Source of the DNA: Natronorubrum sediminis
GTDB taxonomy: Archaea; Halobacteriota; Halobacteria; Halobacteriales; Natrialbaceae
Reading direction: 5' to 3'
Length of the DNA: 64,000 nucleotides
NCBI RefSeq assembly: GCF_900108095.1
Contig: NZ_FNWL01000002.1
Location: 602,748 to 666,747 of the forward strand
Below the pieces are notes generated by a model. The model had not been told where the DNA came from and ran no database searches. It saw nothing but the letters and a program-made list of their open reading frames with translations. The position numbers were made by a program, and so were the translations under genes. This document shows, piece by piece, positions 1 to 64,000 of the stretch (positions are counted from its first letter, which is position 1; each line of letters opens with the position of its first letter).

Positions 1-323
1 ATGACGATGGTGTCGTACCCCTCTGTCGCCCGTTCGACGATCACCGTTCCCGGGCGTCCCGTCTCGATTTCGGTCGTGAGTTCGTGTCCGGACTCCTCGG
101 CTCGGTCGACCGCCTCGTCCAAGATGGTCTGTCCGCGCTCGGTCGCCTCGTCGGCGGCAGGGATTCGATCCTCCGGATTTTCGAAGGCCTCCCAGTACCC
201 CTCCGGGACTGGCACGACGTACAGGACAGTCACGTCGACGTCGTCGAACGTCTCGAACGTGTACTCGAGGGCTTTCTTCGCCGGCCCCGAGCCGTCGTAT
301 GGAACGAGTATTTGTTCAGTCAT
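1..323 (-). CDS. Universal stress protein UspA family (C-terminus cut by window edge)
   Basis: The reading frame starts at an ATG at 323 and runs off the left edge, giving about 107 of the roughly 140 residues usual for the family. The N-terminus MTEQILVPYDGSGPAKKALE is the first beta strand and first helix of the UspA fold, with the Asp that contacts the nucleotide in ATP-binding members. The later YVVPVPEGYW and GRPGTVIVERA stretches also match the fold. The ATP-binding GxxGxxxxxxG(S/T) loop near the C-terminus lies outside the window, so ATP binding cannot be judged. These are cytoplasmic dimeric proteins, common in many copies in haloarchaea, with no assigned specific role. Confidence 0.88.
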   Translation of the reverse strand, partial: MTEQILVPYDGSGPAKKALEYTFETFDDVDVTVLYVVPVPEGYWEAFENPEDRIPAADEATERGQTILDEAVDRAEESGHELTTEIETGRPGTVIVERATEGYDTIV

Positions 324-540
324 TACCCTTGTATTGGTGCTCTGGACGCATAATACAACGTCTGGGACTGAGCAGGTGTTTATATCGGCTCGACGGCCGA
401 CAACTCGCTTCGAGTCACCCCTTCGCGGACACGTTGTGGCGACGACAGGAGACGCTCTCCGAGAGCCCGTACCGACGGAATCGTTCCGTCACGACAGCGC
501 CAGTAACTATCACAGAAAAGCATGAATATAGCAGATAGAT

Positions 541-560
541 CCCCTATACGGGGGTTTTTT
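541..560 (+). promoter_or_regulatory. Hairpin plus T6 run in the ppc upstream region
   Basis: Four C residues (541-544) can pair with four of the G residues at 550-554 across a short TATA-containing loop, and TTTTTT follows directly (555-560). The element ends 24 bases before the ppc start. The CTATAC within it may serve as a TATA element, or the hairpin with its T run may act as a terminator or attenuator. The two readings cannot be separated from sequence alone. Confidence 0.4.
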
Positions 561-584
561 GGATGCGAGTCGTACGGGTACGGT

Positions 585-3302
585 ATGGGACTACACAACA
601 GAGAGCTCCGTCAGGACGTGCGAGAACTCGGCGCGTTGTTGGGGGACGTCCTCGAGCAACAGACCTCGAGACGCTCGTTCGAGACGGTCGAGTCGTGTCG
701 ACGAGCCGCGATCGAGTACCGGAGCGGTGATCTCGAGTCCCGAGAGCCACTCATCTCCGAGCTTCACGGACTCTCGCCACAACAACAGCGAATCGTCGCG
801 CGTGGCTTTACGACCTACTTCGAACTGATCAATCTCGCCGAGGAGCGCGAACGAGTACGGACGATTCGGAGTGCGTCCGACGACGGGGCCCTCGAGCACA
901 GTCTCGAAACCGCGGCCGAGGAGTTGGCCGAAGCCGACACAGAGACTGCAAAACAGGTGCTCGACGACGTCCTGATCGAACCGACGTTTACGGCCCATCC
1001 GACGGAGGCCCGCCGAAAAACGGTCAAATCGAAGCTGCGGACGATTTCGACGCACCTCGAGACCGTAGACGAGTGCTCGCTCACGACGAAAGAAGACGCC
1101 CAGCACTGGCGCGATGTCGACGCCGAAGTGACGAGCCTCTGGCAGACGCCACAGGTTCGCAATCGACAGCCCGAACCCGCAGACGAAGCCCGAAACGTCC
1201 AGTGGTACCTCGAGAACACGCTCTTCGACGTCGTCGGGGAAGTGTACGACGAACTCGCGGACGCCCTCGACGACGAACTCGAGGGGACGATCGACGTGCC
1301 GAAACTGTTCGAGTTCCGCTCGTGGGCGGGAAGCGACCGGGACGGAAACCCCTACGTCACCCCCGACGTGACCGCGGATACCCTCGAGCGTCAGCGTTCG
1401 GTCATTCTGGAGAAGTACCGCGAGCAACTCAAGCGTCTCTCCGGCGTCCTCAGTCAAGACGGCAGTCGGATCGACGTCGGCGCGGCGTTCGAAGCCTCGC
1501 TCGAAGCGGATCGTGAGCGACTGCCCGGCAGCGCACAAACTGCGGAGACGCGCTACCCCGGCGAACCCTACCGACAGAAGCTCAAACTGATGCGTGAGCG
1601 TCTCGAGCGCGTCGGTGACGTTCGCCCGGACGGCTACACAGATGCCAAAGAACTTCAGACGGATCTCGAGGTCATCGCTCAGAGCCTTCGGGACAACAAC
1701 GGTGAAACGGTCGCCGAAGCACACGTCGACCCCATCCGCAGGCAGGTCGCCACGTTCGGCTTCTCCCTCGCGAGTCTGGATCTGCGCGAACACCAGCAAA
1801 CCCACACCGACGCGATCGCAGCGGCACTCGAGAGCGAGGGAATCGACTATCACCGGCTGTCCGAAGACGAGCGCGTCGAGTTACTGACCGACGCAGTTCT
1901 CCAGGACGACCCCATTGTCGACCTCTCAGACACCGAGGGGCTCTCGGAGGAATCGGCCCGCGTGCTCCGCCTGTTCGACGAACTCGGCGACTGGCAGACG
2001 GAGTACGGCGTCCACGCCATCGACACCTACTGCATCTCGATGACCGAGGAGCCGAGTCACGTCCTCGAGGTGCTCTTCCTCGCCGATCAAGCGGGCGTCG
2101 TCTCCGTGCCCGAACACTGTGGCATCGACGTCGTGCCGCTGCTCGAGACCGAGTACGCCCTTTCGGGGGCCCGCCGGATTATGGGAACGCTCTTCGAGAA
2201 CGAGGCCTATGCGCAGGCCCTCGAGGCTCGCGGCCAAACGCAGGAGATCATGCTCGGGTACTCCGACTCGAACAAGGAAAACGGATTTTTAGCGGCGAAC
2301 TGGTCGCTGTACAAGAACCAGCGCCGACTCGGCGAGATTTGCGACGATTACGACGTGACGATGCGACTGTTCCACGGTCGCGGCGGCTCGATCTCTCGCG
2401 GCGGCGGGCCGATGAACGAAGCCCTGCTCGCGCTGCCGAACTCGACCGTCACGGGCCAGGTCAAGTTCACCGAACAGGGCGAAGCCATCGCAGAGAAGTA
2501 CGGTAATCCACGCATTGCCGAGCGAAACATCGAACAGATGCTGAACGCCCAGCTTCGAGCGCGGTTGTACGCGATGGACCAACCCGAGGCCGACATTCCC
2601 GAGGAGTGGCTCGAGGCGATGGAGACGATGGCAGACGCCGCCCGTCGAGAGTACCGCGACCTCCTCGAGAGCGAGGGCTTCGTCCGCTACTTCGAGCAGG
2701 CGACGCCGATCACGGTCATCGAGAACCTCGATCTCGGTTCGCGTCCCGCCTCCCGTTCGGGCGAGCGAACCGTCGAGGACCTCAGAGCGATTCCGTGGGT
2801 GTTCTCCTGGACCCAATCGCGGTGTATCATCCCCGGCTGGTACGCCCTCGCGACCGGCATCGACGCCTACCTCGAGGGAGAAACCGAGGCCGAAGACGGA
2901 CGCGACGGCGGTTCGTTGGACACGCTCCAGGAGATGTACGAGGAGTGGCCGTTCTTCCGGACGACGCTCGACAACGCCGCGCTCTCGCTCTCGCGAACCG
3001 AACTCGAGATCGCACACCTGTACGCCGACCTCGCGGACGACGACCTCGAGGGGCGGTTCTTCCCCCGGATCAGCGACGAGTACGAGCGAGCGATGGCCCT
3101 AATCACCGACATCGGCCAGCGCGAAAGCCTCCACACTCGCGATTGGCTCGGCGAGAGTCTGGCGCGACGAAATCCCTACGTCGATCCGCTGAACCTGTTA
3201 CAGGTCCACTTGCTCGACCGAAACCATCGAACTGACATCGAAGAGCGAACACTCCGATTGACGGTGAAGGGGATCGCGGCGGGAATGAAGAACACGGGCT
3301 GA
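585..3302 (+). CDS. ppc: Phosphoenolpyruvate carboxylase
   Basis: Cytoplasmic anaplerotic enzyme that joins PEP and bicarbonate to give oxaloacetate and phosphate. The 905-residue length fits the bacterial-type family. Visible signatures are TAHPTE near residue 138 with the catalytic His, GSDRDGNPYVT, LGYSDSNKENGFLAANW, and FHGRGGSISRGGGP near residue 595, which is the mobile catalytic loop. An in-frame ATG lies further upstream at 522, but the residues between (IADRSPIRGFFGCESYGYG) read through the hairpin region and look noncoding, so MGLHNREL at 585 is preferred. It stands alone, convergent with the next gene at 23 bases spacing. With the malic enzyme at 16-18 kb it sits at the PEP/pyruvate/C4 node. 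Confidence 0.96.
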   Translation: MGLHNRELRQDVRELGALLGDVLEQQTSRRSFETVESCRRAAIEYRSGDLESREPLISELHGLSPQQQRIVARGFTTYFELINLAEERERVRTIRSASDDGALEHSLETAAEELAEADTETAKQVLDDVLIEPTFTAHPTEARRKTVKSKLRTISTHLETVDECSLTTKEDAQHWRDVDAEVTSLWQTPQVRNRQPEPADEARNVQWYLENTLFDVVGEVYDELADALDDELEGTIDVPKLFEFRSWAGSDRDGNPYVTPDVTADTLERQRSVILEKYREQLKRLSGVLSQDGSRIDVGAAFEASLEADRERLPGSAQTAETRYPGEPYRQKLKLMRERLERVGDVRPDGYTDAKELQTDLEVIAQSLRDNNGETVAEAHVDPIRRQVATFGFSLASLDLREHQQTHTDAIAAALESEGIDYHRLSEDERVELLTDAVLQDDPIVDLSDTEGLSEESARVLRLFDELGDWQTEYGVHAIDTYCISMTEEPSHVLEVLFLADQAGVVSVPEHCGIDVVPLLETEYALSGARRIMGTLFENEAYAQALEARGQTQEIMLGYSDSNKENGFLAANWSLYKNQRRLGEICDDYDVTMRLFHGRGGSISRGGGPMNEALLALPNSTVTGQVKFTEQGEAIAEKYGNPRIAERNIEQMLNAQLRARLYAMDQPEADIPEEWLEAMETMADAARREYRDLLESEGFVRYFEQATPITVIENLDLGSRPASRSGERTVEDLRAIPWVFSWTQSRCIIPGWYALATGIDAYLEGETEAEDGRDGGSLDTLQEMYEEWPFFRTTLDNAALSLSRTELEIAHLYADLADDDLEGRFFPRISDEYERAMALITDIGQRESLHTRDWLGESLARRNPYVDPLNLLQVHLLDRNHRTDIEERTLRLTVKGIAAGMKNTG

Positions 3303-3325
3303 CCGTCTCGGTTCGGGTTCGAGCG

Positions 3326-3862
3326 CTAACTTTTCTCGGTGTCTTCGCCGTACCGTTCGGCGGCCGATTCGAATCCCAACTCGTCGTACTCGCGGCCGCG
3401 GCGCTCCTCGAGTGCGGCAATCGCGTCGGTGTCGGGGGAGGCGTCGTCGGTGATCCGCGCCCACGAGTTGTGGACTTTCGCGTGACACCATCGACAGAGG
3501 AAGATCGTGATCTCGTGAGAGAGTGTCTCGCCGTCGCGGCTATAGGATAAGTGGTGTTCCTCGAGCAGCGGTCGCTCGTCGTCGTGGGCCATGCGTTTTT
3601 CCTCGAGTCCACAGCGGACGCACTCCCGGTCGTGGTTTCGCGACCGAAAGTGGGGACAACTGCCCCACGTTTCGTCGGTTTCGGGGTCGACGACGGGGCA
3701 GGCATAGTCCTCGCTCGCACGCTCGCGGGCGAATTCGGGGTCGTGCTCGTAGTGGTCGAAGGCGTAGCGACACGTCCCCTCGCCGGTGAGGTAGTCACAA
3801 ACGCCGGCGAACTCGTAGGGGTCGTCGACGCCGACCGACGTTCCCCGTGGCGTTTTCTCCAT
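3326..3862 (-). CDS. Cysteine-rich HNH-like zinc protein (DUF7097-type, haloarchaeal)
   Basis: A protein of 178 residues with two Cys-rich parts. The N-terminal half has Cys pairs around CDYLTGEGTCRY and CPVVDPETDETWGSCPHF. The central part has CVRCGLEE, then EEHHLSYSRDGETLSHE, then FLCRWCHAKVH, which is the arrangement of an HNH nuclease: zinc-binding CxxC pairs with an HH in the first strand and a final His. Small haloarchaeal proteins of this kind are annotated only as domains of unknown function, and nuclease activity is inferred from the motif. It is convergent with ppc and divergent from the DUF192 gene. It could equally be a zinc-binding protein without catalysis. Confidence 0.7.
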   Translation of the reverse strand: MEKTPRGTSVGVDDPYEFAGVCDYLTGEGTCRYAFDHYEHDPEFARERASEDYACPVVDPETDETWGSCPHFRSRNHDRECVRCGLEEKRMAHDDERPLLEEHHLSYSRDGETLSHEITIFLCRWCHAKVHNSWARITDDASPDTDAIAALEERRGREYDELGFESAAERYGEDTEKS

Positions 3863-3985
3863 TCGCGCTCGTCGTTCGTTCGGGTGGCGAGCAGTTGAAT
3901 CTCACGGCCCTAGCCCACCCCGATGCGATGTGGGAGGAGTCCTCGAGCGAGAAGACTTTTGCAATCGGCTTGCCGACTCGAGGAC

Positions 3986-4447
3986 GTGCGGTTGGTTCAC
4001 TACCCGGTAGAAGGGGAGAGAGACGACACAGCCGATGGAAGCGACAGGGCAGATGGAGACGACACAGCCGATGGAGACGATACCGACCCAGCCACGTCGG
4101 AGCGCGCTCACCACGTCGTTGCGACGACCGTCGACGTAGCCGACACCGTTGTGAGCCAGACCCGTGGATTGATGTTTCGCCGGTCGATCCCCGACGACTA
4201 CGCACTCGCGTTCCGATTCGACACGACCAGAACGCGGGATATCCACATGCTGTTCGTCTGCTTCCCCATCGACGCCATCTGGGTTGCCGACGGGAACGTT
4301 CAGCGCGTCGAACGGATGCGCCCGTGGCGGAGTTTCGCTCGAGCGCGCTGTGACTTGCTCCTCGAGCTTCCGGCCGGTTCCGCCGACGATATCGTAGCTG
4401 GAGATCGGCTGGTGCTCGAGACGACTGCATCCGACAGCGATCGCTGA
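3986..4447 (+). CDS. DUF192 family protein with a low-complexity insert
   Basis: A protein of 153 residues. The C-terminal two thirds is a DUF192 domain: VADTVVSQTRGLMFRRSIPDD, then RDIHMLFVCFPIDAIWVAD, then the conserved RMRPW. The function of this domain is unknown; many members are exported, but I see no signal peptide here. GTG at 3986 (VRLVHYPVEGE) is chosen because haloarchaeal relatives usually begin with a similar MRLVH stretch. An ATG at 3923 would add 21 arginine-rich residues. Residues 14-31 are three in-frame copies of an 18-base unit (4025-4078) that encode D-T/R-A-D-G-S/D, an insert not expected in the family. Confidence 0.75.
   Translation: MRLVHYPVEGERDDTADGSDRADGDDTADGDDTDPATSERAHHVVATTVDVADTVVSQTRGLMFRRSIPDDYALAFRFDTTRTRDIHMLFVCFPIDAIWVADGNVQRVERMRPWRSFARARCDLLLELPAGSADDIVAGDRLVLETTASDSDR
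4025..4078 (+). repeat. In-frame 18-base tandem repeat, three units
   Basis: Three adjacent 18-base units (4025-4042, 4043-4060, 4061-4078) of the form GACACAGCCGATGGAGAC. Units 1 and 3 differ at two positions and unit 2 at a few more. They lie in frame within the DUF192 gene and expand an acidic linker near its N-terminus. Confidence 0.8.
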
Positions 4448-4462
4448 CTCGACTCGACCGTG

Positions 4463-4529
4463 TTGACCGACTCGACCCGACCCGACCGTGCTGACCGACT
4501 CGACCCGACCCGACCGTGCTGACCGACTC
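4463..4529. repeat. 28-base tandem repeat between convergent genes
   Basis: Two exact 28-base units (4463-4490 and 4491-4518), each beginning TGACCGACTCGACCCGACCC, are followed by a partial third copy (4519-4529) and preceded by a degenerate one (about 4446-4462). They fill the gap between the stop codons of the DUF192 and HGPRT-like genes. There is no spacer/repeat alternation, so this is a simple minisatellite and not a CRISPR array. Confidence 0.85.
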
Positions 4530-4546
4530 GATTTGCAACCGCCCCG

Positions 4547-5107
4547 TCACTCGACGATTTCGACCGCCCCATCCCGCACTCGGATGTCGAGCAGGCTGGT
4601 AACCTCACGAGAGAGGTCCTCGTGTGGAACGTCGACGCGCCGGAGGACAACGACCACGTCCGCGATTTCGGCTTCGGCAGCCTCGAGCGCCTCACAGACC
4701 GCCTCGATCGTCCCGCCCGAGGAGAGCACATCGTCGACGAGGACGACACGGTCGCCCGGGTCGACGCCGTTGAGAAAGAGGTCGCTCTCGCCGTAACTGG
4801 TCTCCTGGTGGACGGCGACCTCGTCCGGAAAGCCGTACGAACGCTTGCGGACGACAGCGAGGGGAAGCTCACTCGCGAGCGAGAGTGCCGTTCCGTGGTG
4901 AATGCCCATCGCTTCGGGCGCGACGAGCGTGTCGACGTCGGTGAGATCGACCCGCTGGCGAATCCCGTCGGCGATCGCTCGCAACACCGTCGGCTCGATC
5001 GGTGGAACGCCATCGCTGACGCCGTGAACGAAGTACTCGTAGCCGTCGCGGTCGACGACCGGGGCCTCGCGAACCGATCGGGCCAGCGGCTCCAGAATTG
5101 GATCCAT
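4547..5107 (-). CDS. HGPRTase-like purine phosphoribosyltransferase
   Basis: A protein of 186 residues of the type I phosphoribosyltransferase fold. VVLVDDVLSSGGT is the PRPP-binding motif with its two acidic residues and the Ser/Gly/Thr loop. LVAPEAMGIHHGTAL and AVVRKRSYGFPDEV match haloarchaeal proteins annotated as HGPRTase-like (Hpt) and related to adenine phosphoribosyltransferase. It would salvage a purine base with PRPP to give a nucleotide; whether adenine, guanine or hypoxanthine is used cannot be read from sequence. The start is ATG 5107 (MDPILEPLARS), since the upstream extension to 5242 reads through promoter DNA. It is divergent from the citramalate/isopropylmalate synthase. Confidence 0.85.
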   Translation of the reverse strand: MDPILEPLARSVREAPVVDRDGYEYFVHGVSDGVPPIEPTVLRAIADGIRQRVDLTDVDTLVAPEAMGIHHGTALSLASELPLAVVRKRSYGFPDEVAVHQETSYGESDLFLNGVDPGDRVVLVDDVLSSGGTIEAVCEALEAAEAEIADVVVVLRRVDVPHEDLSREVTSLLDIRVRDGAVEIVE

Positions 5108-5216
5108 ACTCGAGAGACGATACAGCGCGCGAGTGCAAGGTTGTTCGGGTGATTCGAGCACTGTGAACGTGTTCGTGGTGCCCGCGTGTGATCCACACTC
5201 GAGCGGGACCGGCGGA

Positions 5217-5246
5217 TTTAAGAGCGGATACTGCGATAGCATCGCA
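5217..5246 (+). promoter_or_regulatory. TATA element and 15-base dyad ahead of the citramalate/isopropylmalate synthase
   Basis: TTTAAG at 5217-5222 is a good haloarchaeal TATA element. Perfect dyad TGCGAT-AGC-ATCGCA lies at 5232-5246, ending about where transcription should start. An operator between TATA and start site would block polymerase, so a repressor site is a reasonable inference. The regulator is not known. Confidence 0.5.
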
Positions 5247-5250
5247 TACC

Positions 5251-5307
5251 ATGTCCGAGGATAGAGGAAGTCGGGGCAACCCGGCTGGGCGTGAAATTCT
5301 CCGATGA
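5251..5307 (+). CDS. Possible 18-residue leaderless upstream ORF
   Basis: ATG at 5251 is 4 to 5 bases from the start site predicted from the TATA element at 5217. It opens a short frame [18 protein letters not shown] that ends in TGA at 5305-5307, overlapping the GTG start (5291) of the synthase gene in another frame. Its translation could bring ribosomes to the overlapping start. It has only one Leu and one Ile, so it does not look like a classical amino-acid attenuation leader. It may also be chance. Confidence 0.3.
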   Translation: MSEDRGSRGNPAGREILR

Positions 5308-6865
5308 ACAGCTTCCAACTACCGATTCACTCCTACCTGTGACTCACTCCGCTGCAGATACGATTTCCCCAGACCGTACAGTCCGCCTGCTCGATACGAC
5401 ACTTCGCGACGGCGAGCAAGCGCCGGGCGTCTCGCTCTCGCCCGACGAAAAAGTCGACATCGCTCGCGGCCTCGAGCGTGCCGGCGTCTCCGTCATCGAA
5501 GCCGGAAGCGCCTGTACCGGTGCGGGTGAGCGACAGGCGATCTCTCGCGTAACCGACCTCGATCTCGATGCGCGCGTCACCAGCTTCTGTCGCGGCATCG
5601 AAGCCGACATCGACCTCGCACTCGAGTGTGACGTCGACGGCGTCCACCTTGTCGTCCCCGCGAGCGATCGTCACGTCGAAGGCAAGGTCGGCACCTCTCG
5701 CGAGGACAACCTCGCGACGACCGCCGAACTCGTCGGCTACGCCGCCGATCACGACCTCTGGGTCGAAGTCATCGGCGAGGACGGCTCTCGAGCCGACCTC
5801 GAGTACCTCGAGGAACTCATGGCGACCTCGCTCGAGGCCGGAGCCGACCGTGTCTGTTTTGCGGACACCGTCGGCCACACCGGTCCCGAACGCACCGCCG
5901 AGGCAGTCTCGCGACTCGCCGAACTCGGCCCCGTCAGTGCTCACACGCACGACGATCTCGGGTTAGGCGTCGCGAACGCGCTCTCGGCCGTCTCCGCCGG
6001 TGCCGACCTCGTCCACTGTACGGTAAACGGCCTCGGCGAACGCGCCGGAAACGTCTCACTCGAGGAGGTCGCGATCGCCCTCTCGCACGTCTACGACGTC
6101 GAGACGCTCGAACTCGAGGAACTGTACGACGTCGCCCAGAACGTCTCGCGAGCGACGGGCGTCCAGCTCCCGCCGAACAAAGCCGTCATCGGCGAGAACG
6201 CGTTCACCCACGAGAGCGGCATCCACACCGACGGGACGCTCAAAGACGACAAGATGTACGAGCCCTATGCACCCGAGACGGTCGGGCGGGAACGACGCCT
6301 CGCACTCGGTAAACACACCGGGCGTGCAGGCGTCAAGGCCACGCTCGAGGAACACGGCGTCGAGGCCGACGACGATTCGATCGCCGAAATCGCGACGCGC
6401 GTCACGGAACTGGGCGACCGCGGCCGTCGGGTCACGGACGCCGACTTGCTCGCCATCGCCGAAGACGTGACCGGCGACGACCGCGAACGCGTCGTCGAAC
6501 TCCTGGATCTCTCGGCGACCAGTGGCGGCGCGGTTCCGACCGCGAGCATTCGACTCGCCGTCGACGGCGAAGAACGCGTCGCCAGCGGTACCGGCTCCGG
6601 TCCGGTCGATGCCGCCGTCTCCGCCGTCCGCGAAGCGCTCGGTTCGATGGCCGACGCGGAACTCGAGTCCTACCACGTCAACGCCGTGACGGGCGGCACG
6701 GACGCCGTCGTCACCGTCGAAGTGACGATGGTCCGCAACGATCGGTCGGTCACAGTCGCCCGCAGCGAGGCCGACATCACCCGCGCCAGCGTCGAGGCGA
6801 TGGTTGACTCACTCGACCGACTGCTCGCCGCTGACACCAAACCACTCACACCGGCCGACGACTGA
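5291..6865 (+). CDS. (R)-citramalate synthase / 2-isopropylmalate synthase (LeuA family)
   Basis: A protein of 524 residues of the DRE-TIM metallolyase family. [19 protein letters not shown] near residue 32 carries the DRE-like metal-binding start, [18 protein letters not shown] has the two metal-binding His residues, and [16 protein letters not shown] is the second family signature. The last 120 residues fit the LeuA dimer (allosteric) domain. The reaction is condensation of acetyl-CoA with pyruvate (isoleucine route) or with 2-oxoisovalerate (leucine route); archaeal paralogues of both kinds are this similar, so I leave the symbol open. The gene is solitary, with no leuBCD beside it, which leans towards citramalate synthase. 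The start is GTG 5291; an alternative is GTG 5339. Confidence 0.88.
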
Positions 6866-6998
6866 CACTCGAGGGCGGTGTACGATTCGCTGCGAGTGGA
6901 ATTTCCCCGATTCGATTTCAGGTTCGATTCTGAAGACCGAAACTGTGCTACTATCTACTGTTTCGGTTCCCGACTTCGAGCACGCGCTCGCTACCCGA

Positions 6999-7196
6999 CT
7001 ACTCGAAGTACTCTCGATCGTGGATATCCCACGGGTCGAAGAGGTACACGACGGCGAGAAAGAGTGCCATGACCACGACGAACAGGCGTGCGCCTTCTCC
7101 GAGTGTCGATGGAAGACCGGGCTCGAGTGTCGTTGCCATCACCGCTGCGACGCCGATCCACAGACTGCCGACGATTAGCCGCTGACGAACGCTCAT
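6999..7196 (-). CDS. Small two-helix membrane protein
   Basis: A protein of 65 residues with two hydrophobic segments: LIVGSLWIGVAAVMATTL (about residues 7-24) and LFVVVMALFLAVVYLF (about 38-53). It ends in a polar tail, DPWDIHDREYFE. I do not recognise a family with a known role. The start MSVRQRL gives a positively charged N-terminus, as expected for a cytoplasmic end. It lies just downstream of the Fe-S protein gene on the same strand and could be co-transcribed with it (106 bases apart). Confidence 0.6.
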   Translation of the reverse strand: MSVRQRLIVGSLWIGVAAVMATTLEPGLPSTLGEGARLFVVVMALFLAVVYLFDPWDIHDREYFE

Positions 7197-7302
7197 ACGT
7201 CGCCTTTCGAGTGAGGCGTACTAAAGCCGACGAGTCTCCACGGACTGATGAATTTCCACGGCCCGATGAGTCGTTCCAGACCGGCGGCGTTCTCGTTCCG
7301 CC

Positions 7303-8922
7303 TCAGATAGACGGGCCGTCGACACCGACGGTTCCCTCGTCGAGAACGTCTTTTCGATCGTCGGTCTGCCCGATATCGTCGTACGCGACTGGCCCCTCGA
7401 CCTGCTCTGCGTTCGGTCCTGGTTCGTTACCGAGATAGACGATGTTCGGGTCCGTGCCGATGTTATCGAGGAGTTTGAACGTCGACGGCGAATCGCCCGT
7501 GTAGGCCTCGAGTCGATCCTGCGCCATCGCGTCGCTCGGTCCGTCGAACTCGTCGTCTTCATCGGGTTCGTCCGCCAGTTCGAGTTCGACGAGCAGGTCT
7601 TCGTCCTCGGTATCGAGGCCCTGGTCGTCGAGGATCTCGACCAATTCTATCGCGTCTGCTTCCTGTTCGGCCAAGGTACTGTCCGCTTCGACTTCGGGGT
7701 GGCCGTCTTCGCCGAGAACGTCGATCGCGAGCGCGAGTCCGATCAGTTCTTCGTCGAGTTCCTCGACGGCGTCGGTGACGGCCTCGAGTTGGTCGTCTTC
7801 GTCCGCTATGTCCTCGTCCTCGAGTTGTTCTTCGACCTCGTCGGGAGACGGCAGGTCGCCGGAGATCCGTGCCAGCGTGCGACTCTTCGCCGTGTTTTCG
7901 ATGTATCGCTGTGGGTCGCTGCTCGGGTCGTTCATGTTTCCGAACTGGATGACTTCCGGCGGGCAGGCCTCCTCACAGGCGGTCGACCCGATCATGTCCT
8001 CGTCTTTCGAGCCGTCCTGTCGAGTCGGACAGAACGTACACTTCTCCATGACGCCTCTGGGGCCGCGACTGTCGACTGGCCGGTCTCGGCCGTCGTAGAT
8101 GTGGTCCTCGTCCAGTTCGCCCTCGCCCACGTCCGGGTCTTCCCACTGGAAGTAGTTGACGCCGTAGGGACAGGCGACCTGACAGTACCGACAGCCGATA
8201 CAGACGTCGTAGTCCGTCAGCACGAGGCCGTCTTCGTCACGGGTGTGTCTGGCCGTCGTCGGACAGACCTTCTCACAGGGGGCGTCGGTACAGTGTTGAC
8301 ACGGGCGAATCAACGCGTTGTTCGCCTCTCCCGGCGTATCGTCCTCGAAGTAGAGGACGTACATCCAGTTCGCGCCCTGCTCCCAGTTGTGTTCCTCGGC
8401 ACAGGCGGTGACACACGCAAGACAGCCGTCGCAGTGCTCGAGGTCCAGTGCCATCCCCCACTGGACGCCCTCCTCGTCCGACTCGTCCGGTTCGTCGGCT
8501 TCTTGCTCGTCGTCCTGTGTAAACGCCAATTCCGCGTTTCCGTCGCTGTTCGAGGCGCCCCACGCGCTCATTCCGACCGCACCAGCACCGCCCATCTTCT
8601 TCAGGACGCCGCGACGTGACTCCTCGCCGACGCCGACCTGAGCGAGAGCGCGGTCGACGTGGCCCTCCGCCGACGACGCTGTGCCGTCGGCTATCGGCCG
8701 GTTGTCTTCGCCGAACTCCTCGAGGACGTCCTCGTGATACCGTTCGTAAAACGCCTCTTCGGAGAGCGTTCCCTCCGTGACGCGCATGGCGTCTTCCGCC
8801 ATCTCCATCCCCAACGCCGCGTCGTACTCAGTCTCCTCGAGTGCCTCCTCGAGGCTGGTTTGCCACGACTCGCCGAGGGGGTGAAACGGCTCGTCGTCCG
8901 AGCGCTCCTCGTCCGAACTCAT
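7303..8922 (-). CDS. Four-cluster Fe-S electron-transfer protein (DmsB/PsrB-like) with Tat-like motif
   Basis: A protein of 539 residues. Four ferredoxin-type Cys sets are visible: 164-167-170-174, 208-211-216-220, 241-244-247-251 and 295-298-316-320. This is the pattern of the electron-transfer subunit of molybdopterin oxidoreductases and of ActB-type proteins. SRRGVLKK at about 102-109, followed by GGAGAVGMSAWGAS, resembles a Tat signal, but it sits 100 residues in, as in ActB-like fusions. Between the last cluster and the conserved end (TFKLLDNIGTDPNIVYLGNE, about 481-500) there is a very acidic insert of about 115 residues. No catalytic subunit or NrfD-type membrane partner lies nearby, so its electron partners are unknown. 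Confidence 0.85.
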   Translation of the reverse strand: MSSDEERSDDEPFHPLGESWQTSLEEALEETEYDAALGMEMAEDAMRVTEGTLSEEAFYERYHEDVLEEFGEDNRPIADGTASSAEGHVDRALAQVGVGEESRRGVLKKMGGAGAVGMSAWGASNSDGNAELAFTQDDEQEADEPDESDEEGVQWGMALDLEHCDGCLACVTACAEEHNWEQGANWMYVLYFEDDTPGEANNALIRPCQHCTDAPCEKVCPTTARHTRDEDGLVLTDYDVCIGCRYCQVACPYGVNYFQWEDPDVGEGELDEDHIYDGRDRPVDSRGPRGVMEKCTFCPTRQDGSKDEDMIGSTACEEACPPEVIQFGNMNDPSSDPQRYIENTAKSRTLARISGDLPSPDEVEEQLEDEDIADEDDQLEAVTDAVEELDEELIGLALAIDVLGEDGHPEVEADSTLAEQEADAIELVEILDDQGLDTEDEDLLVELELADEPDEDDEFDGPSDAMAQDRLEAYTGDSPSTFKLLDNIGTDPNIVYLGNEPGPNAEQVEGPVAYDDIGQTDDRKDVLDEGTVGVDGPSI

Positions 8923-9193
8923 CGTGGCTCCTCACCCCAGGGAATAACACCGCATTGATCCTCGTGTACCATTGGTAGTTACTGACACTGTAGGTAACAG
9001 ACTGATTTCGATAAACCGGGTGCTTGCGAGTGACACCCACCACGCGAGCGTCCCCTGATAGCTGGCGCTGGCGATTGTACTCGAGAGCTGACTGTCCGGT
9101 GAACCCGGTAAAACCAACCGATTCAGTCGCTCACGAACGAATTGGTACGACTGTCTTCGCAACTCGAGAAAACACGTCCTCGATCACCGACGC

Positions 9194-10051
9194 TTACCCG
9201 AACTTGCCGGTGATGTAATCTTCGACCCGGTCACTCTCGGGATTGTTGAAAATCTTGTTCGTGTCGTCGAACTCGACGAGATCCCCGCCCGTCAGGAAGA
9301 CGGCCGTCTTATCCGAGATACGCGCCGCCTGTTGCATGTTATGGGTGACGATAACGACGGTGTACTCCTCGGCTAACTCCTCGACTAAGTCCTCGATTTT
9401 CGAGGTCGCGACGGGATCCAGCGCCGACGCTGGCTCGTCCATCAAGATGACCTCGGGATCCGGTGCGATCGCTCGAGCGATACAGAGACGCTGTTGTTGG
9501 CCCCCAGAGAGATCGAGTCCGCTCGAGTCGAGTTGGTCTTCGACCTCTTCGAAGAGTGCCGCACGCTCGAGTGCCGTCTGCACTTTTGCCTCGACGTCGC
9601 CGTCGTCTTTCCCCTGAACGCGGAGACCGTAGGCCACGTTGTCGAAGATACTCTTCGGGAACGGATTCGGTTTCTGGAAGACCATGCCGATTTTCCGACG
9701 GAGTGCGACGGGGTCAACGTCCTCGTCGTAGACGTTCTTTCCGTGGAAATAGAGGTCGCCCTCGACGCGCGCGACGTCGATCAGGTCGTTCATTCGGTTG
9801 ATCGAGCGCAAGAACGTCGATTTCCCACAGCCGGAGGGCCCGATGAGCGCTGTGACTCCGCGTTCAGGAATGTCCATATCAATTCCGTGAAGGGCCTGAT
9901 CGTCACCGTAGAAGACGTCGAGATTGCGCGATTCGATGACGGCATCGTCGACCCGCGGAGAGCCAAGTGGCGCGTTGTCGGCCATCGCGGCGTCAGCAGT
10001 GGAATCACTGGATTCCGATGTCGTGACGGTTTGAGGTCCGTTCGCGGTCAT
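9194..10051 (-). CDS. pstB: Phosphate ABC transporter ATP-binding protein
   Basis: A protein of 285 residues. It has Walker [10 protein letters not shown], the Q-loop [20 protein letters not shown] typical of PstB, signature [14 protein letters not shown], Walker [14 protein letters not shown] and the His switch VIVTHNM. It hydrolyses ATP at the cytoplasmic face to drive phosphate import through PstC/PstA. The start [10 protein letters not shown] at 10051 is chosen; an upstream GTG (10207) would add an unlikely basic stretch. It is the last gene of the pst group, but 363 bases separate it from pstA, so it may have its own promoter as well. Confidence 0.95.
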
Positions 10052-10414
10052 TTGGGATACGTAATCCTCGAGCCTCGAGCAGTTACTTGTTGCGGAATTC
10101 GCTTCGATGTCTCCGACGCGTTTCTCCGCGGGCACGAGGACCTGTTCTCGTCGTCGAGTGAATCTGTCGGGGCGTATCCCACCGTCGTCTTTTGATCTCC
10201 CCCACACTCGAGTCGTAACTCACACGCTCTGGTCTCAACTCGATGGATCGGTGCCATCTATACACCAATCCATCAGCCGACCGACTAAGTACGATACTAT
10301 GATGGCTCTTGTCGCCTCGTGAGAGCTCTATACGACTATATAGGACGACGTCTGCGGATTTCCTTACTCACGGAATCCAAAACGAAACGGTGGGATTAGT
10401 TTCAGACCGGACCG
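10052..10414. other. 363-base gap between pstA and pstB
   Basis: No convincing gene is present. The region is AT-richer around 10260-10345. On the minus strand CCTATATAGTCGTATAG (about 10327-10343) and ATCAAAAG (about 10190) are TATA-like, so pstB may have its own promoter, giving extra ATPase or uncoupled expression. Confidence 0.4.
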
Positions 10415-11347
10415 TCAACGGCGGTCGTACTTGTTTCGGATGTAGATCGCGACCGCGTTCATGAGCAACAACACCGTCAGGAGGACGATGATGCCGGCTG
10501 CGGCGATGTGCTGGAAGTCCCCTTCGGGTTCTTTCGCCCACGTGAAGATCTGCATCGGCATCGCGGCGAACGAACCGGTCGGATCCGTAATCTCCGGCGG
10601 CGCGAACATCGACGTCGCCGCACCGACCATGATGATCGGGGCCGTTTCACCGATCGCTCGAGAGAGCGAGAGGATGATTCCCGTCATGATGCCGGGAATC
10701 GCTTCGGGGAGGACGACGTTTCTGACCGTCTGCCACTTCGTTGCGCCGGTACCGTACGACGCCTGACGCATCGAGTCCGGAACAGCTCGAAGCGATTCCT
10801 GTGTTTGGACGATAACGATCGGTAAGATCAACAGCGTCAGCGTGAGTGCACCGGCGAGGAGGCTCGAGCCAGCACCCATCGCTCTGACGAAGACGGCCAG
10901 TCCGAGCAGGCCGTACACGATCGAGGGAACACCGGCGAGGTTCGCGATATTCGCCTCGATGAAGCGCGTCAGGAGGTTCTCACTCGCGTACTCCTCGAGA
11001 TAGATCGCGGCCCCGACGCCGAGGATCAGCGTGAAGACGGCCGTCATCGCGATGAGATACACCGAACCGACGAGTGCCGGGTAGATTCCGCCGGGCCCGG
11101 TCGGGAGATCGCCGTAGTTCGACGGATCGTAGTTCTCGGCGAGGTACGACGGCGGGTGGGTCAGGAACTCGAGCGTGAGCCAGCCCCAGGCTTCGTTGAC
11201 CACGTCGAGGACGAGCGCGACGAGGGCGACGATTCCGACCAACGTTGCCAGGATACAACAGGCGAGGAAGATGCGTCCGTACAGCCGCATCCGACGGATC
11301 GAGGAGTCGTCGACGTCGAGTCCTTCCGAGTGGGTGGGGGTACTCAT
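10415..11347 (-). CDS. pstA: Phosphate ABC transporter permease PstA
   Basis: A membrane protein of 310 residues with about six hydrophobic segments. The first is [19 protein letters not shown], and the ABC-permease EAA-type loop lies in [20 protein letters not shown], shared by PstA/Pst[17 protein letters not shown] is a conserved PstA stretch. It forms the membrane channel with PstC. The start ATG at 11347 overlaps the pstC stop as ATGA, which implies translational coupling. The upstream ATG at 11380 would lie inside pstC and is not used. Confidence 0.95.
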
Positions 11348-12267
11348 TCGTACTCCTCCCGGTAGCGCGAGCGAATCCACATGCTACCGACGTTCATCAA
11401 GAAGGTCATTACGAACAGTGTCAAGCCGAGCGCGAAGAGACTCATGTAGCCGATCGAGCCGACGGAGGCGTCACCGGTGCCGATTTCGACCATATAGGCC
11501 GTCATCGTCTGCATCTCGGCGAACGGACTCATCGAGATCTGGGGCAACATCCCGACGGCGAGCGTGACCGCCATTGTCTCACCGATCGCCCGCGAAATCG
11601 CGAGAATGTACGCCGAGAGGATTCCCGAGAGCGACGCCGGTAAGACGACCTGCGTCGACACTTCGAACTTCGTCGCACCGAGTCCGTAGGCCGCGTTCCG
11701 AAGTGAGTCCGGAACCGAACTCATCGCGTCCTCTGAGATGGACGAGACCATCGGGATGATCATGACGCCAACGACGATGGCACCCGAAAGCACGTTGAAC
11801 GTCCCGACCTCCGGATTGAAGTACTGAATCACCGGCGTAATAAACGAGAGCGCGAAGAATCCGTAGACGATCGTCGGAATCCCGGCCAGCACCTCGAGCG
11901 TCGGCTTGACGATACGGCGAACGCGCTCGTTGGCGTACTCCGAGAGGTAAATCGCCGTCAGCGTCCCGACCGGAAGCGCGATGATTGCGGAACCGACGGT
12001 GACGACCAGCGTCCCCCAGACGAGCGGCAAGACACCGAAGCTCGGATTACTCGCGTCTCGAGGGCTCCACTCCGTTCCCGTGAGGTATTCGACGATCGAA
12101 ACCTCCGAGAAGAAGTCGACCGCGCCGTCGACGAGCACGAGGATGATCGCCAGCGTCGTCAAAACGGTGACGAGCGCACACGAAAAGAAGATCCACTTCG
12201 CAAATCTGTCGATAAACGACCCGACGTCGTTGTCCTCCCGACTGAGATTGACCGGCTCGGTACTCAT
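11344..12267 (-). CDS. pstC: Phosphate ABC transporter permease PstC
   Basis: A membrane protein of 307 residues. It has the permease loop [20 protein letters not shown], the conserved [16 protein letters not shown], and [15 protein letters not shown]. Partner of PstA in the phosphate importer. The start is MSTEPVNLS at 12267; the frame extends upstream to 12297 without support. It ends in the ATGA overlap with pstA and follows pstS by 58 bases, so pstS-pstC-pstA form a transcription unit. Confidence 0.95.
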
Positions 12268-12325
12268 TTGAGCCCCCCTACTCGTCGCCACTCGCACAGT
12301 ATCGTCGTCCGTCTGCGATCAGTGT

Positions 12326-13312
12326 TCATTCGTACTCCTCGGTTATCTCGTCGAGTTTCTCGTGTTGTTCTTCGATCGTCTCGTCGGGAACGGCGTAAAA
12401 CCCGACGTCTCGAGCCGTCTCCTGCGTATTATCGAGGTAAAATCGGACGAATTCTCGGACGGCTTCCCGACGCAACGACTCCTCGCGAACGTAGAGGTAC
12501 ATCGGTCGCGCGAGGGGCGTGTACGCCCCCTCCTCGTCTTCGTCCATCTCGATCGTGTCCGGTTCGGGGTAGATACAGCCGTCGCCGTCGTCCACCGCGA
12601 TCAGATCGAGATCGTCCTCGTTCTCGTAGTAGTATCCGGCACCCCCAAAGCCCATCGCGTACTGGTTGCCGCTGACGCCGTTGATGATCTGGTTCGTATC
12701 CGGGGTGCCACTGTAGTCGCTTCGAATGTCCCCGACACTGCCGTTGATCGTCTCCGTAAAGTAGTCGAACGTCCCCGACGCGGTGTCTCGACCGTACAGG
12801 GAAATGTCCTCGTCGGGCCACTCGTCGTCTATATCCTGCCACGTCTCGATGTCCGACCCGTTTTGCCACACCGCCTCGAGTTCCTCGGTCGTCAGGCAGT
12901 CACACCAATCGTTTTCCGGGTGCTTCATGATCGCGAGTCCGTCCATCACGACCTCGAGTTGGATCCACTCGGCGTCGTTGGACTCACAGAGTTCTAACTC
13001 GTCGTCTGAAATATCTCGGCTGGCGTTTTGGAGGTCCGTTTCACCCCGACAAAACTGCTGGAAGCCAGCACCCGTCCCCGATCCCCTGACCGGGATGTTC
13101 ACCTGATTGTTCTCCCAGTTGAACAGGTCCGCGACGAGTGCGCTGTTCGGCAACAGCGTGTTCGAGCCGTCGATCACGATCTCGCCGTCGAGACCGCTGT
13201 CCTCGCCGTGAACGATACACCCAGACAGTCCCATCAGACTCGATCCTGCGACACCGAGTAAAACGCGACGACGTGAGATGTCGCCACCACCGGAAGTCGG
13301 GTCGGTACCCAT
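12326..13312 (-). CDS. pstS: Phosphate-binding Tat lipoprotein PstS
   Basis: A protein of 328 residues. The N-terminus has the Tat motif SRRRVLLG at about 13-20, a hydrophobic stretch, and the lipobox LSGC at about residue 32, so it is exported folded and lipid-anchored outside the membrane. VIDGSNTLLPNSALVADLF and VRGSGTGAGFQQFC are phosphate-binding loops of the PstS family, and GRDTASGTFDYF is the third. It delivers phosphate to PstCA. First gene of the pst group, divergent from phoU. Confidence 0.95.
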   Translation of the reverse strand: MGTDPTSGGGDISRRRVLLGVAGSSLMGLSGCIVHGEDSGLDGEIVIDGSNTLLPNSALVADLFNWENNQVNIPVRGSGTGAGFQQFCRGETDLQNASRDISDDELELCESNDAEWIQLEVVMDGLAIMKHPENDWCDCLTTEELEAVWQNGSDIETWQDIDDEWPDEDISLYGRDTASGTFDYFTETINGSVGDIRSDYSGTPDTNQIINGVSGNQYAMGFGGAGYYYENEDDLDLIAVDDGDGCIYPEPDTIEMDEDEEGAYTPLARPMYLYVREESLRREAVREFVRFYLDNTQETARDVGFYAVPDETIEEQHEKLDEITEEYE

Positions 13313-13330
13313 CGCATTGCTCTAGCGTTC

Positions 13331-13368
13331 CTCCCGTCTAAATACCCTACTATGTTATCTATATATCT
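13331..13368 (-). promoter_or_regulatory. pstS promoter region
   Basis: Upstream of pstS, on its strand, are TATTTAG (about 13337-13343, 25-30 bases before the ATG, fitting a leaderless start) and a further AT stretch GAGATATATAGATAAC (about 13353-13368). A GGAGG at 13331-13335 lies 18 bases before the ATG and could act as a ribosome site if the more distal TATA is used. Two nested promoters for phosphate-starved and replete conditions are possible. Confidence 0.45.
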
Positions 13369-13462
13369 CTATGTTCGACACTGAGTACCAGAGGACGCCA
13401 GCGCCAACTTCCCGTCCGCACGCCTTCCGTTACCGTCCTGTTCGGTGACCGACGCGAGAGGA

Positions 13463-13495
13463 GTCTCGTCTATAGAGACCGGGTGTATTATACCC
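13463..13495 (+). promoter_or_regulatory. Two inverted repeats over the phoU promoter
   Basis: GTCTC-gtctata-GAGAC at 13463-13479 is directly followed by the dyad GGGTGTATTATACCC at 13481-13495, which contains the TATA element (ATTATA). The phoU ATG at 13517 lies at leaderless distance from this TATA. A regulator bound to the second dyad would mask TATA. Confidence 0.5.
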
Positions 13496-13516
13496 ACACC
13501 GCTGAAATTGATCCGT

Positions 13517-14512
13517 ATGGAGACGCGAAAGGTCCAGGTAACTGGCGGGTCGACGTACACCGTCTCGTTACCGAAATCGTGGGCGACCGACAACGGCGTC
13601 AGTGCCGGAACGACGGTGGAATTCTACCCTGAAAGCGACTCGTTGCTCCTCACACCACAGAGCGAAACCAATCGTCAGGAGGGAACCCTCGGGATCGACG
13701 ACCTCGAGGGCGAGCGGCTGACTCGAGCCGTCATGACGATGTACGTCAGCGGCTTCGATATCATCCGACTCGAGGCCGGACGAATCACGACCGACCAGCG
13801 AAGTGCGATCCGAAGCGCGACGCAGAGTCTCGTCGGCGTCGAAGTGCTCTCCGAAACGACCGATAGCGTCGTTATTCAGGACCTCCTCGACTCCTCCGAA
13901 CTCTCGATCGTCAACGCCGTCTCTCGCATGCGCCTGATCGCCAGTTCGATGCTCGAGGACGCCGTCACCGCCCTCGTCGAGAACGACGACGACATTGCAC
14001 AGGACGTGATCGAACGCGACGACGACGTCGACCGACTCTGGCTCGTCGTTTCACGAATCTTCCGGGCGACGCTTCGCTCACCTCGTGCCGCGGAGGAACT
14101 CGGCGTGCCGCGCGAGGACTGCTTCGACTACCACTCGAGCGCACGCCAACTCGAGCGCGTCGCCGACCACGCGGCCAAAATATCGAACCTCGCGCTCAAA
14201 CTCGAGGAAATTCCCGAAGCCGTCGCAGCGGCCCTCGTCGAACTCCACGGCGACGCCTCCGATGTCCTCGAGAAGTCGATGGACGCGCTCGTCGCCGAAG
14301 ACAGCGGTGAGGCGAATCGACTCGGTCACGCCGCCCGCGAAGCCGTTCTCGAAATCGACGAGCACACGCGGACGATCGACGACATGTTGCGCGACTTAGA
14401 GCCCGTGCAGGCCCAATCGCTCGGGCTGATCGTCGACTCCCTCTCACGGAGTGCAGACTACGGTGGGAACATCGCTGAGACAGCACTTCAGAAGGCAGCT
14501 CCGCGACCCTGA
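13517..14512 (+). CDS. phoU: PhoU family phosphate regulator with AbrB-like N-terminal domain
   Basis: A protein of 331 residues. Residues 1-45, METRKVQVTGGSTYTVSLPK onwards, form a swapped-hairpin AbrB/SpoVT-type DNA-binding fold. The rest holds helical PhoU repeats with the metal-binding type motifs DDDVDRLWLVVSR and ERVADHAAKISNLAL. PhoU proteins signal phosphate sufficiency to the Pst transporter; the fused DNA-binding domain suggests that this one also acts on promoters. It is divergent from pstS and shares its upstream region. The start METRKVQ is placed 28 bases after a TATA element and lacks a leader. The in-frame extension to 13445 overlaps the promoter dyads. Confidence 0.9.
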   Translation: METRKVQVTGGSTYTVSLPKSWATDNGVSAGTTVEFYPESDSLLLTPQSETNRQEGTLGIDDLEGERLTRAVMTMYVSGFDIIRLEAGRITTDQRSAIRSATQSLVGVEVLSETTDSVVIQDLLDSSELSIVNAVSRMRLIASSMLEDAVTALVENDDDIAQDVIERDDDVDRLWLVVSRIFRATLRSPRAAEELGVPREDCFDYHSSARQLERVADHAAKISNLALKLEEIPEAVAAALVELHGDASDVLEKSMDALVAEDSGEANRLGHAAREAVLEIDEHTRTIDDMLRDLEPVQAQSLGLIVDSLSRSADYGGNIAETALQKAAPRP

Positions 14513-14657
14513 GTGAAATTTCCGTGAAACTACTGAACGAGGGTCACACGGGGAGAGGCTTCGGCCCGTCCCGGTAGAATCGAGGACGGTGCCGTTCGCT
14601 CCTTTCGATGGGCCTGAGCGGGACGTAGCTGCGAGGAGAGAGACCGAACCGAGAGTC

Positions 14658-14984
14658 TCAGAACGAGAGTTGTTCGTCTTCTCGTCTCTCCCCCAGTGCG
14701 GGCGGCGTGCGATCGGAGTAGTACCGACGGCCGACCGCTCGGCTATCGACCATGTTGAACACCGCTTGCCGTGCCTCACTCGGCGACTCGTAGGTTTCGT
14801 TCGCAAACGAACCGAGGATATTGCGGACCGTTTCTGCCCCGTTCGGAAGTTCGATCAGATGCTCGCCGAACGTTTCGACGAGTTCCTCGTTCGTACTCGG
14901 ATAGGAATGCTCCTCCAGTTGCCCCGCTAACTCACCGAATTCGACTCCAAGCTCTCGGTGTGAGGCGATGGTGCTGTCAGTCAT
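14658..14984 (-). CDS. Haloarchaeal DUF5789-like protein
   Basis: An acidic protein of 108 residues. YPSTNEELVETFGEHLIELP, followed by GAETVRNILGSFANETYESP and SEARQAVFNMV, resembles the short helical DUF2795/DUF5789 proteins that occur in many copies in haloarchaea. No function is known. The start MTDSTIASH at 14984 is preferred to an upstream frame that reads through noncoding DNA. Confidence 0.65.
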   Translation of the reverse strand: MTDSTIASHRELGVEFGELAGQLEEHSYPSTNEELVETFGEHLIELPNGAETVRNILGSFANETYESPSEARQAVFNMVDSRAVGRRYYSDRTPPALGERREDEQLSF

Positions 14985-15275
14985 TGTCGATCCGGCCCTC
15001 CTACACCACCGATTCACAAATGGCTGTGGGGGTATCAATTTGGGAGACCGATTCTACCTTTCCAGGCCTCGAGCGCTCGTACTCCTGGTACGGGACAAAC
15101 CGATCGCCCGTTGGGCGACCCACACGAACAGCATCGCTCACGTTGGCCCGTGGGCTGAGAAGAGAGTCGCACCTCGAGTTCGATTCCGGATTGCTCGATA
15201 GTACCGACTCAAACGGGTTAGAGACTGATCGCCGAATTGTCTGGCGATCAGGTGTGCACTGACGTGCAGTGGCTC

Positions 15276-15644
15276 CTACAGGAGAACGGCGTTGACCTGT
15301 CCGGTCTGGCCGGGACGGGAGGTGACGCGGGCCTGTCCTTCCGAGGTGTCGATGACGGCACCCTTCGTGATGATGTTTCGGCGGACGTAGTTCGGGTTGG
15401 CGTCGTTCTCGACGACGTCTTCGATGTCGGCCGAGACGGTCTCGCCGTCTTTGTTCACGCTGACGACGTCAGTCGAGAGTGCGCGAGTCTTCGTTCCGTT
15501 CCCGCGAACATCGACGGTTCGGAATCGTGGCTCGCCAACTTGCGTTTCGGTCGGCAGACGGCCGAGTTCGTCTTTACGGCGCTTGCGGACGTTTTTGAGT
15601 CGGCCACCAGTTCGCTTTCGCGTAGAGCCTGCCTGATCTTGCAT
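15276..15644 (-). CDS. rps8e: 30S ribosomal protein S8e
   Basis: A small-subunit ribosomal protein of 122 residues. GGRLKNVRKRRKDELGRLP is the S8e signature region, with a basic N-terminus TRKRTGGRLK for rRNA binding. The C-terminus NPNYVRRNIITKGAVIDT also matches. The start MQDQAGSTRKR at 15644 is fixed by a TATA-like ATATAAATA on the same strand at about 15665-15673, which implies a leaderless mRNA. It is solitary, as is common for S8e. Confidence 0.96.
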   Translation of the reverse strand: MQDQAGSTRKRTGGRLKNVRKRRKDELGRLPTETQVGEPRFRTVDVRGNGTKTRALSTDVVSVNKDGETVSADIEDVVENDANPNYVRRNIITKGAVIDTSEGQARVTSRPGQTGQVNAVLL

Positions 15645-15875
15645 ATCCACACCCAGTCCCGGCGGATATTTATATGCAACGAGATACGCGCCAGCACGAC
15701 TCGAGTGACTCCGTTCGGACGAAACCAAAACCGATCGGAAACGACTGGGTTGGCTTTCGCTCTCCGAACCGTGCTTCGTCCGCGAGTGCTATTCCTGGTG
15801 GGCGTCGACGCCGCACCACCTCCCAGGTTGTACCGGCCTTTTTTCCGCTCGGACCAGCCTCCGACTGACCACTCG

Positions 15876-15932
15876 CGCAAAAAAATCACGACCAAAAAAG
15901 GGCGCTCCCTCACTTCGTTCGGTCGCGGAGCC
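15876..15932 (-). terminator. Terminator after the malic enzyme gene
   Basis: On the minus strand, after the malic enzyme stop, a short GC stem (GCTCC paired with GGAGC) is followed by two T tracts (A runs on the plus strand at 15893-15899 and 15879-15885). Paired T tracts are the usual archaeal termination signal. Confidence 0.6.
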
Positions 15933-15944
15933 TTCCAAACGAAC

Positions 15945-18200
15945 TTACTCTTTCTGGGCGTCCACGACCGCAACACCAGCCAGGTTGACGATATCCTTGA
16001 CCTCATCGCCTCGCTGGAGGACGTGGACCGGTTTGTCCATTCCAACCAGCATCGGGCCGATGGCGTCTGCGCCGCCCAGACGCTGGAGCAGTTTGTAGCC
16101 GATGTTCCCCGACTCGAGGTTCGGGAAGACGAGCACGTTCGCGGGTTGCTCGAGTTCCGAGAAGCCGTACGTTCCCTCGAGAATGTCCTCGACGACGGCG
16201 GTGTCCGCTTGCATCTCACCGTCGACTGGGAAGTCGATCTCGGGGTCGTCCTGGAGCATTCGCGCCGCGTTGCGTGGCTTGCGAGTTCCCTCGTTGTTGA
16301 CGCTGCCGAAGTTCGAGTACGACAGGAGTGCCGCTCGCGGTTCGATGTTGAAGCGACGGGCGAGCTTTCCGGTCTGTTTGGTGACCTCTGCGAGCACTTC
16401 CTCGTCCGGGGCCTGATTCACCGTCGCGTCGGCGACGAAGATCACGCGATTCTTGAACGCGAGCATGTAGACGCCAGCCGCGTAGTCGACGTCGTCCGCC
16501 GTGCCGATAACCTGCAGCGGCGGGCGAAGTGCCGAGGGATAGTGGTGGGAGAGGCCGGTCAAGAGCGCGTCCGCGTCGCCCTGTTCGACCATCACGCTCC
16601 CGAAGTAATTCGAGTCGCGTTCGATCATGTCGCCCGCTTCGGTGCGCGTGACTCCCTTGCGCGCTCGAAGTTCGTGCAATCGGTCGGCGTACCCTTCGTA
16701 GTCCCCAACCGTGGGATCGGCGACCTGCGGATCGAAATCCAATCCGAGGTTAGCCGCCGTCTGGCGGATATCGCTCTCGTCACCGATGAGCACGGGCAGG
16801 GCGATTCCCTGCTCTTGAATCTGGTAGGCCGCGCGGATCATCTTCTCGTTTTCACCCTCCGCGAGCGCGACGGTCTTCGGTTCGCTCTTTGCCTTGTTGA
16901 GGACCACGCGCATCATCTCGCGCGATTTGCCGAGTCGGGCCTCGAGTTCTTCTTCGTAGGCCTCGAGGTCGATTTCGGTGCGTGCGGCACCGGAGTCCAT
17001 CGCGGCTTCGGCGATCGACGGCGCGACGCGGAAGAGGACCCGCGGGTCGACGGGTTTCGGGATGATGTAGTCCGGACCGTACTGGATCGGGTCGTCGCCG
17101 TAGGCCTTGACGACTGCATCCGGTACGTCCTGACGGGCGAGGTCGGCCAGCGCTTCGGCGCAAGCCACCTTCATCTCCTCGTTGATCTCGGTCGCGCGCA
17201 CGTCCAGCGCGCCACGGAAGATGAAGGGGAAGCCGAGCACGTTGTTGACCTGATTCGGGTAATCCGAACGGCCCGTCGCCATGATGACGTCGTCGTCGCG
17301 GGCGGCTTTCGCCTCCTCGTAGCCGATTTCCGGGTCCGGGTTGGCCATCGCGAAGACAATCGGATTCGCGTTCATCGACTGGACCATCTCCGGCGAGACG
17401 ATACCGCCGATCGAGAGGCCGACGAACACGTCCGCACCCTCCATCGCGTCGGCGAGGTCGCCTTCCGGGACGTCACGAGCGAACTGTTGTTTGTACTCGT
17501 TGACGTCACCTCGCTGTGCCCGCTCGGCGGTGATGATCCCCGAGGAGTCACACATGGTAATGTTCTCTTTCTTACAGCCGAGTGAAACGTAGAACCGAGC
17601 GGTCGCGATTGCACTCGCGCCAGCGCCCGAAAAGACGATTTCGAGGTCTTCGAGGTCCTTCTCTGCAATGTCGGCGGCATTGAGCAACGCAGCACCGGAG
17701 ATGATTGCCGTTCCGTGTTGGTCGTCGTGGAACACTGGAATGTCGATCTCCTCACGCAGGCGTTCCTCGACGGTGAAACACTCGGGGGCTTTGATGTCCT
17801 CGAGGTTGACCCCGCCGAATGTCGGTTCCATCATTTTGACGGCCTCGACGAGTTTGTGCGGGTCGGCTTCGTCGAGTTCGATGTCGAAAACGTCGATGTC
17901 GGCGAAGCGTTTGAACAGTACGCCTTTCCCCTCCATCACCGGCTTGGACGCCTGTGCGCCGATATCGCCGAGACCGAGGACGGCCGAACCATTCGAGACG
18001 ACACCAACGAGGTTGCCTTTTGCCGTGTACGTGTAGGCTTCGTCGTCCGCTTCGTCGATTTCTAAACACGGGGCAGCGACGCCGGGTGAATACGCGAGCG
18101 AAAGATCTCGCTGGGTATTCGTCGATTTCGTCGTCGAAATCTCTATTTTTCCGGGAGGATCGGTGCGGTGATACTCGAGTGAGTCCTCGTCTAATCCCAT
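15945..18200 (-). CDS. maeB: NAD(P)-dependent malic enzyme fused to a phosphotransacetylase-like domain
   Basis: A protein of 751 residues. The first 430 are a malic enzyme: [31 protein letters not shown] (the catalytic/metal region), [15 protein letters not shown] as the nucleotide fold, and MANPDPEI. The remaining 320 are a phosphate acetyltransferase-like domain ([55 protein letters not shown]), the standard MaeB fusion, in which this domain is thought to be regulatory. It decarboxylates malate to pyruvate, giving NAD(P)H. The start [11 protein letters not shown] at 18200 is chosen over an in-frame codon at 18233. Confidence 0.95.
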
Positions 18201-18316
18201 ACCGGGGACACTGCAGGGGAGTACTAAAAACAATGTGGAGGTGAGTTTCGACGGATGACGTATTCCCTCGGGCGTGGGTCGTCGTTTTCGGACGCGAATG
18301 CGTTCGGTGATTCGAC

Positions 18317-18325
18317 CGTTTTATA
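18317..18325 (+). promoter_or_regulatory. TATA element for coaD
   Basis: The motif TTTTATACG, about 27 bases ahead of the coaD ATG, predicts a leaderless transcript and supports the start at 18350. Confidence 0.55.
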
Positions 18326-18349
18326 CGCACCGCCCAAGTGAGGTGGCGT

Positions 18350-18832
18350 ATGGACGTCGCGCTCGGTGGGACGTTCGACCCCGTCCACGATGGGCATCGC
18401 CGGCTCTTCGAACGGGCGTTCGAACTCGGGGATGTGACCGTTGGACTGACAAGTGACGAGCTCGCTCCAAAGACACGACACGTCGAGCGACGCGTGAGAT
18501 CGTTCGACGAGCGAAAAGCGACTCTCGAGGCGGAACTCGAGCCGATCGCGGCCACTCACGGCCGCGAGTTCGAGGTTCGGTGTCTCGAGAAACCGACCGG
18601 CATCGCTACGGAGCCCCAGTACGACTACCTCGTCGTCTCTCCTGAGACCCGTGAGGGTGGCCAGCGAATCAACGAGATTCGTGAAGAACAGGGCCACGAC
18701 CCACTCGAGGTCGTCGTCGTCGAGCACATGCGCGCCGACGATGGTGATATCATCTCGAGTACGCGAATCGTGATGGGAGAAATCGACGAACACGGGAACG
18801 TGGTCGAGGGAGAAGAAACGGACTCCCGATAG
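18350..18832 (+). CDS. coaD: Archaeal phosphopantetheine adenylyltransferase
   Basis: A protein of 160 residues of the cytidylyltransferase fold. VALGGTFDPVHDGHRRLFER holds the HxGH-type nucleotide-binding motif (HDGH), and ISSTRI near the end is the second (ISSTxI) motif. It transfers AMP from ATP to phosphopantetheine, making dephospho-CoA, the penultimate step of CoA synthesis. The start is MDVALGG at 18350. The next gene is convergent, with a 136-base gap full of inverted repeats. Confidence 0.9.
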   Translation: MDVALGGTFDPVHDGHRRLFERAFELGDVTVGLTSDELAPKTRHVERRVRSFDERKATLEAELEPIAATHGREFEVRCLEKPTGIATEPQYDYLVVSPETREGGQRINEIREEQGHDPLEVVVVEHMRADDGDIISSTRIVMGEIDEHGNVVEGEETDSR

Positions 18833-18870
18833 CACCTGTTACTCGACGTGAGCGTCTGATTGTGCGTACT

Positions 18871-18948
18871 TCACACTGTCGAGAATAGTTTCACCGCCGT
18901 ATCGTCCACGTACACTGACGCAGTGTGAGACTGACCGAGTGAAACTAT
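18871..18948. repeat. Interleaved inverted repeats between coaD and the mini-TFB gene
   Basis: Two perfect inverted repeats are interleaved in an A-B-A'-B' order: TCACACTG (18871-18878) with CAGTGTGA (18921-18928), and ATAGTTTCAC (18885-18894) with GTGAAACTAT (18939-18948). A competing local hairpin ACACTG-ACG-CAGTGT lies at 18912-18926. The order would allow a pseudoknot in RNA from either strand. It sits between the two convergent stop codons and may terminate both genes. Confidence 0.7.
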
Positions 18949-18968
18949 CGTCACGGAGTGCAATCACG

Positions 18969-19277
18969 CTACCACCGCGGGGGCTCGAGACCCGCATCCG
19001 CGAGGATATCCTTCCACCTGGATTGAATCGAAAGCCGTGAGACACCTGCTGCCTCGGCGACGTCACCCTGTGTTCGGCCGTCACCTGCGACGAGTGACCC
19101 AGCGTAGATACTCGCTGCGAGAACGGGTTGCTTCGATCGGTCTTCGTCTGGGACGTCGGCGAGAAAGAGATCGACCGCACACGAACGGGCGTCGCTCGTA
19201 AGCTCGAGACGATCGGCCACCTGGTCCAGTTCCTCGAGCCAGTCATCGTACTCGAGTCTGTCGCGGGCGGAGTGCAT
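18969..19277 (-). CDS. Mini-TFB: TFIIB-like protein with one cyclin-type repeat and no zinc ribbon
   Basis: A protein of 102 residues. ELDQVADRLELTSDARSCAV opens a single cyclin-like core repeat of the TFIIB family; KQPVLAASIYAGSLVAGDG and the helix-turn-helix TQGDVAEAAGVSRLSIQSRW follow, and it ends in LEPPRW. It lacks the zinc ribbon, B-finger and second repeat of the full-length TFB at 49.8 kb. Family members bind the TATA/BRE complex; this short form could bind DNA or TBP as a modulator, which is inference. The start MHSARDRLEY at 19277 matches the usual length of such proteins; ATG 19328 and TTG 19379 are alternatives. Confidence 0.7.
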   Translation of the reverse strand: MHSARDRLEYDDWLEELDQVADRLELTSDARSCAVDLFLADVPDEDRSKQPVLAASIYAGSLVAGDGRTQGDVAEAAGVSRLSIQSRWKDILADAGLEPPRW

Positions 19278-19535
19278 ACGCCGACGTATTGCCCCAATGA
19301 GGATAACGTTACGGGTCACGCCATACATATCGATAATCCGACCTAATTCGGTGTGCAAATCCTCGAAACAGTGGTCCAATGGGGTGCTGTCCCGGGCAAC
19401 GTTCAGCTACGAACGAGTCCAGAAGTTGGCCGTTCACTGGCAATTTCACTAGGATACAACTACTAAACCGTGGTACGCGCGCCAGTATACGATGACGCTC
19501 GTCGTTCGGGTTCGGTCCACGGCTGCGTCTCGTCT

Positions 19536-19709
19536 ATGAAAGAGCCAACCTGCAAGCTCGTGTGTACCGGTTGCGGCCTCGAGATGCCGTATCGGAATCG
19601 ATCGCTGGCCGAACAAGCGGCGGAACTCCACCAACTCCGGGATGCAGAGCATGTGACGTTTATCGTGCCACCGGACTGGTCGCCCGAAGAGCCAGTGAAA
19701 CAGCGATGA
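19536..19709 (+). CDS. Small CxxC zinc-binding protein
   Basis: A protein of 57 residues: MKEPTCKLVCTGCGLEMPYR opens it, with three Cys residues (6, 10, 13). A charged helix with EQAAELHQLRDAEH follows and could supply His ligands. Such small Cys-pair proteins are numerous in haloarchaea and mostly of unknown function, though some affect stress and biofilm traits. The frame continues upstream to 19470 but without similarity. It lies just ahead of the tRNA gene. Confidence 0.6.
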   Translation: MKEPTCKLVCTGCGLEMPYRNRSLAEQAAELHQLRDAEHVTFIVPPDWSPEEPVKQR

Positions 19710-19755
19710 CGCGTATCGACAGGTACTTACTCAGTTCGTGAAAATCTGTTCGTGA

Positions 19756-19840
19756 GCGCGGGTAGCCAAGCCAGGCCAACGGCGCAGCGCTTAGGACGCT
19801 GTCCCGTAGGGGTCCGCCGGTTCGAATCCGGTCCCGCGCA
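19756..19840 (+). tRNA. tRNA-Leu (anticodon UAG)
   Basis: An 85-base type II tRNA. Acceptor arm GCGCGGG (19756-19762) pairs with CCCGCGC (19833-19839), with A as the discriminator base. D arm GCC/GGC, anticodon arm CAGCG-CTTAGGA-CGCTG with TAG at positions 34-36, a long variable arm TCCCGTAGGGGTCC, and T arm GCCGG-TTCGAAT-CCGGT are all present. The CCA end is not encoded. It reads CUA and other CUN Leu codons. No intron is visible. Confidence 0.95.
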
Positions 19841-19870
19841 TTCTCCGCGAACAACTCCGTGAGCGGAGAA
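19841..19870 (+). terminator. Hairpin directly after tRNA-Leu
   Basis: TTCTCCGC (19841-19848) and GCGGAGAA (19863-19870) form a perfect 8-base stem starting on the base after the tRNA. No T tract follows, so it could be a processing or stability element and not a simple terminator. Confidence 0.5.
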
Positions 19871-19879
19871 TGCGGTCAG

Positions 19880-20069
19880 CGGTTCGAACCCTGGAAGGAA
19901 CGCGCAGCGACCGTCGGGAGCGAGCATTTCTTGCTTTGGTTCGAATCCGGTCCCGCACACTGACGAGTTTTCGAACGAAGTGAGAAAACGAGTGAGGGGG
20001 CAAAAGCGGATTCGCGTCCCAGCGGACGAGCGGAACGAAGTCCTCGCGGTTCGAATCAAGTCTCGCGCA
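19880..20069 (+). repeat. Three degenerate copies of the tRNA-Leu 3' end
   Basis: Copies of the T arm and acceptor 3' strand of the upstream tRNA occur in the same orientation: CGGTTCGAACCCTGG at 19880-19894; GGTTCGAATCCGGTCCCGCA at 19938-19957, which repeats the tRNA almost exactly; and GCGGTTCGAATC...TCTCGCGCA at 20046-20069. No 5' halves accompany them. Such 3' ends are what tyrosine-integrase insertions into a tRNA gene leave behind as attachment sites, so these may be scars of past element insertions. No integrase gene is in the window. Confidence 0.7.
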
Positions 20070-20236
20070 TTGCTGTGGCGAGCAAGCACGCAAGCGACAG
20101 CGCTCGAGTGTCACGTCGAGGACGAGGCCAGAAACCCGACGTAAGAGTGGCCTCGAGTAGAGTCGGACCGGAACGTGGCAGACACGCGTCAGACGGTCCA
20201 CAACGTTTATTCGCGCGGACACGACTTATATGATCA

Positions 20237-21049
20237 ATGGACGGCTTAGACGACGTGTTCGGCGATCTCTATTCGGACGTCGATGGGGTTTTCCTCTTCT
20301 CGCCGAGTGGCTCGTATTACGAGCGATTCAAAGCGATCGAGGATGTCGACGTAGTCGTCGTCGGAACGGAAAACGCGGTGGGTGCAGAGACGTTCGTCGA
20401 ACTCCCACTCTCGTTCGACGATCTCACCGATCGAATCCGGTTCGCACTCGAAGGCGCACTCGAACAGGACGTCATCGAAGACGGGGACGAACTCATCTGC
20501 GCGACGAGTGTGTTCAGCGGCGAGACCGATACGCTCGCGCGCGTTCGTGCGGACGGCGAGGCACACACCGGCATCTACGACCTCTTCGTGAAATCTCGAG
20601 CGGACCCAGAAGTGATCAAATCCGTACTCGAGTTGGCGATCGAACTCGGACAGAAGGGACAAAAAGGAAAGCCCGTCGGTGCACTCTTCGTCGTCGGCGA
20701 CGCGGGCAAGGTGATGAACAAGTCCCGACCGCTGTCGTACAATCCGTTCGAGAAATCCCACGTCCACGTCGGTGACCCCATCGTGAACGTGATGTTAAAG
20801 GAGTTCTCGCGACTCGACGGTGCGTTCGTCATCTCCGATGCGGGGAAGATCGTCTCCGCCTATCGATACCTCGAGCCGTCGGCCGAGGGCGTCGACATTC
20901 CGAAAGGACTCGGCGCGCGGCACATGGCCGGGGGTGCGATCACTCGAGATACGAACTCGATAACGATCGTGCTCTCGGAGAGTGATGGGCTCGTCCGGGC
21001 GTTCAAGGCCGGCGAGCTTATTTTGGAGGTCGATCCGGAGGCGTACTGA
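20237..21049 (+). CDS. dacZ: Archaeal diadenylate cyclase DacZ (c-di-AMP synthase)
   Basis: A protein of 270 residues. The C-terminal half is a DisA_N-type diadenylate cyclase domain: DGAFVISDAGKI with the DGA motif at 194-196, GARHMAGGAITRDTNSITIV with the RHxxA-type motif at 228-229, then LSESDG. The N-terminal 120 residues match the extra domain of archaeal DacZ proteins. It condenses two ATP into c-di-AMP in the cytoplasm. The start ATG 20237 lies at leaderless distance from a TATA-like GTTTATTC. One base separates it from the mechanosensitive channel gene, so the two are an operon. Confidence 0.9.
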   Translation: MDGLDDVFGDLYSDVDGVFLFSPSGSYYERFKAIEDVDVVVVGTENAVGAETFVELPLSFDDLTDRIRFALEGALEQDVIEDGDELICATSVFSGETDTLARVRADGEAHTGIYDLFVKSRADPEVIKSVLELAIELGQKGQKGKPVGALFVVGDAGKVMNKSRPLSYNPFEKSHVHVGDPIVNVMLKEFSRLDGAFVISDAGKIVSAYRYLEPSAEGVDIPKGLGARHMAGGAITRDTNSITIVLSESDGLVRAFKAGELILEVDPEAY

Positions 21050-21050
21050 T

Positions 21051-21815
21051 ATGGACTGGCAGACCCTCATCGACGAACCGGCCGTCATAGCCATGGCGGT
21101 GTTGGCACTCGGTGTCGTCGTCGGCTACCTTGTCGGCCGACTCAACGAAGAACTGTTGACGGCATCCGGTGTTCCGGACGCGGTCGAGGGAACGCCATTC
21201 GAGCGGACCGCCCAGTCGATCGGCACGTCGACGGTCGAAATCGTCGCTCGATTAAGTTCGTGGTTCATCTACGGTATTGCCGTACTCACGGCGATCCACA
21301 TCGCACAGTTACTCGACACCGACGCGTTCTGGATGCGGGTGACGGAGTTCATCCCGCAAGTGTTCATCGCCGTTCTCGTCCTCATCGTCGGCTTCATTAT
21401 CGCCGACAAGGCCGAGTTGGTCGTGGGCGAGTCGCTTCGTGGCGTCAAGGTCCCGGAAGTCTCGTTGGTGCCGAAGCTCGTCAAGTACACCGTCTTGTTC
21501 GTCACGTTCGTCATCGCACTCGGTCAAATCGGCGTCTTCGTGTCGCCGTTGCTCATCTTGCTCACGGTGATCGCCATCGGCGCGGTCATCGTCGGGGCCA
21601 TCGCCTCACAGGACTTCCTCGTCTCGAGTGCTGCAGGAATCTATCTGTTACTCAATCAGCCATACGGGATCGGCGACCAGGTCGAAATCGGTGAGCAATC
21701 CGGTATCGTTCAAGAAGTCGACCTCTTCGTCACGAAAATCGAAGACGACTCCGAAGAGTATATCGTCCCCAACCGGAAGGTCTTCGAGGAAGGAATCGTC
21801 CGGGTTCGAGACTGA
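21051..21815 (+). CDS. Small-conductance mechanosensitive channel (MscS family)
   Basis: A protein of 254 residues. Three or more membrane segments are visible: AVIAMAVLALGVVVGYLVG near the start, FIAVLVLIVGFIIADKA in the middle, and a pore region VIAIGAVIVGAIASQDFLVS. After the pore comes the beta domain NQPYGIGDQVEIGEQSGIVQ with the typical GIGD turn, then YIVPNRKVFEEG. It lets solutes out on osmotic downshift. It begins one base after dacZ, so it is translated from the same message. In bacteria c-di-AMP controls ion and osmolyte transport, so a link to channel control is a fair inference. Confidence 0.9.
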   Translation: MDWQTLIDEPAVIAMAVLALGVVVGYLVGRLNEELLTASGVPDAVEGTPFERTAQSIGTSTVEIVARLSSWFIYGIAVLTAIHIAQLLDTDAFWMRVTEFIPQVFIAVLVLIVGFIIADKAELVVGESLRGVKVPEVSLVPKLVKYTVLFVTFVIALGQIGVFVSPLLILLTVIAIGAVIVGAIASQDFLVSSAAGIYLLLNQPYGIGDQVEIGEQSGIVQEVDLFVTKIEDDSEEYIVPNRKVFEEGIVRVRD

Positions 21816-22198
21816 GGACTCGGTGATTCGTCCTCGCGTATCCACGCTGTTTGGTTCCCATTTGGCCCACGGACGAACCGGAGCGTCTTACATCGGACGA
21901 ACCGGAGAACCTCACACCGGACGAACCGATGCCGTCACAGCGAGGTCGCGTCCTCGAGCGTTGACTCAACGGCGGCTAACCGCGCCTCGAGTTCTCAGCC
22001 GTCGACTGGCTCAGACGGACTGGGAGCGGTCCTGACTCGAGTGACATCGACTCGGTCTTCACCGGGTGGGTTAGACATAGCGCCATATGTTAACAAACCT
22101 TCCACTATATACAACCAATGTATCCATGTGGGCCGGTAATTCGCAACATTGTTATTGGATACCAGTCTCGTTGTAAACGACCCAACTGGTTGGCAACA
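21816..22198. other. 383-base gap between mscS and the APC transporter gene
   Basis: It holds the 24-base tandem repeat (21870-21940) and, from 22080, an AT-rich promoter zone with CTATATAC at about 22105-22112. No gene is evident. Confidence 0.5.
21870..21940. repeat. 24-base tandem repeat, three units
   Basis: Units begin at 21870, 21894 and 21918, each opening with CGGACGAACCG; the first two continue GAG and the last ATG. The second halves diverge (GCGTCTTACAT, AACCTCACAC). Noncoding and downstream of mscS. Confidence 0.75.
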
Positions 22199-23572
22199 AT
22201 GGCAGATCATAAAATAATCGACAAAAAAGTCGGGCTCATTGGGGCGACGGTACTGATAATCGGCAACGTCATCGGGGTGAGTGCGTTCGTGCTCCCTGGC
22301 GAGCTTGCGGGAGATGCAGGGCCAGGGATTATTTTCGCGTTGCTACTCGCGTTGATTCCGCTCACGTTTGGAATCATCATGTCGTTGCAACTCGGGAGTG
22401 CGATTCCCGTCGCGGGTGGGACGTACGTCTACGCGTCTCGACTCGTCGGTCCGTTCTGGGGGTTCTTGCTGCCGTGGATTACGATCCCCGGCGTCTGGGC
22501 GGGGATGTTGTTCATCGCGCTCGGATTCGCTGAATACGCCGGTTTCGTCGCCGACAATATCGCGTTCATCCCGGAGATTCCAGAACTCGGACTGATCTAC
22601 GGACTCCTTATTCCCTTCATCGTACTGAACGTTCTCGGAATCAAGATGGTCGCGATTATCCAGTTCCTGATGGTGGCGGTCATCATCCTCGGGATGCTCG
22701 CGTTCATCGTTCCCGGTGCGTTCATCATCGACACCGGCAACTACTCGGAGATGTTCCCCTACGGCGGTGGCGAGGTCATCGTCGCCGTCGTCTCGCTTTA
22801 CTTCCCGTTGCGCGGCTTCCGACTCGTCGTCGAACTCGGTGAGGAGATGAAAGATCCGGCGAAGAATATTCCACGCGTCCTGGGGCTGTCGGCTGCGATT
22901 TCGATCACGCTGTTGGTGGGCCTCATCGTCGTCCTCATCGGCACGACGAGTCACGTTGCTCTCGGGAACATGGACGCGGCATTCGCACAGGTCTCGCTGG
23001 ACAACTTCCCGGCACCGATAACCGCGCTGATCCTGTCGGCTGCAGCGATGGGTGCGCTCACGTCGATCAACATGACCTACACAGCGTACTCGAGACTGTT
23101 GATGCGTGCAGCGCGTGACGACATCATTCCGTCACCGATTGCCCGAATCCACGATCGATACGATTCCCCACACGTTGCCGTGCTCGTGCTCGGAATTCCA
23201 CCCCTCCTGGTCGCACCGTTCTCCCCCGGCGTCGTGACCCTCTCTGTCGCGCTCTCGTTGACTATCCTCTTCGGCCTCGCGGTCTCCGGCATCGCGTTGT
23301 GGAACCTGCCGAAGGTCTTCCCACAGCGATACGAGTACTCGCTGTACAAACTGCCGTCCTGGCTGCTCAAATTCACCGCGATCGGTGCCGTCGTCTCCGC
23401 GGCGTTCCTCTGGATCCTGACGACGACGCAACTCCCCCTGATGACCGGCGTTATCACCGCCTGGATGTTCGTCGGCTACATCTTCTACCGCGTTCGCGTT
23501 GCCTACTTCAACAAGCGCGGTATCGACCTCGAGAGTCAGATGTCCCAACTTCACGAGAGCGAGCAAACGTAA
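22199..23572 (+). CDS. APC superfamily amino acid transporter
   Basis: A protein of 457 residues with about twelve membrane segments. KKVGLIGATVLIIGNVIGVS, with glycine-rich GNVIG in the first helix, is the substrate-binding signature of APC permeases. AIPVAGGTYVYASRLVGPFW follows in the third helix, and PAKNIPRVLGLS matches the conserved cytoplasmic loop. The substrate is probably an amino acid but cannot be named. The start MADHKIIDKK at 22199 gives a short polar N-terminus before helix one; the frame upstream to 22118 is promoter DNA. Confidence 0.88.
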   Translation: MADHKIIDKKVGLIGATVLIIGNVIGVSAFVLPGELAGDAGPGIIFALLLALIPLTFGIIMSLQLGSAIPVAGGTYVYASRLVGPFWGFLLPWITIPGVWAGMLFIALGFAEYAGFVADNIAFIPEIPELGLIYGLLIPFIVLNVLGIKMVAIIQFLMVAVIILGMLAFIVPGAFIIDTGNYSEMFPYGGGEVIVAVVSLYFPLRGFRLVVELGEEMKDPAKNIPRVLGLSAAISITLLVGLIVVLIGTTSHVALGNMDAAFAQVSLDNFPAPITALILSAAAMGALTSINMTYTAYSRLLMRAARDDIIPSPIARIHDRYDSPHVAVLVLGIPPLLVAPFSPGVVTLSVALSLTILFGLAVSGIALWNLPKVFPQRYEYSLYKLPSWLLKFTAIGAVVSAAFLWILTTTQLPLMTGVITAWMFVGYIFYRVRVAYFNKRGIDLESQMSQLHESEQT

Positions 23573-23829
23573 TCGCAGGCATCTAACTCTCACTCTCTTT
23601 CTTCTCTCACTCGAGGCCTCGTTTTCACGGGCGCGCTAAACGCAGCGACTAACCGATGGACCAGACGCCACGCTCGAGGCGTGTTCCAAGTGAAGCCGGA
23701 AATCGCAACCCATGCGCCCAGTCAGGGGATGATCGACCAGTGCGCGACTCAACTTCGCCGTGGTCGGTTCGTCAGCGTTCTCTCAGTCTGTTCGCTTCCA
23801 CCCAGGCATTCCGGCTCAGAAATTCCGAC

Positions 23830-24657
23830 TCAAGCATCCTCGAGCGAGAGCCCGGCGTGCCACCGTTCGGCCCCTTGCTCTCGTTTGATGGCGTCCATCT
23901 TCGCGAGGAGATGGGTTGCAAGCGTCGCGGTCTCGGCGGCTCGAGACTCGCCTTCGGTTCGGAACGCACCGGTTTCGCGATTCGCGTAGACGGTGCAGAC
24001 GGCACCCGCGCGGAGTCCGTAGAGGTTCGCGATGGTCATAATCGCGCTCGCTTCCATCTCGATATTCTTCACGTTCGCGTCCTTCAACTGGTCGACGAGG
24101 TCGTCGGCTCCCGCGGCTTCGAAGCCCTCGAACCCGGGTCGGCCCTGGCCGGCGTAGAAGGAGTCCGCGCTCATCGTCACGCCGGTGTGATAGTCGTAGC
24201 CGAGTCGCTCCGCAGCGGCGACGAGCGCACAGACCACTTCGTAATCGGCCGTCGCGGGGTAGTCCTCGCGGACGTACTCGTCGCTGGTGCCTTCCTGTCG
24301 GACGGCTCCGGTCGTGATCACCAGATCGCCGACGGCCATCTCGGGTTGAATCGCCCCACAGGAGCCGACGCGGATGAACGTCTCACAGCCGACTCGAGCG
24401 AGTTCTTCGACGGCGATTGCAGCCGAGGGGCTCCCGATGCCAGTGGAGGTGACCGAAATCGGCGTTCCGTCGGTGGTCCCTGTTGCGGTGCGATACTCGC
24501 GGTGGTGGGCTTCGATCTCGTGGTCGTCCCAGAAGTCGACGATCTTCTCGAGGCGTTCGGGATTGCCGGGCAAGAGCACGGTGTCCGCCACGTCGTCGGC
24601 GCTGACCTCGAGGTGGTACTGCACGTCGCTGTTGGGATTTTCGCTGTCGCCGGTCAT
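23830..24657 (-). CDS. Nucleoside phosphorylase (uridine phosphorylase type)
   Basis: A protein of 275 residues of the PNP/UDP family. It has VLLPGNPERLEKI at the N-terminus, TGIGSPSAAIAVEEL, the phosphate site FIRVGSCGAIQ, and IEMEASAIMTIANLYG, the conserved E-M-E nucleoside-binding motif. It cleaves a nucleoside with phosphate into base and (deoxy)ribose 1-phosphate; similarity favours uridine, but other substrates are possible. It is solitary, 6.7 kb from cdd and the nucleoside importer, whose products it would use. The start is ATG 24657. Confidence 0.9.
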   Translation of the reverse strand: MTGDSENPNSDVQYHLEVSADDVADTVLLPGNPERLEKIVDFWDDHEIEAHHREYRTATGTTDGTPISVTSTGIGSPSAAIAVEELARVGCETFIRVGSCGAIQPEMAVGDLVITTGAVRQEGTSDEYVREDYPATADYEVVCALVAAAERLGYDYHTGVTMSADSFYAGQGRPGFEGFEAAGADDLVDQLKDANVKNIEMEASAIMTIANLYGLRAGAVCTVYANRETGAFRTEGESRAAETATLATHLLAKMDAIKREQGAERWHAGLSLEDA

Positions 24658-24810
24658 TGAGTACAGCGGTTTGAGCTACTGGTGTAAATACCTCCGGACG
24701 CCAAGAACGTCCGCACGTGTGCGCTCGAGGAGTAACTCGATACTCCTGACAGGTATGTGAGCACTGTCTCCGTAGGAGAATCCGTGGCCGTCGTGGGTCG
24801 TCGTCGCAGT

Positions 24811-24849
24811 GATAACTCAAAGCTAAAAACTTATCTTCCCTGAGTTATC
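24811..24849 (+). promoter_or_regulatory. Dyad around a TATA element
   Basis: GATAACTCA (24811-24819) and TGAGTTATC (24841-24849) are perfect 9-base inverted arms. Between them lies CTAAAAACTTAT, a TATA-like stretch at about 24823-24834. The ATG of the small membrane protein is at 24861. The arms flank the core promoter, as expected for a dimeric regulator. Confidence 0.5.
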
Positions 24850-24860
24850 TGATCAGTGTA

Positions 24861-25247
24861 ATGAATGGATACCTGATGCGTGTTTCGGGGCTGGCCGGCC
24901 TCGCGGCGTGGTTCGCGATGGAGTTGTACGCCCAATTGGTGCGCGACCCAGTCCTCTACGGCGGCCAGAGCGTCCCGCCGGAGTTTCTCGAGGCGGCCCA
25001 GCAATCGTTGCTCGTCGGATCGATCGTCGTGGTCGTCTACGGCCAGATTCTTACGCAGGGATCGGCGGACAGCGAACCCGGCTGGCTTCGCTCGCTCGCG
25101 ATTGGCGTCCAGTGGGGCATTCCGACGCTGATCGCCCTCGATGCAATCGTCGGTGGCGTCTCGAATCTCGGATTTCTCGTGTTAGTTTCACTTCTCGCTG
25201 GAGTTATCGCCATTCTGGGAATTATCACGACTGATAGGCCCAACTGA
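24861..25247 (+). CDS. Small multi-helix membrane protein
   Basis: A protein of 128 residues with about four hydrophobic stretches: GLAGLAAWFAMELYAQLV, SLLVGSIVVVVYGQIL, IGVQWGIPTLIALDAIVGG, and LGFLVLVSLLAGVIAILGII. I do not recognise a characterised family. Its promoter holds the 9-base inverted repeat at 24811-24849, which suggests specific regulation. It is on its own, divergent from the nucleoside phosphorylase. Confidence 0.6.
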   Translation: MNGYLMRVSGLAGLAAWFAMELYAQLVRDPVLYGGQSVPPEFLEAAQQSLLVGSIVVVVYGQILTQGSADSEPGWLRSLAIGVQWGIPTLIALDAIVGGVSNLGFLVLVSLLAGVIAILGIITTDRPN

Positions 25248-25506
25248 CTACTGTGTGACACTGTTGCAAGGGTTTGTTTGGATGTGTACTCGAGGTGATG
25301 GCTGCACTGGTTGATTCCGTCTTCTGGCCTATTTGGACGACGAGAGGGTCTGTAGAGCGAATGGAAATAGCACCCTTGCTGGTATCTTTCACCCACATGT
25401 TGGATAGAATAACATATTGGGTAACACGATATTCACGAACGAAAGCTTTACCATATATCGTACAAATTCACTGATATCAACCCTACCCAGTGGTTGAAGT
25501 GCAACA

Positions 25507-26145
25507 ATGACAGAAGATAATGGACTACTGACGCGACGGACAGTTCTCAGATCAGGCGCAGGAGCGGCAGCACTCGGTGCAGTGGGTGCTGGTGCGGTGT
25601 TCTATAGTTCTCAATCAGCCTTGGCAGCAGAGCACGATCTTGGTGAGGACGATACCTCGGTGCGGGCTGATGAAGACGGTGAACTCGTGGCAGTTGAGAT
25701 TACGCCAGATATTACTGTAGAATGGTCAAACCTCGATGATACCGAGACCACAGCTAATATCGAAATCAGTGCTGCGGTGGATCCAGATGAGGGGGAGGAG
25801 TTGGAAAGCGTAGGAGAGAGCTATGAACTTTCTCTCCAAGATGATGAGGATGACGATTACGAATCAGGTGAAACATCGGAAGTATTCGATGCTGTTAACC
25901 TCTATAATGAGATAGATGGTCTCAGCGATGAGGATATTGCGGATATTGATGAAGATGAAACCTTCAATATCGATGTGGAGGTCGCTGTAACTGTTGACGA
26001 CGATGATAATGTCGGTGGCGAGTTGGAAGCAACCGCTAGTAGTGATCTTGAGCTCACAGTCCAGGGGGGAGCTAACTTAGATGAAATTTCTGGTGACATT
26101 ACGATAGACGCTACATCAGATGTTGACGACGACGACGAGACCTAA
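25507..26145 (+). CDS. Tat-exported acidic protein of unknown function
   Basis: A protein of 212 residues. LTRRTVLRSGAGAAALGAVG at residues 8-27 is a Tat signal, with a probable signal-peptidase site near SALAAEH. The mature part is rich in Asp and Glu and alternates beta-strand-like hydrophobics (ELVAVEITPDITVEWSNL, FNIDVEVAVTV, DLELTVQGG), resembling a single extracellular beta-sandwich. There is no lipobox or C-terminal anchor. Its DNA is clearly AT-richer than the flanking core genes, with less biased third codon positions. It is followed by a terminator-like hairpin and by another exported protein. Confidence 0.7.
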   Translation: MTEDNGLLTRRTVLRSGAGAAALGAVGAGAVFYSSQSALAAEHDLGEDDTSVRADEDGELVAVEITPDITVEWSNLDDTETTANIEISAAVDPDEGEELESVGESYELSLQDDEDDDYESGETSEVFDAVNLYNEIDGLSDEDIADIDEDETFNIDVEVAVTVDDDDNVGGELEATASSDLELTVQGGANLDEISGDITIDATSDVDDDDET

Positions 26146-26165
26146 GGAACAAGTTATTACATATC

Positions 26166-26215
26166 ACTAACACACTCATTTACAATTGAGGCAGGTGTTA
26201 GTGGTTCAATTTTTA
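26166..26215 (+). terminator. Terminator after the Tat-exported protein gene
   Basis: CACTAACAC (26166-26174) pairs perfectly with GTGTTAGTG (26196-26204), followed by GTTCAATTTTTATAATAAAT. A stem plus T run 20 bases after the stop codon is a good termination signal. Confidence 0.65.
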
Positions 26216-26286
26216 TAATAAATACTATGGGAGAAAACATTCCAGCAGTATTTTCAACCTGTTAGAGTAAACAGTAGTGTAACGGT

Positions 26287-26302
26287 CCACCACAGTTGGT
26301 GG
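26287..26302 (+). promoter_or_regulatory. Short dyad upstream of the surface protein gene
   Basis: CCACCA-cagt-TGGTGG, with perfect 6-base arms, ends 29 bases before the ATG at 26332. That is where TATA or an operator would lie. Its role is unknown. Confidence 0.35.
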
Positions 26303-26331
26303 AGTATTGACATACCACTATCACCCTTACA

Positions 26332-27432
26332 ATGGGATCAAAGACATACCATCTTGCCGTATTTGGCCTTCTTGGAGTACTAATTGTCTTTGCGCTCACC
26401 ATTGGAACCGGTGCCGCGATCTCGACACTGGCAGACGGAGATGTAACAATGGAGGGGGACATAGATGTCACTGTTGAATCATCTGTCGATAAATCTAATA
26501 CAACCATTGGTTTGAACGGCACCAGCGAAGACGAAGATGACGACGACGGCGGAGGCGGCATCTCCCTCCCACCACCTGACTCCGGCTCGAGCGGCGACGA
26601 CTTAATCGGCTCAGCCCCAAGTGACGTCATTACCCAGGAGTCCGAATCCGGCACCGTCTCCCAGACGGAGCCGACGACGTTCGTGCAAACGGCTGTCGAG
26701 TCCCTCGAGTTCGAGGACCCGGATCCGTCGTGGTCGGTGGCGGCTCGAGACCTGAATCAGGAGCCGGCGGCGAACGGGGACGCGCCGGGTGAGACACTCG
26801 AGGTCAGTATGGTCAGCGTCTCCGACGCGGCTGTGGGCGAGTCCACGACGATGCAGTTGGCAGTCGATCCGGCCGATCTCGAGGGCGTTAGTGACAGTGC
26901 CAGCGCGAGCGAGGTTCGGATCTTCGCCGCGACGGACGACGGCTGGGAGCCACTTGGCACGTCCGTCGTCGAGGAAGGCGAGGGTGGGAGCGATCACGTC
27001 CTCGAGGCCGAGACCTCGGCAGAAGAAAACGGCGTCTACGCCGTCAGCCACGTCGGCCAACCGACGGCGGCCATCGACCTCGAGTCCGAGACGGTCACGG
27101 CTGGGGAGGACCTCGAGTTCTCCGGTGGCGACTCCCTCGATAGCGACTACGACCTCGAGTCCTTCGAGTGGACGATCGACGACACGGAGTTCGAGGGCGA
27201 AACGGCGACGGAAGCCATCGACGAACCCGGCGAATACACGGTCTGGCTGACGGTCACGAACGAAGCGGGTGAGACCGACTCCACGTCGTCGACGCTGACC
27301 GTCGAAGCCGCGGCCGACGAGGCGGACGACGACGGCATTCCGGCCGGTGGCCCCGTCCTCGTGGCTCTTGCCGCCGTCGTCACCGCGCTCGTCGCCCGCA
27401 CGAGAAACTGGCTTCGCAGTGAAGCCAGCTAA
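26332..27432 (+). CDS. Surface protein with a PGF-pre-PGF-like region, PKD domain and C-terminal anchor
   Basis: A protein of 366 residues. The N-terminus YHLAVFGLLGVLIVFALTI is a signal or anchor helix. An acidic glycine/proline linker (about residues 65-85) follows. Residues of about 155-240 (LEVSMVSVSDAAVGESTTMQ, DGWEPLGTSVV, ENGVYAVSHV) resemble the PGF-pre-PGF domain of archaeal surface proteins. Then comes a PKD-type beta domain (SFEWTIDDTEFEGE, GEYTVWLTVTNEAG), and the protein ends with helix GPVLVALAAVVTALVA and basic RTRNWLR. The tail lacks a PGF motif. The first 65 codons are AT-rich like the preceding gene; the rest is GC-rich, which suggests a recombined gene. Confidence 0.7.
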   Translation: MGSKTYHLAVFGLLGVLIVFALTIGTGAAISTLADGDVTMEGDIDVTVESSVDKSNTTIGLNGTSEDEDDDDGGGGISLPPPDSGSSGDDLIGSAPSDVITQESESGTVSQTEPTTFVQTAVESLEFEDPDPSWSVAARDLNQEPAANGDAPGETLEVSMVSVSDAAVGESTTMQLAVDPADLEGVSDSASASEVRIFAATDDGWEPLGTSVVEEGEGGSDHVLEAETSAEENGVYAVSHVGQPTAAIDLESETVTAGEDLEFSGGDSLDSDYDLESFEWTIDDTEFEGETATEAIDEPGEYTVWLTVTNEAGETDSTSSTLTVEAAADEADDDGIPAGGPVLVALAAVVTALVARTRNWLRSEAS

Positions 27433-27628
27433 TCGGACTCGAGATCACCGCTCGAAACGGCGATTCGCAGCCATCGAGTCGGTGACTCGAGACCCATCGG
27501 TCGGACAACCCGTTCGTCCCACTTTGCGAACGTATTTTCACTGAGTGGTTCCGTTGGATGATAGTCCAAATTAAAACAATAATATTCTCGATACCTTTTT
27601 ACTGGTCACAATCTTGTGTCCGGCCACG

Positions 27629-29926
27629 GTGAGTACTCTATCAAGCCGGCTTCCCGATGAGATCCGGCGGTCGTATTCGCGGAAAATGCTCGTCCTCTTT
27701 GCAGTCATCATCCTCTGTATCACCTCGATCGGCGGGGTCATCTACCTGCAAACGGGCAGTGCACTCGAGGCCGAAACGGCGGACGAACTCGAGCAATCGA
27801 CGCAACTCCAATCGAACGTATTGGCCGAGAGCATCGATCGCTACCAACACCACGTGCGGACGCTGGCCGAGTCCAACGTGATCAACAGCGGCACGGACGG
27901 CGAAATCGAGTTGACGCTGAATAGCGAGGTGTCCTCGGCCCCCGATAGCGTCGTCGCCGCCCACTACATCGATACGGACGACTACGAGGTCCTCATCAGT
28001 AGCGACGACGACGCCGAAGGCGTCAGCTTCGCAGACGAGGGCGTCGACTGGGCGACAGACGACACGCTCCACGACGGCCAGTCGGGGATCCACCTCACGG
28101 ATCCATACGACGATCCAGTGACCGATAACGCCTCGATCGCGATCACGAGTTCGGTCCCCGAGGAATCCGATCGCGGGGTCGTCTTCGTCATCGATCAGGA
28201 CGACCACGCGAGCGAACTCGCCTCGCCGTCGCTCGAGGACGACGCGTTCACCCAGATCGTCAACGAAGATGGCGAGGTCGTCATGAGCCACGACGACGAG
28301 GCCGCCACGGACGAACACCACGGGGTCGACGACGAGGACGATCCGCGTGCGGCCGCAATCGAAAGCGGACTCGAGGGCGAAACCGGCTACCTCGAGTCCG
28401 ACGTCGGCGGCAGCGAGATGGCCCTCGGCTACGCACCGGTCGACGGAACAGACTGGGTCATCATGGCCCACACGCCGATGGACGCGGCCTACGACCTCCA
28501 CCAGAGCGTCACGCGTTCGGTGATCGCGCTCGTGCTCGTCTCGTTGCTCGGCCTGGGAACCATCGGCGTGGTCGTTGGCCGAAATATGTCTCGGTCGCTG
28601 AACGAACTCACGGCCAAAACGCGGGAAGTCGAACAGGGCAACCTCGAGACGGAACTCGAGTCGGATCGCATCGACGAAATCGGCGAGTTGTACGCCGCGT
28701 TCCGGAGTATGCGAGATTCGTTGCGGGAAACGCTCCACGAGGTCAACACGGCGAAAAAGCGAGCGGAGCGACGAGAGCAGACGCTCGAAGTATTGGTTCA
28801 ACAACTCGAGCAGGAGGCGAGTGAGGTGATGAAGCGGGCGGCCGACGGCGACCTCACGCAGCGAATGGACGTGACGGAAGGCAACGAAGCCATCGAACAG
28901 GTCGCCACCGAGTACAACGAGATGATCGAGCGGATCGAGACGACGATCGACGATCCGAAACGGTTCGCGGGCGACGTGGCATCCCACAGTGAGCAGGTCA
29001 CGGCGAACGTCGAGGAGGTCCAAGCCGCAAGCGAGCAGGTGTCGACGGCCGTCCAGGACATCTCTTCGCACATCGACCACCAACACACGATGTTCAGATC
29101 CGCGGCCGGGGAGATGGCCGAAATCGAACAGATGGCCGACGATATCGCCTCCCTGTCCGAATCGGTGAGCCACTCGGCGACGCAAACGGCGGCGGCCGGA
29201 GAGGAGGGGCGCTCGACGGCCCGCAATGCGAAGGAGGCAATGTCTCGCATCGACGAGGAATCCAAGCAGACCCTACGAGAGATCGAAAAACTCGAGCAAC
29301 AGATGGCCGAAATCGAGGAGATCGTCGACATGATCTCCGAGCACGCAGCCCAGACGGACCTCCTCGCGTTGAGTGCGAACATCGAGGCGTCGAGACAGAC
29401 GACGGAGACGACGGAGTTCGGAACCGTCGCCGCGGAGGTCAAAGAACTGGCCAGAGAGACGAAAGAGTCCGCCGCCGAAATCGACACGATCATCGCCTCT
29501 CTCGAGTCTCAACTCGAGCGGACGACCTGGGAGGTCGAGGCAACGCGAAGCGAGATCGACGAGAGTAAGGCGGTGATCGAAGAGACCGTCGACACCCTCG
29601 AGAGCATCGCAACCTACACGACCTCGACCTCGAGTGGCGTTCAACAGATCGCGTCACTCAGCCAGCAACAGTCCGACTCGACCCAGGACGCCAGGCAGTT
29701 GATCACGAACGCGACGGAACTGAGCGAGCAGGTGACGGCGGAGACGGAGACGGTCGCCGCTGCGACCGAAGAGCAGACGAGTTCGCTCGAGGAAGTCACC
29801 ACGAGCGCGAACCAACTCGCGAGCGAAGCCCAATCCCTCCACAGCACGCTCGATTACTTCGAGACCGCGGCGGACGACGAACCGGAACACCACTTCAAGT
29901 TCTCACACGGCACGCTCGAGGAGTAG
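27629..29926 (+). CDS. Methyl-accepting chemotaxis transducer (Htr type)
   Basis: A protein of 765 residues. Membrane helix one is MLVLFAVIILCITSIGGVIY (about 20-40). An acidic extracellular sensor region of about 250 residues follows, of likely double-Cache type. Membrane helix two is SVIALVLVSLLGLGTIGVVV (about 292-312), then HAMP domains (NMSRSLNELTAKTREVEQGN) and a long methyl-accepting coiled coil. The signalling tip reads AAQTDLLALSANIEASRQTT, a diverged form of the usual QTNLLALNAAIEAAR tip. It would bind CheA/CheW at the cytoplasmic end. The ligand is unknown and no che genes are nearby. GTG 27629 is preferred to TTG 27614. Confidence 0.88.
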   Translation: MSTLSSRLPDEIRRSYSRKMLVLFAVIILCITSIGGVIYLQTGSALEAETADELEQSTQLQSNVLAESIDRYQHHVRTLAESNVINSGTDGEIELTLNSEVSSAPDSVVAAHYIDTDDYEVLISSDDDAEGVSFADEGVDWATDDTLHDGQSGIHLTDPYDDPVTDNASIAITSSVPEESDRGVVFVIDQDDHASELASPSLEDDAFTQIVNEDGEVVMSHDDEAATDEHHGVDDEDDPRAAAIESGLEGETGYLESDVGGSEMALGYAPVDGTDWVIMAHTPMDAAYDLHQSVTRSVIALVLVSLLGLGTIGVVVGRNMSRSLNELTAKTREVEQGNLETELESDRIDEIGELYAAFRSMRDSLRETLHEVNTAKKRAERREQTLEVLVQQLEQEASEVMKRAADGDLTQRMDVTEGNEAIEQVATEYNEMIERIETTIDDPKRFAGDVASHSEQVTANVEEVQAASEQVSTAVQDISSHIDHQHTMFRSAAGEMAEIEQMADDIASLSESVSHSATQTAAAGEEGRSTARNAKEAMSRIDEESKQTLREIEKLEQQMAEIEEIVDMISEHAAQTDLLALSANIEASRQTTETTEFGTVAAEVKELARETKESAAEIDTIIASLESQLERTTWEVEATRSEIDESKAVIEETVDTLESIATYTTSTSSGVQQIASLSQQQSDSTQDARQLITNATELSEQVTAETETVAAATEEQTSSLEEVTTSANQLASEAQSLHSTLDYFETAADDEPEHHFKFSHGTLEE

Positions 29927-30041
29927 TCTCTCGAGCGAGACGGTTTCGGAGCGGACGTCGACCTATCGGCGAGCGACTCGACCCTACAGTCGGCGTTTTC
30001 CCGCCAACAGGTTTGTCCGTACGGACAGCCTCGAAACGGCT

Positions 30042-30473
30042 ATGAGGGAGGGAACGCTCGCGGACACCTACGTTGCCGCGATCCAACACGACCTCGCGTC
30101 GCTCCCCACGGAGGCGACGCTCGTCGGCGTCGTTCGCCAGCCGACGTCGTGGTTTCACGCCGCCGTCGACGAGAACTATCCCGAACTCGGACCGCCAGCA
30201 GACCTCCTCGAGTCGTTTCAGACGACCGTCGAGGACTACAAAATGCGCGGCCTCTGCGAGGAGGGAGCCCACAACGCCGCCTGGGAGGAAGTCGACTTCG
30301 AGGTGCGCTATCGCTCCTATCTCGAGGATTCGAACGAGCCACGCGAGGCGCGCAGCGACCTCGAGAAGCGCCTCGGGAGCGGCGAATCGATCGTGCTCGT
30401 CTGCTTCGAAAATACGGAATCGAAACGGTGTCACCGGACGATTTTGCGCGACGTACTCGACGGCGACGAGTAA
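30042..30473 (+). CDS. DUF488 family protein
   Basis: A protein of 143 residues. It opens MREGTLADTYVAAIQHDL, continues with VGVVRQPTSWFHAAVDEN, YKMRGLCEEGAHNAAWEE and YRSYL, and closes with IVLVCFENTESKRCHRTIL, the DUF488 signature of a Cys/Glu strand followed by a CHR motif. The family is unassigned biochemically. The gene stands alone between the transducer and the flavin reductase. Confidence 0.82.
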   Translation: MREGTLADTYVAAIQHDLASLPTEATLVGVVRQPTSWFHAAVDENYPELGPPADLLESFQTTVEDYKMRGLCEEGAHNAAWEEVDFEVRYRSYLEDSNEPREARSDLEKRLGSGESIVLVCFENTESKRCHRTILRDVLDGDE

Positions 30474-30633
30474 CCGTGTGGTTGCCAGGACGGCCCCTGA
30501 TATCGACGCTTCGCAGGTGAGGCGGGGCCACGTCCAGGACTCGTTCGATCCCGCCACAGTCCGGTTAGATTAACCGAACGCCCCCGACGAACGACACAAA
30601 CAGTTACAGCAGCCAGGTCACTATGTGAGAGAG

Positions 30634-31227
30634 ATGCACGCGTTCGACCCATCGGAGCGAACACAGGACGAAGTCGCACGATTCGTAAAAACCGTCGTCA
30701 CGCCGCGACCGATCGCCTGGATCAGTACGCAAAGCGCGGACGGCACCGAGAATCTGGCACCATTTAGCTCCTACAACTACGTCTCGTTACAGGAACCGAC
30801 CGTCTTGTTCAACTCGCCGAACGGCGAGCCAGACGAACTAAAAGATACGGCCAGAAACGCCCTCGAGACTGAGGAGTTCGTCGTCAACGTCGTCACGGAA
30901 GCCGATATCGAACGGATGGACCACACGTCGGCGGCGATTCCCGAAGACGAAAGCGAGTTCGACCTCGCCGAGGTCGACCGCGGCGAGTGTGAAACCGTCG
31001 CTGCGCCGCGGGTAGCCGACGCGGCCGTCTCGATGGAGTGTACCCTCTACGATTCGATCGAGATTCACGACAAACTGATGATTCTCGGCGACGTCCAGTA
31101 TATGCACGTCGACGAGGAACTGCTCACCGACGGCAAACTCGACATGCGCGACCTCGATACTGTCGGCCGCCTCGGTGGCCCCTATTACACCGTGTCCGAC
31201 ATGCTTCCGTTCGAACGGCAATTCTAA
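30634..31227 (+). CDS. Flavin reductase-like FMN-binding protein
   Basis: A protein of 197 residues of the flavin reductase domain family. VTPRPIAWISTQSADGTENL and APFSSYNYVSLQEPTVLFNS are the FMN-binding strands and loop, EEFVVNVVTE lies in the core, and GRLGGPYYTV is near the end. Members reduce FMN with NAD(P)H or act as FMN-dependent oxidoreductases; the substrate is unknown. The start MHAFDPSERT at 30634 is chosen over GTG 30625. Confidence 0.85.
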   Translation: MHAFDPSERTQDEVARFVKTVVTPRPIAWISTQSADGTENLAPFSSYNYVSLQEPTVLFNSPNGEPDELKDTARNALETEEFVVNVVTEADIERMDHTSAAIPEDESEFDLAEVDRGECETVAAPRVADAAVSMECTLYDSIEIHDKLMILGDVQYMHVDEELLTDGKLDMRDLDTVGRLGGPYYTVSDMLPFERQF

Positions 31228-31249
31228 CGCGAGCGACTCGAGCGACGCG

Positions 31250-31335
31250 GTCGACGATCGACCTCACACGATCGACTCCACACGATCGCCCTCACTCGAG
31301 CGTCTTTACTCAAGCGTCTTCATTCGAGCATCTCC
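31250..31335. repeat. Short tandem repeats between the flavin reductase gene and cdd
   Basis: Two short periodic blocks adjoin. First, repeats of a CACACGATCG core (about 31263-31290). Then three 14-base units ACTCGAGCGTCTTT, ACTCAAGCGTCTTC, ATTCGAGCATCTCC (31294-31335). The last unit covers the stop codon and final codons of cdd, so the repeat has grown out of, or into, a coding end. Confidence 0.6.
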
Positions 31336-31712
31336 TCGGTGATCGTATCGGGTAACAACTCGCCCAGAGTGTACTCCGCTGGGGGGTCGTCGTCGCCGCG
31401 ATCACAGAGCACGACGAGGTCGTCGTCACAGAACTCAGCGAGCGTCTGGCGGCACATCCCACAGGGCGTCACACCGTCTCGCTGGCCGGAACTGACGGCT
31501 ACTCGAGTGAACTCGCGATGCCCGTTCTTGACCGCCTCGGCGATCGCGACCTCTTCGGCGTGAAGACTGTTGCTGTAGTTCGCGTTCTCGAGATTGCAGC
31601 CGACGAACACCTCACCGTCTGCCGTCTCGAGGGCAGCGCCGACCGGGTACTCGGAGTAGGGAACGTGGGCGTTCGACTGAACGTCGCGGGCAGTCTCGAG
31701 TAAGTCTGTCAT
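31320..31712 (-). CDS. cdd: Cytidine deaminase
   Basis: A protein of 130 residues. HAEEVAIAEAV holds the catalytic Glu and zinc-binding His/Cys-type ligand, and TPCGMCRQTL holds the two zinc-binding Cys residues. VPYSEYPVGAALETADG and NLENANYSNSLHAEE complete the family pattern. It hydrolyses cytidine or deoxycytidine to uridine forms. It follows the nucleoside-importer operon on the same strand after 148 bases, so import and deamination may be expressed together. The start is MTDLLETARD at 31712. Confidence 0.94.
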   Translation of the reverse strand: MTDLLETARDVQSNAHVPYSEYPVGAALETADGEVFVGCNLENANYSNSLHAEEVAIAEAVKNGHREFTRVAVSSGQRDGVTPCGMCRQTLAEFCDDDLVVLCDRGDDDPPAEYTLGELLPDTITEEMLE

Positions 31713-31860
31713 AGCTGCTACTGGCTCGAGGACGGGCAAGAAGGCATCGACCGACTGACCGACTCGGGACGTGCGTGTGGTGTCGAATGGGCGACGGTGG
31801 AACCAACGTTGGAGAATCGGGCGCTCGAGGCGTTCGTTCGATTCCTCGAGCCGACGAGAG

Positions 31861-32907
31861 TCAGTCTTCGCCGGATTCGTAGTGATCGCCGGCGGCGTCG
31901 GGCAGTCTGGTGCGACCGACGAGTGCGATCACGACGATCACCGTCGCGTGGGGGATGATCTGGATGATGTTCGTCGGGACGGAGATGCCGGCACCCTGGA
32001 GTTGGGTCTGCATCGCGTCCAACCCGGCGAAGAGGAGCGAACCGCCCAGTGCACCGACTGGGTGGTAGTTCGCGAGCAGGTACGTCGCAATCGCGATGAA
32101 ACCGCGACCGTCGATCACGGTTTCGCCGGTTCCGGTGAACGTACCGAGGTAGCCGAGTGCGAACCCGGCACCGCCGAGGCCCGCGAACACGCCTGAGAGG
32201 ATCACAGCCGTATATCTGACTCGTTGCACGTCGACGCCGGCCGTGTCGAGAGCTTTGGGGTTCTCGCCGCTCGCGACGACCCAGCGGCCAAAGCGCGTGT
32301 GATTGAGGACGAACCAACCGAAGACGAACGCGCCGAGCATAATGTAGACTTGCGGCGGCGTGTCGAACAGCAGGTGTCCGAACAGCGGAATCTCCGAGAG
32401 GAGCGGGATCGTGACGTTGTCGAACGTCCCGACGTCGCTCGTGTTCGGACTCTCGAAGACCAGCCGCGAGACGAACGGTGCGAGTCCCAGCGCAATCAGC
32501 CAGAGTGCGAGGCCGGCGATGATCTGATCAGCCTTGAACTCGATACAGACGATCGCGAACAACAGCGCGAAGAGCGTGCTCACGAGCACGCCTGCGAGCA
32601 GCCCCCACCAGTGATGAGAGATGGTGAACGTGGATTCGCCGCCGCCGAGCCAGAACGTCGCGACGATTGCACTGAACGCCGAGACGATGAGCAGGCCTTC
32701 GATCCCGATGTTGATCACGCCACTCTTCTCCGCGAAGATGCCACCGAGGGCGGCGAGCGCGATCGGAACGGCGAGTCGCAGCGTCGCGGCCTGCCAGCTC
32801 GGTGGAGTCGCCCAGAGGAACACGACGAGTGTGAGGGCGCTGACGGCGAGCACGACAGCCGGGCGACGGTTGTACCACTCCCGGAGAGTGGTGAACGGAT
32901 TACGCAT
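31861..32907 (-). CDS. Nucleoside-type ABC transporter permease (second subunit)
   Basis: A membrane protein of 348 residues of the BmpA-associated permease family (YufQ/NupC-like). LRLAVPIALAALGGIFAEKS, GVINIGIEGLLIVSAF, and the EAA-type region SGENPKALDTAGVDVQRVRY are conserved. It forms the channel with the upstream permease. The start MRNPFTTLRE at 32907 overlaps the end of the preceding gene by 8 bases, a sign of tight operon packing. Confidence 0.88.
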   Translation of the reverse strand: MRNPFTTLREWYNRRPAVVLAVSALTLVVFLWATPPSWQAATLRLAVPIALAALGGIFAEKSGVINIGIEGLLIVSAFSAIVATFWLGGGESTFTISHHWWGLLAGVLVSTLFALLFAIVCIEFKADQIIAGLALWLIALGLAPFVSRLVFESPNTSDVGTFDNVTIPLLSEIPLFGHLLFDTPPQVYIMLGAFVFGWFVLNHTRFGRWVVASGENPKALDTAGVDVQRVRYTAVILSGVFAGLGGAGFALGYLGTFTGTGETVIDGRGFIAIATYLLANYHPVGALGGSLLFAGLDAMQTQLQGAGISVPTNIIQIIPHATVIVVIALVGRTRLPDAAGDHYESGED

Positions 32908-34147
32908 CGTCCTCACCTCCGGCGTTGACAGGTTCACCGCCGTCCGTCTGGACGGGTTGGACGTCCTCGAAGTCGACGTATCGACCGCCGATCATGCGGA
33001 AGAACTCCGGCATGGCGACGAACAGGATGATGAGGCCGCTCAGAATGCCCACCAGTTCGGGCGGAACGTCCGTCGCGGTACTGATTGACTGCGAGCCACT
33101 GTCGAGGAGGCCAAAGAGGAACGCGGAGGCCCCGATACCGAGCGGGCTGTTCCCCGCGAGGATCGAGACGGCGATGCCGTCGAACCCGAGGTCGGGGACG
33201 CTCGTGATCCACTCGCCTTGAACCATGAGCACCCACAGCGAGCCCCCGATGCCGCCGAGTGCGCCCGAGAGCGTCATCGCCCCGACGATCATGCGTTTCT
33301 CGTCGACACCGCTGTACGCAGCAGCTTCTGGCTGGACGCCACTCGTCCGGAGTTCGTAGCCGAAGGCGGTCCGCGAGAGCATCCAGGCGACGCCGATCAT
33401 ACAAAAGATTGCGAACGCGAGCGCGAGCAGTGAGAAGTTCCACCGACTGCTGAAGCCGAGAAACGGAACGTTCGGAATCTCTGCGTAGGCGGGAATCGAT
33501 TCGGTCTGCTGGTTCGTACTTTCCGGGTCCTGAAACTGCCAGGCCAGTAGCGTCGCCGCGACGCCGCCAGCGACAAAGTTGAGCATAATCGTCGTGATAA
33601 CCTCGTTCGCGTCGGCGTACGCCTTGAGCGCCCCCGGAATCGCACCGTAGAGCCCGCCTGCGACCGCGCCGGCGAGGAGGCCAAGCGGAATCAAGACGAC
33701 GGTCCCGATAAACCCGCTCGGAACGATCACCGACGCGTAGAGGACGGTGACCGCCGTCGCGAGACTCCCCATGATCAGTTGCCCCTGCGTTCCGATGTTG
33801 AATAGCCCAGCCCGGAACGCGACCGCGAACGACAACCCGGTGAAGATCAACAGCGTCGTCTGCGCGAGCGTCTCCGCGAGGTTGTAGTTACGAAGCGCCC
33901 AGTCTCCCTCGAGCGGGTGGCCGATCGCTCCGAAGAACAGTTCGTAGAAGACCTGCATCGGATTGTAACAGAACGTGAACCCGGCCACGTTGAGGCCCGA
34001 TTGACATGACGCGTACGCGCCGGAGACGAAAACGAGGACACCACCCACGACGATCGCTGCGAGCAGCGAGGCAACGCTGATCGCGATTCGCTCGAGGACC
34101 GAGGCGTGGACGAGTCGCCTGAGGAGGCGTTTCAAACGGGCTTTCAT
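32900..34147 (-). CDS. Nucleoside-type ABC transporter permease (first subunit)
   Basis: A membrane protein of 415 residues of the YufP/NupB-like permease family. AFRAGLFNIGTQGQLIMGSL is its best-known signature, and EVITTIMLNFVAGGVAATLL and RTSGVQPEAAAYSGVDEKRM follow. An extended, acidic C-terminus of about 25 residues ends the protein. It overlaps the ATPase gene by 4 bases (ATGA) and the next permease by 8. Confidence 0.88.
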   Translation of the reverse strand: MKARLKRLLRRLVHASVLERIAISVASLLAAIVVGGVLVFVSGAYASCQSGLNVAGFTFCYNPMQVFYELFFGAIGHPLEGDWALRNYNLAETLAQTTLLIFTGLSFAVAFRAGLFNIGTQGQLIMGSLATAVTVLYASVIVPSGFIGTVVLIPLGLLAGAVAGGLYGAIPGALKAYADANEVITTIMLNFVAGGVAATLLAWQFQDPESTNQQTESIPAYAEIPNVPFLGFSSRWNFSLLALAFAIFCMIGVAWMLSRTAFGYELRTSGVQPEAAAYSGVDEKRMIVGAMTLSGALGGIGGSLWVLMVQGEWITSVPDLGFDGIAVSILAGNSPLGIGASAFLFGLLDSGSQSISTATDVPPELVGILSGLIILFVAMPEFFRMIGGRYVDFEDVQPVQTDGGEPVNAGGEDDA

Positions 34148-35790
34148 CGCTCACCTCTGCGCTCAGAACCGAACTCGGAGACGGGTTCGGCAGTGGTCGA
34201 TGCCTCGTCTGCTTCGTCTGGATCTTCGCCGGCCATGAGGAGGCCGAGGGTCTCTTCGGTGAGTGACTCTGGATCAGTAACGTCCATAAAGGAACCTTCG
34301 TAGATGACCGCCAATCTGTCGGAGAGACTTCGTACTTCGTCGAGATTCGACGAGATGAGCACAATCGCAACGCCCTCTCGACGCAACTCGAGGAGGCGCT
34401 CGTGGATGAACTCCGTCGAGCCGATGTCGACGCCACGAGTCGGGTGGGTCGCGACGACGAGTTCCGGGTCTCGTTCGAACTCCCGCCCGACGATGAACTT
34501 CTGTTGATTCCCACCCGAGAACGCTTCGGCGTCCGCGTCCGCGTTGGGCGGTCGAACGTCGTACGTTTCAATGATGTCTTCTGAGTGTTCGCGGACGGCC
34601 TTCCAATCGATCTGATTCGACTGCGTGAACGTCTCCGCGCGTTGGCTCCCGAGTACGCCGTTTTCGACCAGATCGAACGGCATCACCAACCCGCGCGTGT
34701 GTCTGTCCTCGGGAATGTAGGACATGCCGGCGTCGATCCGGTCGCGTCGCGACCACTCCGTAATCTCGGCCCCCTCCATCGAAATCGTCCCCGCTTCTGG
34801 CTGTCGGAGTCCGGTGATGGCCTCGACCAGTTCAGCCTGCCCGTTGCCGTCGACGCCGGCGATACCGAGGACTTCACCGGCACGCACCTCCAGGTCGATT
34901 TCCGAGACAGCTTCGACACCGCGGGAGTCCTCGACGGTGAGGTCCGCGACCGAGAGCACCGTCTCTCCGGCGTCGTTGGCCGCCGTTTCGGCCTCGAGGA
35001 GGACTTCTCGCCCGACCATGTGTTCGGCCAGCTCCGAGCGCGTCGTGGTGTTCGGGTCGACGGTGCTGACGGATTCGCCGTCTCGAAGGACGGTGATCGC
35101 GTCCGCGGCGTGGGTCGCCTCGCCGAGTTTGTGCGTGATGAAGATGATCGTCTTCCCCTGGTCGGTGAGTTCCTCGAGAACGTCGTAGAGCCCCTCGACT
35201 TCCTGGGGCGTCAACACGGCCGTCGGCTCGTCCAGGATGAGCACGTCCGCCCCACGGTAGAGGGCCTTGAGGATCTCGACGCGCTGTTGGACGCCGACGC
35301 TGCAGTCGGCGACTTTCGCGTCCGGATCGACGTCGAATCCGTACCGATCACAGAGGTCTCGAATTTCACGAGTGACTCGCTCGCGGTCGACTGCCAACCC
35401 GAACCACTTTCGGGGCTCGTTGCCGAGGGCGATGTTCTCCGCGACGGTCATCGTGTCGACCAACATGAAGTGCTGGTGGATCATGCCGACCCCCGCGTCG
35501 ATCGCGTCTCGAGGAGACGAAAACGATCGCGTCGTTCCGTCGACGACGACGTCGCCCTCGTTGGGCTCGTAGAGCCCGTAGAGAACGTTCATCAGGGTCG
35601 TCTTTCCGGCTCCGTTCTCACCGAGCAGCGCGTGAACGGTTCCCCGTTCGACGCGCAAGTCGACGTCGTCGTTCGCGATAACCCCCGGAAAGCGCTTCGT
35701 GATACCGTCGAGATGTACTGCGAGGTCGCTTGCAGACGCTGTGCCACCCACACCCGCATCGTCGGTTTGTCCCGGTCCCGGCTCGCTCAT
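34144..35790 (-). CDS. Nucleoside-type ABC transporter ATPase with two nucleotide-binding domains
   Basis: A cytoplasmic protein of 548 residues with two fused ABC domains, as in sugar and nucleoside importers (RbsA/YufO type). Domain one has Walker A GENGAGKTTL, signature DCSVGVQQRVEILKAL and Walker B VLILDEPTAVLTPQE. Domain two has a degenerate Walker A (GVDGNGQAEL), signature FSGGNQQKFIVGREF and ATHPTRGVDIG in place of a full Walker B. The loss of a Lys in the second Walker A is usual for this family. The start is 35790; bmpA ends 6 bases upstream. Confidence 0.92.
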   Translation of the reverse strand: MSEPGPGQTDDAGVGGTASASDLAVHLDGITKRFPGVIANDDVDLRVERGTVHALLGENGAGKTTLMNVLYGLYEPNEGDVVVDGTTRSFSSPRDAIDAGVGMIHQHFMLVDTMTVAENIALGNEPRKWFGLAVDRERVTREIRDLCDRYGFDVDPDAKVADCSVGVQQRVEILKALYRGADVLILDEPTAVLTPQEVEGLYDVLEELTDQGKTIIFITHKLGEATHAADAITVLRDGESVSTVDPNTTTRSELAEHMVGREVLLEAETAANDAGETVLSVADLTVEDSRGVEAVSEIDLEVRAGEVLGIAGVDGNGQAELVEAITGLRQPEAGTISMEGAEITEWSRRDRIDAGMSYIPEDRHTRGLVMPFDLVENGVLGSQRAETFTQSNQIDWKAVREHSEDIIETYDVRPPNADADAEAFSGGNQQKFIVGREFERDPELVVATHPTRGVDIGSTEFIHERLLELRREGVAIVLISSNLDEVRSLSDRLAVIYEGSFMDVTDPESLTEETLGLLMAGEDPDEADEASTTAEPVSEFGSERRGER

Positions 35791-35796
35791 ACGCTA

Positions 35797-36858
35797 TTAG
35801 ACGTCGTCTGGATCGTCTGGAACGTCGATATCGCCGTCGATGATTTCTTCTTCGGACTCCTCGAGTTCGTCGAGGATATCGTCCGGAATCTCGTCGCCGA
35901 TCGTCTCGCCGAGGACAACCTCGACGCCGTCGTCCTCGAGTCCGAGTTCTTCGATTTCGCCGCCCTCGAACTCGTCGTTGACGACCGATTCGACCGCCGT
36001 GAGGACTGCCTCGTCGACGCGCTTGACCATACTCGCGAGGATAACGTCCGCATAGTCTTCTTCCTGAACCGATTGATCGGCGTCGACGCCGATCGCGAAT
36101 CGGCCTTCTTCTTCTGCGACCTGGAAGACGCCGATCCCGGCACCGCCAGCCGCGTGGAAGATGATGTCCGCGCCTTGATCTTCGTACAGCGTCGAGGCTG
36201 CTTCACGGCCGCCGGACGTGTCGTCGAAGGAGTCGACGTAGATACTCTCGACGTCGACGTCGTCGTTCGCGTACTCGACGCCGGCGGTGAAACCGGCCTC
36301 GAAGGATTCGATCAGCGGCGATTCGTCGCCGCCGACGAAGCCGACGACTGTTTCGTCCGGGTCCGTCTCGCTGTCCCCAGCGGAGAACTCTTCGGTCGTC
36401 AAAAGACCCGCGAGGTGGCCGACCTGAAACGAGCCGCCGGGTTCGTCGAACGTGTAGCTGCGGACGTTGTCCGCTTCGACGACGGTGTCGATGATAATGA
36501 AACTCTGGTCGTCGTACTCCTCGGCGTTGTCCTCGAGTGCGTCTTCTTGCTCGTAGCCGACGCAGGTGACGAGGTCGTAGTCGCCGGGTTCGGCGTAGTC
36601 GCGTTGCATGTTGTCGAACTCGCTTTGTTCGCTGGGTTCGGACTCGTTGTACCCGACGTCGAACTCGTCCGCCGCGTCGTTGATGCCCTGGCTCGCCATG
36701 TCGTTGAACGAGTTGTCACCGAGGCCGCCGGTGGAGTACACCATCCCAACCTGGTACTCGGATTCGTCTTCGTCACCGAATCCACCAACGCAACCGGCGA
36801 CAGTGGTCAATCCTGCAATACTTGCACCCGCAAGGAACCGCCGTCGATTCTGCGCCAT
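35797..36858 (-). CDS. BmpA/PnrA-family substrate-binding Tat lipoprotein
   Basis: A protein of 353 residues. NRRRFLAGASIAGLTTVAGC is a Tat signal ending in a lipobox Cys at residue 23. The mature part is a periplasmic-binding-protein type I fold of the BMP family: GMVYSTGGLGDNSFNDMASQ, then FIIIDTVVEADNVRSYTFDE and GFVGGDESPLIESFEAGFTA, and ADIIFHAAGGAGIGVFQVA. Family members bind purine nucleosides and related compounds. It is the first gene of the import operon and ends with a very acidic tail. A TATA-like GTATAAAC lies about 28 bases before the start. Confidence 0.92.
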   Translation of the reverse strand: MAQNRRRFLAGASIAGLTTVAGCVGGFGDEDESEYQVGMVYSTGGLGDNSFNDMASQGINDAADEFDVGYNESEPSEQSEFDNMQRDYAEPGDYDLVTCVGYEQEDALEDNAEEYDDQSFIIIDTVVEADNVRSYTFDEPGGSFQVGHLAGLLTTEEFSAGDSETDPDETVVGFVGGDESPLIESFEAGFTAGVEYANDDVDVESIYVDSFDDTSGGREAASTLYEDQGADIIFHAAGGAGIGVFQVAEEEGRFAIGVDADQSVQEEDYADVILASMVKRVDEAVLTAVESVVNDEFEGGEIEELGLEDDGVEVVLGETIGDEIPDDILDELEESEEEIIDGDIDVPDDPDDV

Positions 36859-36883
36859 GAACCAGATTAGCGTAGACCTCCGG

Positions 36884-36942
36884 TTTATACTCGTCGGAAT
36901 CGACGAATGTAATAGTAAGAGAACGTGTACTGGGCAACCAGT
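36884..36942 (-). promoter_or_regulatory. bmpA operon promoter with upstream dyad
   Basis: On the minus strand GTATAAAC (36884-36891) sits at leaderless distance from the bmpA ATG at 36858. Further upstream is the dyad ACTGG-GCAA-CCAGT (36929-36942). The dyad lies above the core promoter, where an activator would bind. Confidence 0.4.
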
Positions 36943-37040
36943 CCCATCCCAAATAACTAGTACTAAATTACACCTCTCTCCGCTCGTTCAAATAGCGGAC
37001 AACTGCGGTTTCGCCAATCTACCGGGACCGACGCGAATCC

Positions 37041-38447
37041 CTATCGATGTGTTCCGATCGTCGCTTCGACGACCGACCGCGCGTCCGCCACGAGTTCGTC
37101 GACGGTATCGCTCTCGGCGTAGATCCGCACGTACGGCTCGGTGCCACTCGGTCGCACGAGAATCCAGGAGGCGTCCTCGAACTCGAGGCGGACGCCGTAG
37201 TCGGTGTCGACCGACGCCCCGGCGAAGGCTTCGGGGAGTTCTCGCTCGAGGGCGGCCATCGTCTCCGCTTTGGCGTGATCGGGACAGTCGACGCTGACTT
37301 TTCGGTACGGCCGTTCGGTGACCGGTTCGCGAAGGGTTTCGGTATCGCCAGCTTCGGCGACGAGCGTGGCGACGATGGCCGCGCTGGCGACACCGTCGAT
37401 CCAGCCGCCGAAGTGCGTGTGGATGTGCTTCCAGGGTTCGGCGGCGAAGACGACGGCCGTCTCACCGGCGGTTTCGGCCGCCCGTTCGCGCTCTCGAGCG
37501 ATTCCCTCGTGAAGCGCGCCGAGTCGGACGCGTTCGACGCGACCGCCAGCCTCGCGGACTCGTTCGTCGATCCGCGCGGAGGCGTTCGGCGTCGTGACGA
37601 CGACCGGGTCGTCCGCGTCGCTTTCAGCGGTGTAGTGGGCCGCGACGACCGCGAGGATCGTATCCTCGTGAATCACGTCGCCGTCGGGTCCGAGAACGAC
37701 CAGTCGGTCGGCGTCGCCGTCGTGTGCCACTCCGACGTCGACGGAAGCGGACTCGAGGAAGGCGGCGAAGTCGGTGAGCGTCTCCGGCGTCGGCTTGCTC
37801 GGGCGAGCGCCGAAGTGACCGTCGACGTTCGCGTTGAGCGCGACCACGTCGGCACCCAGGCGGGAGAGGACGTGTGGCGTCGCGTGGGCGGCCACCCCAT
37901 TGCCACAGTCGACGGCGACGGAGAGCCCCTCGAGCGGCGAGTCGTCACTCGGCGTTTCGTCACCCGACCCGGAGGCCGCCTGATCTACGACGTACTCGAC
38001 GACGGCGTCGCGATACTCCTCGAGTACGTCGAACGAGCCCGATTTGCCCCACTCGTCCCACTCGGCTGGTTCGCGTGGCTCCTCTCCGACGACGAGCGAC
38101 TCGATGGCGTGTTCTGCGGTCTGGTCGAACTCGACGCCGTCCGTGAAGAGTTTGATGCCGTTGTCTTCGGGCGGATTGTGACTCGCGGTGAGCATGACTC
38201 CCTTGCGCCCCCGTGAGGCGTACGCGAGTGTCGGCGTCGGAACCTCTCCGAGTCGATAGACGTCAGAGCCGGCGCTCTCGAGGCCGGCTTCGATCGCTGC
38301 GGCGAGTGCTGGGCCGGTCTCTCTGCCGTCGCGCCCGACGACGAACGCCGTGTCGGGATCGCCGGCGGCCTGGCCGACTGCGAGCGCACGCGACGGAGAG
38401 ACCGCCTCGACTGGACCACGAATCCCCGCTGTTCCAAAGAGCGTCAT
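37041..38447 (-). CDS. Phosphohexomutase (phosphoglucomutase/phosphomannomutase family)
   Basis: A protein of 468 residues of the alpha-D-phosphohexomutase superfamily. FGTAGIRG opens it, VMLTASHNPPEDNGIKL contains the phosphoserine loop (TASHNP), DGDADRLVVLGPDG is the metal-binding loop, and FAAEPWKHIHTHFGGWIDGV is the sugar-binding loop. SGTEPYVRIYAE is the phosphate-binding domain 4. It could act on glucose, mannose or glucosamine phosphates (GlmM-like); haloarchaea have several paralogues. Given GlmS and the GlmU-like gene at 53-56 kb, a GlmM role is possible but not shown. Confidence 0.9.
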   Translation of the reverse strand: MTLFGTAGIRGPVEAVSPSRALAVGQAAGDPDTAFVVGRDGRETGPALAAAIEAGLESAGSDVYRLGEVPTPTLAYASRGRKGVMLTASHNPPEDNGIKLFTDGVEFDQTAEHAIESLVVGEEPREPAEWDEWGKSGSFDVLEEYRDAVVEYVVDQAASGSGDETPSDDSPLEGLSVAVDCGNGVAAHATPHVLSRLGADVVALNANVDGHFGARPSKPTPETLTDFAAFLESASVDVGVAHDGDADRLVVLGPDGDVIHEDTILAVVAAHYTAESDADDPVVVTTPNASARIDERVREAGGRVERVRLGALHEGIARERERAAETAGETAVVFAAEPWKHIHTHFGGWIDGVASAAIVATLVAEAGDTETLREPVTERPYRKVSVDCPDHAKAETMAALERELPEAFAGASVDTDYGVRLEFEDASWILVRPSGTEPYVRIYAESDTVDELVADARSVVEATIGTHR

Positions 38448-38577
38448 AGCTGGGCGTTCCGCGAGGAACTACTTAGCAGCGGTGGGATAGATCGATCCTG
38501 GACTGACCTGATGGTCGGGCACGAAACACGAGTACGAACCGTGAGCGAACGGTGAAAGCGAGCGAGCAACGCGTGAA

Positions 38578-38595
38578 AACGGGCGAAAACGCCCC
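38578..38595 (-). terminator. Hairpin with T-rich flanks after maoC
   Basis: On the minus strand GGGCG-TTTT-CGCCC (38581-38594) is followed by GTTTTCACG. It lies 12 bases beyond the maoC stop and probably ends that transcript. Confidence 0.55.
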
Positions 38596-38606
38596 ATCGA
38601 AGGAAC

Positions 38607-39242
38607 CTATTCCTCAGGGAGTTCGTCGATCAGAACGACGGCTTCGCCGTCGATAACGGTGACGTCCTCCGCTTCGTTCCGGACGACCGTCTCGAGGCGG
38701 TACTGACGGTTGCCAAGGTCCTCGGCGACTTCGACGCGGGCGGAGACGCGGTCACCGATGGCGACTGGTCCGCTGAACTCGAGGTCCTGAGAGAGATAGA
38801 CCGTGAGCCCGGGAAGGCGGGCCAGCGCGGCACTGATGAGCCCGGAGACGAGCGTCCCGTGGACGATTCGCTCGCCAAAGCGCGTGTCCGCGGCGAACGC
38901 CTCGTCTAAGTGCAGCCGATTGGTATCGCCGCTGATGCGGGCGAACTCGCGAACGTCGTCTTCGGTGATGGTCTTCTCGAACGTGACGGTGTCTCCGACT
39001 TCGATCTCGTCCGGATCGTCGACCGTTCGCTCGAAGTGCCACTCGAGGTCCGAGTGTTCGACCGACGAAATGGACGCGCCAACGGACTCGCTGTCGGTGC
39101 CGTTCGCAAACTGCGGCGTCAGGAAACTCGAGGCCATCGATCGGTTGAGGGCCGTTGCGCTCTCGACGAACGTCCGTGCCATCGACGTCCACGCCTCGGT
39201 AACGGCAGTTACGTTTCGTGCCGCGGTGTTCTGGTCGGACAT
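38607..39242 (-). CDS. MaoC/(R)-specific enoyl-CoA hydratase-like protein of the PHA locus
   Basis: A protein of 211 residues. Residues of about 90-211 are a hot-dog MaoC domain: VTFEKTITEDDVREFARISG, DTNRLHLDEAFA with the catalytic Asp/His pair, then RFGERIVHGTLVSGLISAAL. An N-terminal region of about 85 residues of weak pattern precedes it. (R)-hydratases supply (R)-3-hydroxyacyl-CoA from beta-oxidation to PHA synthase. It is divergent from phaR, the position it takes in other haloarchaeal PHA clusters. Confidence 0.88.
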   Translation of the reverse strand: MSDQNTAARNVTAVTEAWTSMARTFVESATALNRSMASSFLTPQFANGTDSESVGASISSVEHSDLEWHFERTVDDPDEIEVGDTVTFEKTITEDDVREFARISGDTNRLHLDEAFAADTRFGERIVHGTLVSGLISAALARLPGLTVYLSQDLEFSGPVAIGDRVSARVEVAEDLGNRQYRLETVVRNEAEDVTVIDGEAVVLIDELPEE

Positions 39243-39417
39243 CTACTGGTTGGTAAGCCTGACGTGGTTATGACTTCTTTGGCTGCACCAATCTACGTTT
39301 ACACCGAACACAACTGAACGTTATCTGTTCGGTCACCCCCGAACGCAGTATGCACGGAAAACGGACATTCTCCACACCCACCTAGTCAGTGAGTCGAGAT
39401 CGTTCCCGCACCATTAG

Positions 39418-39434
39418 ATACCATCAGATGGTAT
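39418..39434 (+). promoter_or_regulatory. Perfect dyad upstream of phaR
   Basis: ATACCATC-A-GATGGTAT is a perfect 17-base dyad, followed by a further half-site-like TTGATGG. A TATA-like CCCTTATCAC (about 39455-39464) follows, 24-33 bases before the phaR ATG. Autoregulation by PhaR is known in Haloferax mediterranei; this dyad is the natural candidate site here. Confidence 0.5.
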
Positions 39435-39487
39435 TTGATGGTTTTCTTCGGAAACCCTTATCACGACTGTGCTCGTTGACTCTGGTG

Positions 39488-39808
39488 ATGACGGACGACC
39501 CCGATCCATCGCGCTGGTTCCCGCCCGCACTGTTCGCTGAGCAGATGCAAGAAACTGGAGAACAGTGGGCCGAGTCCCAACAGGAGTTGCTCGAGACGAT
39601 GATGGCTAGCAGTCAGTCGACACCGTTCGACGCGTCCTCGGCGATCGGACCGATGACGCTCGGTACGGCGACGTTCAAGGCTCGCGTCCAGAGCGGCGGC
39701 CGAATCAGCGTTCCCGAACCGGAACGAGACGCCCTCGACATCGAAGAGGGCGACATCGTTCAGACGATCGTGGTCCCCGTCAAACGCGACCGCGAGGAAG
39801 ACGACTGA
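39488..39808 (+). CDS. phaR: AbrB-type regulator of the PHA locus
   Basis: A protein of 106 residues. The C-terminal 45 residues are an AbrB/SpoVT swapped-hairpin domain: FKARVQSGGRISVPEPERDA, then LDIEEGDIVQTIVVPV. The N-terminal 55 residues (WFPPALFAEQMQETGEQWAE) are helical and resemble the granule-associated part of phasins. In Haloferax mediterranei the gene in this position, PhaR, represses phaRP and helps granule formation; the assignment rests on position and fold. The start is ATG 39488, with GTG 39485 possible. First of the phaR-phaP-phaE-phaC group. Confidence 0.82.
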   Translation: MTDDPDPSRWFPPALFAEQMQETGEQWAESQQELLETMMASSQSTPFDASSAIGPMTLGTATFKARVQSGGRISVPEPERDALDIEEGDIVQTIVVPVKRDREEDD

Positions 39809-39829
39809 CTCACGAACCACTACCCACCC

Positions 39830-40315
39830 ATGACCCAGAATCCATTCACCGCGATGCTTACCGCCCAGCGAAACGCACTCGAACGAACCCAGACACTCAC
39901 TCACGACAGTCTCGAGGCCCAGCAGTCCACGATTCGCGCCTTCGGCGAGTTCCTCGACCGAACGAAGGAGTTGACCGAGTCGAACGCCGAACTGTCCCAG
40001 GGAACGATTCACGCGTCCCTCGACGCGCTCGAGGCCTCGATGCCCGAGGAGGCTGCCGACTTCGACGACCTCCGCGAACTCGTCGACGACGGCTTCGAAT
40101 CGGGAACCGAGGCACAACTCGCCACCCTCGAGGCGATCAGCGAGACACTTTCGGAAGCCGAAGCCGCCTCCGAAGAGGTCTCGGCCAGCTACGCAGAGGT
40201 CGTCGACACCTCCTTCGACGCGTTCCTCGACGCACACGAACAGGTCGAACGCAACGTCGCTGCCGTGGCCGACACCGTCGACGACGCAACCACGGAATTT
40301 GACGTTTCTGCCTAG
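39830..40315 (+). CDS. phaP: PHA granule phasin
   Basis: An almost fully helical acidic protein of 161 residues (MTQNPFTAMLTAQRNALERT, then long Glu/Ala-rich heptads such as ISETLSEAEAASEEVSASYA). Phasins coat the surface of PHA granules and control their number and size. No enzyme motif is present. It is assigned by pattern and by its place between phaR (22 bases upstream) and phaE (51 bases downstream). Confidence 0.82.
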   Translation: MTQNPFTAMLTAQRNALERTQTLTHDSLEAQQSTIRAFGEFLDRTKELTESNAELSQGTIHASLDALEASMPEEAADFDDLRELVDDGFESGTEAQLATLEAISETLSEAEAASEEVSASYAEVVDTSFDAFLDAHEQVERNVAAVADTVDDATTEFDVSA

Positions 40316-40365
40316 TTGAAAGACGGGTTGCAGTCTTTTCACGCCGACTACCGTAGTTACTACTC

Positions 40366-40908
40366 ATGTCCGATTCACAGCCTCCCGCTCAGCAGTGGAA
40401 CAGCGTCGTCGAACAGTGGAACGAACAGTTCCTCGATGCCCTCGAGCAAAACGTCGAAGCCCAGGCCCAGTTCGTCGAGAGTTGGTCCGGTAGCGTCGAC
40501 GACGTCACCGAGGGCGAGGAACTCTCCGAGGGCGTCCAGGGCTACGCTCGAGCCTACGAGACGTGGATGAGCGCGTCCCAGCGGATGGTCGAACAGCTAA
40601 CCGAGACGCTCGACGGCGAGGATCTCGACGTCGAGGCGTTTCGCGACATCTGGCTCGATACGGCCAACGAAGCGTTCAAAGAGGTCATGTCGACGACGGC
40701 GTTCGCGCAGGCGACCGGCGAAACCGTCGGTGACGTCTTCGAACTCCAACAGCAAGCCGACGAGGCGTCCCAGGAGACCCTTCGAACGCTCGGCTTCGCG
40801 ACCGAAGACGACGTCGTCGAAGTCGGCGACCGACTCGTCGAACTCGAGCGTCGTCAACACGCCGTCGAAACGAAACTCGATCGTATCCTCGAACACCTAG
40901 ACGAATGA
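40366..40908 (+). CDS. phaE: PHA synthase subunit PhaE (class III)
   Basis: A protein of 180 residues. It begins [20 protein letters not shown], with paired Trp residues typical of haloarchaeal PhaE, and ends in a coiled-coil ([20 protein letters not shown]). PhaE forms the class III synthase with PhaC and is needed for its activity. It overlaps phaC by 4 bases (ATGA), so the two subunits are translationally coupled in near-equal amounts. Confidence 0.9.
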
Positions 40909-42254
40909 ATAACCCATACGCGACCGTTCTGGACATGCAACGACAGGCCTGGGAGGTTTCCGCCGAACTGGCCGAAAAGAGCGGCGTCGCCCCCGAGCGC
41001 GCGCAGACGGTCGACTCTGTCGAGGTCGGAGCAACGCCGAGTGAGGTCGTCTACACCGAGAACAAACTCGAGTTGCTCCACTACGAGCCACGCACAGAGA
41101 CCCAACACGACGTTCCCATTCTCGTCGTGTACGCGCTGATCAACAAACCCTACATCCTCGACTTGCAGCCGGATCGCTCCGTCGTCCAGACGCTGCTCGA
41201 GGCCGGCTTCGACGTGTATCTGATCGACTGGGGAGAGCCCTCGAAACTCGATCGATCGCTGGGCCTCGACGACTACGTCAATCGTTACATCGACAACTGC
41301 GTCGACGAAGTTCGCGAGCGGTCGGGCCAGGAATCGATCAACATCCTCGGCTACTGCATGGGCGGTACGAAGTCGGCGATGTACGCCTCGCTCTACCCCG
41401 AGAAGGTCGAAAATCTCGCGTTGATGGCCGCCGGGCTCTGCTTCGACGGCGAGGGGGGCGTGCTCGAACTCTGGGGGAGCGAGGAGTACTACAGTCCCGA
41501 GACGATCACCGACACGTTCGACAACGTCCCCGCGGAGTTTCTGGACGTCGGCTTCGCGTTGATGGATCCCGTCGCGAACAACGTCACGAAGTACGTCCGA
41601 TTCTACGACAACATGGAAGACGAGGAGTTCGTCGAGAACTTCGCGCGGATGGAACGCTGGCTCGACGAAGGCATCGACGTGGCCGGACGCGCCTACGAGG
41701 AGTTCATCCGCGACATCTATCAGGAGAACGCTCTCGCCGAGAACGACCTCCACCTGAACGGCGAGCACGTCGACCTCTCGAACATCGACATGCCCGTCCT
41801 CCAGATCGTCGCGGAGTACGACCACCTCATCCCGCCGGAAGCCTCGAAGCCGTTCAACGAACTCGTCTCCTCCGACGACACCGAGATCCTCGAGTTCGCG
41901 ACGGGCCACATCGGGATGTCGGTCTCCTCTCGAAGCCACGCCGAACTCTGGCCGCAGGTCTGTGAGTGGTTCGAAGCGCGGTCGGCCGACGCTTCGCTCG
42001 AGGCAGAACCCGAAGCGCCTGCTCCGGCCGAAGACGACGCGGCCCTCGCAGAAGACACCGCCGGCGACGAGTCCGGTCCGACCGACCTGACGGAAATCGA
42101 CGGTATCGGCCCGGCGTACGCGGAGCAACTCCGCGAAACGGGGATCGAAACCGCGGGTCAACTCGCGAACGCGACTGTCACCGAACTCGCCACAGAGACG
42201 GGACTTTCACCCGGGCGTCTCGAGAACTGGATCGAACAGGCACGATCCCGTTAG
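40905..42254 (+). CDS. phaC: PHA synthase catalytic subunit PhaC with C-terminal helix-hairpin-helix tail
   Basis: A class III synthase of 449 residues. The lipase-like box GYCMGG (149-154) holds the catalytic Cys151. Asp306 (EYDHLIPP) and His335 (TGHIG) complete the triad. It polymerises (R)-3-hydroxyacyl-CoA into PHA on the granule. After an acidic Ala/Glu/Pro linker (361-392), residues 394-447 form a helix-hairpin-helix module: [20 protein letters not shown], then [14 protein letters not shown]. Haloarchaeal PhaC proteins are known to carry a longer C-terminus, but this module resembles nucleic-acid-binding HhH domains, and its role here is unknown. Confidence 0.95.
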
Positions 42255-42418
42255 CCCGCCTCGAACGAACGGTCGGACCCGCACCGTCGATCCGGCCAGA
42301 TCGCCGAACTTGTTTCCGCGACGTCCGTCCTTCCGTATCTTGACCCGTCTCGCCCCCGAATTGTATCTTTTGATGATGGACACGCCGTTATTTAATCCCG
42401 CTCGTTGAACGGGCGACT

Positions 42419-43162
42419 ATGACGATGGAAGGGCGGACGTGCGTTATCACCGGGTCAGCACGGGGTATCGGTCGCGGAATCGCAGAACACCTCGGGGACG
42501 AGGGTGCAAACGTCGTCGTCAACTACCGGACGTCGGAGCAACCCGCACTCGAGGCCGTTGAAATAATCGAAGCCGCAGGTGGAAACGCGGTCACCGCGAA
42601 GGCCGATGTCGCCATCCGAGACGAGGTCGAACACATGCACGAGGTCTGCCACGAGGCGTTCGGGCCGGCTGACGTGCTGGTCAACAACGCGGGGATCACC
42701 GCCGACGACCAGTTCATGGAGATGACCCGCGAGGAGTGGGATCGAGTCATGGACGTCAACTTAGGCGGGATGTTCAACTGCACCCAGACGTTCTTCGACG
42801 ACATCTGGAACGCAGAGGAAGGTCGATTGATCAACATCTCGAGCGTCGTCGGCAAGCAGGGGAACTTCGGACAGGCGAACTACGCTGCGGCGAAGAGCGG
42901 CATGTTCGGCTTCACGCGAACGATCGCGCTCGAGTTGGCCAAGGGTGGGTCGACGGCAAACTGCGTCGCCCCCGGCTTCACCCGCACGGACATGCTCGAG
43001 AGCGTTCCCGAGACGGTCTTAGAGCGCGTCATCTCGGGCATCCCGCTCGAGCGATTGGCCGAAGTCGAAGACATCGCCGCAGTCGTGCGCTTTCTGGCGA
43101 GCGAGGACTCGTCGTACGTGACGGGCGAAGTGATCGACGTCAACGGCGGAATGGACCTATAG
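42419..43162 (+). CDS. phaB: Acetoacetyl-CoA reductase, SDR family (PhaB/FabG-like)
   Basis: A protein of 247 residues of the classical short-chain dehydrogenase family. It has the cofactor motif TGSARGIGRG (11-20), NNAG (about 91-94), a catalytic Ser in INISSVVG and the YAAAK pair (Y154, K158 region). It reduces acetoacetyl-CoA with NAD(P)H to (R)-3-hydroxybutyryl-CoA, the PhaC substrate. A TATA-like TTATTTAAT (42389-42397) lies about 26 bases before the start, so it has its own promoter and a leaderless start at MTMEGRT (42419). Fatty-acid FabG function is not expected in archaea. Confidence 0.9.
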   Translation: MTMEGRTCVITGSARGIGRGIAEHLGDEGANVVVNYRTSEQPALEAVEIIEAAGGNAVTAKADVAIRDEVEHMHEVCHEAFGPADVLVNNAGITADDQFMEMTREEWDRVMDVNLGGMFNCTQTFFDDIWNAEEGRLINISSVVGKQGNFGQANYAAAKSGMFGFTRTIALELAKGGSTANCVAPGFTRTDMLESVPETVLERVISGIPLERLAEVEDIAAVVRFLASEDSSYVTGEVIDVNGGMDL

Positions 43163-43284
43163 AGGCTCCGTTCACCGGACGGCCGACGCGCTCGAGTCGC
43201 CTCGTGATCCCATCTCGGCTCGTGTCATCGTCTCGATTTCACTCGAACGTTAGGAATTATCATGCACGAAGTGAATCGATCGGT

Positions 43285-43689
43285 ATGGTCACGCCGGAAT
43301 CGTTCTACCATGTTGCACTGAAAGTGCCGGACGTCGACGCAGCCGTCGCGTTCTATCGGAACCATCTCGCAGGTGAGGTCATCAAACGAAAGCGACCCGA
43401 CGAAGACGCGACGGGTGCGGAAAACGTCTCACACGCCGCGTTACAGGTCGGCGATAAGCGTCTCTACGTCTTCGATCGGGCACCCTACGAGGCTGCCGGC
43501 CTCGTCGAGGAGCTCCCCTACGGCTTCCTCCACTTCGGCTACGTCGTCCCCGACGTCGGGGCCGCCGCGGCCGACCTCGAGGGAGACGTCTCCTTCGTCA
43601 TGGAACCGACCGTCTTCGGCGATATGAAAATTGCCTTCATCGAGGGACCCGCAGGCGAGCGAATCGAGTTACTCGAGTATCTGGATTGA
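43285..43689 (+). CDS. VOC (glyoxalase-like) domain protein
   Basis: A protein of 134 residues. A single VOC domain: YHVALKVPDVDAAVAFYRNH, then HFGYVVPDVGAAAADLEGDV and IAFIEGPAGERIELLEY. His10 or nearby and Glu near the end are the usual metal ligands, and a third (HFGY) is visible. The substrate is unknown; VOC members include glyoxalase I and ring-cleaving dioxygenases. It stands downstream of phaB but with 122 bases between, so co-transcription is uncertain. Confidence 0.8.
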   Translation: MVTPESFYHVALKVPDVDAAVAFYRNHLAGEVIKRKRPDEDATGAENVSHAALQVGDKRLYVFDRAPYEAAGLVEELPYGFLHFGYVVPDVGAAAADLEGDVSFVMEPTVFGDMKIAFIEGPAGERIELLEYLD

Positions 43690-43809
43690 TCGGCGGAGAC
43701 GGCCCCAAAGCGACTCGCCTCGCTTTCGAACTGCATACTCGAGTCGGTACCTTCCCGCCCGTCGAATATCAGTCAAAATCGGGTCCCGAACCGACGCACC
43801 GGTTCGTCG

Positions 43810-44331
43810 TTACGCCTGTCGTTTCTCCTTCGCGAGCACCCGCACGTTCTCGATTCCCGTGTCGGGATACTGACCGTCGTCGTCTTTCTCGACGGCCTTG
43901 ACCATGTCCCAGACGACGTTCAGGCCGGTCGTGACGCCCTCGAGGGCCTCCATCTCACAGCCCGTTTTGCCCGTCGTTTCGACGCCGACCTCGAGTTCGA
44001 GGTGATCATCGGCGAGGTCGAACTCGGTGTCGACGTTCGTGATCGGGATCTGGTGGCACATGGGGATCGTCTCCCAGGTGTGTTTGACGGCCTGGACGGC
44101 ACCGATTCGGGCCGTCGCGAGCACGTCCCCCTTGCCGATCTCGTCCTCGCGGATCGCCTCGACGGTCGAGGACTGAAGATAAATCTCGCCGACGGCGACC
44201 GCGCGACGCTCACTGTCCGGTTTGTCGCCGACATCGACCATCTGCACGTCACCGTCGTCCGTCGTGTGCGTGAGGTCGCCGGCGTTCGCCTCCCGGTCCT
44301 CGGCCGAGCGCTCCTCGGGTGTGTCACTCAT
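43810..44331 (-). CDS. moaC: Cyclic pyranopterin monophosphate synthase MoaC
   Basis: A protein of 173 residues. MCHQIPIT and TGKTGCEMEALEGVTTGLNV are diagnostic MoaC motifs. An acidic leader of about 30 residues precedes VQMVDVGDKPDSERRAVAVG. It makes cyclic pyranopterin monophosphate, the first stable intermediate of molybdenum cofactor synthesis. It overlaps the nnr gene by 8 bases and is the second gene of that pair. Confidence 0.95.
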   Translation of the reverse strand: MSDTPEERSAEDREANAGDLTHTTDDGDVQMVDVGDKPDSERRAVAVGEIYLQSSTVEAIREDEIGKGDVLATARIGAVQAVKHTWETIPMCHQIPITNVDTEFDLADDHLELEVGVETTGKTGCEMEALEGVTTGLNVVWDMVKAVEKDDDGQYPDTGIENVRVLAKEKRQA

Positions 44332-45757
44332 CGGTTTCGTTCCAGAGTGCTGCGGGTATCTCCTTGAGCATGTCGGATGCGAGGAAGCCGAACGCCTCGG
44401 TTTCGGCCAGTCGCTCGCCCGCGAGTCCGTTGACGTGTGCCGCCGCCGCCGCGGCCTCGAGCGGGTCCGCGTAGGTCATCAGCGCGGCGACGATGCCCGC
44501 GAGCGTGTCGCCGGTGCCGCCGACTTTCATGCCAGCGGTCCCAGAGCGACTGATTCTGGTCCGCTCGCCGTCCGTGATCACGTCCGTCGCCCCCTTCGCC
44601 AGCACGAGGTGGCCGAGATCGGCCGCGAAGGCTTCGACCTCGTCCGCCGCCGCTTCGAGGTCGTCGACATCTGGGCCGCCCATCCCCGCCAGTTCGCGAC
44701 GGTTCGGCGTACAAACCAGCGTCGCATCTGTCTCGAGGTTGGGGACGACTCGCAGGGCGTCCGCGTCGACGACGACACGGCCTTCGAAGGACTCGAGGAA
44801 CTGCCGAGCCGCCTCGAGGGTCTCGTCTGCGGTGCCAAGTCCCGGCCCCAACACGACGACGTTGTCGTATTCCTGGGCCGTCTCGAGGAGATCCTGAGCC
44901 GTCTCGGGCGTGAGCACGTCGTCGTCGCGCTCGTAGGGTTGGACGATGAGGTCCTCGCTGTAGCCCTGAATCTCACCGGCGACGGCGTCGGGTGCCGCGA
45001 CGAAGGAGAGTTCGCTACCGCCGCGCAACGCGGCCTGTGCGGCGAGTGCGGGCGCACCGGTGTAGGGGCCGCCGCCGATAATGTAGGGTCTCCCTTCGCG
45101 CCCGTCCGGTCGCGCGAGTCGAACGTCACCGGGGCCGACGAATCGCTCGGCCGCGGCAGGAATCCCGATATCCGCGACGGTCACGTCGGCCGCGAGGTCC
45201 GCGAGACCGGGCTTCGTGTCGTGGAAGGTAACGACGTGGTCGGCGTCGACGCCGTCGTCCCCGTGGTCGCCATCGTTCGCGTCGAATCCCGAGGGAACGT
45301 CGACCGAAACGACGGTGGCATCGCTCGCGTTGATCGCCGCGGCGGCGCTCGCGGCGGGTTCCCGAAGGTCGCCACTGATTCCCGTCCCGAGCATCGCGTC
45401 GACAACAACGTCGCACTCCGGGAGGTCGAACTCACTCGAGTCCGTCACTTCTTGCGTGTCAAAGCCGGCGCGCTGGAGGGCGTCCCAGTTTTCTCGAGCG
45501 ATGTCGGTGCCGATGCGTTCGGCGCGGCCGAGCAAGCTAATCGTGAGGTCGTAGTCCTCGAGGAATCGAGCGGCGACGAACGCGTCGCCGCCGTTGTTTC
45601 CGCGACCGGCGACGACGGCAATGGTCGAGCCAGTGTCCGCGACCGCTCGGATCGTGCGGGCGAGTGCGTGTCCGCTCGACTCCATGAGCTGTTTCTGTGA
45701 GACGCCGAGCGCCGCGGCGTTCTCGTCGACGACAGCCATTCGCTCGCCAGTAATCAT
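44324..45757 (-). CDS. nnr: Bifunctional NAD(P)H-hydrate repair enzyme
   Basis: A protein of 477 residues. The N-terminal half is the epimerase domain: VVAGRGNNGGDAFVAARFLE and VVDAMLGTGISGDLREP. The C-terminal half is the dehydratase domain of ribokinase-like fold: IIGGGPYTGAPALAAQAALR, VVLGPGLGTADET, LVCTPNRRE and KVGGTGDTLAGIVAAL. It restores damaged NADHX and NADPHX to normal cofactors. The start MITGERMAVVDENA at 45757 is chosen; the open frame extends upstream through repetitive noncoding DNA to 46336. It overlaps moaC. Confidence 0.94.
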   Translation of the reverse strand: MITGERMAVVDENAAALGVSQKQLMESSGHALARTIRAVADTGSTIAVVAGRGNNGGDAFVAARFLEDYDLTISLLGRAERIGTDIARENWDALQRAGFDTQEVTDSSEFDLPECDVVVDAMLGTGISGDLREPAASAAAAINASDATVVSVDVPSGFDANDGDHGDDGVDADHVVTFHDTKPGLADLAADVTVADIGIPAAAERFVGPGDVRLARPDGREGRPYIIGGGPYTGAPALAAQAALRGGSELSFVAAPDAVAGEIQGYSEDLIVQPYERDDDVLTPETAQDLLETAQEYDNVVVLGPGLGTADETLEAARQFLESFEGRVVVDADALRVVPNLETDATLVCTPNRRELAGMGGPDVDDLEAAADEVEAFAADLGHLVLAKGATDVITDGERTRISRSGTAGMKVGGTGDTLAGIVAALMTYADPLEAAAAAAHVNGLAGERLAETEAFGFLASDMLKEIPAALWNETDE

Positions 45758-45800
45758 ACGCGAGCGTTCGACGGGACGACCGTTGAAGATTGCGGACGTC

Positions 45801-45890
45801 GGGGTGTGGACATCGGGGATGAGGATGTCGGTGTGTGTGGACACTGGGGATGAGAATGCCGGGGTGTATGGACATCGGGAATGTAGACGG
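45801..45890. repeat. Degenerate ~30-base tandem repeat
   Basis: Three units of about 29-31 bases (45801-45829, 45830-45860, 45861-45890) share a GGGGTGTGGACATCGGGGAT core with changes in each copy. They lie in the divergent gap between nnr and the gene at 45983, upstream of both. Confidence 0.7.
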
Positions 45891-45982
45891 CAGGAGCGGA
45901 GACGATCGATGTGGACGGTTGGGTGTGGATCTCCGCTTCGACGGACCAACATACTCAATCTTCCTCGGCCCCAAATTGCCGT

Positions 45983-46465
45983 GTGAACGTCTTCTGGCTC
46001 GACGACGACCCACGGCTCGCAGCTCGCTATCACTGCGACCAGCACGTCAACAAGCTCCTGCTCGAGGCCGCGCAGGTCCTCTGTACGGCGGCTCGAGAGA
46101 ACGGGTACGAGGCGGATTTTCTCTACCAGTCGACGCACGCTGACCATCCCGTAACGATCTGGGCACGCGAGTCTCGAGCGAACTGGCGTCAGTTGCGAGA
46201 GCACGCACAGGCGCTCAACGAGGAGTTCGTCGAACGATACGAGAAGGACGAGCCACACGCATCCTGGCAGGTAATCGAGCGCATCGATCCCAGCGAAATC
46301 GAGTTTCCGTCCGCAGAGCCCACGCCAAAGCCCCAAGCGATGCCCGACGAGTATTGCTGTCCCGACGATCCCGTCAGCGCCTATCGAGCCTACTACGCCG
46401 GCGAAAAGGCCGAGTGGGCCGAGTGGAAGTACACCGAAAAACCGCCGTGGCTGGAGACGCAGTGA
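45983..46465 (+). CDS. Conserved protein of the phage-like 'VFWLD...HVNKLLLE' type
   Basis: A protein of 160 residues. It opens VNVFWLDDDPRLAARYHCDQ, then HVNKLLLEAAQVLCTAARE, THADHPVTIWARESRANW and YRAYYAGEKAEWAEWKYTEK. Similar small proteins occur in phages and some archaea and are generally annotated as hypothetical; a link to pyrimidine-dimer glycosylase-like proteins has been suggested for some, but I cannot confirm it here. The start is taken as GTG 45983, where homologues begin with a similar M-N-x-F-x-L-D. It stands alone. Confidence 0.65.
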   Translation: MNVFWLDDDPRLAARYHCDQHVNKLLLEAAQVLCTAARENGYEADFLYQSTHADHPVTIWARESRANWRQLREHAQALNEEFVERYEKDEPHASWQVIERIDPSEIEFPSAEPTPKPQAMPDEYCCPDDPVSAYRAYYAGEKAEWAEWKYTEKPPWLETQ

Positions 46466-46614
46466 CGAGAACTCGAGTAAACACCAGCGACGTCGAGTAG
46501 ACGCGACAGGTCGAATCCCGCGTGCATTCAGCGGTCGGTGAGCACTGCTCAGTGAGTCCGTATGCCGTGCGAAAGTTACTCAATAACGATTGTTGGTTTT
46601 GGATACGAGAACTA

Positions 46615-46624
46615 TATTTGCAAA
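46615..46624 (+). promoter_or_regulatory. Palindrome ATTTGCAAAT in the promoter of the small ORF at 46656
   Basis: A perfect 10-base palindrome inside an AT-rich TATATTTGCAAATACC stretch, some 32 bases ahead of the ATG at 46656. It could be the TATA/operator of that gene. Confidence 0.35.
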
Positions 46625-46655
46625 TACCTAAATCCTCGCGGCCCATACAACGATC

Positions 46656-46826
46656 ATGGACGCAATCGACGCCGAACCAACTGTTGAGCCAACTGCCGAA
46701 TCGACCCACGCTGACCACCCCCAGCTACCCGCCGAACAGCCCGACCCGTCTGTCTATCTCCCCGGAACGCCGACCGCGTCGTTCCTCGAGTACATCGAAG
46801 TCGCGATCAAGACGCTCACACGCTGA
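46656..46826 (+). CDS. Small acidic protein (56 residues)
   Basis: The frame reads MDAIDAEPTVEPTAESTHAD and continues through VYLPGTPTASFLEYIEVAIK to a TGA at 46824. Composition is acidic with an ordered C-terminal segment, and the third codon positions are GC-biased, as in real genes of this genome. An AT-rich stretch with the palindrome ATTTGCAAAT lies upstream. I do not know the family; the C-terminal PGTPTxSFLEYxExAxKT pattern looks like a small conserved module. Confidence 0.5.
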   Translation: MDAIDAEPTVEPTAESTHADHPQLPAEQPDPSVYLPGTPTASFLEYIEVAIKTLTR

Positions 46827-46935
46827 AAACGGCTGCCACTTCGTCTAGAATCCCCAATTCTCACGATCTGTTTTCACCGAACTGCACGGAGCGCAGTGTC
46901 GGTCGACTCGAAACCACTCGAGGACTCCCGGCCAG

Positions 46936-47214
46936 TCAGTAGCGAATCTCGAATCCGTCCGCTCCCTGTGGTTCTTCGTACGTCGCGTCGACATCGTCGA
47001 CCGCAGCCGCCGGGCTACCCGTGTGACACCACTCGACCATCTCCTCGACGGTGCTCTCGTCGCCTTCGAAAACCGCTTCGACGCGCCCGTCCTCGAGATT
47101 TTTCACCCAGCCGTCGACTCCCTTCTCGCGAGCCGTGTCGCGGGTGTTCGCACGGTAGTAGACGCCCTGGACGGTGCCGGTGACGAAGACGTGTACGCGA
47201 GTCCGTTCTGCCAT
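46936..47214 (-). CDS. acyP: Acylphosphatase
   Basis: A protein of 92 residues. VHVFVTGTVQGVYYRANTRD is the phosphate-binding loop with the catalytic Arg, and GVDGWVKNLEDGRVEAVFEG holds the catalytic Asn and the second family motif. It hydrolyses carboxyl-phosphate bonds of acyl phosphates. It lies 36 bases from the end of the Ogg gene on the same strand and may be co-transcribed. Confidence 0.95.
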   Translation of the reverse strand: MAERTRVHVFVTGTVQGVYYRANTRDTAREKGVDGWVKNLEDGRVEAVFEGDESTVEEMVEWCHTGSPAAAVDDVDATYEEPQGADGFEIRY

Positions 47215-47250
47215 AGCTGGTCACTCGAGCGCCGGCGGCAAAAATCTGGG

Positions 47251-48132
47251 TTACGCGCCGGTCCGAAGGTGATGGAAGAGGTACGTCTGTGCGTACCCCG
47301 CGTGCTGTCCGCCGAGTTCCTCACGGATGGCTCTCGAGGTAGCCGCGTATCCGTTCTGAGAGCATTCGGGATAGTGCTCTTCGATCGCCGACTTGATCCA
47401 CGTATCGAGTGGTACGGCTTCGTCGAAGTCGAGCGAGAACAAGAGGACGCAGTCGGCTACCTTGTCGCCGACGCCGACGAAGCGCGTCAGGTACTCTCGA
47501 GCGGATTCGTACTCGAGGTCGCGAGCGTCGGCCGGATGGGCCTCGCCGTCGGCGACCATCTCGGCCGTTCGAACAACGTAGGGGGCTCGGTAGCCAAGGC
47601 CCAGGTCGCGCAACTCGGCTTCCGTTGCCGTCGCGAGTTGAGCTGGCGTCGGAAACGAGTGGTACGTCTCGTCGTTCCACTCGAGTGGCGTGCCGTACTC
47701 GCGAGCCAGCGTCGACACCATCGAGTGGATTCGGCTGACGCGCATCTGTGCCGAACAGATAAAAGAGACGAGACACTCAAAGGGGGGATCTTCGACCAGT
47801 CGCATGCCCGAGTGTGCCTCGTAGGCTTCGGTCAGGAGCGGATCGTCCGGCGACGCCGCTTCGATCGCCTCGAGGTCGTCGTCCAATCGCAGCAGTCGCC
47901 GGACGAGCGACTCGGCGTCGATTGGCGATTGCCACTCGAGGGTTCGGTCAGTCGTTCGGACGCGAATCGGGCTCCCGTCGACGACGGTGTAGTACCACGC
48001 CTCGCCCGGTGGCGTCTCGGTGTACATGGCACCGTCACTGCGTCGCCAGCAGTAGGTTTGGCCGCTCTCGAGCGTTCGATACAGGTCGAGTCCGCCTGAA
48101 AGCTCGTCGATCGGAATCGTGCCTGTCTCCAT
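47251..48132 (-). CDS. 8-oxoguanine DNA glycosylase (OGG1-like, HhH-GPD family)
   Basis: A protein of 293 residues. The N-terminal antiparallel domain precedes the helix-hairpin-helix GPD core: FICSAQMRVSRIHSMVSTLA, FVGVGDKVADCVLLFSLDF with the catalytic Lys of the hairpin, and VPLDTWIK with the catalytic Asp. It excises 8-oxoguanine and nicks the backbone. The start METGTIPIDELS at 48132 is preferred to an upstream frame that overlaps the next gene's promoter. It is divergent from the DUF555 gene. Confidence 0.92.
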   Translation of the reverse strand: METGTIPIDELSGGLDLYRTLESGQTYCWRRSDGAMYTETPPGEAWYYTVVDGSPIRVRTTDRTLEWQSPIDAESLVRRLLRLDDDLEAIEAASPDDPLLTEAYEAHSGMRLVEDPPFECLVSFICSAQMRVSRIHSMVSTLAREYGTPLEWNDETYHSFPTPAQLATATEAELRDLGLGYRAPYVVRTAEMVADGEAHPADARDLEYESAREYLTRFVGVGDKVADCVLLFSLDFDEAVPLDTWIKSAIEEHYPECSQNGYAATSRAIREELGGQHAGYAQTYLFHHLRTGA

Positions 48133-48274
48133 CTGATCGATCCCTCGAGACGCGACGCCGTGTGCCTTTCGACACGCGTCCCGTTCTCGCCTCTTACCCC
48201 GTACGAGACAGTCTCTCGAGGTGGGCGTTCGAACGAGGCGAACCTTCATACCGCAGGCGACACAATACCATGGT

Positions 48275-48802
48275 ATGCACTGCAGGGTTGTTGTCGAAGC
48301 CGCGGTGCCGGTGTTCGACGTCGAGACGGAAGACGAAGCCATCCGGATCGCCATCTCGAAGACGGGCGAGATGTTGAACCCTGATTTGAACTACGTCGAG
48401 ATCAACATGGGTGAGCGAACCTCTCCATCAGGCGAGGAACTCCCACCCGCGTTTATCGCCGCCGACGAAGCACTCGTCGCACTCGAGTTGGAGATGACCG
48501 TCTTCAACGTCGAGCGCGAGGAACACGCCTCGCGGATCGCGCGCAAGGAAATCGGCCAACGCCTCGAGAACATCCCACTCGAAGTGATCCAAATCGAAGA
48601 GTTCGAAGACGAAGATGAAGACGAGGAAGACGGAGAAGCCGACGAAGACACGGCAGACGACGCCGACGCTGACGATGACGACAACGGGACGGAGACGAGC
48701 GAGAACAATAGCGACTCGAGCAGGGAAGACAGCGCCGAATCCGACGAAGACGCAAACAGCGACGACGAAATTCTCCCCGAGTTCGAAGACCTCGTCGAGT
48801 AA
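48275..48802 (+). CDS. DUF555 (UPF0212) family protein with acidic tail
   Basis: A protein of 175 residues. The first 115 are the archaeal DUF555 domain (HCRVVVEAAVPVFDVETEDE, AIRIAISKTGEMLNPDLNYV, ALVALELEMTVFNVEREEHA). The last 60 are an acidic Asp/Glu/Ser tail that is probably disordered. No function is established. ATG 48275 is chosen; a nearby ATG at 48269 is in a different frame. Confidence 0.88.
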   Translation: MHCRVVVEAAVPVFDVETEDEAIRIAISKTGEMLNPDLNYVEINMGERTSPSGEELPPAFIAADEALVALELEMTVFNVEREEHASRIARKEIGQRLENIPLEVIQIEEFEDEDEDEEDGEADEDTADDADADDDDNGTETSENNSDSSREDSAESDEDANSDDEILPEFEDLVE

Positions 48803-48967
48803 CTGAAACTGGAGATTGCGTTTACTATCGAGCGATTACGAGCGTAAATACGACCACATTGTGGTACTGTAATCGGGAAAGTGACAGGAGTCTGCCCCAC
48901 GGCCGGGGGCGAATTCTCGAGTCTCGCCAGTGTGAAGCGTTGTACTCGAAGGAAGCGACGTACTCTT

Positions 48968-49204
48968 TCAGTCTGCGGTAGCGGCGACTGCTTCTTGCTC
49001 TCCCTCACGCATATTCATCGTGATTCCGCCAGCGAGTGCAAAAACAGCGGCCTTGTGGTCCGTTTTCGATTTGTGGATCGATGTTGGTCGAATACCGCGC
49101 GACTCGTACTCGTCGAGGTTGATCTGACAGTCTTCCCAAGCTGCACACTGGTTCGATACCTCCGCAAGAAGGCCGTGAAGGTGAATGAGCTCCTGCTTCT
49201 TCAT
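48968..49204 (-). CDS. UPF0058 family protein
   Basis: A protein of 78 residues. MKKQELIHLHGLLAEVSNQC is the family signature, followed by YESRGIRPTSIHKSKTDHKA, AVFALAGGITM and an acidic end. It is a haloarchaeal/archaeal protein with no known role. The start is ATG 49204, with ATG 49210 (MVMKKQEL) also possible. A TATA-like stretch at 49231-49242 fits a leaderless or near-leaderless start. Confidence 0.85.
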   Translation of the reverse strand: MKKQELIHLHGLLAEVSNQCAAWEDCQINLDEYESRGIRPTSIHKSKTDHKAAVFALAGGITMNMREGEQEAVAATAD

Positions 49205-49371
49205 AACCATCCAATCCTACCCACTGCAGGGTTATATTATTATCTTGAGTCGCGTTAACACGCGCCCTGAGGCTGAAACAGACTATGTCACGGCCTGTCA
49301 GGAAACGAAGGCTCTCCCTACCGAGTGAAAACCACCCGACGAAACCCCGATCAAGAGTGGGTTACTATCGG

Positions 49372-49394
49372 TTGTGAATTCACAAATTCGAATT
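49372..49394. promoter_or_regulatory. Nested palindromes in an AT-rich gap
   Basis: TTGTGAATTCACAA (49372-49385) is a perfect 14-base palindrome, directly followed by AATTCGAATT (49385-49394). They lie between the UPF0058 gene and the end of the small zinc-ribbon gene. No gene can be assigned to them. Confidence 0.35.
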
Positions 49395-49468
49395 GTACGC
49401 ACAGTCCAATCGATGCCTACACAGCCCCTACCGGAGGGAAGAACGGAGACCACCACGGTAAGTATCTG

Positions 49469-49648
49469 TTATCCGAGCTGTTTGAGCGTCTGGAGGTCCC
49501 GGTCCGTTCGCATGAATTCCGAGAGGCGACGCGACGCGTGGCAGTTTGGGCAGTGAAACATCGATGCGGGGGCCGGTAGGTCGTTAGGAGTAATCTGCCA
49601 CTCTTTGGTACATTCGGGACACAATAGTTGCACGGTCGTCTGATCCAT
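49469..49648 (-). CDS. Small zinc-ribbon protein (DUF7836-like)
   Basis: A protein of 59 residues that opens MDQTTVQLLCPECTKEWQIT and ends in HCPNCHASRRLSEFMRTDRD and LQTLKQLG. Two CPxC knuckles (10-13 and 33-36) make a zinc ribbon, and the SEFMRTDRDLQTL ending is shared with short haloarchaeal zinc-ribbon proteins of unknown role. Open frames on the other strand over this region lack such conserved features. It is separated by 120 bases from the TFB gene on the same strand. Confidence 0.7.
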   Translation of the reverse strand: MDQTTVQLLCPECTKEWQITPNDLPAPASMFHCPNCHASRRLSEFMRTDRDLQTLKQLG

Positions 49649-49768
49649 GCTACGCCATTACACACCATACCTCAAAAGTGTTGTCGCCTGGGAACGCAAA
49701 AACCGAGTCGAATCGCACATCCCGACAGGACGTCACACCGTTCGCTGGCGACGGTCGAAAAGTGACAT

Positions 49769-50740
49769 TTACGCCGGTGCCGCCGTGTCGGACGCCTCGA
49801 GCAGTTCCTTGTAGCGGTTGCGGATGGTAACCTCGGAGATGCTCGCGACTTCGCTGACGTCGTTCTGGGTGACCTTCTCGTTCGTCAAGAGTGCCGCAGC
49901 GTAGACGGCTGCGGCCGCGAGGCCGACTGGCGACTTGCCGCTGTGAACGCCTTCCTGACGGGCCGACTCGAGGAGTTCTCGAGCCATGCGCTCGGTTTCG
50001 TCCGAGAGATCGAGGTCGCTGACGAAGCGTGGCACGTAGTGTTCCGGGTCAGCAGGCTTGACCTCGAGACCGAGTTCCCGAATGATGTAGCGGTACGTGC
50101 GGGTCAGTTCCATCTTCTCGACGCGGCTGACGGCCGAGATCTCGTCGAGGCTGCGGGGCGTACCGGCCTGGCGAGCCGACGCGTACAGCGAGGCCGTCGC
50201 GACACCCTCGATCGAGCGGCCGGGGAGGAGGTCTTCCTCGAGTGCGCGACGGTAGATAACGCTGGCCGTCTCGCGGACGTTCTCGGGGAGACCGAGCGCG
50301 GAGGCCATTCGGTCGATTTCGCCCAGCGCCTGCTTGAGGTTGCGCTCCTTACTGTCACGCGTTCGGAAGCGCTCGTTCCAGGTGCGCAGGCGCTGCATCT
50401 TCTGGCGCTGGCGACTCGAGAGCGAACGGCCGTAGGCGTCTTTGTCCTGCCAGCCGATGTTCGTCGAGAGGCCCTGGTCGTGCATCATGTTCGTCGTCGG
50501 TGCACCGACGCGGGACTTCTTGTCCTTCTCGGCGGCGTCGAACGCGCGCCACTCGGGGCCGCGGTCGATCTCGTCTTCCTCGACGACGAGGCCACAGTCA
50601 CTACAGACGGTCTCGGCGTGTTCGGCGTCGGAGATGAGTCGGCCGCCACACTCCGGACACTGTTCTTTCTCACCCGACGTTTCTGTCGATTCTTCCTCTT
50701 CCGTCTCGCCCGTATAGCTTCTAATTGTGGTATCTGTCAT
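49769..50740 (-). CDS. tfb: Transcription initiation factor IIB
   Basis: A full-length TFB of 323 residues. Zinc ribbon CPECGGRLISDAEHAETVCS with CxxC pairs at about 28-31 and 46-49, the B-finger/linker region RGPEWRAFDAAEKDKKSRVG, then two cyclin-like repeats (the first from RMASALGLPENVRETASVIY, the second from RFVSDLDLSDETERMARELL) with the HTH VTQNDVSEVASISEVTIRNR. It recruits RNA polymerase to TBP-bound promoters through BRE contact. Haloarchaea have several TFBs with partly different targets. The promoter is AT-rich and leads into a 5' leader with a hairpin. Confidence 0.96.
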   Translation of the reverse strand: MTDTTIRSYTGETEEEESTETSGEKEQCPECGGRLISDAEHAETVCSDCGLVVEEDEIDRGPEWRAFDAAEKDKKSRVGAPTTNMMHDQGLSTNIGWQDKDAYGRSLSSRQRQKMQRLRTWNERFRTRDSKERNLKQALGEIDRMASALGLPENVRETASVIYRRALEEDLLPGRSIEGVATASLYASARQAGTPRSLDEISAVSRVEKMELTRTYRYIIRELGLEVKPADPEHYVPRFVSDLDLSDETERMARELLESARQEGVHSGKSPVGLAAAAVYAAALLTNEKVTQNDVSEVASISEVTIRNRYKELLEASDTAAPA

Positions 50741-51087
50741 GGTGTATCGGGATGGTTACTCGGGGCTCCCGGGTGGGGTAACCAGAAGAAACCCGGTCGC
50801 CTCGGCTAACATATAGTTAGGCCGTAAGCCATATAAAGATTTCGCCTACGGTATAAACTAACTGGATTTTCTTTTATATATGTTTCGAATATATGCTGAT
50901 TAATCATCCGGGTAGTGGCCGGGTACTCGACCGATCTCCGGTGGTCGTGGTTCGACTTCTGGGATTGAACGCAACCGAACCATCGTACCCATGGGACGGA
51001 GGCGTTAGAATAGTTGTGGCCACATACGTTGGTATTCTCTCGCCGATCGCTAGACGGAGAGCCGATCGACAACTCGTCGGCGGATAC
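50741..51087. other. 347-base gap upstream of tfb
   Basis: It contains the tfb promoter and leader (50741-50860), then AT-rich ATATATGTTTCGAATATAT (about 50876-50894). The remainder has no supportable gene. Confidence 0.5.
50754..50851 (-). promoter_or_regulatory. tfb promoter and 5' leader hairpin
   Basis: On the minus strand CTTTATATGG (about 50828-50837) is the likely TATA. It is flanked by an imperfect inverted repeat CCGTAAGC/GCCTACGG (50822-50851), and CTAAC-ATATA-GTTAG lies at 50806-50820. In the predicted leader, GGTTAC and GTAACC (50754-50783) form a stem ending 13 bases before the ATG. A leadered tfb mRNA with a hairpin next to the start is open to translational control. Confidence 0.45.
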
Positions 51088-51372
51088 TCACACGGTGAAC
51101 AAATGCCCGTCAGTCGGGACGTCGAATAACCCGACGCGTGCACCCGCGTCGAGCCACGCGTGGCCGTAGGAAAACGACGCCAACGCGTTGACCAGGTCGT
51201 CTTCCTCGCGGAAGTGACGGCCGTCTTCGAGGTACGACGACGCCATTTCATAACACTCCTCGGCAGCCCTCTCCATCGGCGTCCCGGCTGGCGGCGCAAC
51301 CGACGCCGCCTCGAGTGCCTCCGCGAGTAACTCCCCGTAGCGATTCGTCTTCTCCTCGAGGTCTGCAGTCAT
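51088..51372 (-). CDS. DUF357 family protein
   Basis: A protein of 94 residues. AAEECYEMASSYLEDGRHFR and DDLVNALASFSYGHAWLDAG followed by ARVGLFDV are typical of the archaeal DUF357 helical domain. No function is established. ATG 51372 is the start. It is divergent from the Grx-TrxR gene. Confidence 0.88.
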   Translation of the reverse strand: MTADLEEKTNRYGELLAEALEAASVAPPAGTPMERAAEECYEMASSYLEDGRHFREEDDLVNALASFSYGHAWLDAGARVGLFDVPTDGHLFTV

Positions 51373-51521
51373 GGGTTGTCCTTTGGCGTCCGTACCCTAA
51401 GTCCGTCGCCATCGTGTGGGGTCTACCGAGGACGTAACTATCGATGTGGGCAGGTCGTGTGGAGGCGGATGGGTGGCAGAGAACGCAAGGGGTTTAGGCG
51501 CTGTGTCCCAAACTTGGGATC

Positions 51522-52847
51522 ATGAGCGAGCAGCCTCGAGTCGAGATCTATACCAAAGAGGACTGTCCGTACTGCGACAAGGCCAAGGACCTCTTCGACG
51601 CGAAGGAAGTCGAGTACGAAACGTACAACGTGACTGGTGACGAGGACCGCTTCGAGGAGATGGTCGAGCGAGCTGAGGGTCGCAAGACCGCGCCAGAGGT
51701 CTTCATCGACGACGAACTCATCGGCGGCTGGGACGAGACCAGCGCACTCGACGAAACGGGTGAACTGGACGCGAAACTCGGCATCGAAAGCGACACCGAG
51801 GCTGGCGAGGTGCTCGAACACCGTCAACTGATTATCGCCGGAACCGGAATCGCCGGCCTCACAGCGGCAATCTACGCCGGCCGCGGCGACAACGAGCCGT
51901 TAGTCATCGAAGGCGACGAACCCGGCGGCCAGCTCACCCTGACCACCGACGTCGCGAACTACCCCGGCTTCCCCGAGGGGATCGGCGGCCCCGAACTGGT
52001 CAACAACATGAAAGAGCAGGCCACGCAGTTCGGCGCCGAATTGAAAAACGGAATCATCGAGTCCGTCGACGCGGACCAGCGCCCGTTCCGCGTCGAACTG
52101 ACCAACGGTGACGTCTACACCGCAGACGCCGTCATCGCCGCCTCCGGCGCGAGCGCGCGAACGCTCGGCATTCCCGGCGAGGACGAACTCATGGGCTACG
52201 GCCTCTCGACGTGTGCCACCTGCGACGGCGCGTTCTTCCGCGACGAGGACATGCTCGTCGTCGGCGGCGGCGACGCCGCGATGGAAGAGGCGACGTTCCT
52301 GACCAAGTTCGCCGACACGGTCTACATCGCCCACCGTCGCGAGGAGTTCCGCGCCGAACAGTACTGGGTCAATCGCGTCCACGAGAAGGTCGAAGACGGC
52401 GAGATCGAAATCATGAAGAACACCGAAGTGACCGAGATCCACGGCTCGCAGGCCGAGGGCGTCGATCACGTCACCCTCGTCGAAAACGACAAGGGCCACC
52501 CAACCGACCGACTTGACGACCCCGAAACGGACGAGTTCGAGTTCGACGTCGGTGCCGTCTTCTTCGCCATCGGCCACACGCCGAACACGTCTTACCTCGA
52601 GGGAACGGGCGTCGAGATGGACGACGACGGTTACCTCCGAACGCAAGGCGGCGACGGCGGCGGCCAGACCGAGACCGACGTGCCCGGCATCTTCGGCGCC
52701 GGCGACGTGGTCGACTACCACTACCAGCAGGCCGTGACCGCCGCCGGCATGGGCTCGAAAGCCGCACTCGACGCCGATGAGTACCTCGAGGATCTCGAGC
52801 GAGCGGAGGCCGCCGGCGAGGCTGATGCCGTCGCCGCGGACGACTAA
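51522..52847 (+). CDS. Glutaredoxin-thioredoxin reductase fusion
   Basis: A protein of 441 residues. Residues 5-85 are a glutaredoxin domain with C15-P-Y-C18 (YTKEDCPYCDKAKDLF), TAPEVFIDDELIGG carrying the cis-Pro loop. Residues of about 100-430 are a thioredoxin reductase: FAD motif GTGIAGLTAAIYAG, redox pair CATC (231-234), NADPH motif GGGDAAMEEATFL and FGAGDVVD near the end. The TrxR module would use NAD(P)H and FAD to reduce CATC; electrons could then pass to the fused CPYC. Haloarchaea lack glutathione and use gamma-glutamylcysteine, so the natural partner of the Grx part is unclear. Other partners are possible. Confidence 0.93.
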   Translation: MSEQPRVEIYTKEDCPYCDKAKDLFDAKEVEYETYNVTGDEDRFEEMVERAEGRKTAPEVFIDDELIGGWDETSALDETGELDAKLGIESDTEAGEVLEHRQLIIAGTGIAGLTAAIYAGRGDNEPLVIEGDEPGGQLTLTTDVANYPGFPEGIGGPELVNNMKEQATQFGAELKNGIIESVDADQRPFRVELTNGDVYTADAVIAASGASARTLGIPGEDELMGYGLSTCATCDGAFFRDEDMLVVGGGDAAMEEATFLTKFADTVYIAHRREEFRAEQYWVNRVHEKVEDGEIEIMKNTEVTEIHGSQAEGVDHVTLVENDKGHPTDRLDDPETDEFEFDVGAVFFAIGHTPNTSYLEGTGVEMDDDGYLRTQGGDGGGQTETDVPGIFGAGDVVDYHYQQAVTAAGMGSKAALDADEYLEDLERAEAAGEADAVAADD

Positions 52848-53171
52848 CTGGCTGCTCACGACGTCCACGTCTCGCACACCGACTGCCTCTCGAGGGTGCA
52901 CGCTCTCGGTTCACGACCCTCGAGTGAGCGCTGTTTCGGTGGACGTAATCGGCGTGCAACCGCTTTCGAGAGTCGAACCCTGCGAACGAATATCACATTA
53001 TTGGACTTTCTGCCGAACCGTCGTACATACGTAGCTACCAGAAAATCTCTCGTCGATCATTTTTGCCATTAATCAGTGGGCTGAAGATGACTGTGACACG
53101 TCCATCCCTGTTCGACAACAAATACTTTCGGACCGGAAGACATACACCGACTGTGTCACGACACCTGTGCA
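52848..53171. other. 324-base gap between Grx-TrxR and glmU-like genes
   Basis: No gene is supported. The left half is GC-rich with CTCGAG sites; the right half is AT-richer, with ATATCACATTATTGG (about 52989-53003) and later ACAAATACTTTCGG. TGTGACACG (about 53090) and TGTGTCACG (about 53151) contain inverted GTGACAC/GTGTCAC arms ahead of the glmU-like ATG at 53172. Confidence 0.35.
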
Positions 53172-54365
53172 ATGGCTGTTCGATCTGCAATCGTCCTCGC
53201 CGCAGGGGAAGGAAAACGGCTTCGACCGATGACGGAACACCGGCCGAAGCCGATGCTTCCCGCCGCCACCAGACCGATTCTGGCGCACGTCTTCGACGCG
53301 TTGGTCGAAAGCGGGATCACGGAGATCGTCGTGGTCGTCGGCTACGGACGCAACCGAGTGCAATCTGCGTTCGGGTCGACCTATCGCGAAGTTCCGATAA
53401 CGTACGTCACGCAGGACAAACAACTCGGAAGCGGTCACGCCCTGCGCGTTGCCGATTCGGCGACGCCCTCGCCCTGCCTCGTCGTCAACGGCGATCAACT
53501 CGTCGACACGCAAATTCTGCGTGACGTCGTCGACGGACACGACGATTCTGTGGCGACGATCGGCGCAATCCAACACGGCGACGTGACCGACTACGGCGGC
53601 GTCCTCCTCGAGCGCGACGAAACGGGCGGATCGCCGCTCGTCCGCGAAATCGTCGAGAATCCGCGCGACGACCGCGGGTACCTCCTCAACGCCGGCGTCT
53701 ACGTCCTCGAGCAACGGGCGATCGACGCGATCTGCGGGGCGAACTCGCGACCCGGTGAGCACTCGCTCGTCGACGGCCTCGCGACGTTGATCGAGGGCGA
53801 CGAGACCGTTCGCGGCGTCCGCTCGAGTGGTCTCTGGATCGACGCGACCTACCCGTGGGATCTCCTCGAGGTCGCCGACGCGTTGCTCGAGGCAAGTGCG
53901 GGTGGTGTCGACCACCGAATCGCGTCGTCCGCCAGGATACACGACAGTGCGACGATTCGTGGTCCAGTCGTGATCGCCGAGGACTGCGTCGTCGGGCCGG
54001 GTGCCGTCGTCGGACCCAACGTCTGTCTCGGGGAAAACGTCACCGTCGGGTCGAACGTCGTCTGCGAGCACAGCGTCATCGACGCCGACACGCGAATCGG
54101 TCCGAACGCGACGCTGATCGACTGCGTGAGCGGTCGCGGCGTCCGGGTCGGCCCGGGGTCGACCGTCGTCGGCGGGCCTGGCGACGTTCACGTCGAGGAT
54201 CGTATCCACCGAAACGAAGGCCTCGGTGCGTTACTCGCCGATCGCGTTCGCGACGGCGGCGGCGTCACGTACCAGCCGGGAACGATCGTCGGCTCGAACG
54301 CGATACTCGAGGCAGGCACTACTGTGAGGGGGACGATCGACTCCGAGACGGAGGTTCGATCCTGA
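53172..54365 (+). CDS. GlmU-like bifunctional sugar-1-phosphate nucleotidyltransferase/acyltransferase
   Basis: A protein of 397 residues. The N-terminal nucleotidyltransferase has LAAGEGKRLRPMTEHRPKPM (the pyrophosphorylase signature), then NGDQLVDTQILRDVV. The C-terminal third is a left-handed beta-helix with hexapeptide repeats (GPVVIAEDCVVGPGAVVGPN). Archaeal GlmU-type enzymes acetylate glucosamine 1-phosphate and form UDP-GlcNAc. Its stop codon TGA shares one base with the glmS ATG (TGATG), so the pair is translationally coupled and the assignment to hexosamine activation is reinforced. Confidence 0.9.
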   Translation: MAVRSAIVLAAGEGKRLRPMTEHRPKPMLPAATRPILAHVFDALVESGITEIVVVVGYGRNRVQSAFGSTYREVPITYVTQDKQLGSGHALRVADSATPSPCLVVNGDQLVDTQILRDVVDGHDDSVATIGAIQHGDVTDYGGVLLERDETGGSPLVREIVENPRDDRGYLLNAGVYVLEQRAIDAICGANSRPGEHSLVDGLATLIEGDETVRGVRSSGLWIDATYPWDLLEVADALLEASAGGVDHRIASSARIHDSATIRGPVVIAEDCVVGPGAVVGPNVCLGENVTVGSNVVCEHSVIDADTRIGPNATLIDCVSGRGVRVGPGSTVVGGPGDVHVEDRIHRNEGLGALLADRVRDGGGVTYQPGTIVGSNAILEAGTTVRGTIDSETEVRS

Positions 54366-56161
54366 TGTGTGGAATCGTCGGCTACGTCGGGACGAAACGC
54401 GACGCCATCGACGTCCTACTCGACGGCCTCTCCTGCCTCGAGTATCGGGGCTACGACTCGGCGGGAGTCGCGCTGGCGAGCGATCCACTCGACATCTACA
54501 AACGACAGGGAGAGCTCTCGGCCCTCGAGTCCGCGGTTCCGACGGCGGATCTCCGCGGGCCAGCCTGTGGCATCGGTCACACGCGCTGGAGCACGCACGG
54601 ACCGCCATCGGACCGGAACGCGCACCCACACGCAGACGAGTCGGATCGGGTTGCCGTCGTCCACAACGGAATTATCGAGAACTACCAGTCGCTTCGCGAC
54701 GAGCTCTCGGCCGACGGCGTGACATTCACGAGCGAGACGGACACGGAGGTCGTCCCCCACTTGATTGGTCGCGCGCTGGAGGCGGGACGCTCACCCGAAG
54801 CCGCGTTTCGTGCCGCGATCGATCGCATCGAGGGGAGCTACGCTATCGCGGCCGTCTTCGCCGATTCGGACGCCATCTACGCGACCCGGAAAGCGTCGCC
54901 GCTCGTCCTCGGGATCGGCGACGAGGGCTACCACCTCGCGAGCGATGCACCGGCGTTCGTCGAGTACACGGACCGCGTGTGCTACCTCGAGGACGGACAG
55001 TTCGTTCGCCTCGAGGCCGACGGAATCGCCGTCACGGACGCGAACGGCTCCCCCGTCGAGACGACGGTCGAAACGCTCGAGTGGGACGCCGAGGACGCCG
55101 GTAAGAGCGGGTACGACCACTACATGCACAAGGAGATTCACGAGCAGCCGACGGCCCTTCGCCAGTGTCTACGCGGGCGCGTCGACGAACTGAACGGGAC
55201 GGTCACGCTCGAGGAACTCGACTCCGTTGGGTCGGTTTCAGACGTTCAACTCGTGGCGTGTGGAACGTCGTATCACGCCGCCGTCTTCGGCGCGTCGTTG
55301 CTCTGCGATCGCGGCGTTCACGCGACGGCAATGCTGGCCAGCGAGTACTCGAGCGAACGGGTGCCGGTCGATTCTTCGACGCTCGTCGTCGGCGTCACCC
55401 AGAGCGGTGAGACCGCCGACACGATGCGGGCACTTCGGGAGGCAAACAAGGCCGGTGGGGAGACCGTCGCCGTGACGAACACCGTCGGCAGCTCGGCCGC
55501 TCGCGAGTGCGACCACGCGCTGTACATCCGCGCTGGCCCGGAGATCGGCGTCGCAGCGACGAAGACGTTCGCGAGCCAGCAAGTCGCCCTGACGTTGCTC
55601 GCCTGTCACCTCGGCGGCGAAGCTACTCACGAACTGGTTCGCGCGCTGCGAGACGTCCCCGACCAGATTCAGACGATCCTCGACACCTCCCAAGCCACCT
55701 CAATTGCACAGACGTACGTCGACTCGGACGCGTTTTTCTTCATCGGTCGTGGCTCCCAGTATCCCGTCGCACTCGAGGGCGCACTCAAACTCAAGGAGAT
55801 CTCCTACGAGCACGCCGAAGGGTTCGCCGCGGGCGAGTTGAAACACGGGCCGCTGGCGCTCGTCACCGCGGAGACGCCGGTCTTTGCACTCGTCACCGGC
55901 GACGACGAACAGGCCCGCAAGACTGTGAGCAACGTTAAAGAGGTCAAAGCCCGCGGTGCACCCGTCGTCGCGGTGACCGACGGGCGCAGCGACGTGGACC
56001 GGTACGCCGATCACGTCCTCGAGGTGCCGCCGTCGACCGACATCGGGACCGCGATCACGGCGAACGTCCAGTTACAACTCGTCGCGTACTGGATCGCCCA
56101 CGAGTTAGGTCGATCGATCGACAAGCCACGGCACCTGGCGAAGAGCGTGACCGTCGAGTAG
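54365..56161 (+). CDS. glmS: Glutamine-fructose-6-phosphate aminotransferase (isomerizing)
   Basis: A protein of 598 residues. It begins MCGIVGYVGTKRDAIDVLLD, where Cys2 becomes the N-terminal nucleophile of the glutaminase. CGIGHTRWSTHGPPSDRNAH and VVHNGIIENY are glutaminase signatures. Two SIS domains follow (VACGTSYHAAVFGASLL, TQSGETADTMRAL, IGRGSQYPVALEGALKLKEI), and it ends with KSVTVE. It makes glucosamine 6-phosphate from fructose 6-phosphate and glutamine. The start overlaps the glmU-like stop by one base. Confidence 0.97.
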   Translation: MCGIVGYVGTKRDAIDVLLDGLSCLEYRGYDSAGVALASDPLDIYKRQGELSALESAVPTADLRGPACGIGHTRWSTHGPPSDRNAHPHADESDRVAVVHNGIIENYQSLRDELSADGVTFTSETDTEVVPHLIGRALEAGRSPEAAFRAAIDRIEGSYAIAAVFADSDAIYATRKASPLVLGIGDEGYHLASDAPAFVEYTDRVCYLEDGQFVRLEADGIAVTDANGSPVETTVETLEWDAEDAGKSGYDHYMHKEIHEQPTALRQCLRGRVDELNGTVTLEELDSVGSVSDVQLVACGTSYHAAVFGASLLCDRGVHATAMLASEYSSERVPVDSSTLVVGVTQSGETADTMRALREANKAGGETVAVTNTVGSSAARECDHALYIRAGPEIGVAATKTFASQQVALTLLACHLGGEATHELVRALRDVPDQIQTILDTSQATSIAQTYVDSDAFFFIGRGSQYPVALEGALKLKEISYEHAEGFAAGELKHGPLALVTAETPVFALVTGDDEQARKTVSNVKEVKARGAPVVAVTDGRSDVDRYADHVLEVPPSTDIGTAITANVQLQLVAYWIAHELGRSIDKPRHLAKSVTVE

Positions 56162-56494
56162 TTAATCGCGGAGGCTCGTCCGCTCGCGTCACGACCTCGC
56201 CGACGCCAAAGAGACAGGGACACTTTGAGCACGGTACTGGCACTGCAGTGCTGATGACGCGCTCGTTTACTCTCTCCGTCGCTAGTAGTATCACATGCGA
56301 CGGTTTCGGTGGCGGTCCCGACGATTCTGGTACGGCGACAGTTCCCTCCATTGGCGAGTGACGCGTTGGCGACGGCACTGCCGACGTGTCTGCAGACGTT
56401 GTCCGAGAGGGCACAGTCGTCGACACCTGATCGCTCGACACGAGTGGCACTCGGAAAGCGCACGTTACTCCCCGGCAGGAATCAGCCCTCCTAT
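56162..56494. other. 333-base gap between glmS and vapC
   Basis: Frames on both strands run through this gap, but none has a recognisable motif or a believable amino-acid composition. I see no gene, RNA or repeat. Confidence 0.5.
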
Positions 56495-56905
56495 TCAGTA
56501 GGTCGTCCAATCGGCGACGGATACGGCATCCATCCGTTCGAAGTGATCGACGTTCGCGGTAAGGACCGGTACTTGTTCGACCGTTGCTGTCGCACCGACG
56601 TACACATCGTGGAGGTCGTGGAGTGGCTTCCCCTGTCGTTGCAACGACGTGATGATGTCCGCCGCTGCGGTGCTCACAGCTCTATCGATATCGACGAGGT
56701 CGAATCGGGCCAACAGTCGCTCGAGTTCCTCGAGTGCATCCTGCCGAGACGCTTCATCTTCGTATCGCTTGTTGACACCGTGGCGGAGTTCAGTGACCGT
56801 GACGGCGCTAATCGCGTGGCGTCCTTCGTCGTCGAGTTTTCGGACGCGCTCTGTGACACCACCCCGGTCGATATCGACCAGCACCGACGTGTCACAGAGT
56901 TTCAT
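56495..56905 (-). CDS. vapC: VapC-type PIN-domain toxin
   Basis: A protein of 136 residues. It has the PIN-domain acidic pocket: D5 in MKLCDTSVLVDID, E39 in VTVTELRHG, an Asp in LHDLHDVYVGATA and D-H in TANVDHF. It is a predicted Mg-dependent RNase that cleaves tRNA or mRNA when freed from its antitoxin. It overlaps vapB by 14 bases, the normal gene order for the pair. Confidence 0.9.
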   Translation of the reverse strand: MKLCDTSVLVDIDRGGVTERVRKLDDEGRHAISAVTVTELRHGVNKRYEDEASRQDALEELERLLARFDLVDIDRAVSTAAADIITSLQRQGKPLHDLHDVYVGATATVEQVPVLTANVDHFERMDAVSVADWTTY

Positions 56906-57119
56906 CGTCGAGCCTCGTCATCGTTCCCCGACTCAACTGTTCAATATCGTCTTTGACATCGTCGTGTACGTCGTGATCGAGAATCCCCGTTCCAGTAACG
57001 TCTGCGAGTTCCCGGCGATCTTCGAGGTGGTCGCGAATGACATCGCTGAAGCTTCGATCCCCTTTTTCGCGTTTGAGATCTCGGTACACGTCGTCCGAGA
57101 TCGCGATATTCTTGCTCAT
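56892..57119 (-). CDS. vapB: VapB-type antitoxin
   Basis: A protein of 75 residues. MSKNIAISDDVYRDLKREKG is a DNA-binding N-terminal strand-helix of the antitoxin DUF217/VapB type, then RSFSDVIRDHLEDR, then a charged tail that would bind the toxin. Its start ATG 57119 lies 7 bases from a perfect 18-base palindrome, a natural autoregulatory operator. Upstream in-frame codons to 57146 would put this palindrome inside the gene and are rejected. Confidence 0.85.
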   Translation of the reverse strand: MSKNIAISDDVYRDLKREKGDRSFSDVIRDHLEDRRELADVTGTGILDHDVHDDVKDDIEQLSRGTMTRLDDETL

Positions 57120-57125
57120 ACGTAT

Positions 57126-57143
57126 CGTATGGGTACCCATACG
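57126..57143 (-). promoter_or_regulatory. 18-base perfect palindrome at the vapB promoter
   Basis: CGTATGGGTACCCATACG is perfectly palindromic and ends 6 bases before the vapB ATG. Antitoxins with toxins bind such sites to repress their own operon, so this is the expected operator. Confidence 0.7.
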
Positions 57144-57161
57144 CAAAAGCGTTTACACCAG

Positions 57162-57560
57162 TTATCTCCGACCATCTCGGCTGTGGCGTGCAGCCTCGTA
57201 ACGGGCCGCCATCGGGTCAGTGACTGTCGTCACTCCGGTGAGACGGTGGGTGCTCGAGAGCCTGTCAGCAGCCAGCTCTTGGTTCTCGTTCGGCGGCTCC
57301 GGGGGCACGTTCCATCGGTCGTTCGTCGCTGTCTTGGGGAGGGCACGCCGGACGCACTCGAGTTCCGCGTGCAACTCCCGGCAGTGGCGCGTGGCGGTCG
57401 ATCGAGCGTCCGCCTCAAGCGTTTCGTCGTCGGTGACGGCCTCGAGAAGGACGGTGATCTGTGTCTCGAGCGTCTCGAGCATCCGACAATAGGCTGGTCG
57501 ACGTAGCGATTCGGTCTGGCTGTCGAGGGGTTTAGTACGGTGTGTCTCGTCGGTGGGCAT
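57162..57560 (-). CDS. Uncharacterised haloarchaeal protein upstream of vapBC
   Basis: A protein of 132 residues that begins MPTDETHRTKPLDSQTESLR and has a helical middle (LETQITVLLEAVTDDETLEA, HCRELHAELECVRRAL). Its C-terminal third is low in pattern. No family is recognised. It ends 42 bases before vapB on the same strand, but the palindrome between them suggests a separate promoter. An internal start near MLETLETQITVLLE is possible. Confidence 0.5.
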   Translation of the reverse strand: MPTDETHRTKPLDSQTESLRRPAYCRMLETLETQITVLLEAVTDDETLEADARSTATRHCRELHAELECVRRALPKTATNDRWNVPPEPPNENQELAADRLSSTHRLTGVTTVTDPMAARYEAARHSRDGRR

Positions 57561-57673
57561 GCTTCTGTTGGGAAAGACGGAAGCGTCGTCCGAGCTGGTG
57601 GTTGTGACACCAGCTTGGGTTTTCTGTGAGTCGCTCTCGAGCTTCCGCAGTAGGAACGATACGCTCGAGTGAC

Positions 57674-57698
57674 ATAAATATTGACAACGTACGTTGTC
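57674..57698 (+). promoter_or_regulatory. TATA and 16-base palindromic operator of the PhiH1-like regulator
   Basis: TATA-like TAAATATT (about 57675-57682) is followed directly by the perfect palindrome GACAACGTACGTTGTC (57683-57698), 12 bases before the ATG at 57710. The palindrome lies between TATA and the predicted leaderless start, the position of a self-repression operator. Confidence 0.65.
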
Positions 57699-57709
57699 TA
57701 AATAGAGCA

Positions 57710-58036
57710 ATGTCCGTATACGAGTCTTTGACAGATAGTGCTAACTTTTCCGTCCTGATGGTGGTCACTCACTCACAGATGGTCGAGCGAGTTCCCTGGA
57801 TGGCACCTGTAGACTACGAGATTCTCCTCTTCTTCGAGGACCATCCAATCCTGCTCTCTCCGAGGATACTCGCGGTCAATATCGAATACGACCGCCAATA
57901 CGTGAGTCGGCGGTGCAGTGCGTTGACAGAAGCAGGACTGTTGGAGTCCGTCGATACCGGCCTGTATCAACTCAGTGAGACTGGAGAAGCGTATCTCGAG
58001 GGTGACGTCGACGCGAGCGACCTCGAGCAAGAGTAA
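57710..58036 (+). CDS. PhiH1-repressor-like winged-helix regulator
   Basis: A protein of 108 residues. MVERVPWMAPVDYEILLFFE, then ILAVNIEYDRQYVSRRCSAL and TEAGLLESVDTGLYQLSETG form the winged-helix fold of haloarchaeal phage PhiH1-repressor-like proteins. The end EAYLEGDVDASDLE is the usual tail. It would repress from palindromic operators, one of which lies at its own promoter. The start could be ATG 57710 or the later MVERVPW (57779). It is divergent from the 57162-57560 gene. Confidence 0.8.
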   Translation: MSVYESLTDSANFSVLMVVTHSQMVERVPWMAPVDYEILLFFEDHPILLSPRILAVNIEYDRQYVSRRCSALTEAGLLESVDTGLYQLSETGEAYLEGDVDASDLEQE

Positions 58037-58293
58037 GACTAAACCGGTTTTTGTATCGACGGCGGTAATCTCCCGGAGTGACGAGCGTATCGTCGGTCGG
58101 GAAATCGGCCTCGAGACGTATTCAGCGAATCAGTGTTGCTGAGACTATTCAGGAGGCGGCTCGGAACCACCGTTGTACGACAGTTCGAATAGCAGAATCG
58201 TCGCGGTAGTGCTGTCGCTGGGTGGTGTAGCGCGCGAAAGAAATGGAAAGTGCTGCGAAACCGGAAGCGTTCCGGTGGGTTAGTTAGCTGACG

Positions 58294-60774
58294 TTAGTTC
58301 TGCTGTCGGAGTGCCAGCATGGCGGCTCCGAGCAGGGCGACAACGGCGACGGCAACGCCAAAGCCAGGCGTGTCGTCGTCGCCGTCGTCGTCAGAGTCAT
58401 CGGAGTCGTCCGAATCGTCATCGTCGTCATCTCCGGCTTCGGAGATACTCAGGGTACCCTCTTCCTCCCCTGGGTCCTCGGCATCGTCGGAGGTCACGTT
58501 AATGCTGATGTCGTGATCGCCAGCACCGAGGTCTTCACCGTCAACGTCGAAGGACGCGACATCGTCGCCTTCGGCGTCAATGCTGAGTTCCTCGCTGTGA
58601 TCTTCACCGTCGAGGGTGAAGGTAACGTCTGCACCGACATCGTCGTCGAGGTTATTGGAGACCGTCACGTCAACAGCGCCGGATTCCTCGTCGGTGAGGG
58701 TTGGCGTGTCAACGTCGACATCGAGGTCTTGTTCAGGCTCTTCGTCGCCTTCAGTCAGTTCGATATCCTCGATATCATCTGCTTCAGGACCATCATCGGC
58801 TTCTATGTCCTGAATGTCGAAGAGAGCTCCAACATCCTCTCCTTCGAGATCAAATTTAATTTCGGCTGTGTGGTCATCTTCGTCGCTAGCGACTACTTCT
58901 CCGTCACCAACCACGTAGAAGCCACCTTCTTCGCCGGGCGATTGTGCGGTAGCATCTAGGTTAGTTCCAGGTGCAACGGATGACGTGCCGGTCAATGTTG
59001 CATCATCTTCTGCGGCCATCGTATCGATATCATCGAATTCGAGGGTCCGCTCAACGAAGTCAAGGGAGAACGATTCCGAGAAGGAATCGTCTTCATCCTC
59101 GATGTAAGGGTGTCCATCGTCGATGGTCATCTCACCATCGTAGCTGGTACCCTCGTTTTCTTCATCACCAAAGTCAGTAGTATCATCAACATTGACTTTG
59201 AGGATGAACTCGCCATCGTAGTCCTCAGCTTCTGTATTGAGGAGTTCTAGGTCGAGGCTTTGTTCCTGGTCATCGTCACCATCTGCACTATCATTGGAGA
59301 ACCAAGTGGTAGACGAGTCAACAGGACCCGACGATTCTTCGCTCAATTCAATGTTGATTCCTAATTCTTCTTCAAGGTCTCCAGCATCAGTAACTTCACC
59401 GTCGAGCAGTGACTCTACTTCACCCTCGATGCCGTAGTCATCGATGCTGATGAAGAGCTGATCCTCGTTTGCGAGGGTATCAGTCTCCGTGATGTCATCC
59501 GAATCGTTGTAGTCCTCGTAGGACTCTACCTCACCACTTGGTGCGGTTTGGAGCGAGATGTTTCCGGTAGGTTCGGTTTCACCCACTTCGAGGGTGCTGA
59601 AGTCGTCGGCAAGGAACACTTCGTCGTCGTCAGCAGCAGTCTGACCAATTGCGAGTTCCCACGTGTAGACCGGTAGTCGGTCATCGTCGAGGCTACCGAC
59701 ACCTTCTGTCTCTACGTTGCCAATATCTGCGTCGTCATCGGCAACACTCCAACCGTTGTCATTGCTATCAACATCTGCTGTGTTGAACTCGAGGGTGGCA
59801 TTGTTATCTTCGATATTCTCTACGGGGACAGTCCAATTTATCGAGTCCGTGTCTTCACCAAGTTCGACGATAGCTTCGTCGGTGTTTTCAGTTTCAATAG
59901 GGATTTCAGCGATTTCACCCTGCTCGACGTGTTCAATATCGTCGAAGCTCCACGATGCCTCCTCATCAGTAACTGGAATGACTACATCATCTGACGTTCC
60001 GGTGTCAGTTACTTCAAAGGTAAACTCGTATTCCCCAGTGTCGACATCAGAGAAATCAGCATCCAGGGAGTCATCATCAGTTACATCTTCGATTGTGACG
60101 ACATCGTTATCGTCATCGACATTCTCATCATCAGCATCGAAGATATCTTCGAGGTCATCTGCGTCGAAGTCTTCAGCAGTCACATTGAGGTCTTGTTCAG
60201 AACGATCGGATTCAATTTCGATCAGATCCTCATTATTTTCTTGCTGAACAGTGGCCGAGTCTAGTGTAACTTCGAGATCTTCTGTTTCAGCGTTAAAGAC
60301 TTCAGCGTGGTTTTCACGGTCCTCGCCGGACAGGCCAAGGTTTACGATGTGGTATGGCTCACCATCTTCAAGCTCGTCTGTATTGAAGGTGGCAGCGTAG
60401 TGGTCCTCACCATCGACATCTTCGTATTCCTCAATTTGCTGACTCGTGATGGTCTCTGCATCGCCATCAGAGGTGTCAGCACCTTCACGGATTTCAATAT
60501 ATTCACCGTCAGCATCGTCACCTAACTCTCCATTGCCATTGACCGAGTCATCATCAAATCCTGCAACAGTGATTTCTTGGCCAATCCAAGCATCACTAAG
60601 GGCAGAGTAATCATCATACGCTACGTCCGCACCGGTTTCCTCTGCAAGGTCGGAATTGGTATCCGCCGCCGCCGCCCCCGCAAACGCTGCGGACATGGCA
60701 ACAACGGAGAGAACCATCATCGCGGCAAGGAACAGTGCGCGTCCCTTTTCGCGGTAGGTTGTTTCGTTTGTCAT
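58294..60774 (-). CDS. csg: S-layer (major cell surface) glycoprotein
   Basis: A protein of 826 residues. The signal peptide YREKGRALFLAAMMVLSVVA is the haloarchaeal surface-glycoprotein type, with cleavage near AGAAAADTNS. The body is extremely acidic, with beta-rich repeats and potential N-glycosylation sequons (for example NVT, NWT, NAT, NIS, NDS). The C-terminus has an Asp/Ser stretch (DDDSDDSDDSDDDGDDD) followed by PGF-CTERM tail PGFGVAVAVVALLGAAMLAL, a target for archaeosortase A processing. It forms the S-layer. Base composition is AT-richer and codon use less biased than that of neighbours, as often seen for variable surface genes. Confidence 0.93.
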   Translation of the reverse strand: MTNETTYREKGRALFLAAMMVLSVVAMSAAFAGAAAADTNSDLAEETGADVAYDDYSALSDAWIGQEITVAGFDDDSVNGNGELGDDADGEYIEIREGADTSDGDAETITSQQIEEYEDVDGEDHYAATFNTDELEDGEPYHIVNLGLSGEDRENHAEVFNAETEDLEVTLDSATVQQENNEDLIEIESDRSEQDLNVTAEDFDADDLEDIFDADDENVDDDNDVVTIEDVTDDDSLDADFSDVDTGEYEFTFEVTDTGTSDDVVIPVTDEEASWSFDDIEHVEQGEIAEIPIETENTDEAIVELGEDTDSINWTVPVENIEDNNATLEFNTADVDSNDNGWSVADDDADIGNVETEGVGSLDDDRLPVYTWELAIGQTAADDDEVFLADDFSTLEVGETEPTGNISLQTAPSGEVESYEDYNDSDDITETDTLANEDQLFISIDDYGIEGEVESLLDGEVTDAGDLEEELGINIELSEESSGPVDSSTTWFSNDSADGDDDQEQSLDLELLNTEAEDYDGEFILKVNVDDTTDFGDEENEGTSYDGEMTIDDGHPYIEDEDDSFSESFSLDFVERTLEFDDIDTMAAEDDATLTGTSSVAPGTNLDATAQSPGEEGGFYVVGDGEVVASDEDDHTAEIKFDLEGEDVGALFDIQDIEADDGPEADDIEDIELTEGDEEPEQDLDVDVDTPTLTDEESGAVDVTVSNNLDDDVGADVTFTLDGEDHSEELSIDAEGDDVASFDVDGEDLGAGDHDISINVTSDDAEDPGEEEGTLSISEAGDDDDDDSDDSDDSDDDGDDDTPGFGVAVAVVALLGAAMLALRQQN

Positions 60775-60862
60775 TTGTGTTGTGTTTGTGTTTGTGTTGA
60801 TTGTTGATTTGCGCGCGATTCACCAGGAGTGCGAGTATGTGTACAGCGCAACGATTGCACTG

Positions 60863-60897
60863 ACCCGCACCGGGTAGGGGTAAGAGAAACTATAAAG
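60863..60897 (-). promoter_or_regulatory. csg promoter and 5' hairpin
   Basis: On the minus strand CTTTATAGTTT (60887-60897) is the TATA. The predicted start near 60865 places ACCCG-GTG-CGGGT (60863-60875) at the 5' end of a leader of about 90 bases. A 5' hairpin can stabilise a very abundant message. Confidence 0.5.
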
Positions 60898-60926
60898 CAT
60901 CCCGTAATAAGTTTTCTGGATACTTC

Positions 60927-60958
60927 ATTCAGCTATTTATTCACTGTAGGCTGAATAA
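60927..60958 (-). promoter_or_regulatory. Overlapping dyads upstream of the csg promoter
   Basis: ATTCAGC (60927-60933) pairs with GCTGAAT (60950-60956), and TTATTCA (60937-60943) pairs with TGAATAA (60952-60958). Both are perfect 7-base inverted repeats some 30-60 bases above the csg TATA. Confidence 0.45.
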
Positions 60959-61240
60959 TCGATATAGTGAAAGAGAGGGTAGAATGGGCTAATGGCGCCG
61001 AATTCTCCGTTCAAGCAGGAGTGAATGTCTCGGGCGAGTCGTACTATCTCGAGAAATTCGCTCCGACAAATCTGTTTACGGATATAGAAATACGCCTCGA
61101 GACCGCTTAGGGACTCCCTCGAGTACGTGCCACTTACAGCAACCGACCGGACCCGTTGGCTGGCCCTACTCGAGCACCACTGGACTGCGACAGCTCACCA
61201 GTGAAACTCGAGACCTACCATCTCCCCATACATTCAATCA

Positions 61241-61259
61241 AAATACAGAATCTGTATTT
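61241..61259 (+). promoter_or_regulatory. 19-base perfect dyad upstream of the lipoprotein gene
   Basis: AAATACAG-AAT-CTGTATTT has perfect 8-base arms. It lies about 100 bases before the ATG at 61361, so it may regulate that gene from above its core promoter or act on a transcript from csg's side. Confidence 0.45.
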
Positions 61260-61360
61260 CGTGAACGTCGCCGCTGACGCTTCTACCTGCTCGAAAGCCG
61301 TGAATCCTCGCCTCAGCACTCCGGAACTAATTTGAAGAGTGGTTGTCAATACAGCACTCG

Positions 61361-62476
61361 ATGATAGTCGACAGGCGAACGATGTTGAAGGCGGCGGGAA
61401 CGGCAGCGGTGCTCTCGACGACGGGACTCGCTGGCTGTGTGGGTGGAAACGGCGACGATGACGACGATGGCTCCGAGTCCGACGCGCTCCCCGCGTACGA
61501 GTCGTGGGTAGTCATGGACGACGAACGCGCAACCTTCGCGTACATCGACTGGGCTGGCCTCGAGGAACTCGAGGACGACGCCGACGATGACGAAGCGGAT
61601 CCGACGGACCCCGAGGAAGACGACGCGCCCGACGAATACGAGGACGAAGATCCGATGATTGCCGTCCCGATGGCGGGCATGCTCGCGGTCGCGATGGGCG
61701 CATCGTTCGGAACCGTGGGCACCGGATTGGATACCGTGATCGACATGGAAGGCGACGCCCTGGCAGCCGACGACGCCGATACCACGCTCGAGGAACTCCT
61801 CCTCGTCAACGACGCGTACGTGTTCACGGGTGACGTCGACGTCGAGGAGGTCGAAACGGCACTCCTCGAGGAACACGACGACCCGCTGATGGACGCGGCC
61901 ACGTTCGAGCAGACCGACGAGCACGGCGAGTTCACCGTCTACGAATCGGAACCGGAAGACGACGCAGATTCCACGGCGACGAGCGACGCCGTCGCCGTCA
62001 GTGCCGAGGCGATCGTCCTCGCACCCGGCAGCGAGACCGACGACGGCATCGACAGCCTCACCCCCGTTCTCGAGGGCGTCGAGGGCGATGGTGAGCGCGC
62101 GAGCGACGCGGAAGCGGACCTCGAGTGGCTCCTCGAGACGGCGGGCGAGGGACACATCGTCTTCGGCGGCTACGGCGAGGACGAAGACGACGAGACGACG
62201 GCCCCCGACGACGAAGACCTCGAGGAACCGGACGCGGCAGGCGACGAAGAATTCGACGATTCCACCGGCCTCGTCGCCTCGCTCTCGCTCGAGGAAGACG
62301 AGAGTGCGAACGGAGACTTCGCAGCGACCTTCGACTCGATCGACGACAAGACGGAGTCCGAACTCGAAGCCGACGTCGGCTCCTCAGCTGACGACGTCAC
62401 GCTCGATATCGATAGGGACGCCGGACGGGTGTCGGCCTCGGCGACGTGGGACGCCGACAACGAGACCCTCGAGTAA
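61361..62476 (+). CDS. Tat lipoprotein of unknown function
   Basis: A protein of 371 residues. DRRTMLKAAGTAAVLSTTGL and AGC form a Tat signal with lipobox Cys at residue 26. The mature part is very acidic and contains two hydrophobic patches, AVPMAGMLAVAMGASFGTVG and AVSAEAIVLAP, followed by low-complexity Asp/Glu linkers. Similar secreted acidic lipoproteins are common in haloarchaea, without known function. The start is ATG 61361; an upstream TTG is less likely. Confidence 0.75.
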   Translation: MIVDRRTMLKAAGTAAVLSTTGLAGCVGGNGDDDDDGSESDALPAYESWVVMDDERATFAYIDWAGLEELEDDADDDEADPTDPEEDDAPDEYEDEDPMIAVPMAGMLAVAMGASFGTVGTGLDTVIDMEGDALAADDADTTLEELLLVNDAYVFTGDVDVEEVETALLEEHDDPLMDAATFEQTDEHGEFTVYESEPEDDADSTATSDAVAVSAEAIVLAPGSETDDGIDSLTPVLEGVEGDGERASDAEADLEWLLETAGEGHIVFGGYGEDEDDETTAPDDEDLEEPDAAGDEEFDDSTGLVASLSLEEDESANGDFAATFDSIDDKTESELEADVGSSADDVTLDIDRDAGRVSASATWDADNETLE

Positions 62477-62561
62477 CTCTGACCGGCCGCTCGAGGTCGC
62501 GTCGGCGAGTCTGTGTCGACGGCGAACAGCCACGAAACGCACGGGTATCGCCCACGCAGAA

Positions 62562-62620
62562 CGAGACCAGCGAGTCAGTCTCGAAATCTCGCTCGAGTAA
62601 CTCGATCTCGTAGCCGTCGG
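62562..62620 (-). pseudogene. Relic of a duplicated VOC-gene 3' end
   Basis: The plus-strand stretch GAGTCAGTCTCGAAATCTCG followed by CTCGAGTAACTCGATCTCGT closely matches the 3' end of the VOC gene just to its right (62700-62745). On the minus strand it encodes DGYEIELLERDFETDSL, against DGHEIELLERDPDADSL at the VOC C-terminus. The rest of the frame is unrelated. It looks like the remnant of a tandem duplication. Confidence 0.65.
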
Positions 62621-62687
62621 CTGCCACCTTTTTCTTCGCTCGCGCCGCGTCCGCGGCTCTCGCTCGAAAAATCTGGACCAAAAACGC

Positions 62688-63482
62688 TCAGAACGGGAAC
62701 AGCGAGTCGGCGTCCGGATCCCGCTCGAGTAACTCGATTTCGTGGCCGTCTTGATCTTTCGTAAAGGCGTACATGTCGTCGTTGCTCTCGGGGTCGCGGT
62801 AGTCGGGGGCCTCCCGAACCAGCAGTTGCTCCCAGTCCTCCTCGAGGTCGTCCACGCGCACGCAGAGGTGACCCCAGCCGTTTTCCTGGGTGTAACTCCG
62901 ACCGTCGTAGTTGTAGGTCAACTCGACCGACATCGCCTCCGGCGCGGCGTCGCTCGGTTCGACGAAGTAGTTCGCGAACGAGTCCGACTCCCAGCGCCCG
63001 ACCTCGTCGTATTCGAACTTCCGAGTCCAGAAGCCAAGCGCCTCGTCGGCGTCCTCGACGCGGATCATGGTGTGGTCGAGCGACCACAGTGCACCCTCCT
63101 CCGGGTCCCGCTGGACGATTTCGATCTCGTGGCCGTCCGGGTCCTTGACGAACGCGTACCGACCGTTACAGCTCTCGGGATCACGGTAGTCCTCGACGCC
63201 CTGGTCCATCAGTTGCTCGTAGTGTTCCTCGAGTTCGCCGTCAGGAACCCGAACCGCGACGTGCCCCCACGCGTCGCCGATTTCGATGTCCTCGCCCTCG
63301 TTGTGCGTAAGCTCGAGCAGTGCGCCGTCCTCGTGTAGCTGCTCGGGCCCGAGATAGACGATGGTGAAGTCGTCACCCTCGAAGCGATCTTTCTCCTCGT
63401 ACGCGAGATGGGTCTGGTACCACTCGAGCGATTCCTCGAGATCCGAGACGCGGATCATCGTGTGGTCGACAGTGCCGTCCAT
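62688..63482 (-). CDS. Two-domain VOC (glyoxalase-like) protein
   Basis: A protein of 264 residues with two VOC domains in tandem. The first begins DHTMIRVSDLEESLEWYQTH and ends DPDGHEIEIVQRDPEEGALW; the second begins DHTMIRVEDADEALGFWTRK and ends DQDGHEIELLERDPDADSLF. His and Glu residues at the ends of each repeat could bind metal. A glyoxalase I-like or dioxygenase-type role is possible, but the substrate is unknown. The start is MDGTVDHTM at 63482. A relic of its 3' end lies immediately downstream. Confidence 0.85.
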   Translation of the reverse strand: MDGTVDHTMIRVSDLEESLEWYQTHLAYEEKDRFEGDDFTIVYLGPEQLHEDGALLELTHNEGEDIEIGDAWGHVAVRVPDGELEEHYEQLMDQGVEDYRDPESCNGRYAFVKDPDGHEIEIVQRDPEEGALWSLDHTMIRVEDADEALGFWTRKFEYDEVGRWESDSFANYFVEPSDAAPEAMSVELTYNYDGRSYTQENGWGHLCVRVDDLEEDWEQLLVREAPDYRDPESNDDMYAFTKDQDGHEIELLERDPDADSLFPF

Positions 63483-63581
63483 ACGCGACACAACGGGCAG
63501 AGACTCAAAAAGCGTGGCGAAGCCGGTGGTTTGCTCGCGTTCCGTGAGCCCATCGACGACGCCGCGAACACACGAAACCGG

Positions 63582-64000
63582 TCAGTCCTCGGCGTCCGAC
63601 CCGGTGTAAGCGACCTCGACCTGCCGCGAAAGTCCGATCAGTAAGAACAGTCCGACTCCCGCGGGAACGAAGGGGAGCAACGCGTCGATTACTGGCGTCA
63701 CGAGGACCGAACGACTGGTCGAGCCACTCTCGTAGACGCGATAGTAGCTCCCGTCGTCGGTTTCGATCGGCGTCTCGGGAACGTCGATTTCCTCGTCGGT
63801 CTCGAGGTGGCCCTCGTTCGCGACCGTCGCGGCCTCCGAGGAGACCTCCGTGCTGTCGACCGCGACGTCCGCGAGCGCGGCGTCCGTCGAGGCGGGCTCG
63901 AGGCCGATATCGATTCGGTACCCGCCGTCGTCGGACGGTGCGGACTCGTTGGCCGCGTGGGTCGTCTCGTAGAGCGTCTCATCGAGGAGGACGTACCCGT
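63582..64000 (-). CDS. Membrane-anchored protein (N-terminus outside the window)
   Basis: The frame enters from the right edge and ends in TGA at 63582-63584, giving 138 complete residues. The visible part is acidic and extracellular-like (DETLYETTHAANESAPSDDG, then DIGLEPASTDAAL, then ETDDGSYYRVYESGSTSRSV) and ends with a hydrophobic helix VIDALLPFVPAGVGLFLLIG and a short tail SRQVEVAYTGSDAED. This suggests a protein with an outer domain and a C-terminal anchor helix. No family is recognised. Confidence 0.6.
   Translation of the reverse strand, partial: GYVLLDETLYETTHAANESAPSDDGGYRIDIGLEPASTDAALADVAVDSTEVSSEAATVANEGHLETDEEIDVPETPIETDDGSYYRVYESGSTSRSVLVTPVIDALLPFVPAGVGLFLLIGLSRQVEVAYTGSDAED

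Follow-up and report, generated by a model that had tools for sequence, protein, structure and literature searches.

Hairpin units closing with copies of the tRNA 3' end behind tRNA genes of Natronorubrum sediminis and other haloarchaea

The closest known relative of the arrays described here, judged by analogy of layout, is the RtT repeat of the Escherichia coli tyrT locus, of which the haloarchaeal arrays may be regarded as a variant. In both cases, tandem units follow a tRNA gene and each unit closes with the tail (T loop to discriminator base) of that tRNA. Downstream of tyrV in E. coli K-12 lie three copies of the tail at a spacing of 178 bp (tail ATCCTTCCCCCACCACCA, 19/22), and the Rfam family RtT (RF00391), which served as a positive control, marks four units at the tyrT/tyrV locus. 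Each repeat contains a stretch of the tail in inverted orientation, GCGGGGAAGGAT (10/12, a match reached by 32 of 5000 shuffles), which base-pairs with the direct copy and encloses a branched hairpin; furthermore, a motif CTC-GA-GC-loop-GC-GA-GAG can be recognized by eye. However, the E. coli repeats are described at one locus, their units are nearly identical and their sense strand folds no better than the antisense strand, whereas the haloarchaeal arrays are found behind roughly half the tRNA genes of the two fully surveyed genomes, with isoacceptor-specific arms, many types of the second hairpin and one to five units. The covariance model of RF00391 did not match the haloarchaeal units at any value up to E=1.

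Concerning other systems, integron attC sites are imperfect hairpins of one strand with a variable tip. The haloarchaeal units share this form as well as recombination-like direct repeats at their flanks, and their arrays likewise grow beside a fixed anchor; in contrast to integrons, however, the units carry no genes, the anchor is a tRNA gene, and the integron integrase (TIGR02249) had no match above the cut-off in any of 59 genomes, where just weak cross-matches to tyrosine recombinases were obtained. BIME/REP arrays consist of alternating inverted and direct repeats that form hairpins behind genes, as do the units studied here, but the haloarchaeal repeat is the adjoining tRNA's own end and varies from locus to locus. 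The t-elements of tRNase Z are minihelices of acceptor stem and T arm; this parallel was rejected, since the tail copy lacks the 5' acceptor strand and its T loop pairs with an inverted arm. Casposases target the 3' ends of tRNA genes (PMC6977970), and the arrays have in common with casposons and CRISPR loci a polarised insertion beside an anchor and the duplication of the target repeat. The casposon duplication, however, measures 14-15 bp and begins close to the end of the tRNA, whereas in the haloarchaeal units 21 bp counted from the T loop are duplicated. Casposons have terminal inverted repeats and carry cas1-solo and polB, whereas the piece inserted here, of about 100 bp, is gene-less and too short to hold genes.

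In haloarchaea themselves, 'partial tRNAs' have been reported, of which 11 were counted in Haloferax gibbonsii, several of them adjoining the full copy (PMC7921747), and which are linked to prophages in Haloquadratum (PMC3119063). These remnants directly beside a full copy resemble the tail copies treated here, but at least in those parts of both publications that concern them, they are listed as remnants, with no mention of a unit, an inverted arm, a polarity or an order-wide family.

The tRNA-Leu(UAG) locus

The window, i.e., the whole stretch of DNA analysed, comprises 64,000 nucleotides of the Natronorubrum sediminis genome, and all positions refer to it unless stated otherwise. Its tRNA-Leu(UAG) gene is followed by two units (19841-19959 and 19960-20069) in the order tail, hairpin A, hairpin B and tail, with the inverted T loop in hairpin B pairing with the next direct T loop (Table 1). 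Repeat finding yielded a direct family of three members (the tRNA and two copies) at spacings of 119 and 110. A 22-nt query of T loop and acceptor end matched at 21/22 positions at 19938 and at 19/22 at 20048, whereas elsewhere in the 64 kb, on either strand, no match exceeded 16/22, such that the two direct copies are not due to chance.

The first-pass annotation had delimited the interval correctly (19817-20069) and described three tail copies of the same orientation within it. Two of these are direct copies; the remaining one, at 19880, has no acceptor part, and its position as well as the comparison with other units mark it as an inverted copy of the T loop, which owes its direct appearance to the palindrome TTCGAA. 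At other tRNAs, namely those bearing A at position 57, the inverted arm is plainly visible as GATTTGAA. A further inverted T loop, which has diverged more strongly (GCGGATTCGCG, about 20006-20016), had been overlooked.

Table 1. Features at the tRNA-Leu(UAG) locus, with positions in the window
Feature	Position	Strand	Description	Basis
tRNA-Leu(UAG)	19756-19840	+	tail G53-A73 = 19820-19840	ARAGORN, Rfam RF00005
Hairpin A, unit 1	19841-19870	+	abuts discriminator base; stem TTCTCCGC/GCGGAGAA, GA/GA mismatches	inverted repeat, fold
Hairpin B, unit 1	19878-19950	+	5' arm = inverted T loop GCGGTTCGAACC at 19879-19891, first 'copy' of the first-pass annotation	
Direct tail copy 1	19939-19959	+		20/21 match to tRNA-Leu(UAG) tail
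Hairpin A, unit 2	19960-19996	+	GTTTTC-GA-AC-GAA-GT-GA-GAAAAC	fold
Hairpin B, unit 2	20006-20060	+	more degenerate; inverted T loop GCGGATTCGCG at 20006-20016	
Direct tail copy 2	20049-20069	+		18/21 match to tRNA-Leu(UAG) tail
A-like hairpin remnant	20070-20102	+	past last tail; orthologous flank retained in congener G001	sequence comparison
Neighbouring downstream gene	20237-21049	+	270 aa	ORF list

An Rfam scan of the locus matched the tRNA alone, and the fold of the entire 270-nt trailer is unexceptional (z -1.3); the signal lies in the single units and in their comparison. On the minus strand, open reading frames extend across tRNA and units (19660-20222) and give peptides such as 'GTGFEPAD' and 'GPDSNRRTP'; they are probably artefacts of the sort that annotation places opposite tRNAs and tail copies. 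The product of the neighbouring downstream gene presumably resembles a diadenylate cyclase of the DisA_N/DacZ type. A tRNA-Ser(cga) predicted by ARAGORN at 28181-28269 (minus strand) is a false positive, as it is situated within an ORF of 770 aa (27614-29926) and absent from the RF00005 matches of the genome.

Anatomy and distribution of the units

In a survey of all 42 tRNA genes of the genome, a copy of the own tail (at least 17/21 matches within 200 nt) was found downstream of 24 genes, as against one upstream copy, at a duplicated tRNA-Asp; in a control with the tails of other tRNAs, 1.8% reached this threshold. According to folding, a standard pair of hairpins fills the gap between tail and tail copy, so that a unit begins directly past one tail and includes the following one (about 75-190 bp). 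Hairpin A begins one base past the discriminator and commonly takes the form stem-GA-..-GA-stem. In hairpin B, the inverted T loop with the T-stem strand (positions 53-64) constitutes the 5' arm and the direct copy the 3' arm, while the middle is variable; acceptor strand and discriminator close each unit 3' of it. Certain types of hairpin B occur repeatedly, downstream of different tRNAs and in more than one species, e.g., TCAGGGAG..CGACCGTGG, GACGAGTCGCAG..GACCGTCTCGGCGT and CTGAGGTT..GGTTCTCGG. The inverted arm is isotype-specific at positions 62-64 (agreement of 89, 75 and 52%, versus 50, 32 and 27% with other tails) and exhibits no specificity past position 64; an inverted arm comprising the full tail including the acceptor part was dropped as a candidate on the basis of this test. 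Position 57 covaries within hairpin B (17 U-A and 5 C-G pairs, 0 failures). A second small palindrome, CGGCTNNGCCGTTTCGTRATGAC..GAGAG..CTCTCGAAC, apparently a further short repeat of haloarchaea, occurs inside unit hairpins and in flanks (unit 2 of tRNA-Lys-ctt, unit 2 of Val-gac, and the flank of locus L120).

Of 135 units, 124 fold better as the sense than as the antisense strand; z is below -2 in 72%, and the stem-GA-loop-GA-stem motif is found in 53 units on the sense and in one on the antisense strand, with 1.2 expected from shuffles. The folded form is therefore a single strand of tRNA sense, which applies to RNA and single-stranded DNA alike. Pairing in hairpin A (405/490, versus 271 when shuffled) shows an excess that is inflated by the selection of stems for pairing, for which reason the comparison of sense and antisense folds was relied on instead.

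A covariance model of hairpin B (R1), built for genome searches, marks 23 places in the genome, 21 of them behind tRNAs and two behind inserted elements. It matched in 51 of 59 Halobacteriales genomes (43 of the 44 of good quality) and, in a broader archaeal sample, in 22 of 24 haloarchaea versus none of 124 other archaea. The exact pattern of inverted and direct T loop is present in 23 of 24 haloarchaea, with up to 33 matches when both strands are counted, as against one or two stray matches in each of five archaeal genomes outside this group and a single match of the reversed control. Furthermore, a pattern of 18 nt, ACGACCGTGGTTCRAATC, was taken from one B type and contains no isotype information: 76 of the 80 loci listed are haloarchaeal, representing about 50 genera among the matches listed. 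All 75 listed matches with a tRNA upstream on the same strand precede that tRNA's own tail (the next 12 bases agreeing with tRNA positions 62-73 at 8/12 or better, mostly at 12/12), with at least 26 isoacceptors concerned; the four bacterial loci, where there is no tRNA, are chance matches. The arrays thus belong to a large family of short hairpin units behind about half of haloarchaeal tRNA genes, a proportion based on the two fully surveyed genomes. R1 is absent from a few haloarchaeal lineages (genomes G154 and G045 and the genomes of about 1 Mb of family f2), which could act as natural controls in the search for a co-occurring enzyme. A unit-like sequence is also situated on a megaplasmid of Natrinema thermotolerans (CP031304.1, 235382-235458), with no annotated gene or tRNA alongside.

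Decay, unit changes and integrated elements

In the two whole genomes, the first tail copy of an array matches the tRNA better than the last in 14 cases, equally well in 6 and worse in none; in a wider set, selected by pattern, the corresponding numbers are 24, 11 and 2. When the genome is compared with that of G001, whole units directly 3' of the tRNA are found in one of the two congeners only at several loci. Differences with clean, sharp junctions exist at two tRNA-Asp genes (two units and one unit), Ser-cga (128 bp), Met (135 bp) and Ile (130 bp), those at Val-tac, Glu and Phe are accompanied by small indels, and Lys-ttt does not represent a clean difference; in the genome studied here, Ile, Glu and Lys-ttt are empty of units. 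At the His locus, the extra unit is distal to the tRNA, not proximal, and at loci with a single unit, gain and loss cannot be told apart. The earlier suggestion of a favoured insertion point thus agrees with what is found, as the tRNA 3' end repeatedly gains whole pieces of DNA and congeners differ by complete units beside it.

On sequence comparison, the units are mosaic, with A or B segments differing or changing place between species. At Leu-UAG, hairpin A is common to both congeners and hairpin B differs. At Ser-cga and Phe, what serves as the A segment of unit 1 in one of the two species is found in its congener as the flank past the last tail. One hairpin B is common to Lys-ttt and Lys-ctt, two isoacceptors with identical tails.

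Integrative elements use tRNA genes in haloarchaea, as two publications describe (PMC7921747, PMC3119063), and they do so in the genome studied here. Arg-tcg is followed by a 30-kb element that carries integrases, past which come a partial tail and two complete units; at Arg-gcg, a 4.4 kb element separates the tRNA from its copies; and at Ser-tga, two tRNA copies are separated by an element of about 6 kb that carries an integrase, and the displaced copy retains a degenerate unit. The latter element (C1:239139-245249) is bounded by two full copies of tRNA-Ser(tga), not by one full and one partial copy. In Haloterrigena salina, a stretch with one integrase-like ORF, recognized by eye, precedes a displaced tail and a unit (locus L108). 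Elements enter in front of the arrays, and the arrays predate them. No genuine unit was found in scans of IMG/VR, nor any unit in phage records scanned with one unit-rich query; the viral pattern matches L081 and L251 are due to chance, being situated within coding genes and not beside tRNAs. A search for a recombinase going with the units found none.

Origin and meaning of the arrays

The anatomy of the units, their tRNA specificity, order-wide spread and sense-strand structure, their decay with distance and the whole-unit changes next to the tRNA point to an array of small non-coding hairpin cassettes that recombine and are anchored on the end of the tRNA gene, a reading to which we give about an even chance. 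New units may enter by recombination within the T loop or 3' end, in which case the incoming unit would provide the tRNA with an identical tail, while the former tail would be pushed downstream and slowly decay. This exchange should work best between tRNAs with the same tail, so that units would stay matched to their tRNA. Against this reading count the negative outcome of the search for a recombinase, the scans in which no free or viral unit turned up, the segments that differ or change place between species, the identical Lys-ttt units of G001 and the ambiguity of gain and loss at single-unit loci. It is a more speculative thought, and one we hold with considerable doubt, that haloarchaea possess a dedicated system by which gene-less hairpin cassettes are inserted into tRNA genes at the T loop or 3' end, so that polarised arrays, comparable to integrons or CRISPR loci, are built on most of them; the inverted T-loop arm would guide the cassettes to, or keep them at, their own tRNA, and the E. 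coli RtT repeat would represent an outlying bacterial case of this system.

The pronounced structure could just as well reflect a role in RNA. The units may be co-transcribed with the tRNA, with hairpins acting in 3' processing, in termination or in the release of a small RNA as in RtT, and may be kept by selection. Such trailers are a possible but rather doubtful explanation: folding is on the tRNA-sense strand, B stems fit the tRNA type, the units are near-universal in Halobacteriales with the same layout in E. coli RtT, and stems covary, G.U exceeding A.C by 44:14 in hairpin A, whose stems were, however, chosen for pairing, whereas in the B stem, with position 53 excluded, G.U and A.C are about equal (45 versus 39). 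Moreover, unit number and B type vary between congeners at the same tRNA, about half of the tRNAs are without units, and distal units decay, all of which speaks against functional trailers.

Rather improbable is the passive alternative, i.e., that the units multiply, shrink and exchange merely via homologous recombination or replication slippage between tails. In G001, the Lys-ttt locus contains two identical units of 121 bp and both neighbouring tRNA-Asp genes bear one same unit, and at locus L113, units 1 and 2 are near-identical; the segment swaps together with the identical Lys-ttt units indicate that ordinary homologous recombination is also at work, through gene conversion and tandem duplication. 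Yet such processes explain neither the origin of hairpin B and of the isotype-specific inverted arm at loci otherwise empty (Glu, Ile), nor the proximal bias, nor the B families common to several isoacceptors and families.

That the copies are attachment-site scars, i.e., displaced tRNA ends of integrated and later deleted viruses or plasmids with their two ends as spacer, as the first-pass annotation had proposed, is very unlikely: the 3' part of the tRNA is directly duplicated, the copies run from T loop to discriminator like displaced att fragments and tRNA genes do serve as integration sites of elements in this genome, but the spacers are not random element ends and represent one conserved two-hairpin family across at least 26 isoacceptors of the order, the elements examined (Arg-tcg, Arg-gcg, Ser-tga) have different ends that are not unit-like and displace the array or tRNA as a block, A/B units occur in no virus or phage record scanned, and PF00589 integrase matches, present in the genome, number zero inside the window.

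The haloarchaeal unit family is apparently undescribed; no description was found in the open-access literature, and a prior account elsewhere is possible. The arrays would account for scattered 'partial tRNAs' and would make the 3' flanks of tRNA genes fast-changing loci, and they would offer a testable case of polarised, sequence-matched gain of cassettes at essential genes. If transcribed, they would constitute a large class of structured RNAs joined to tRNA precursors, and the fact that E. coli RtT has the same layout suggests that the phenomenon is more widespread and has been overlooked.
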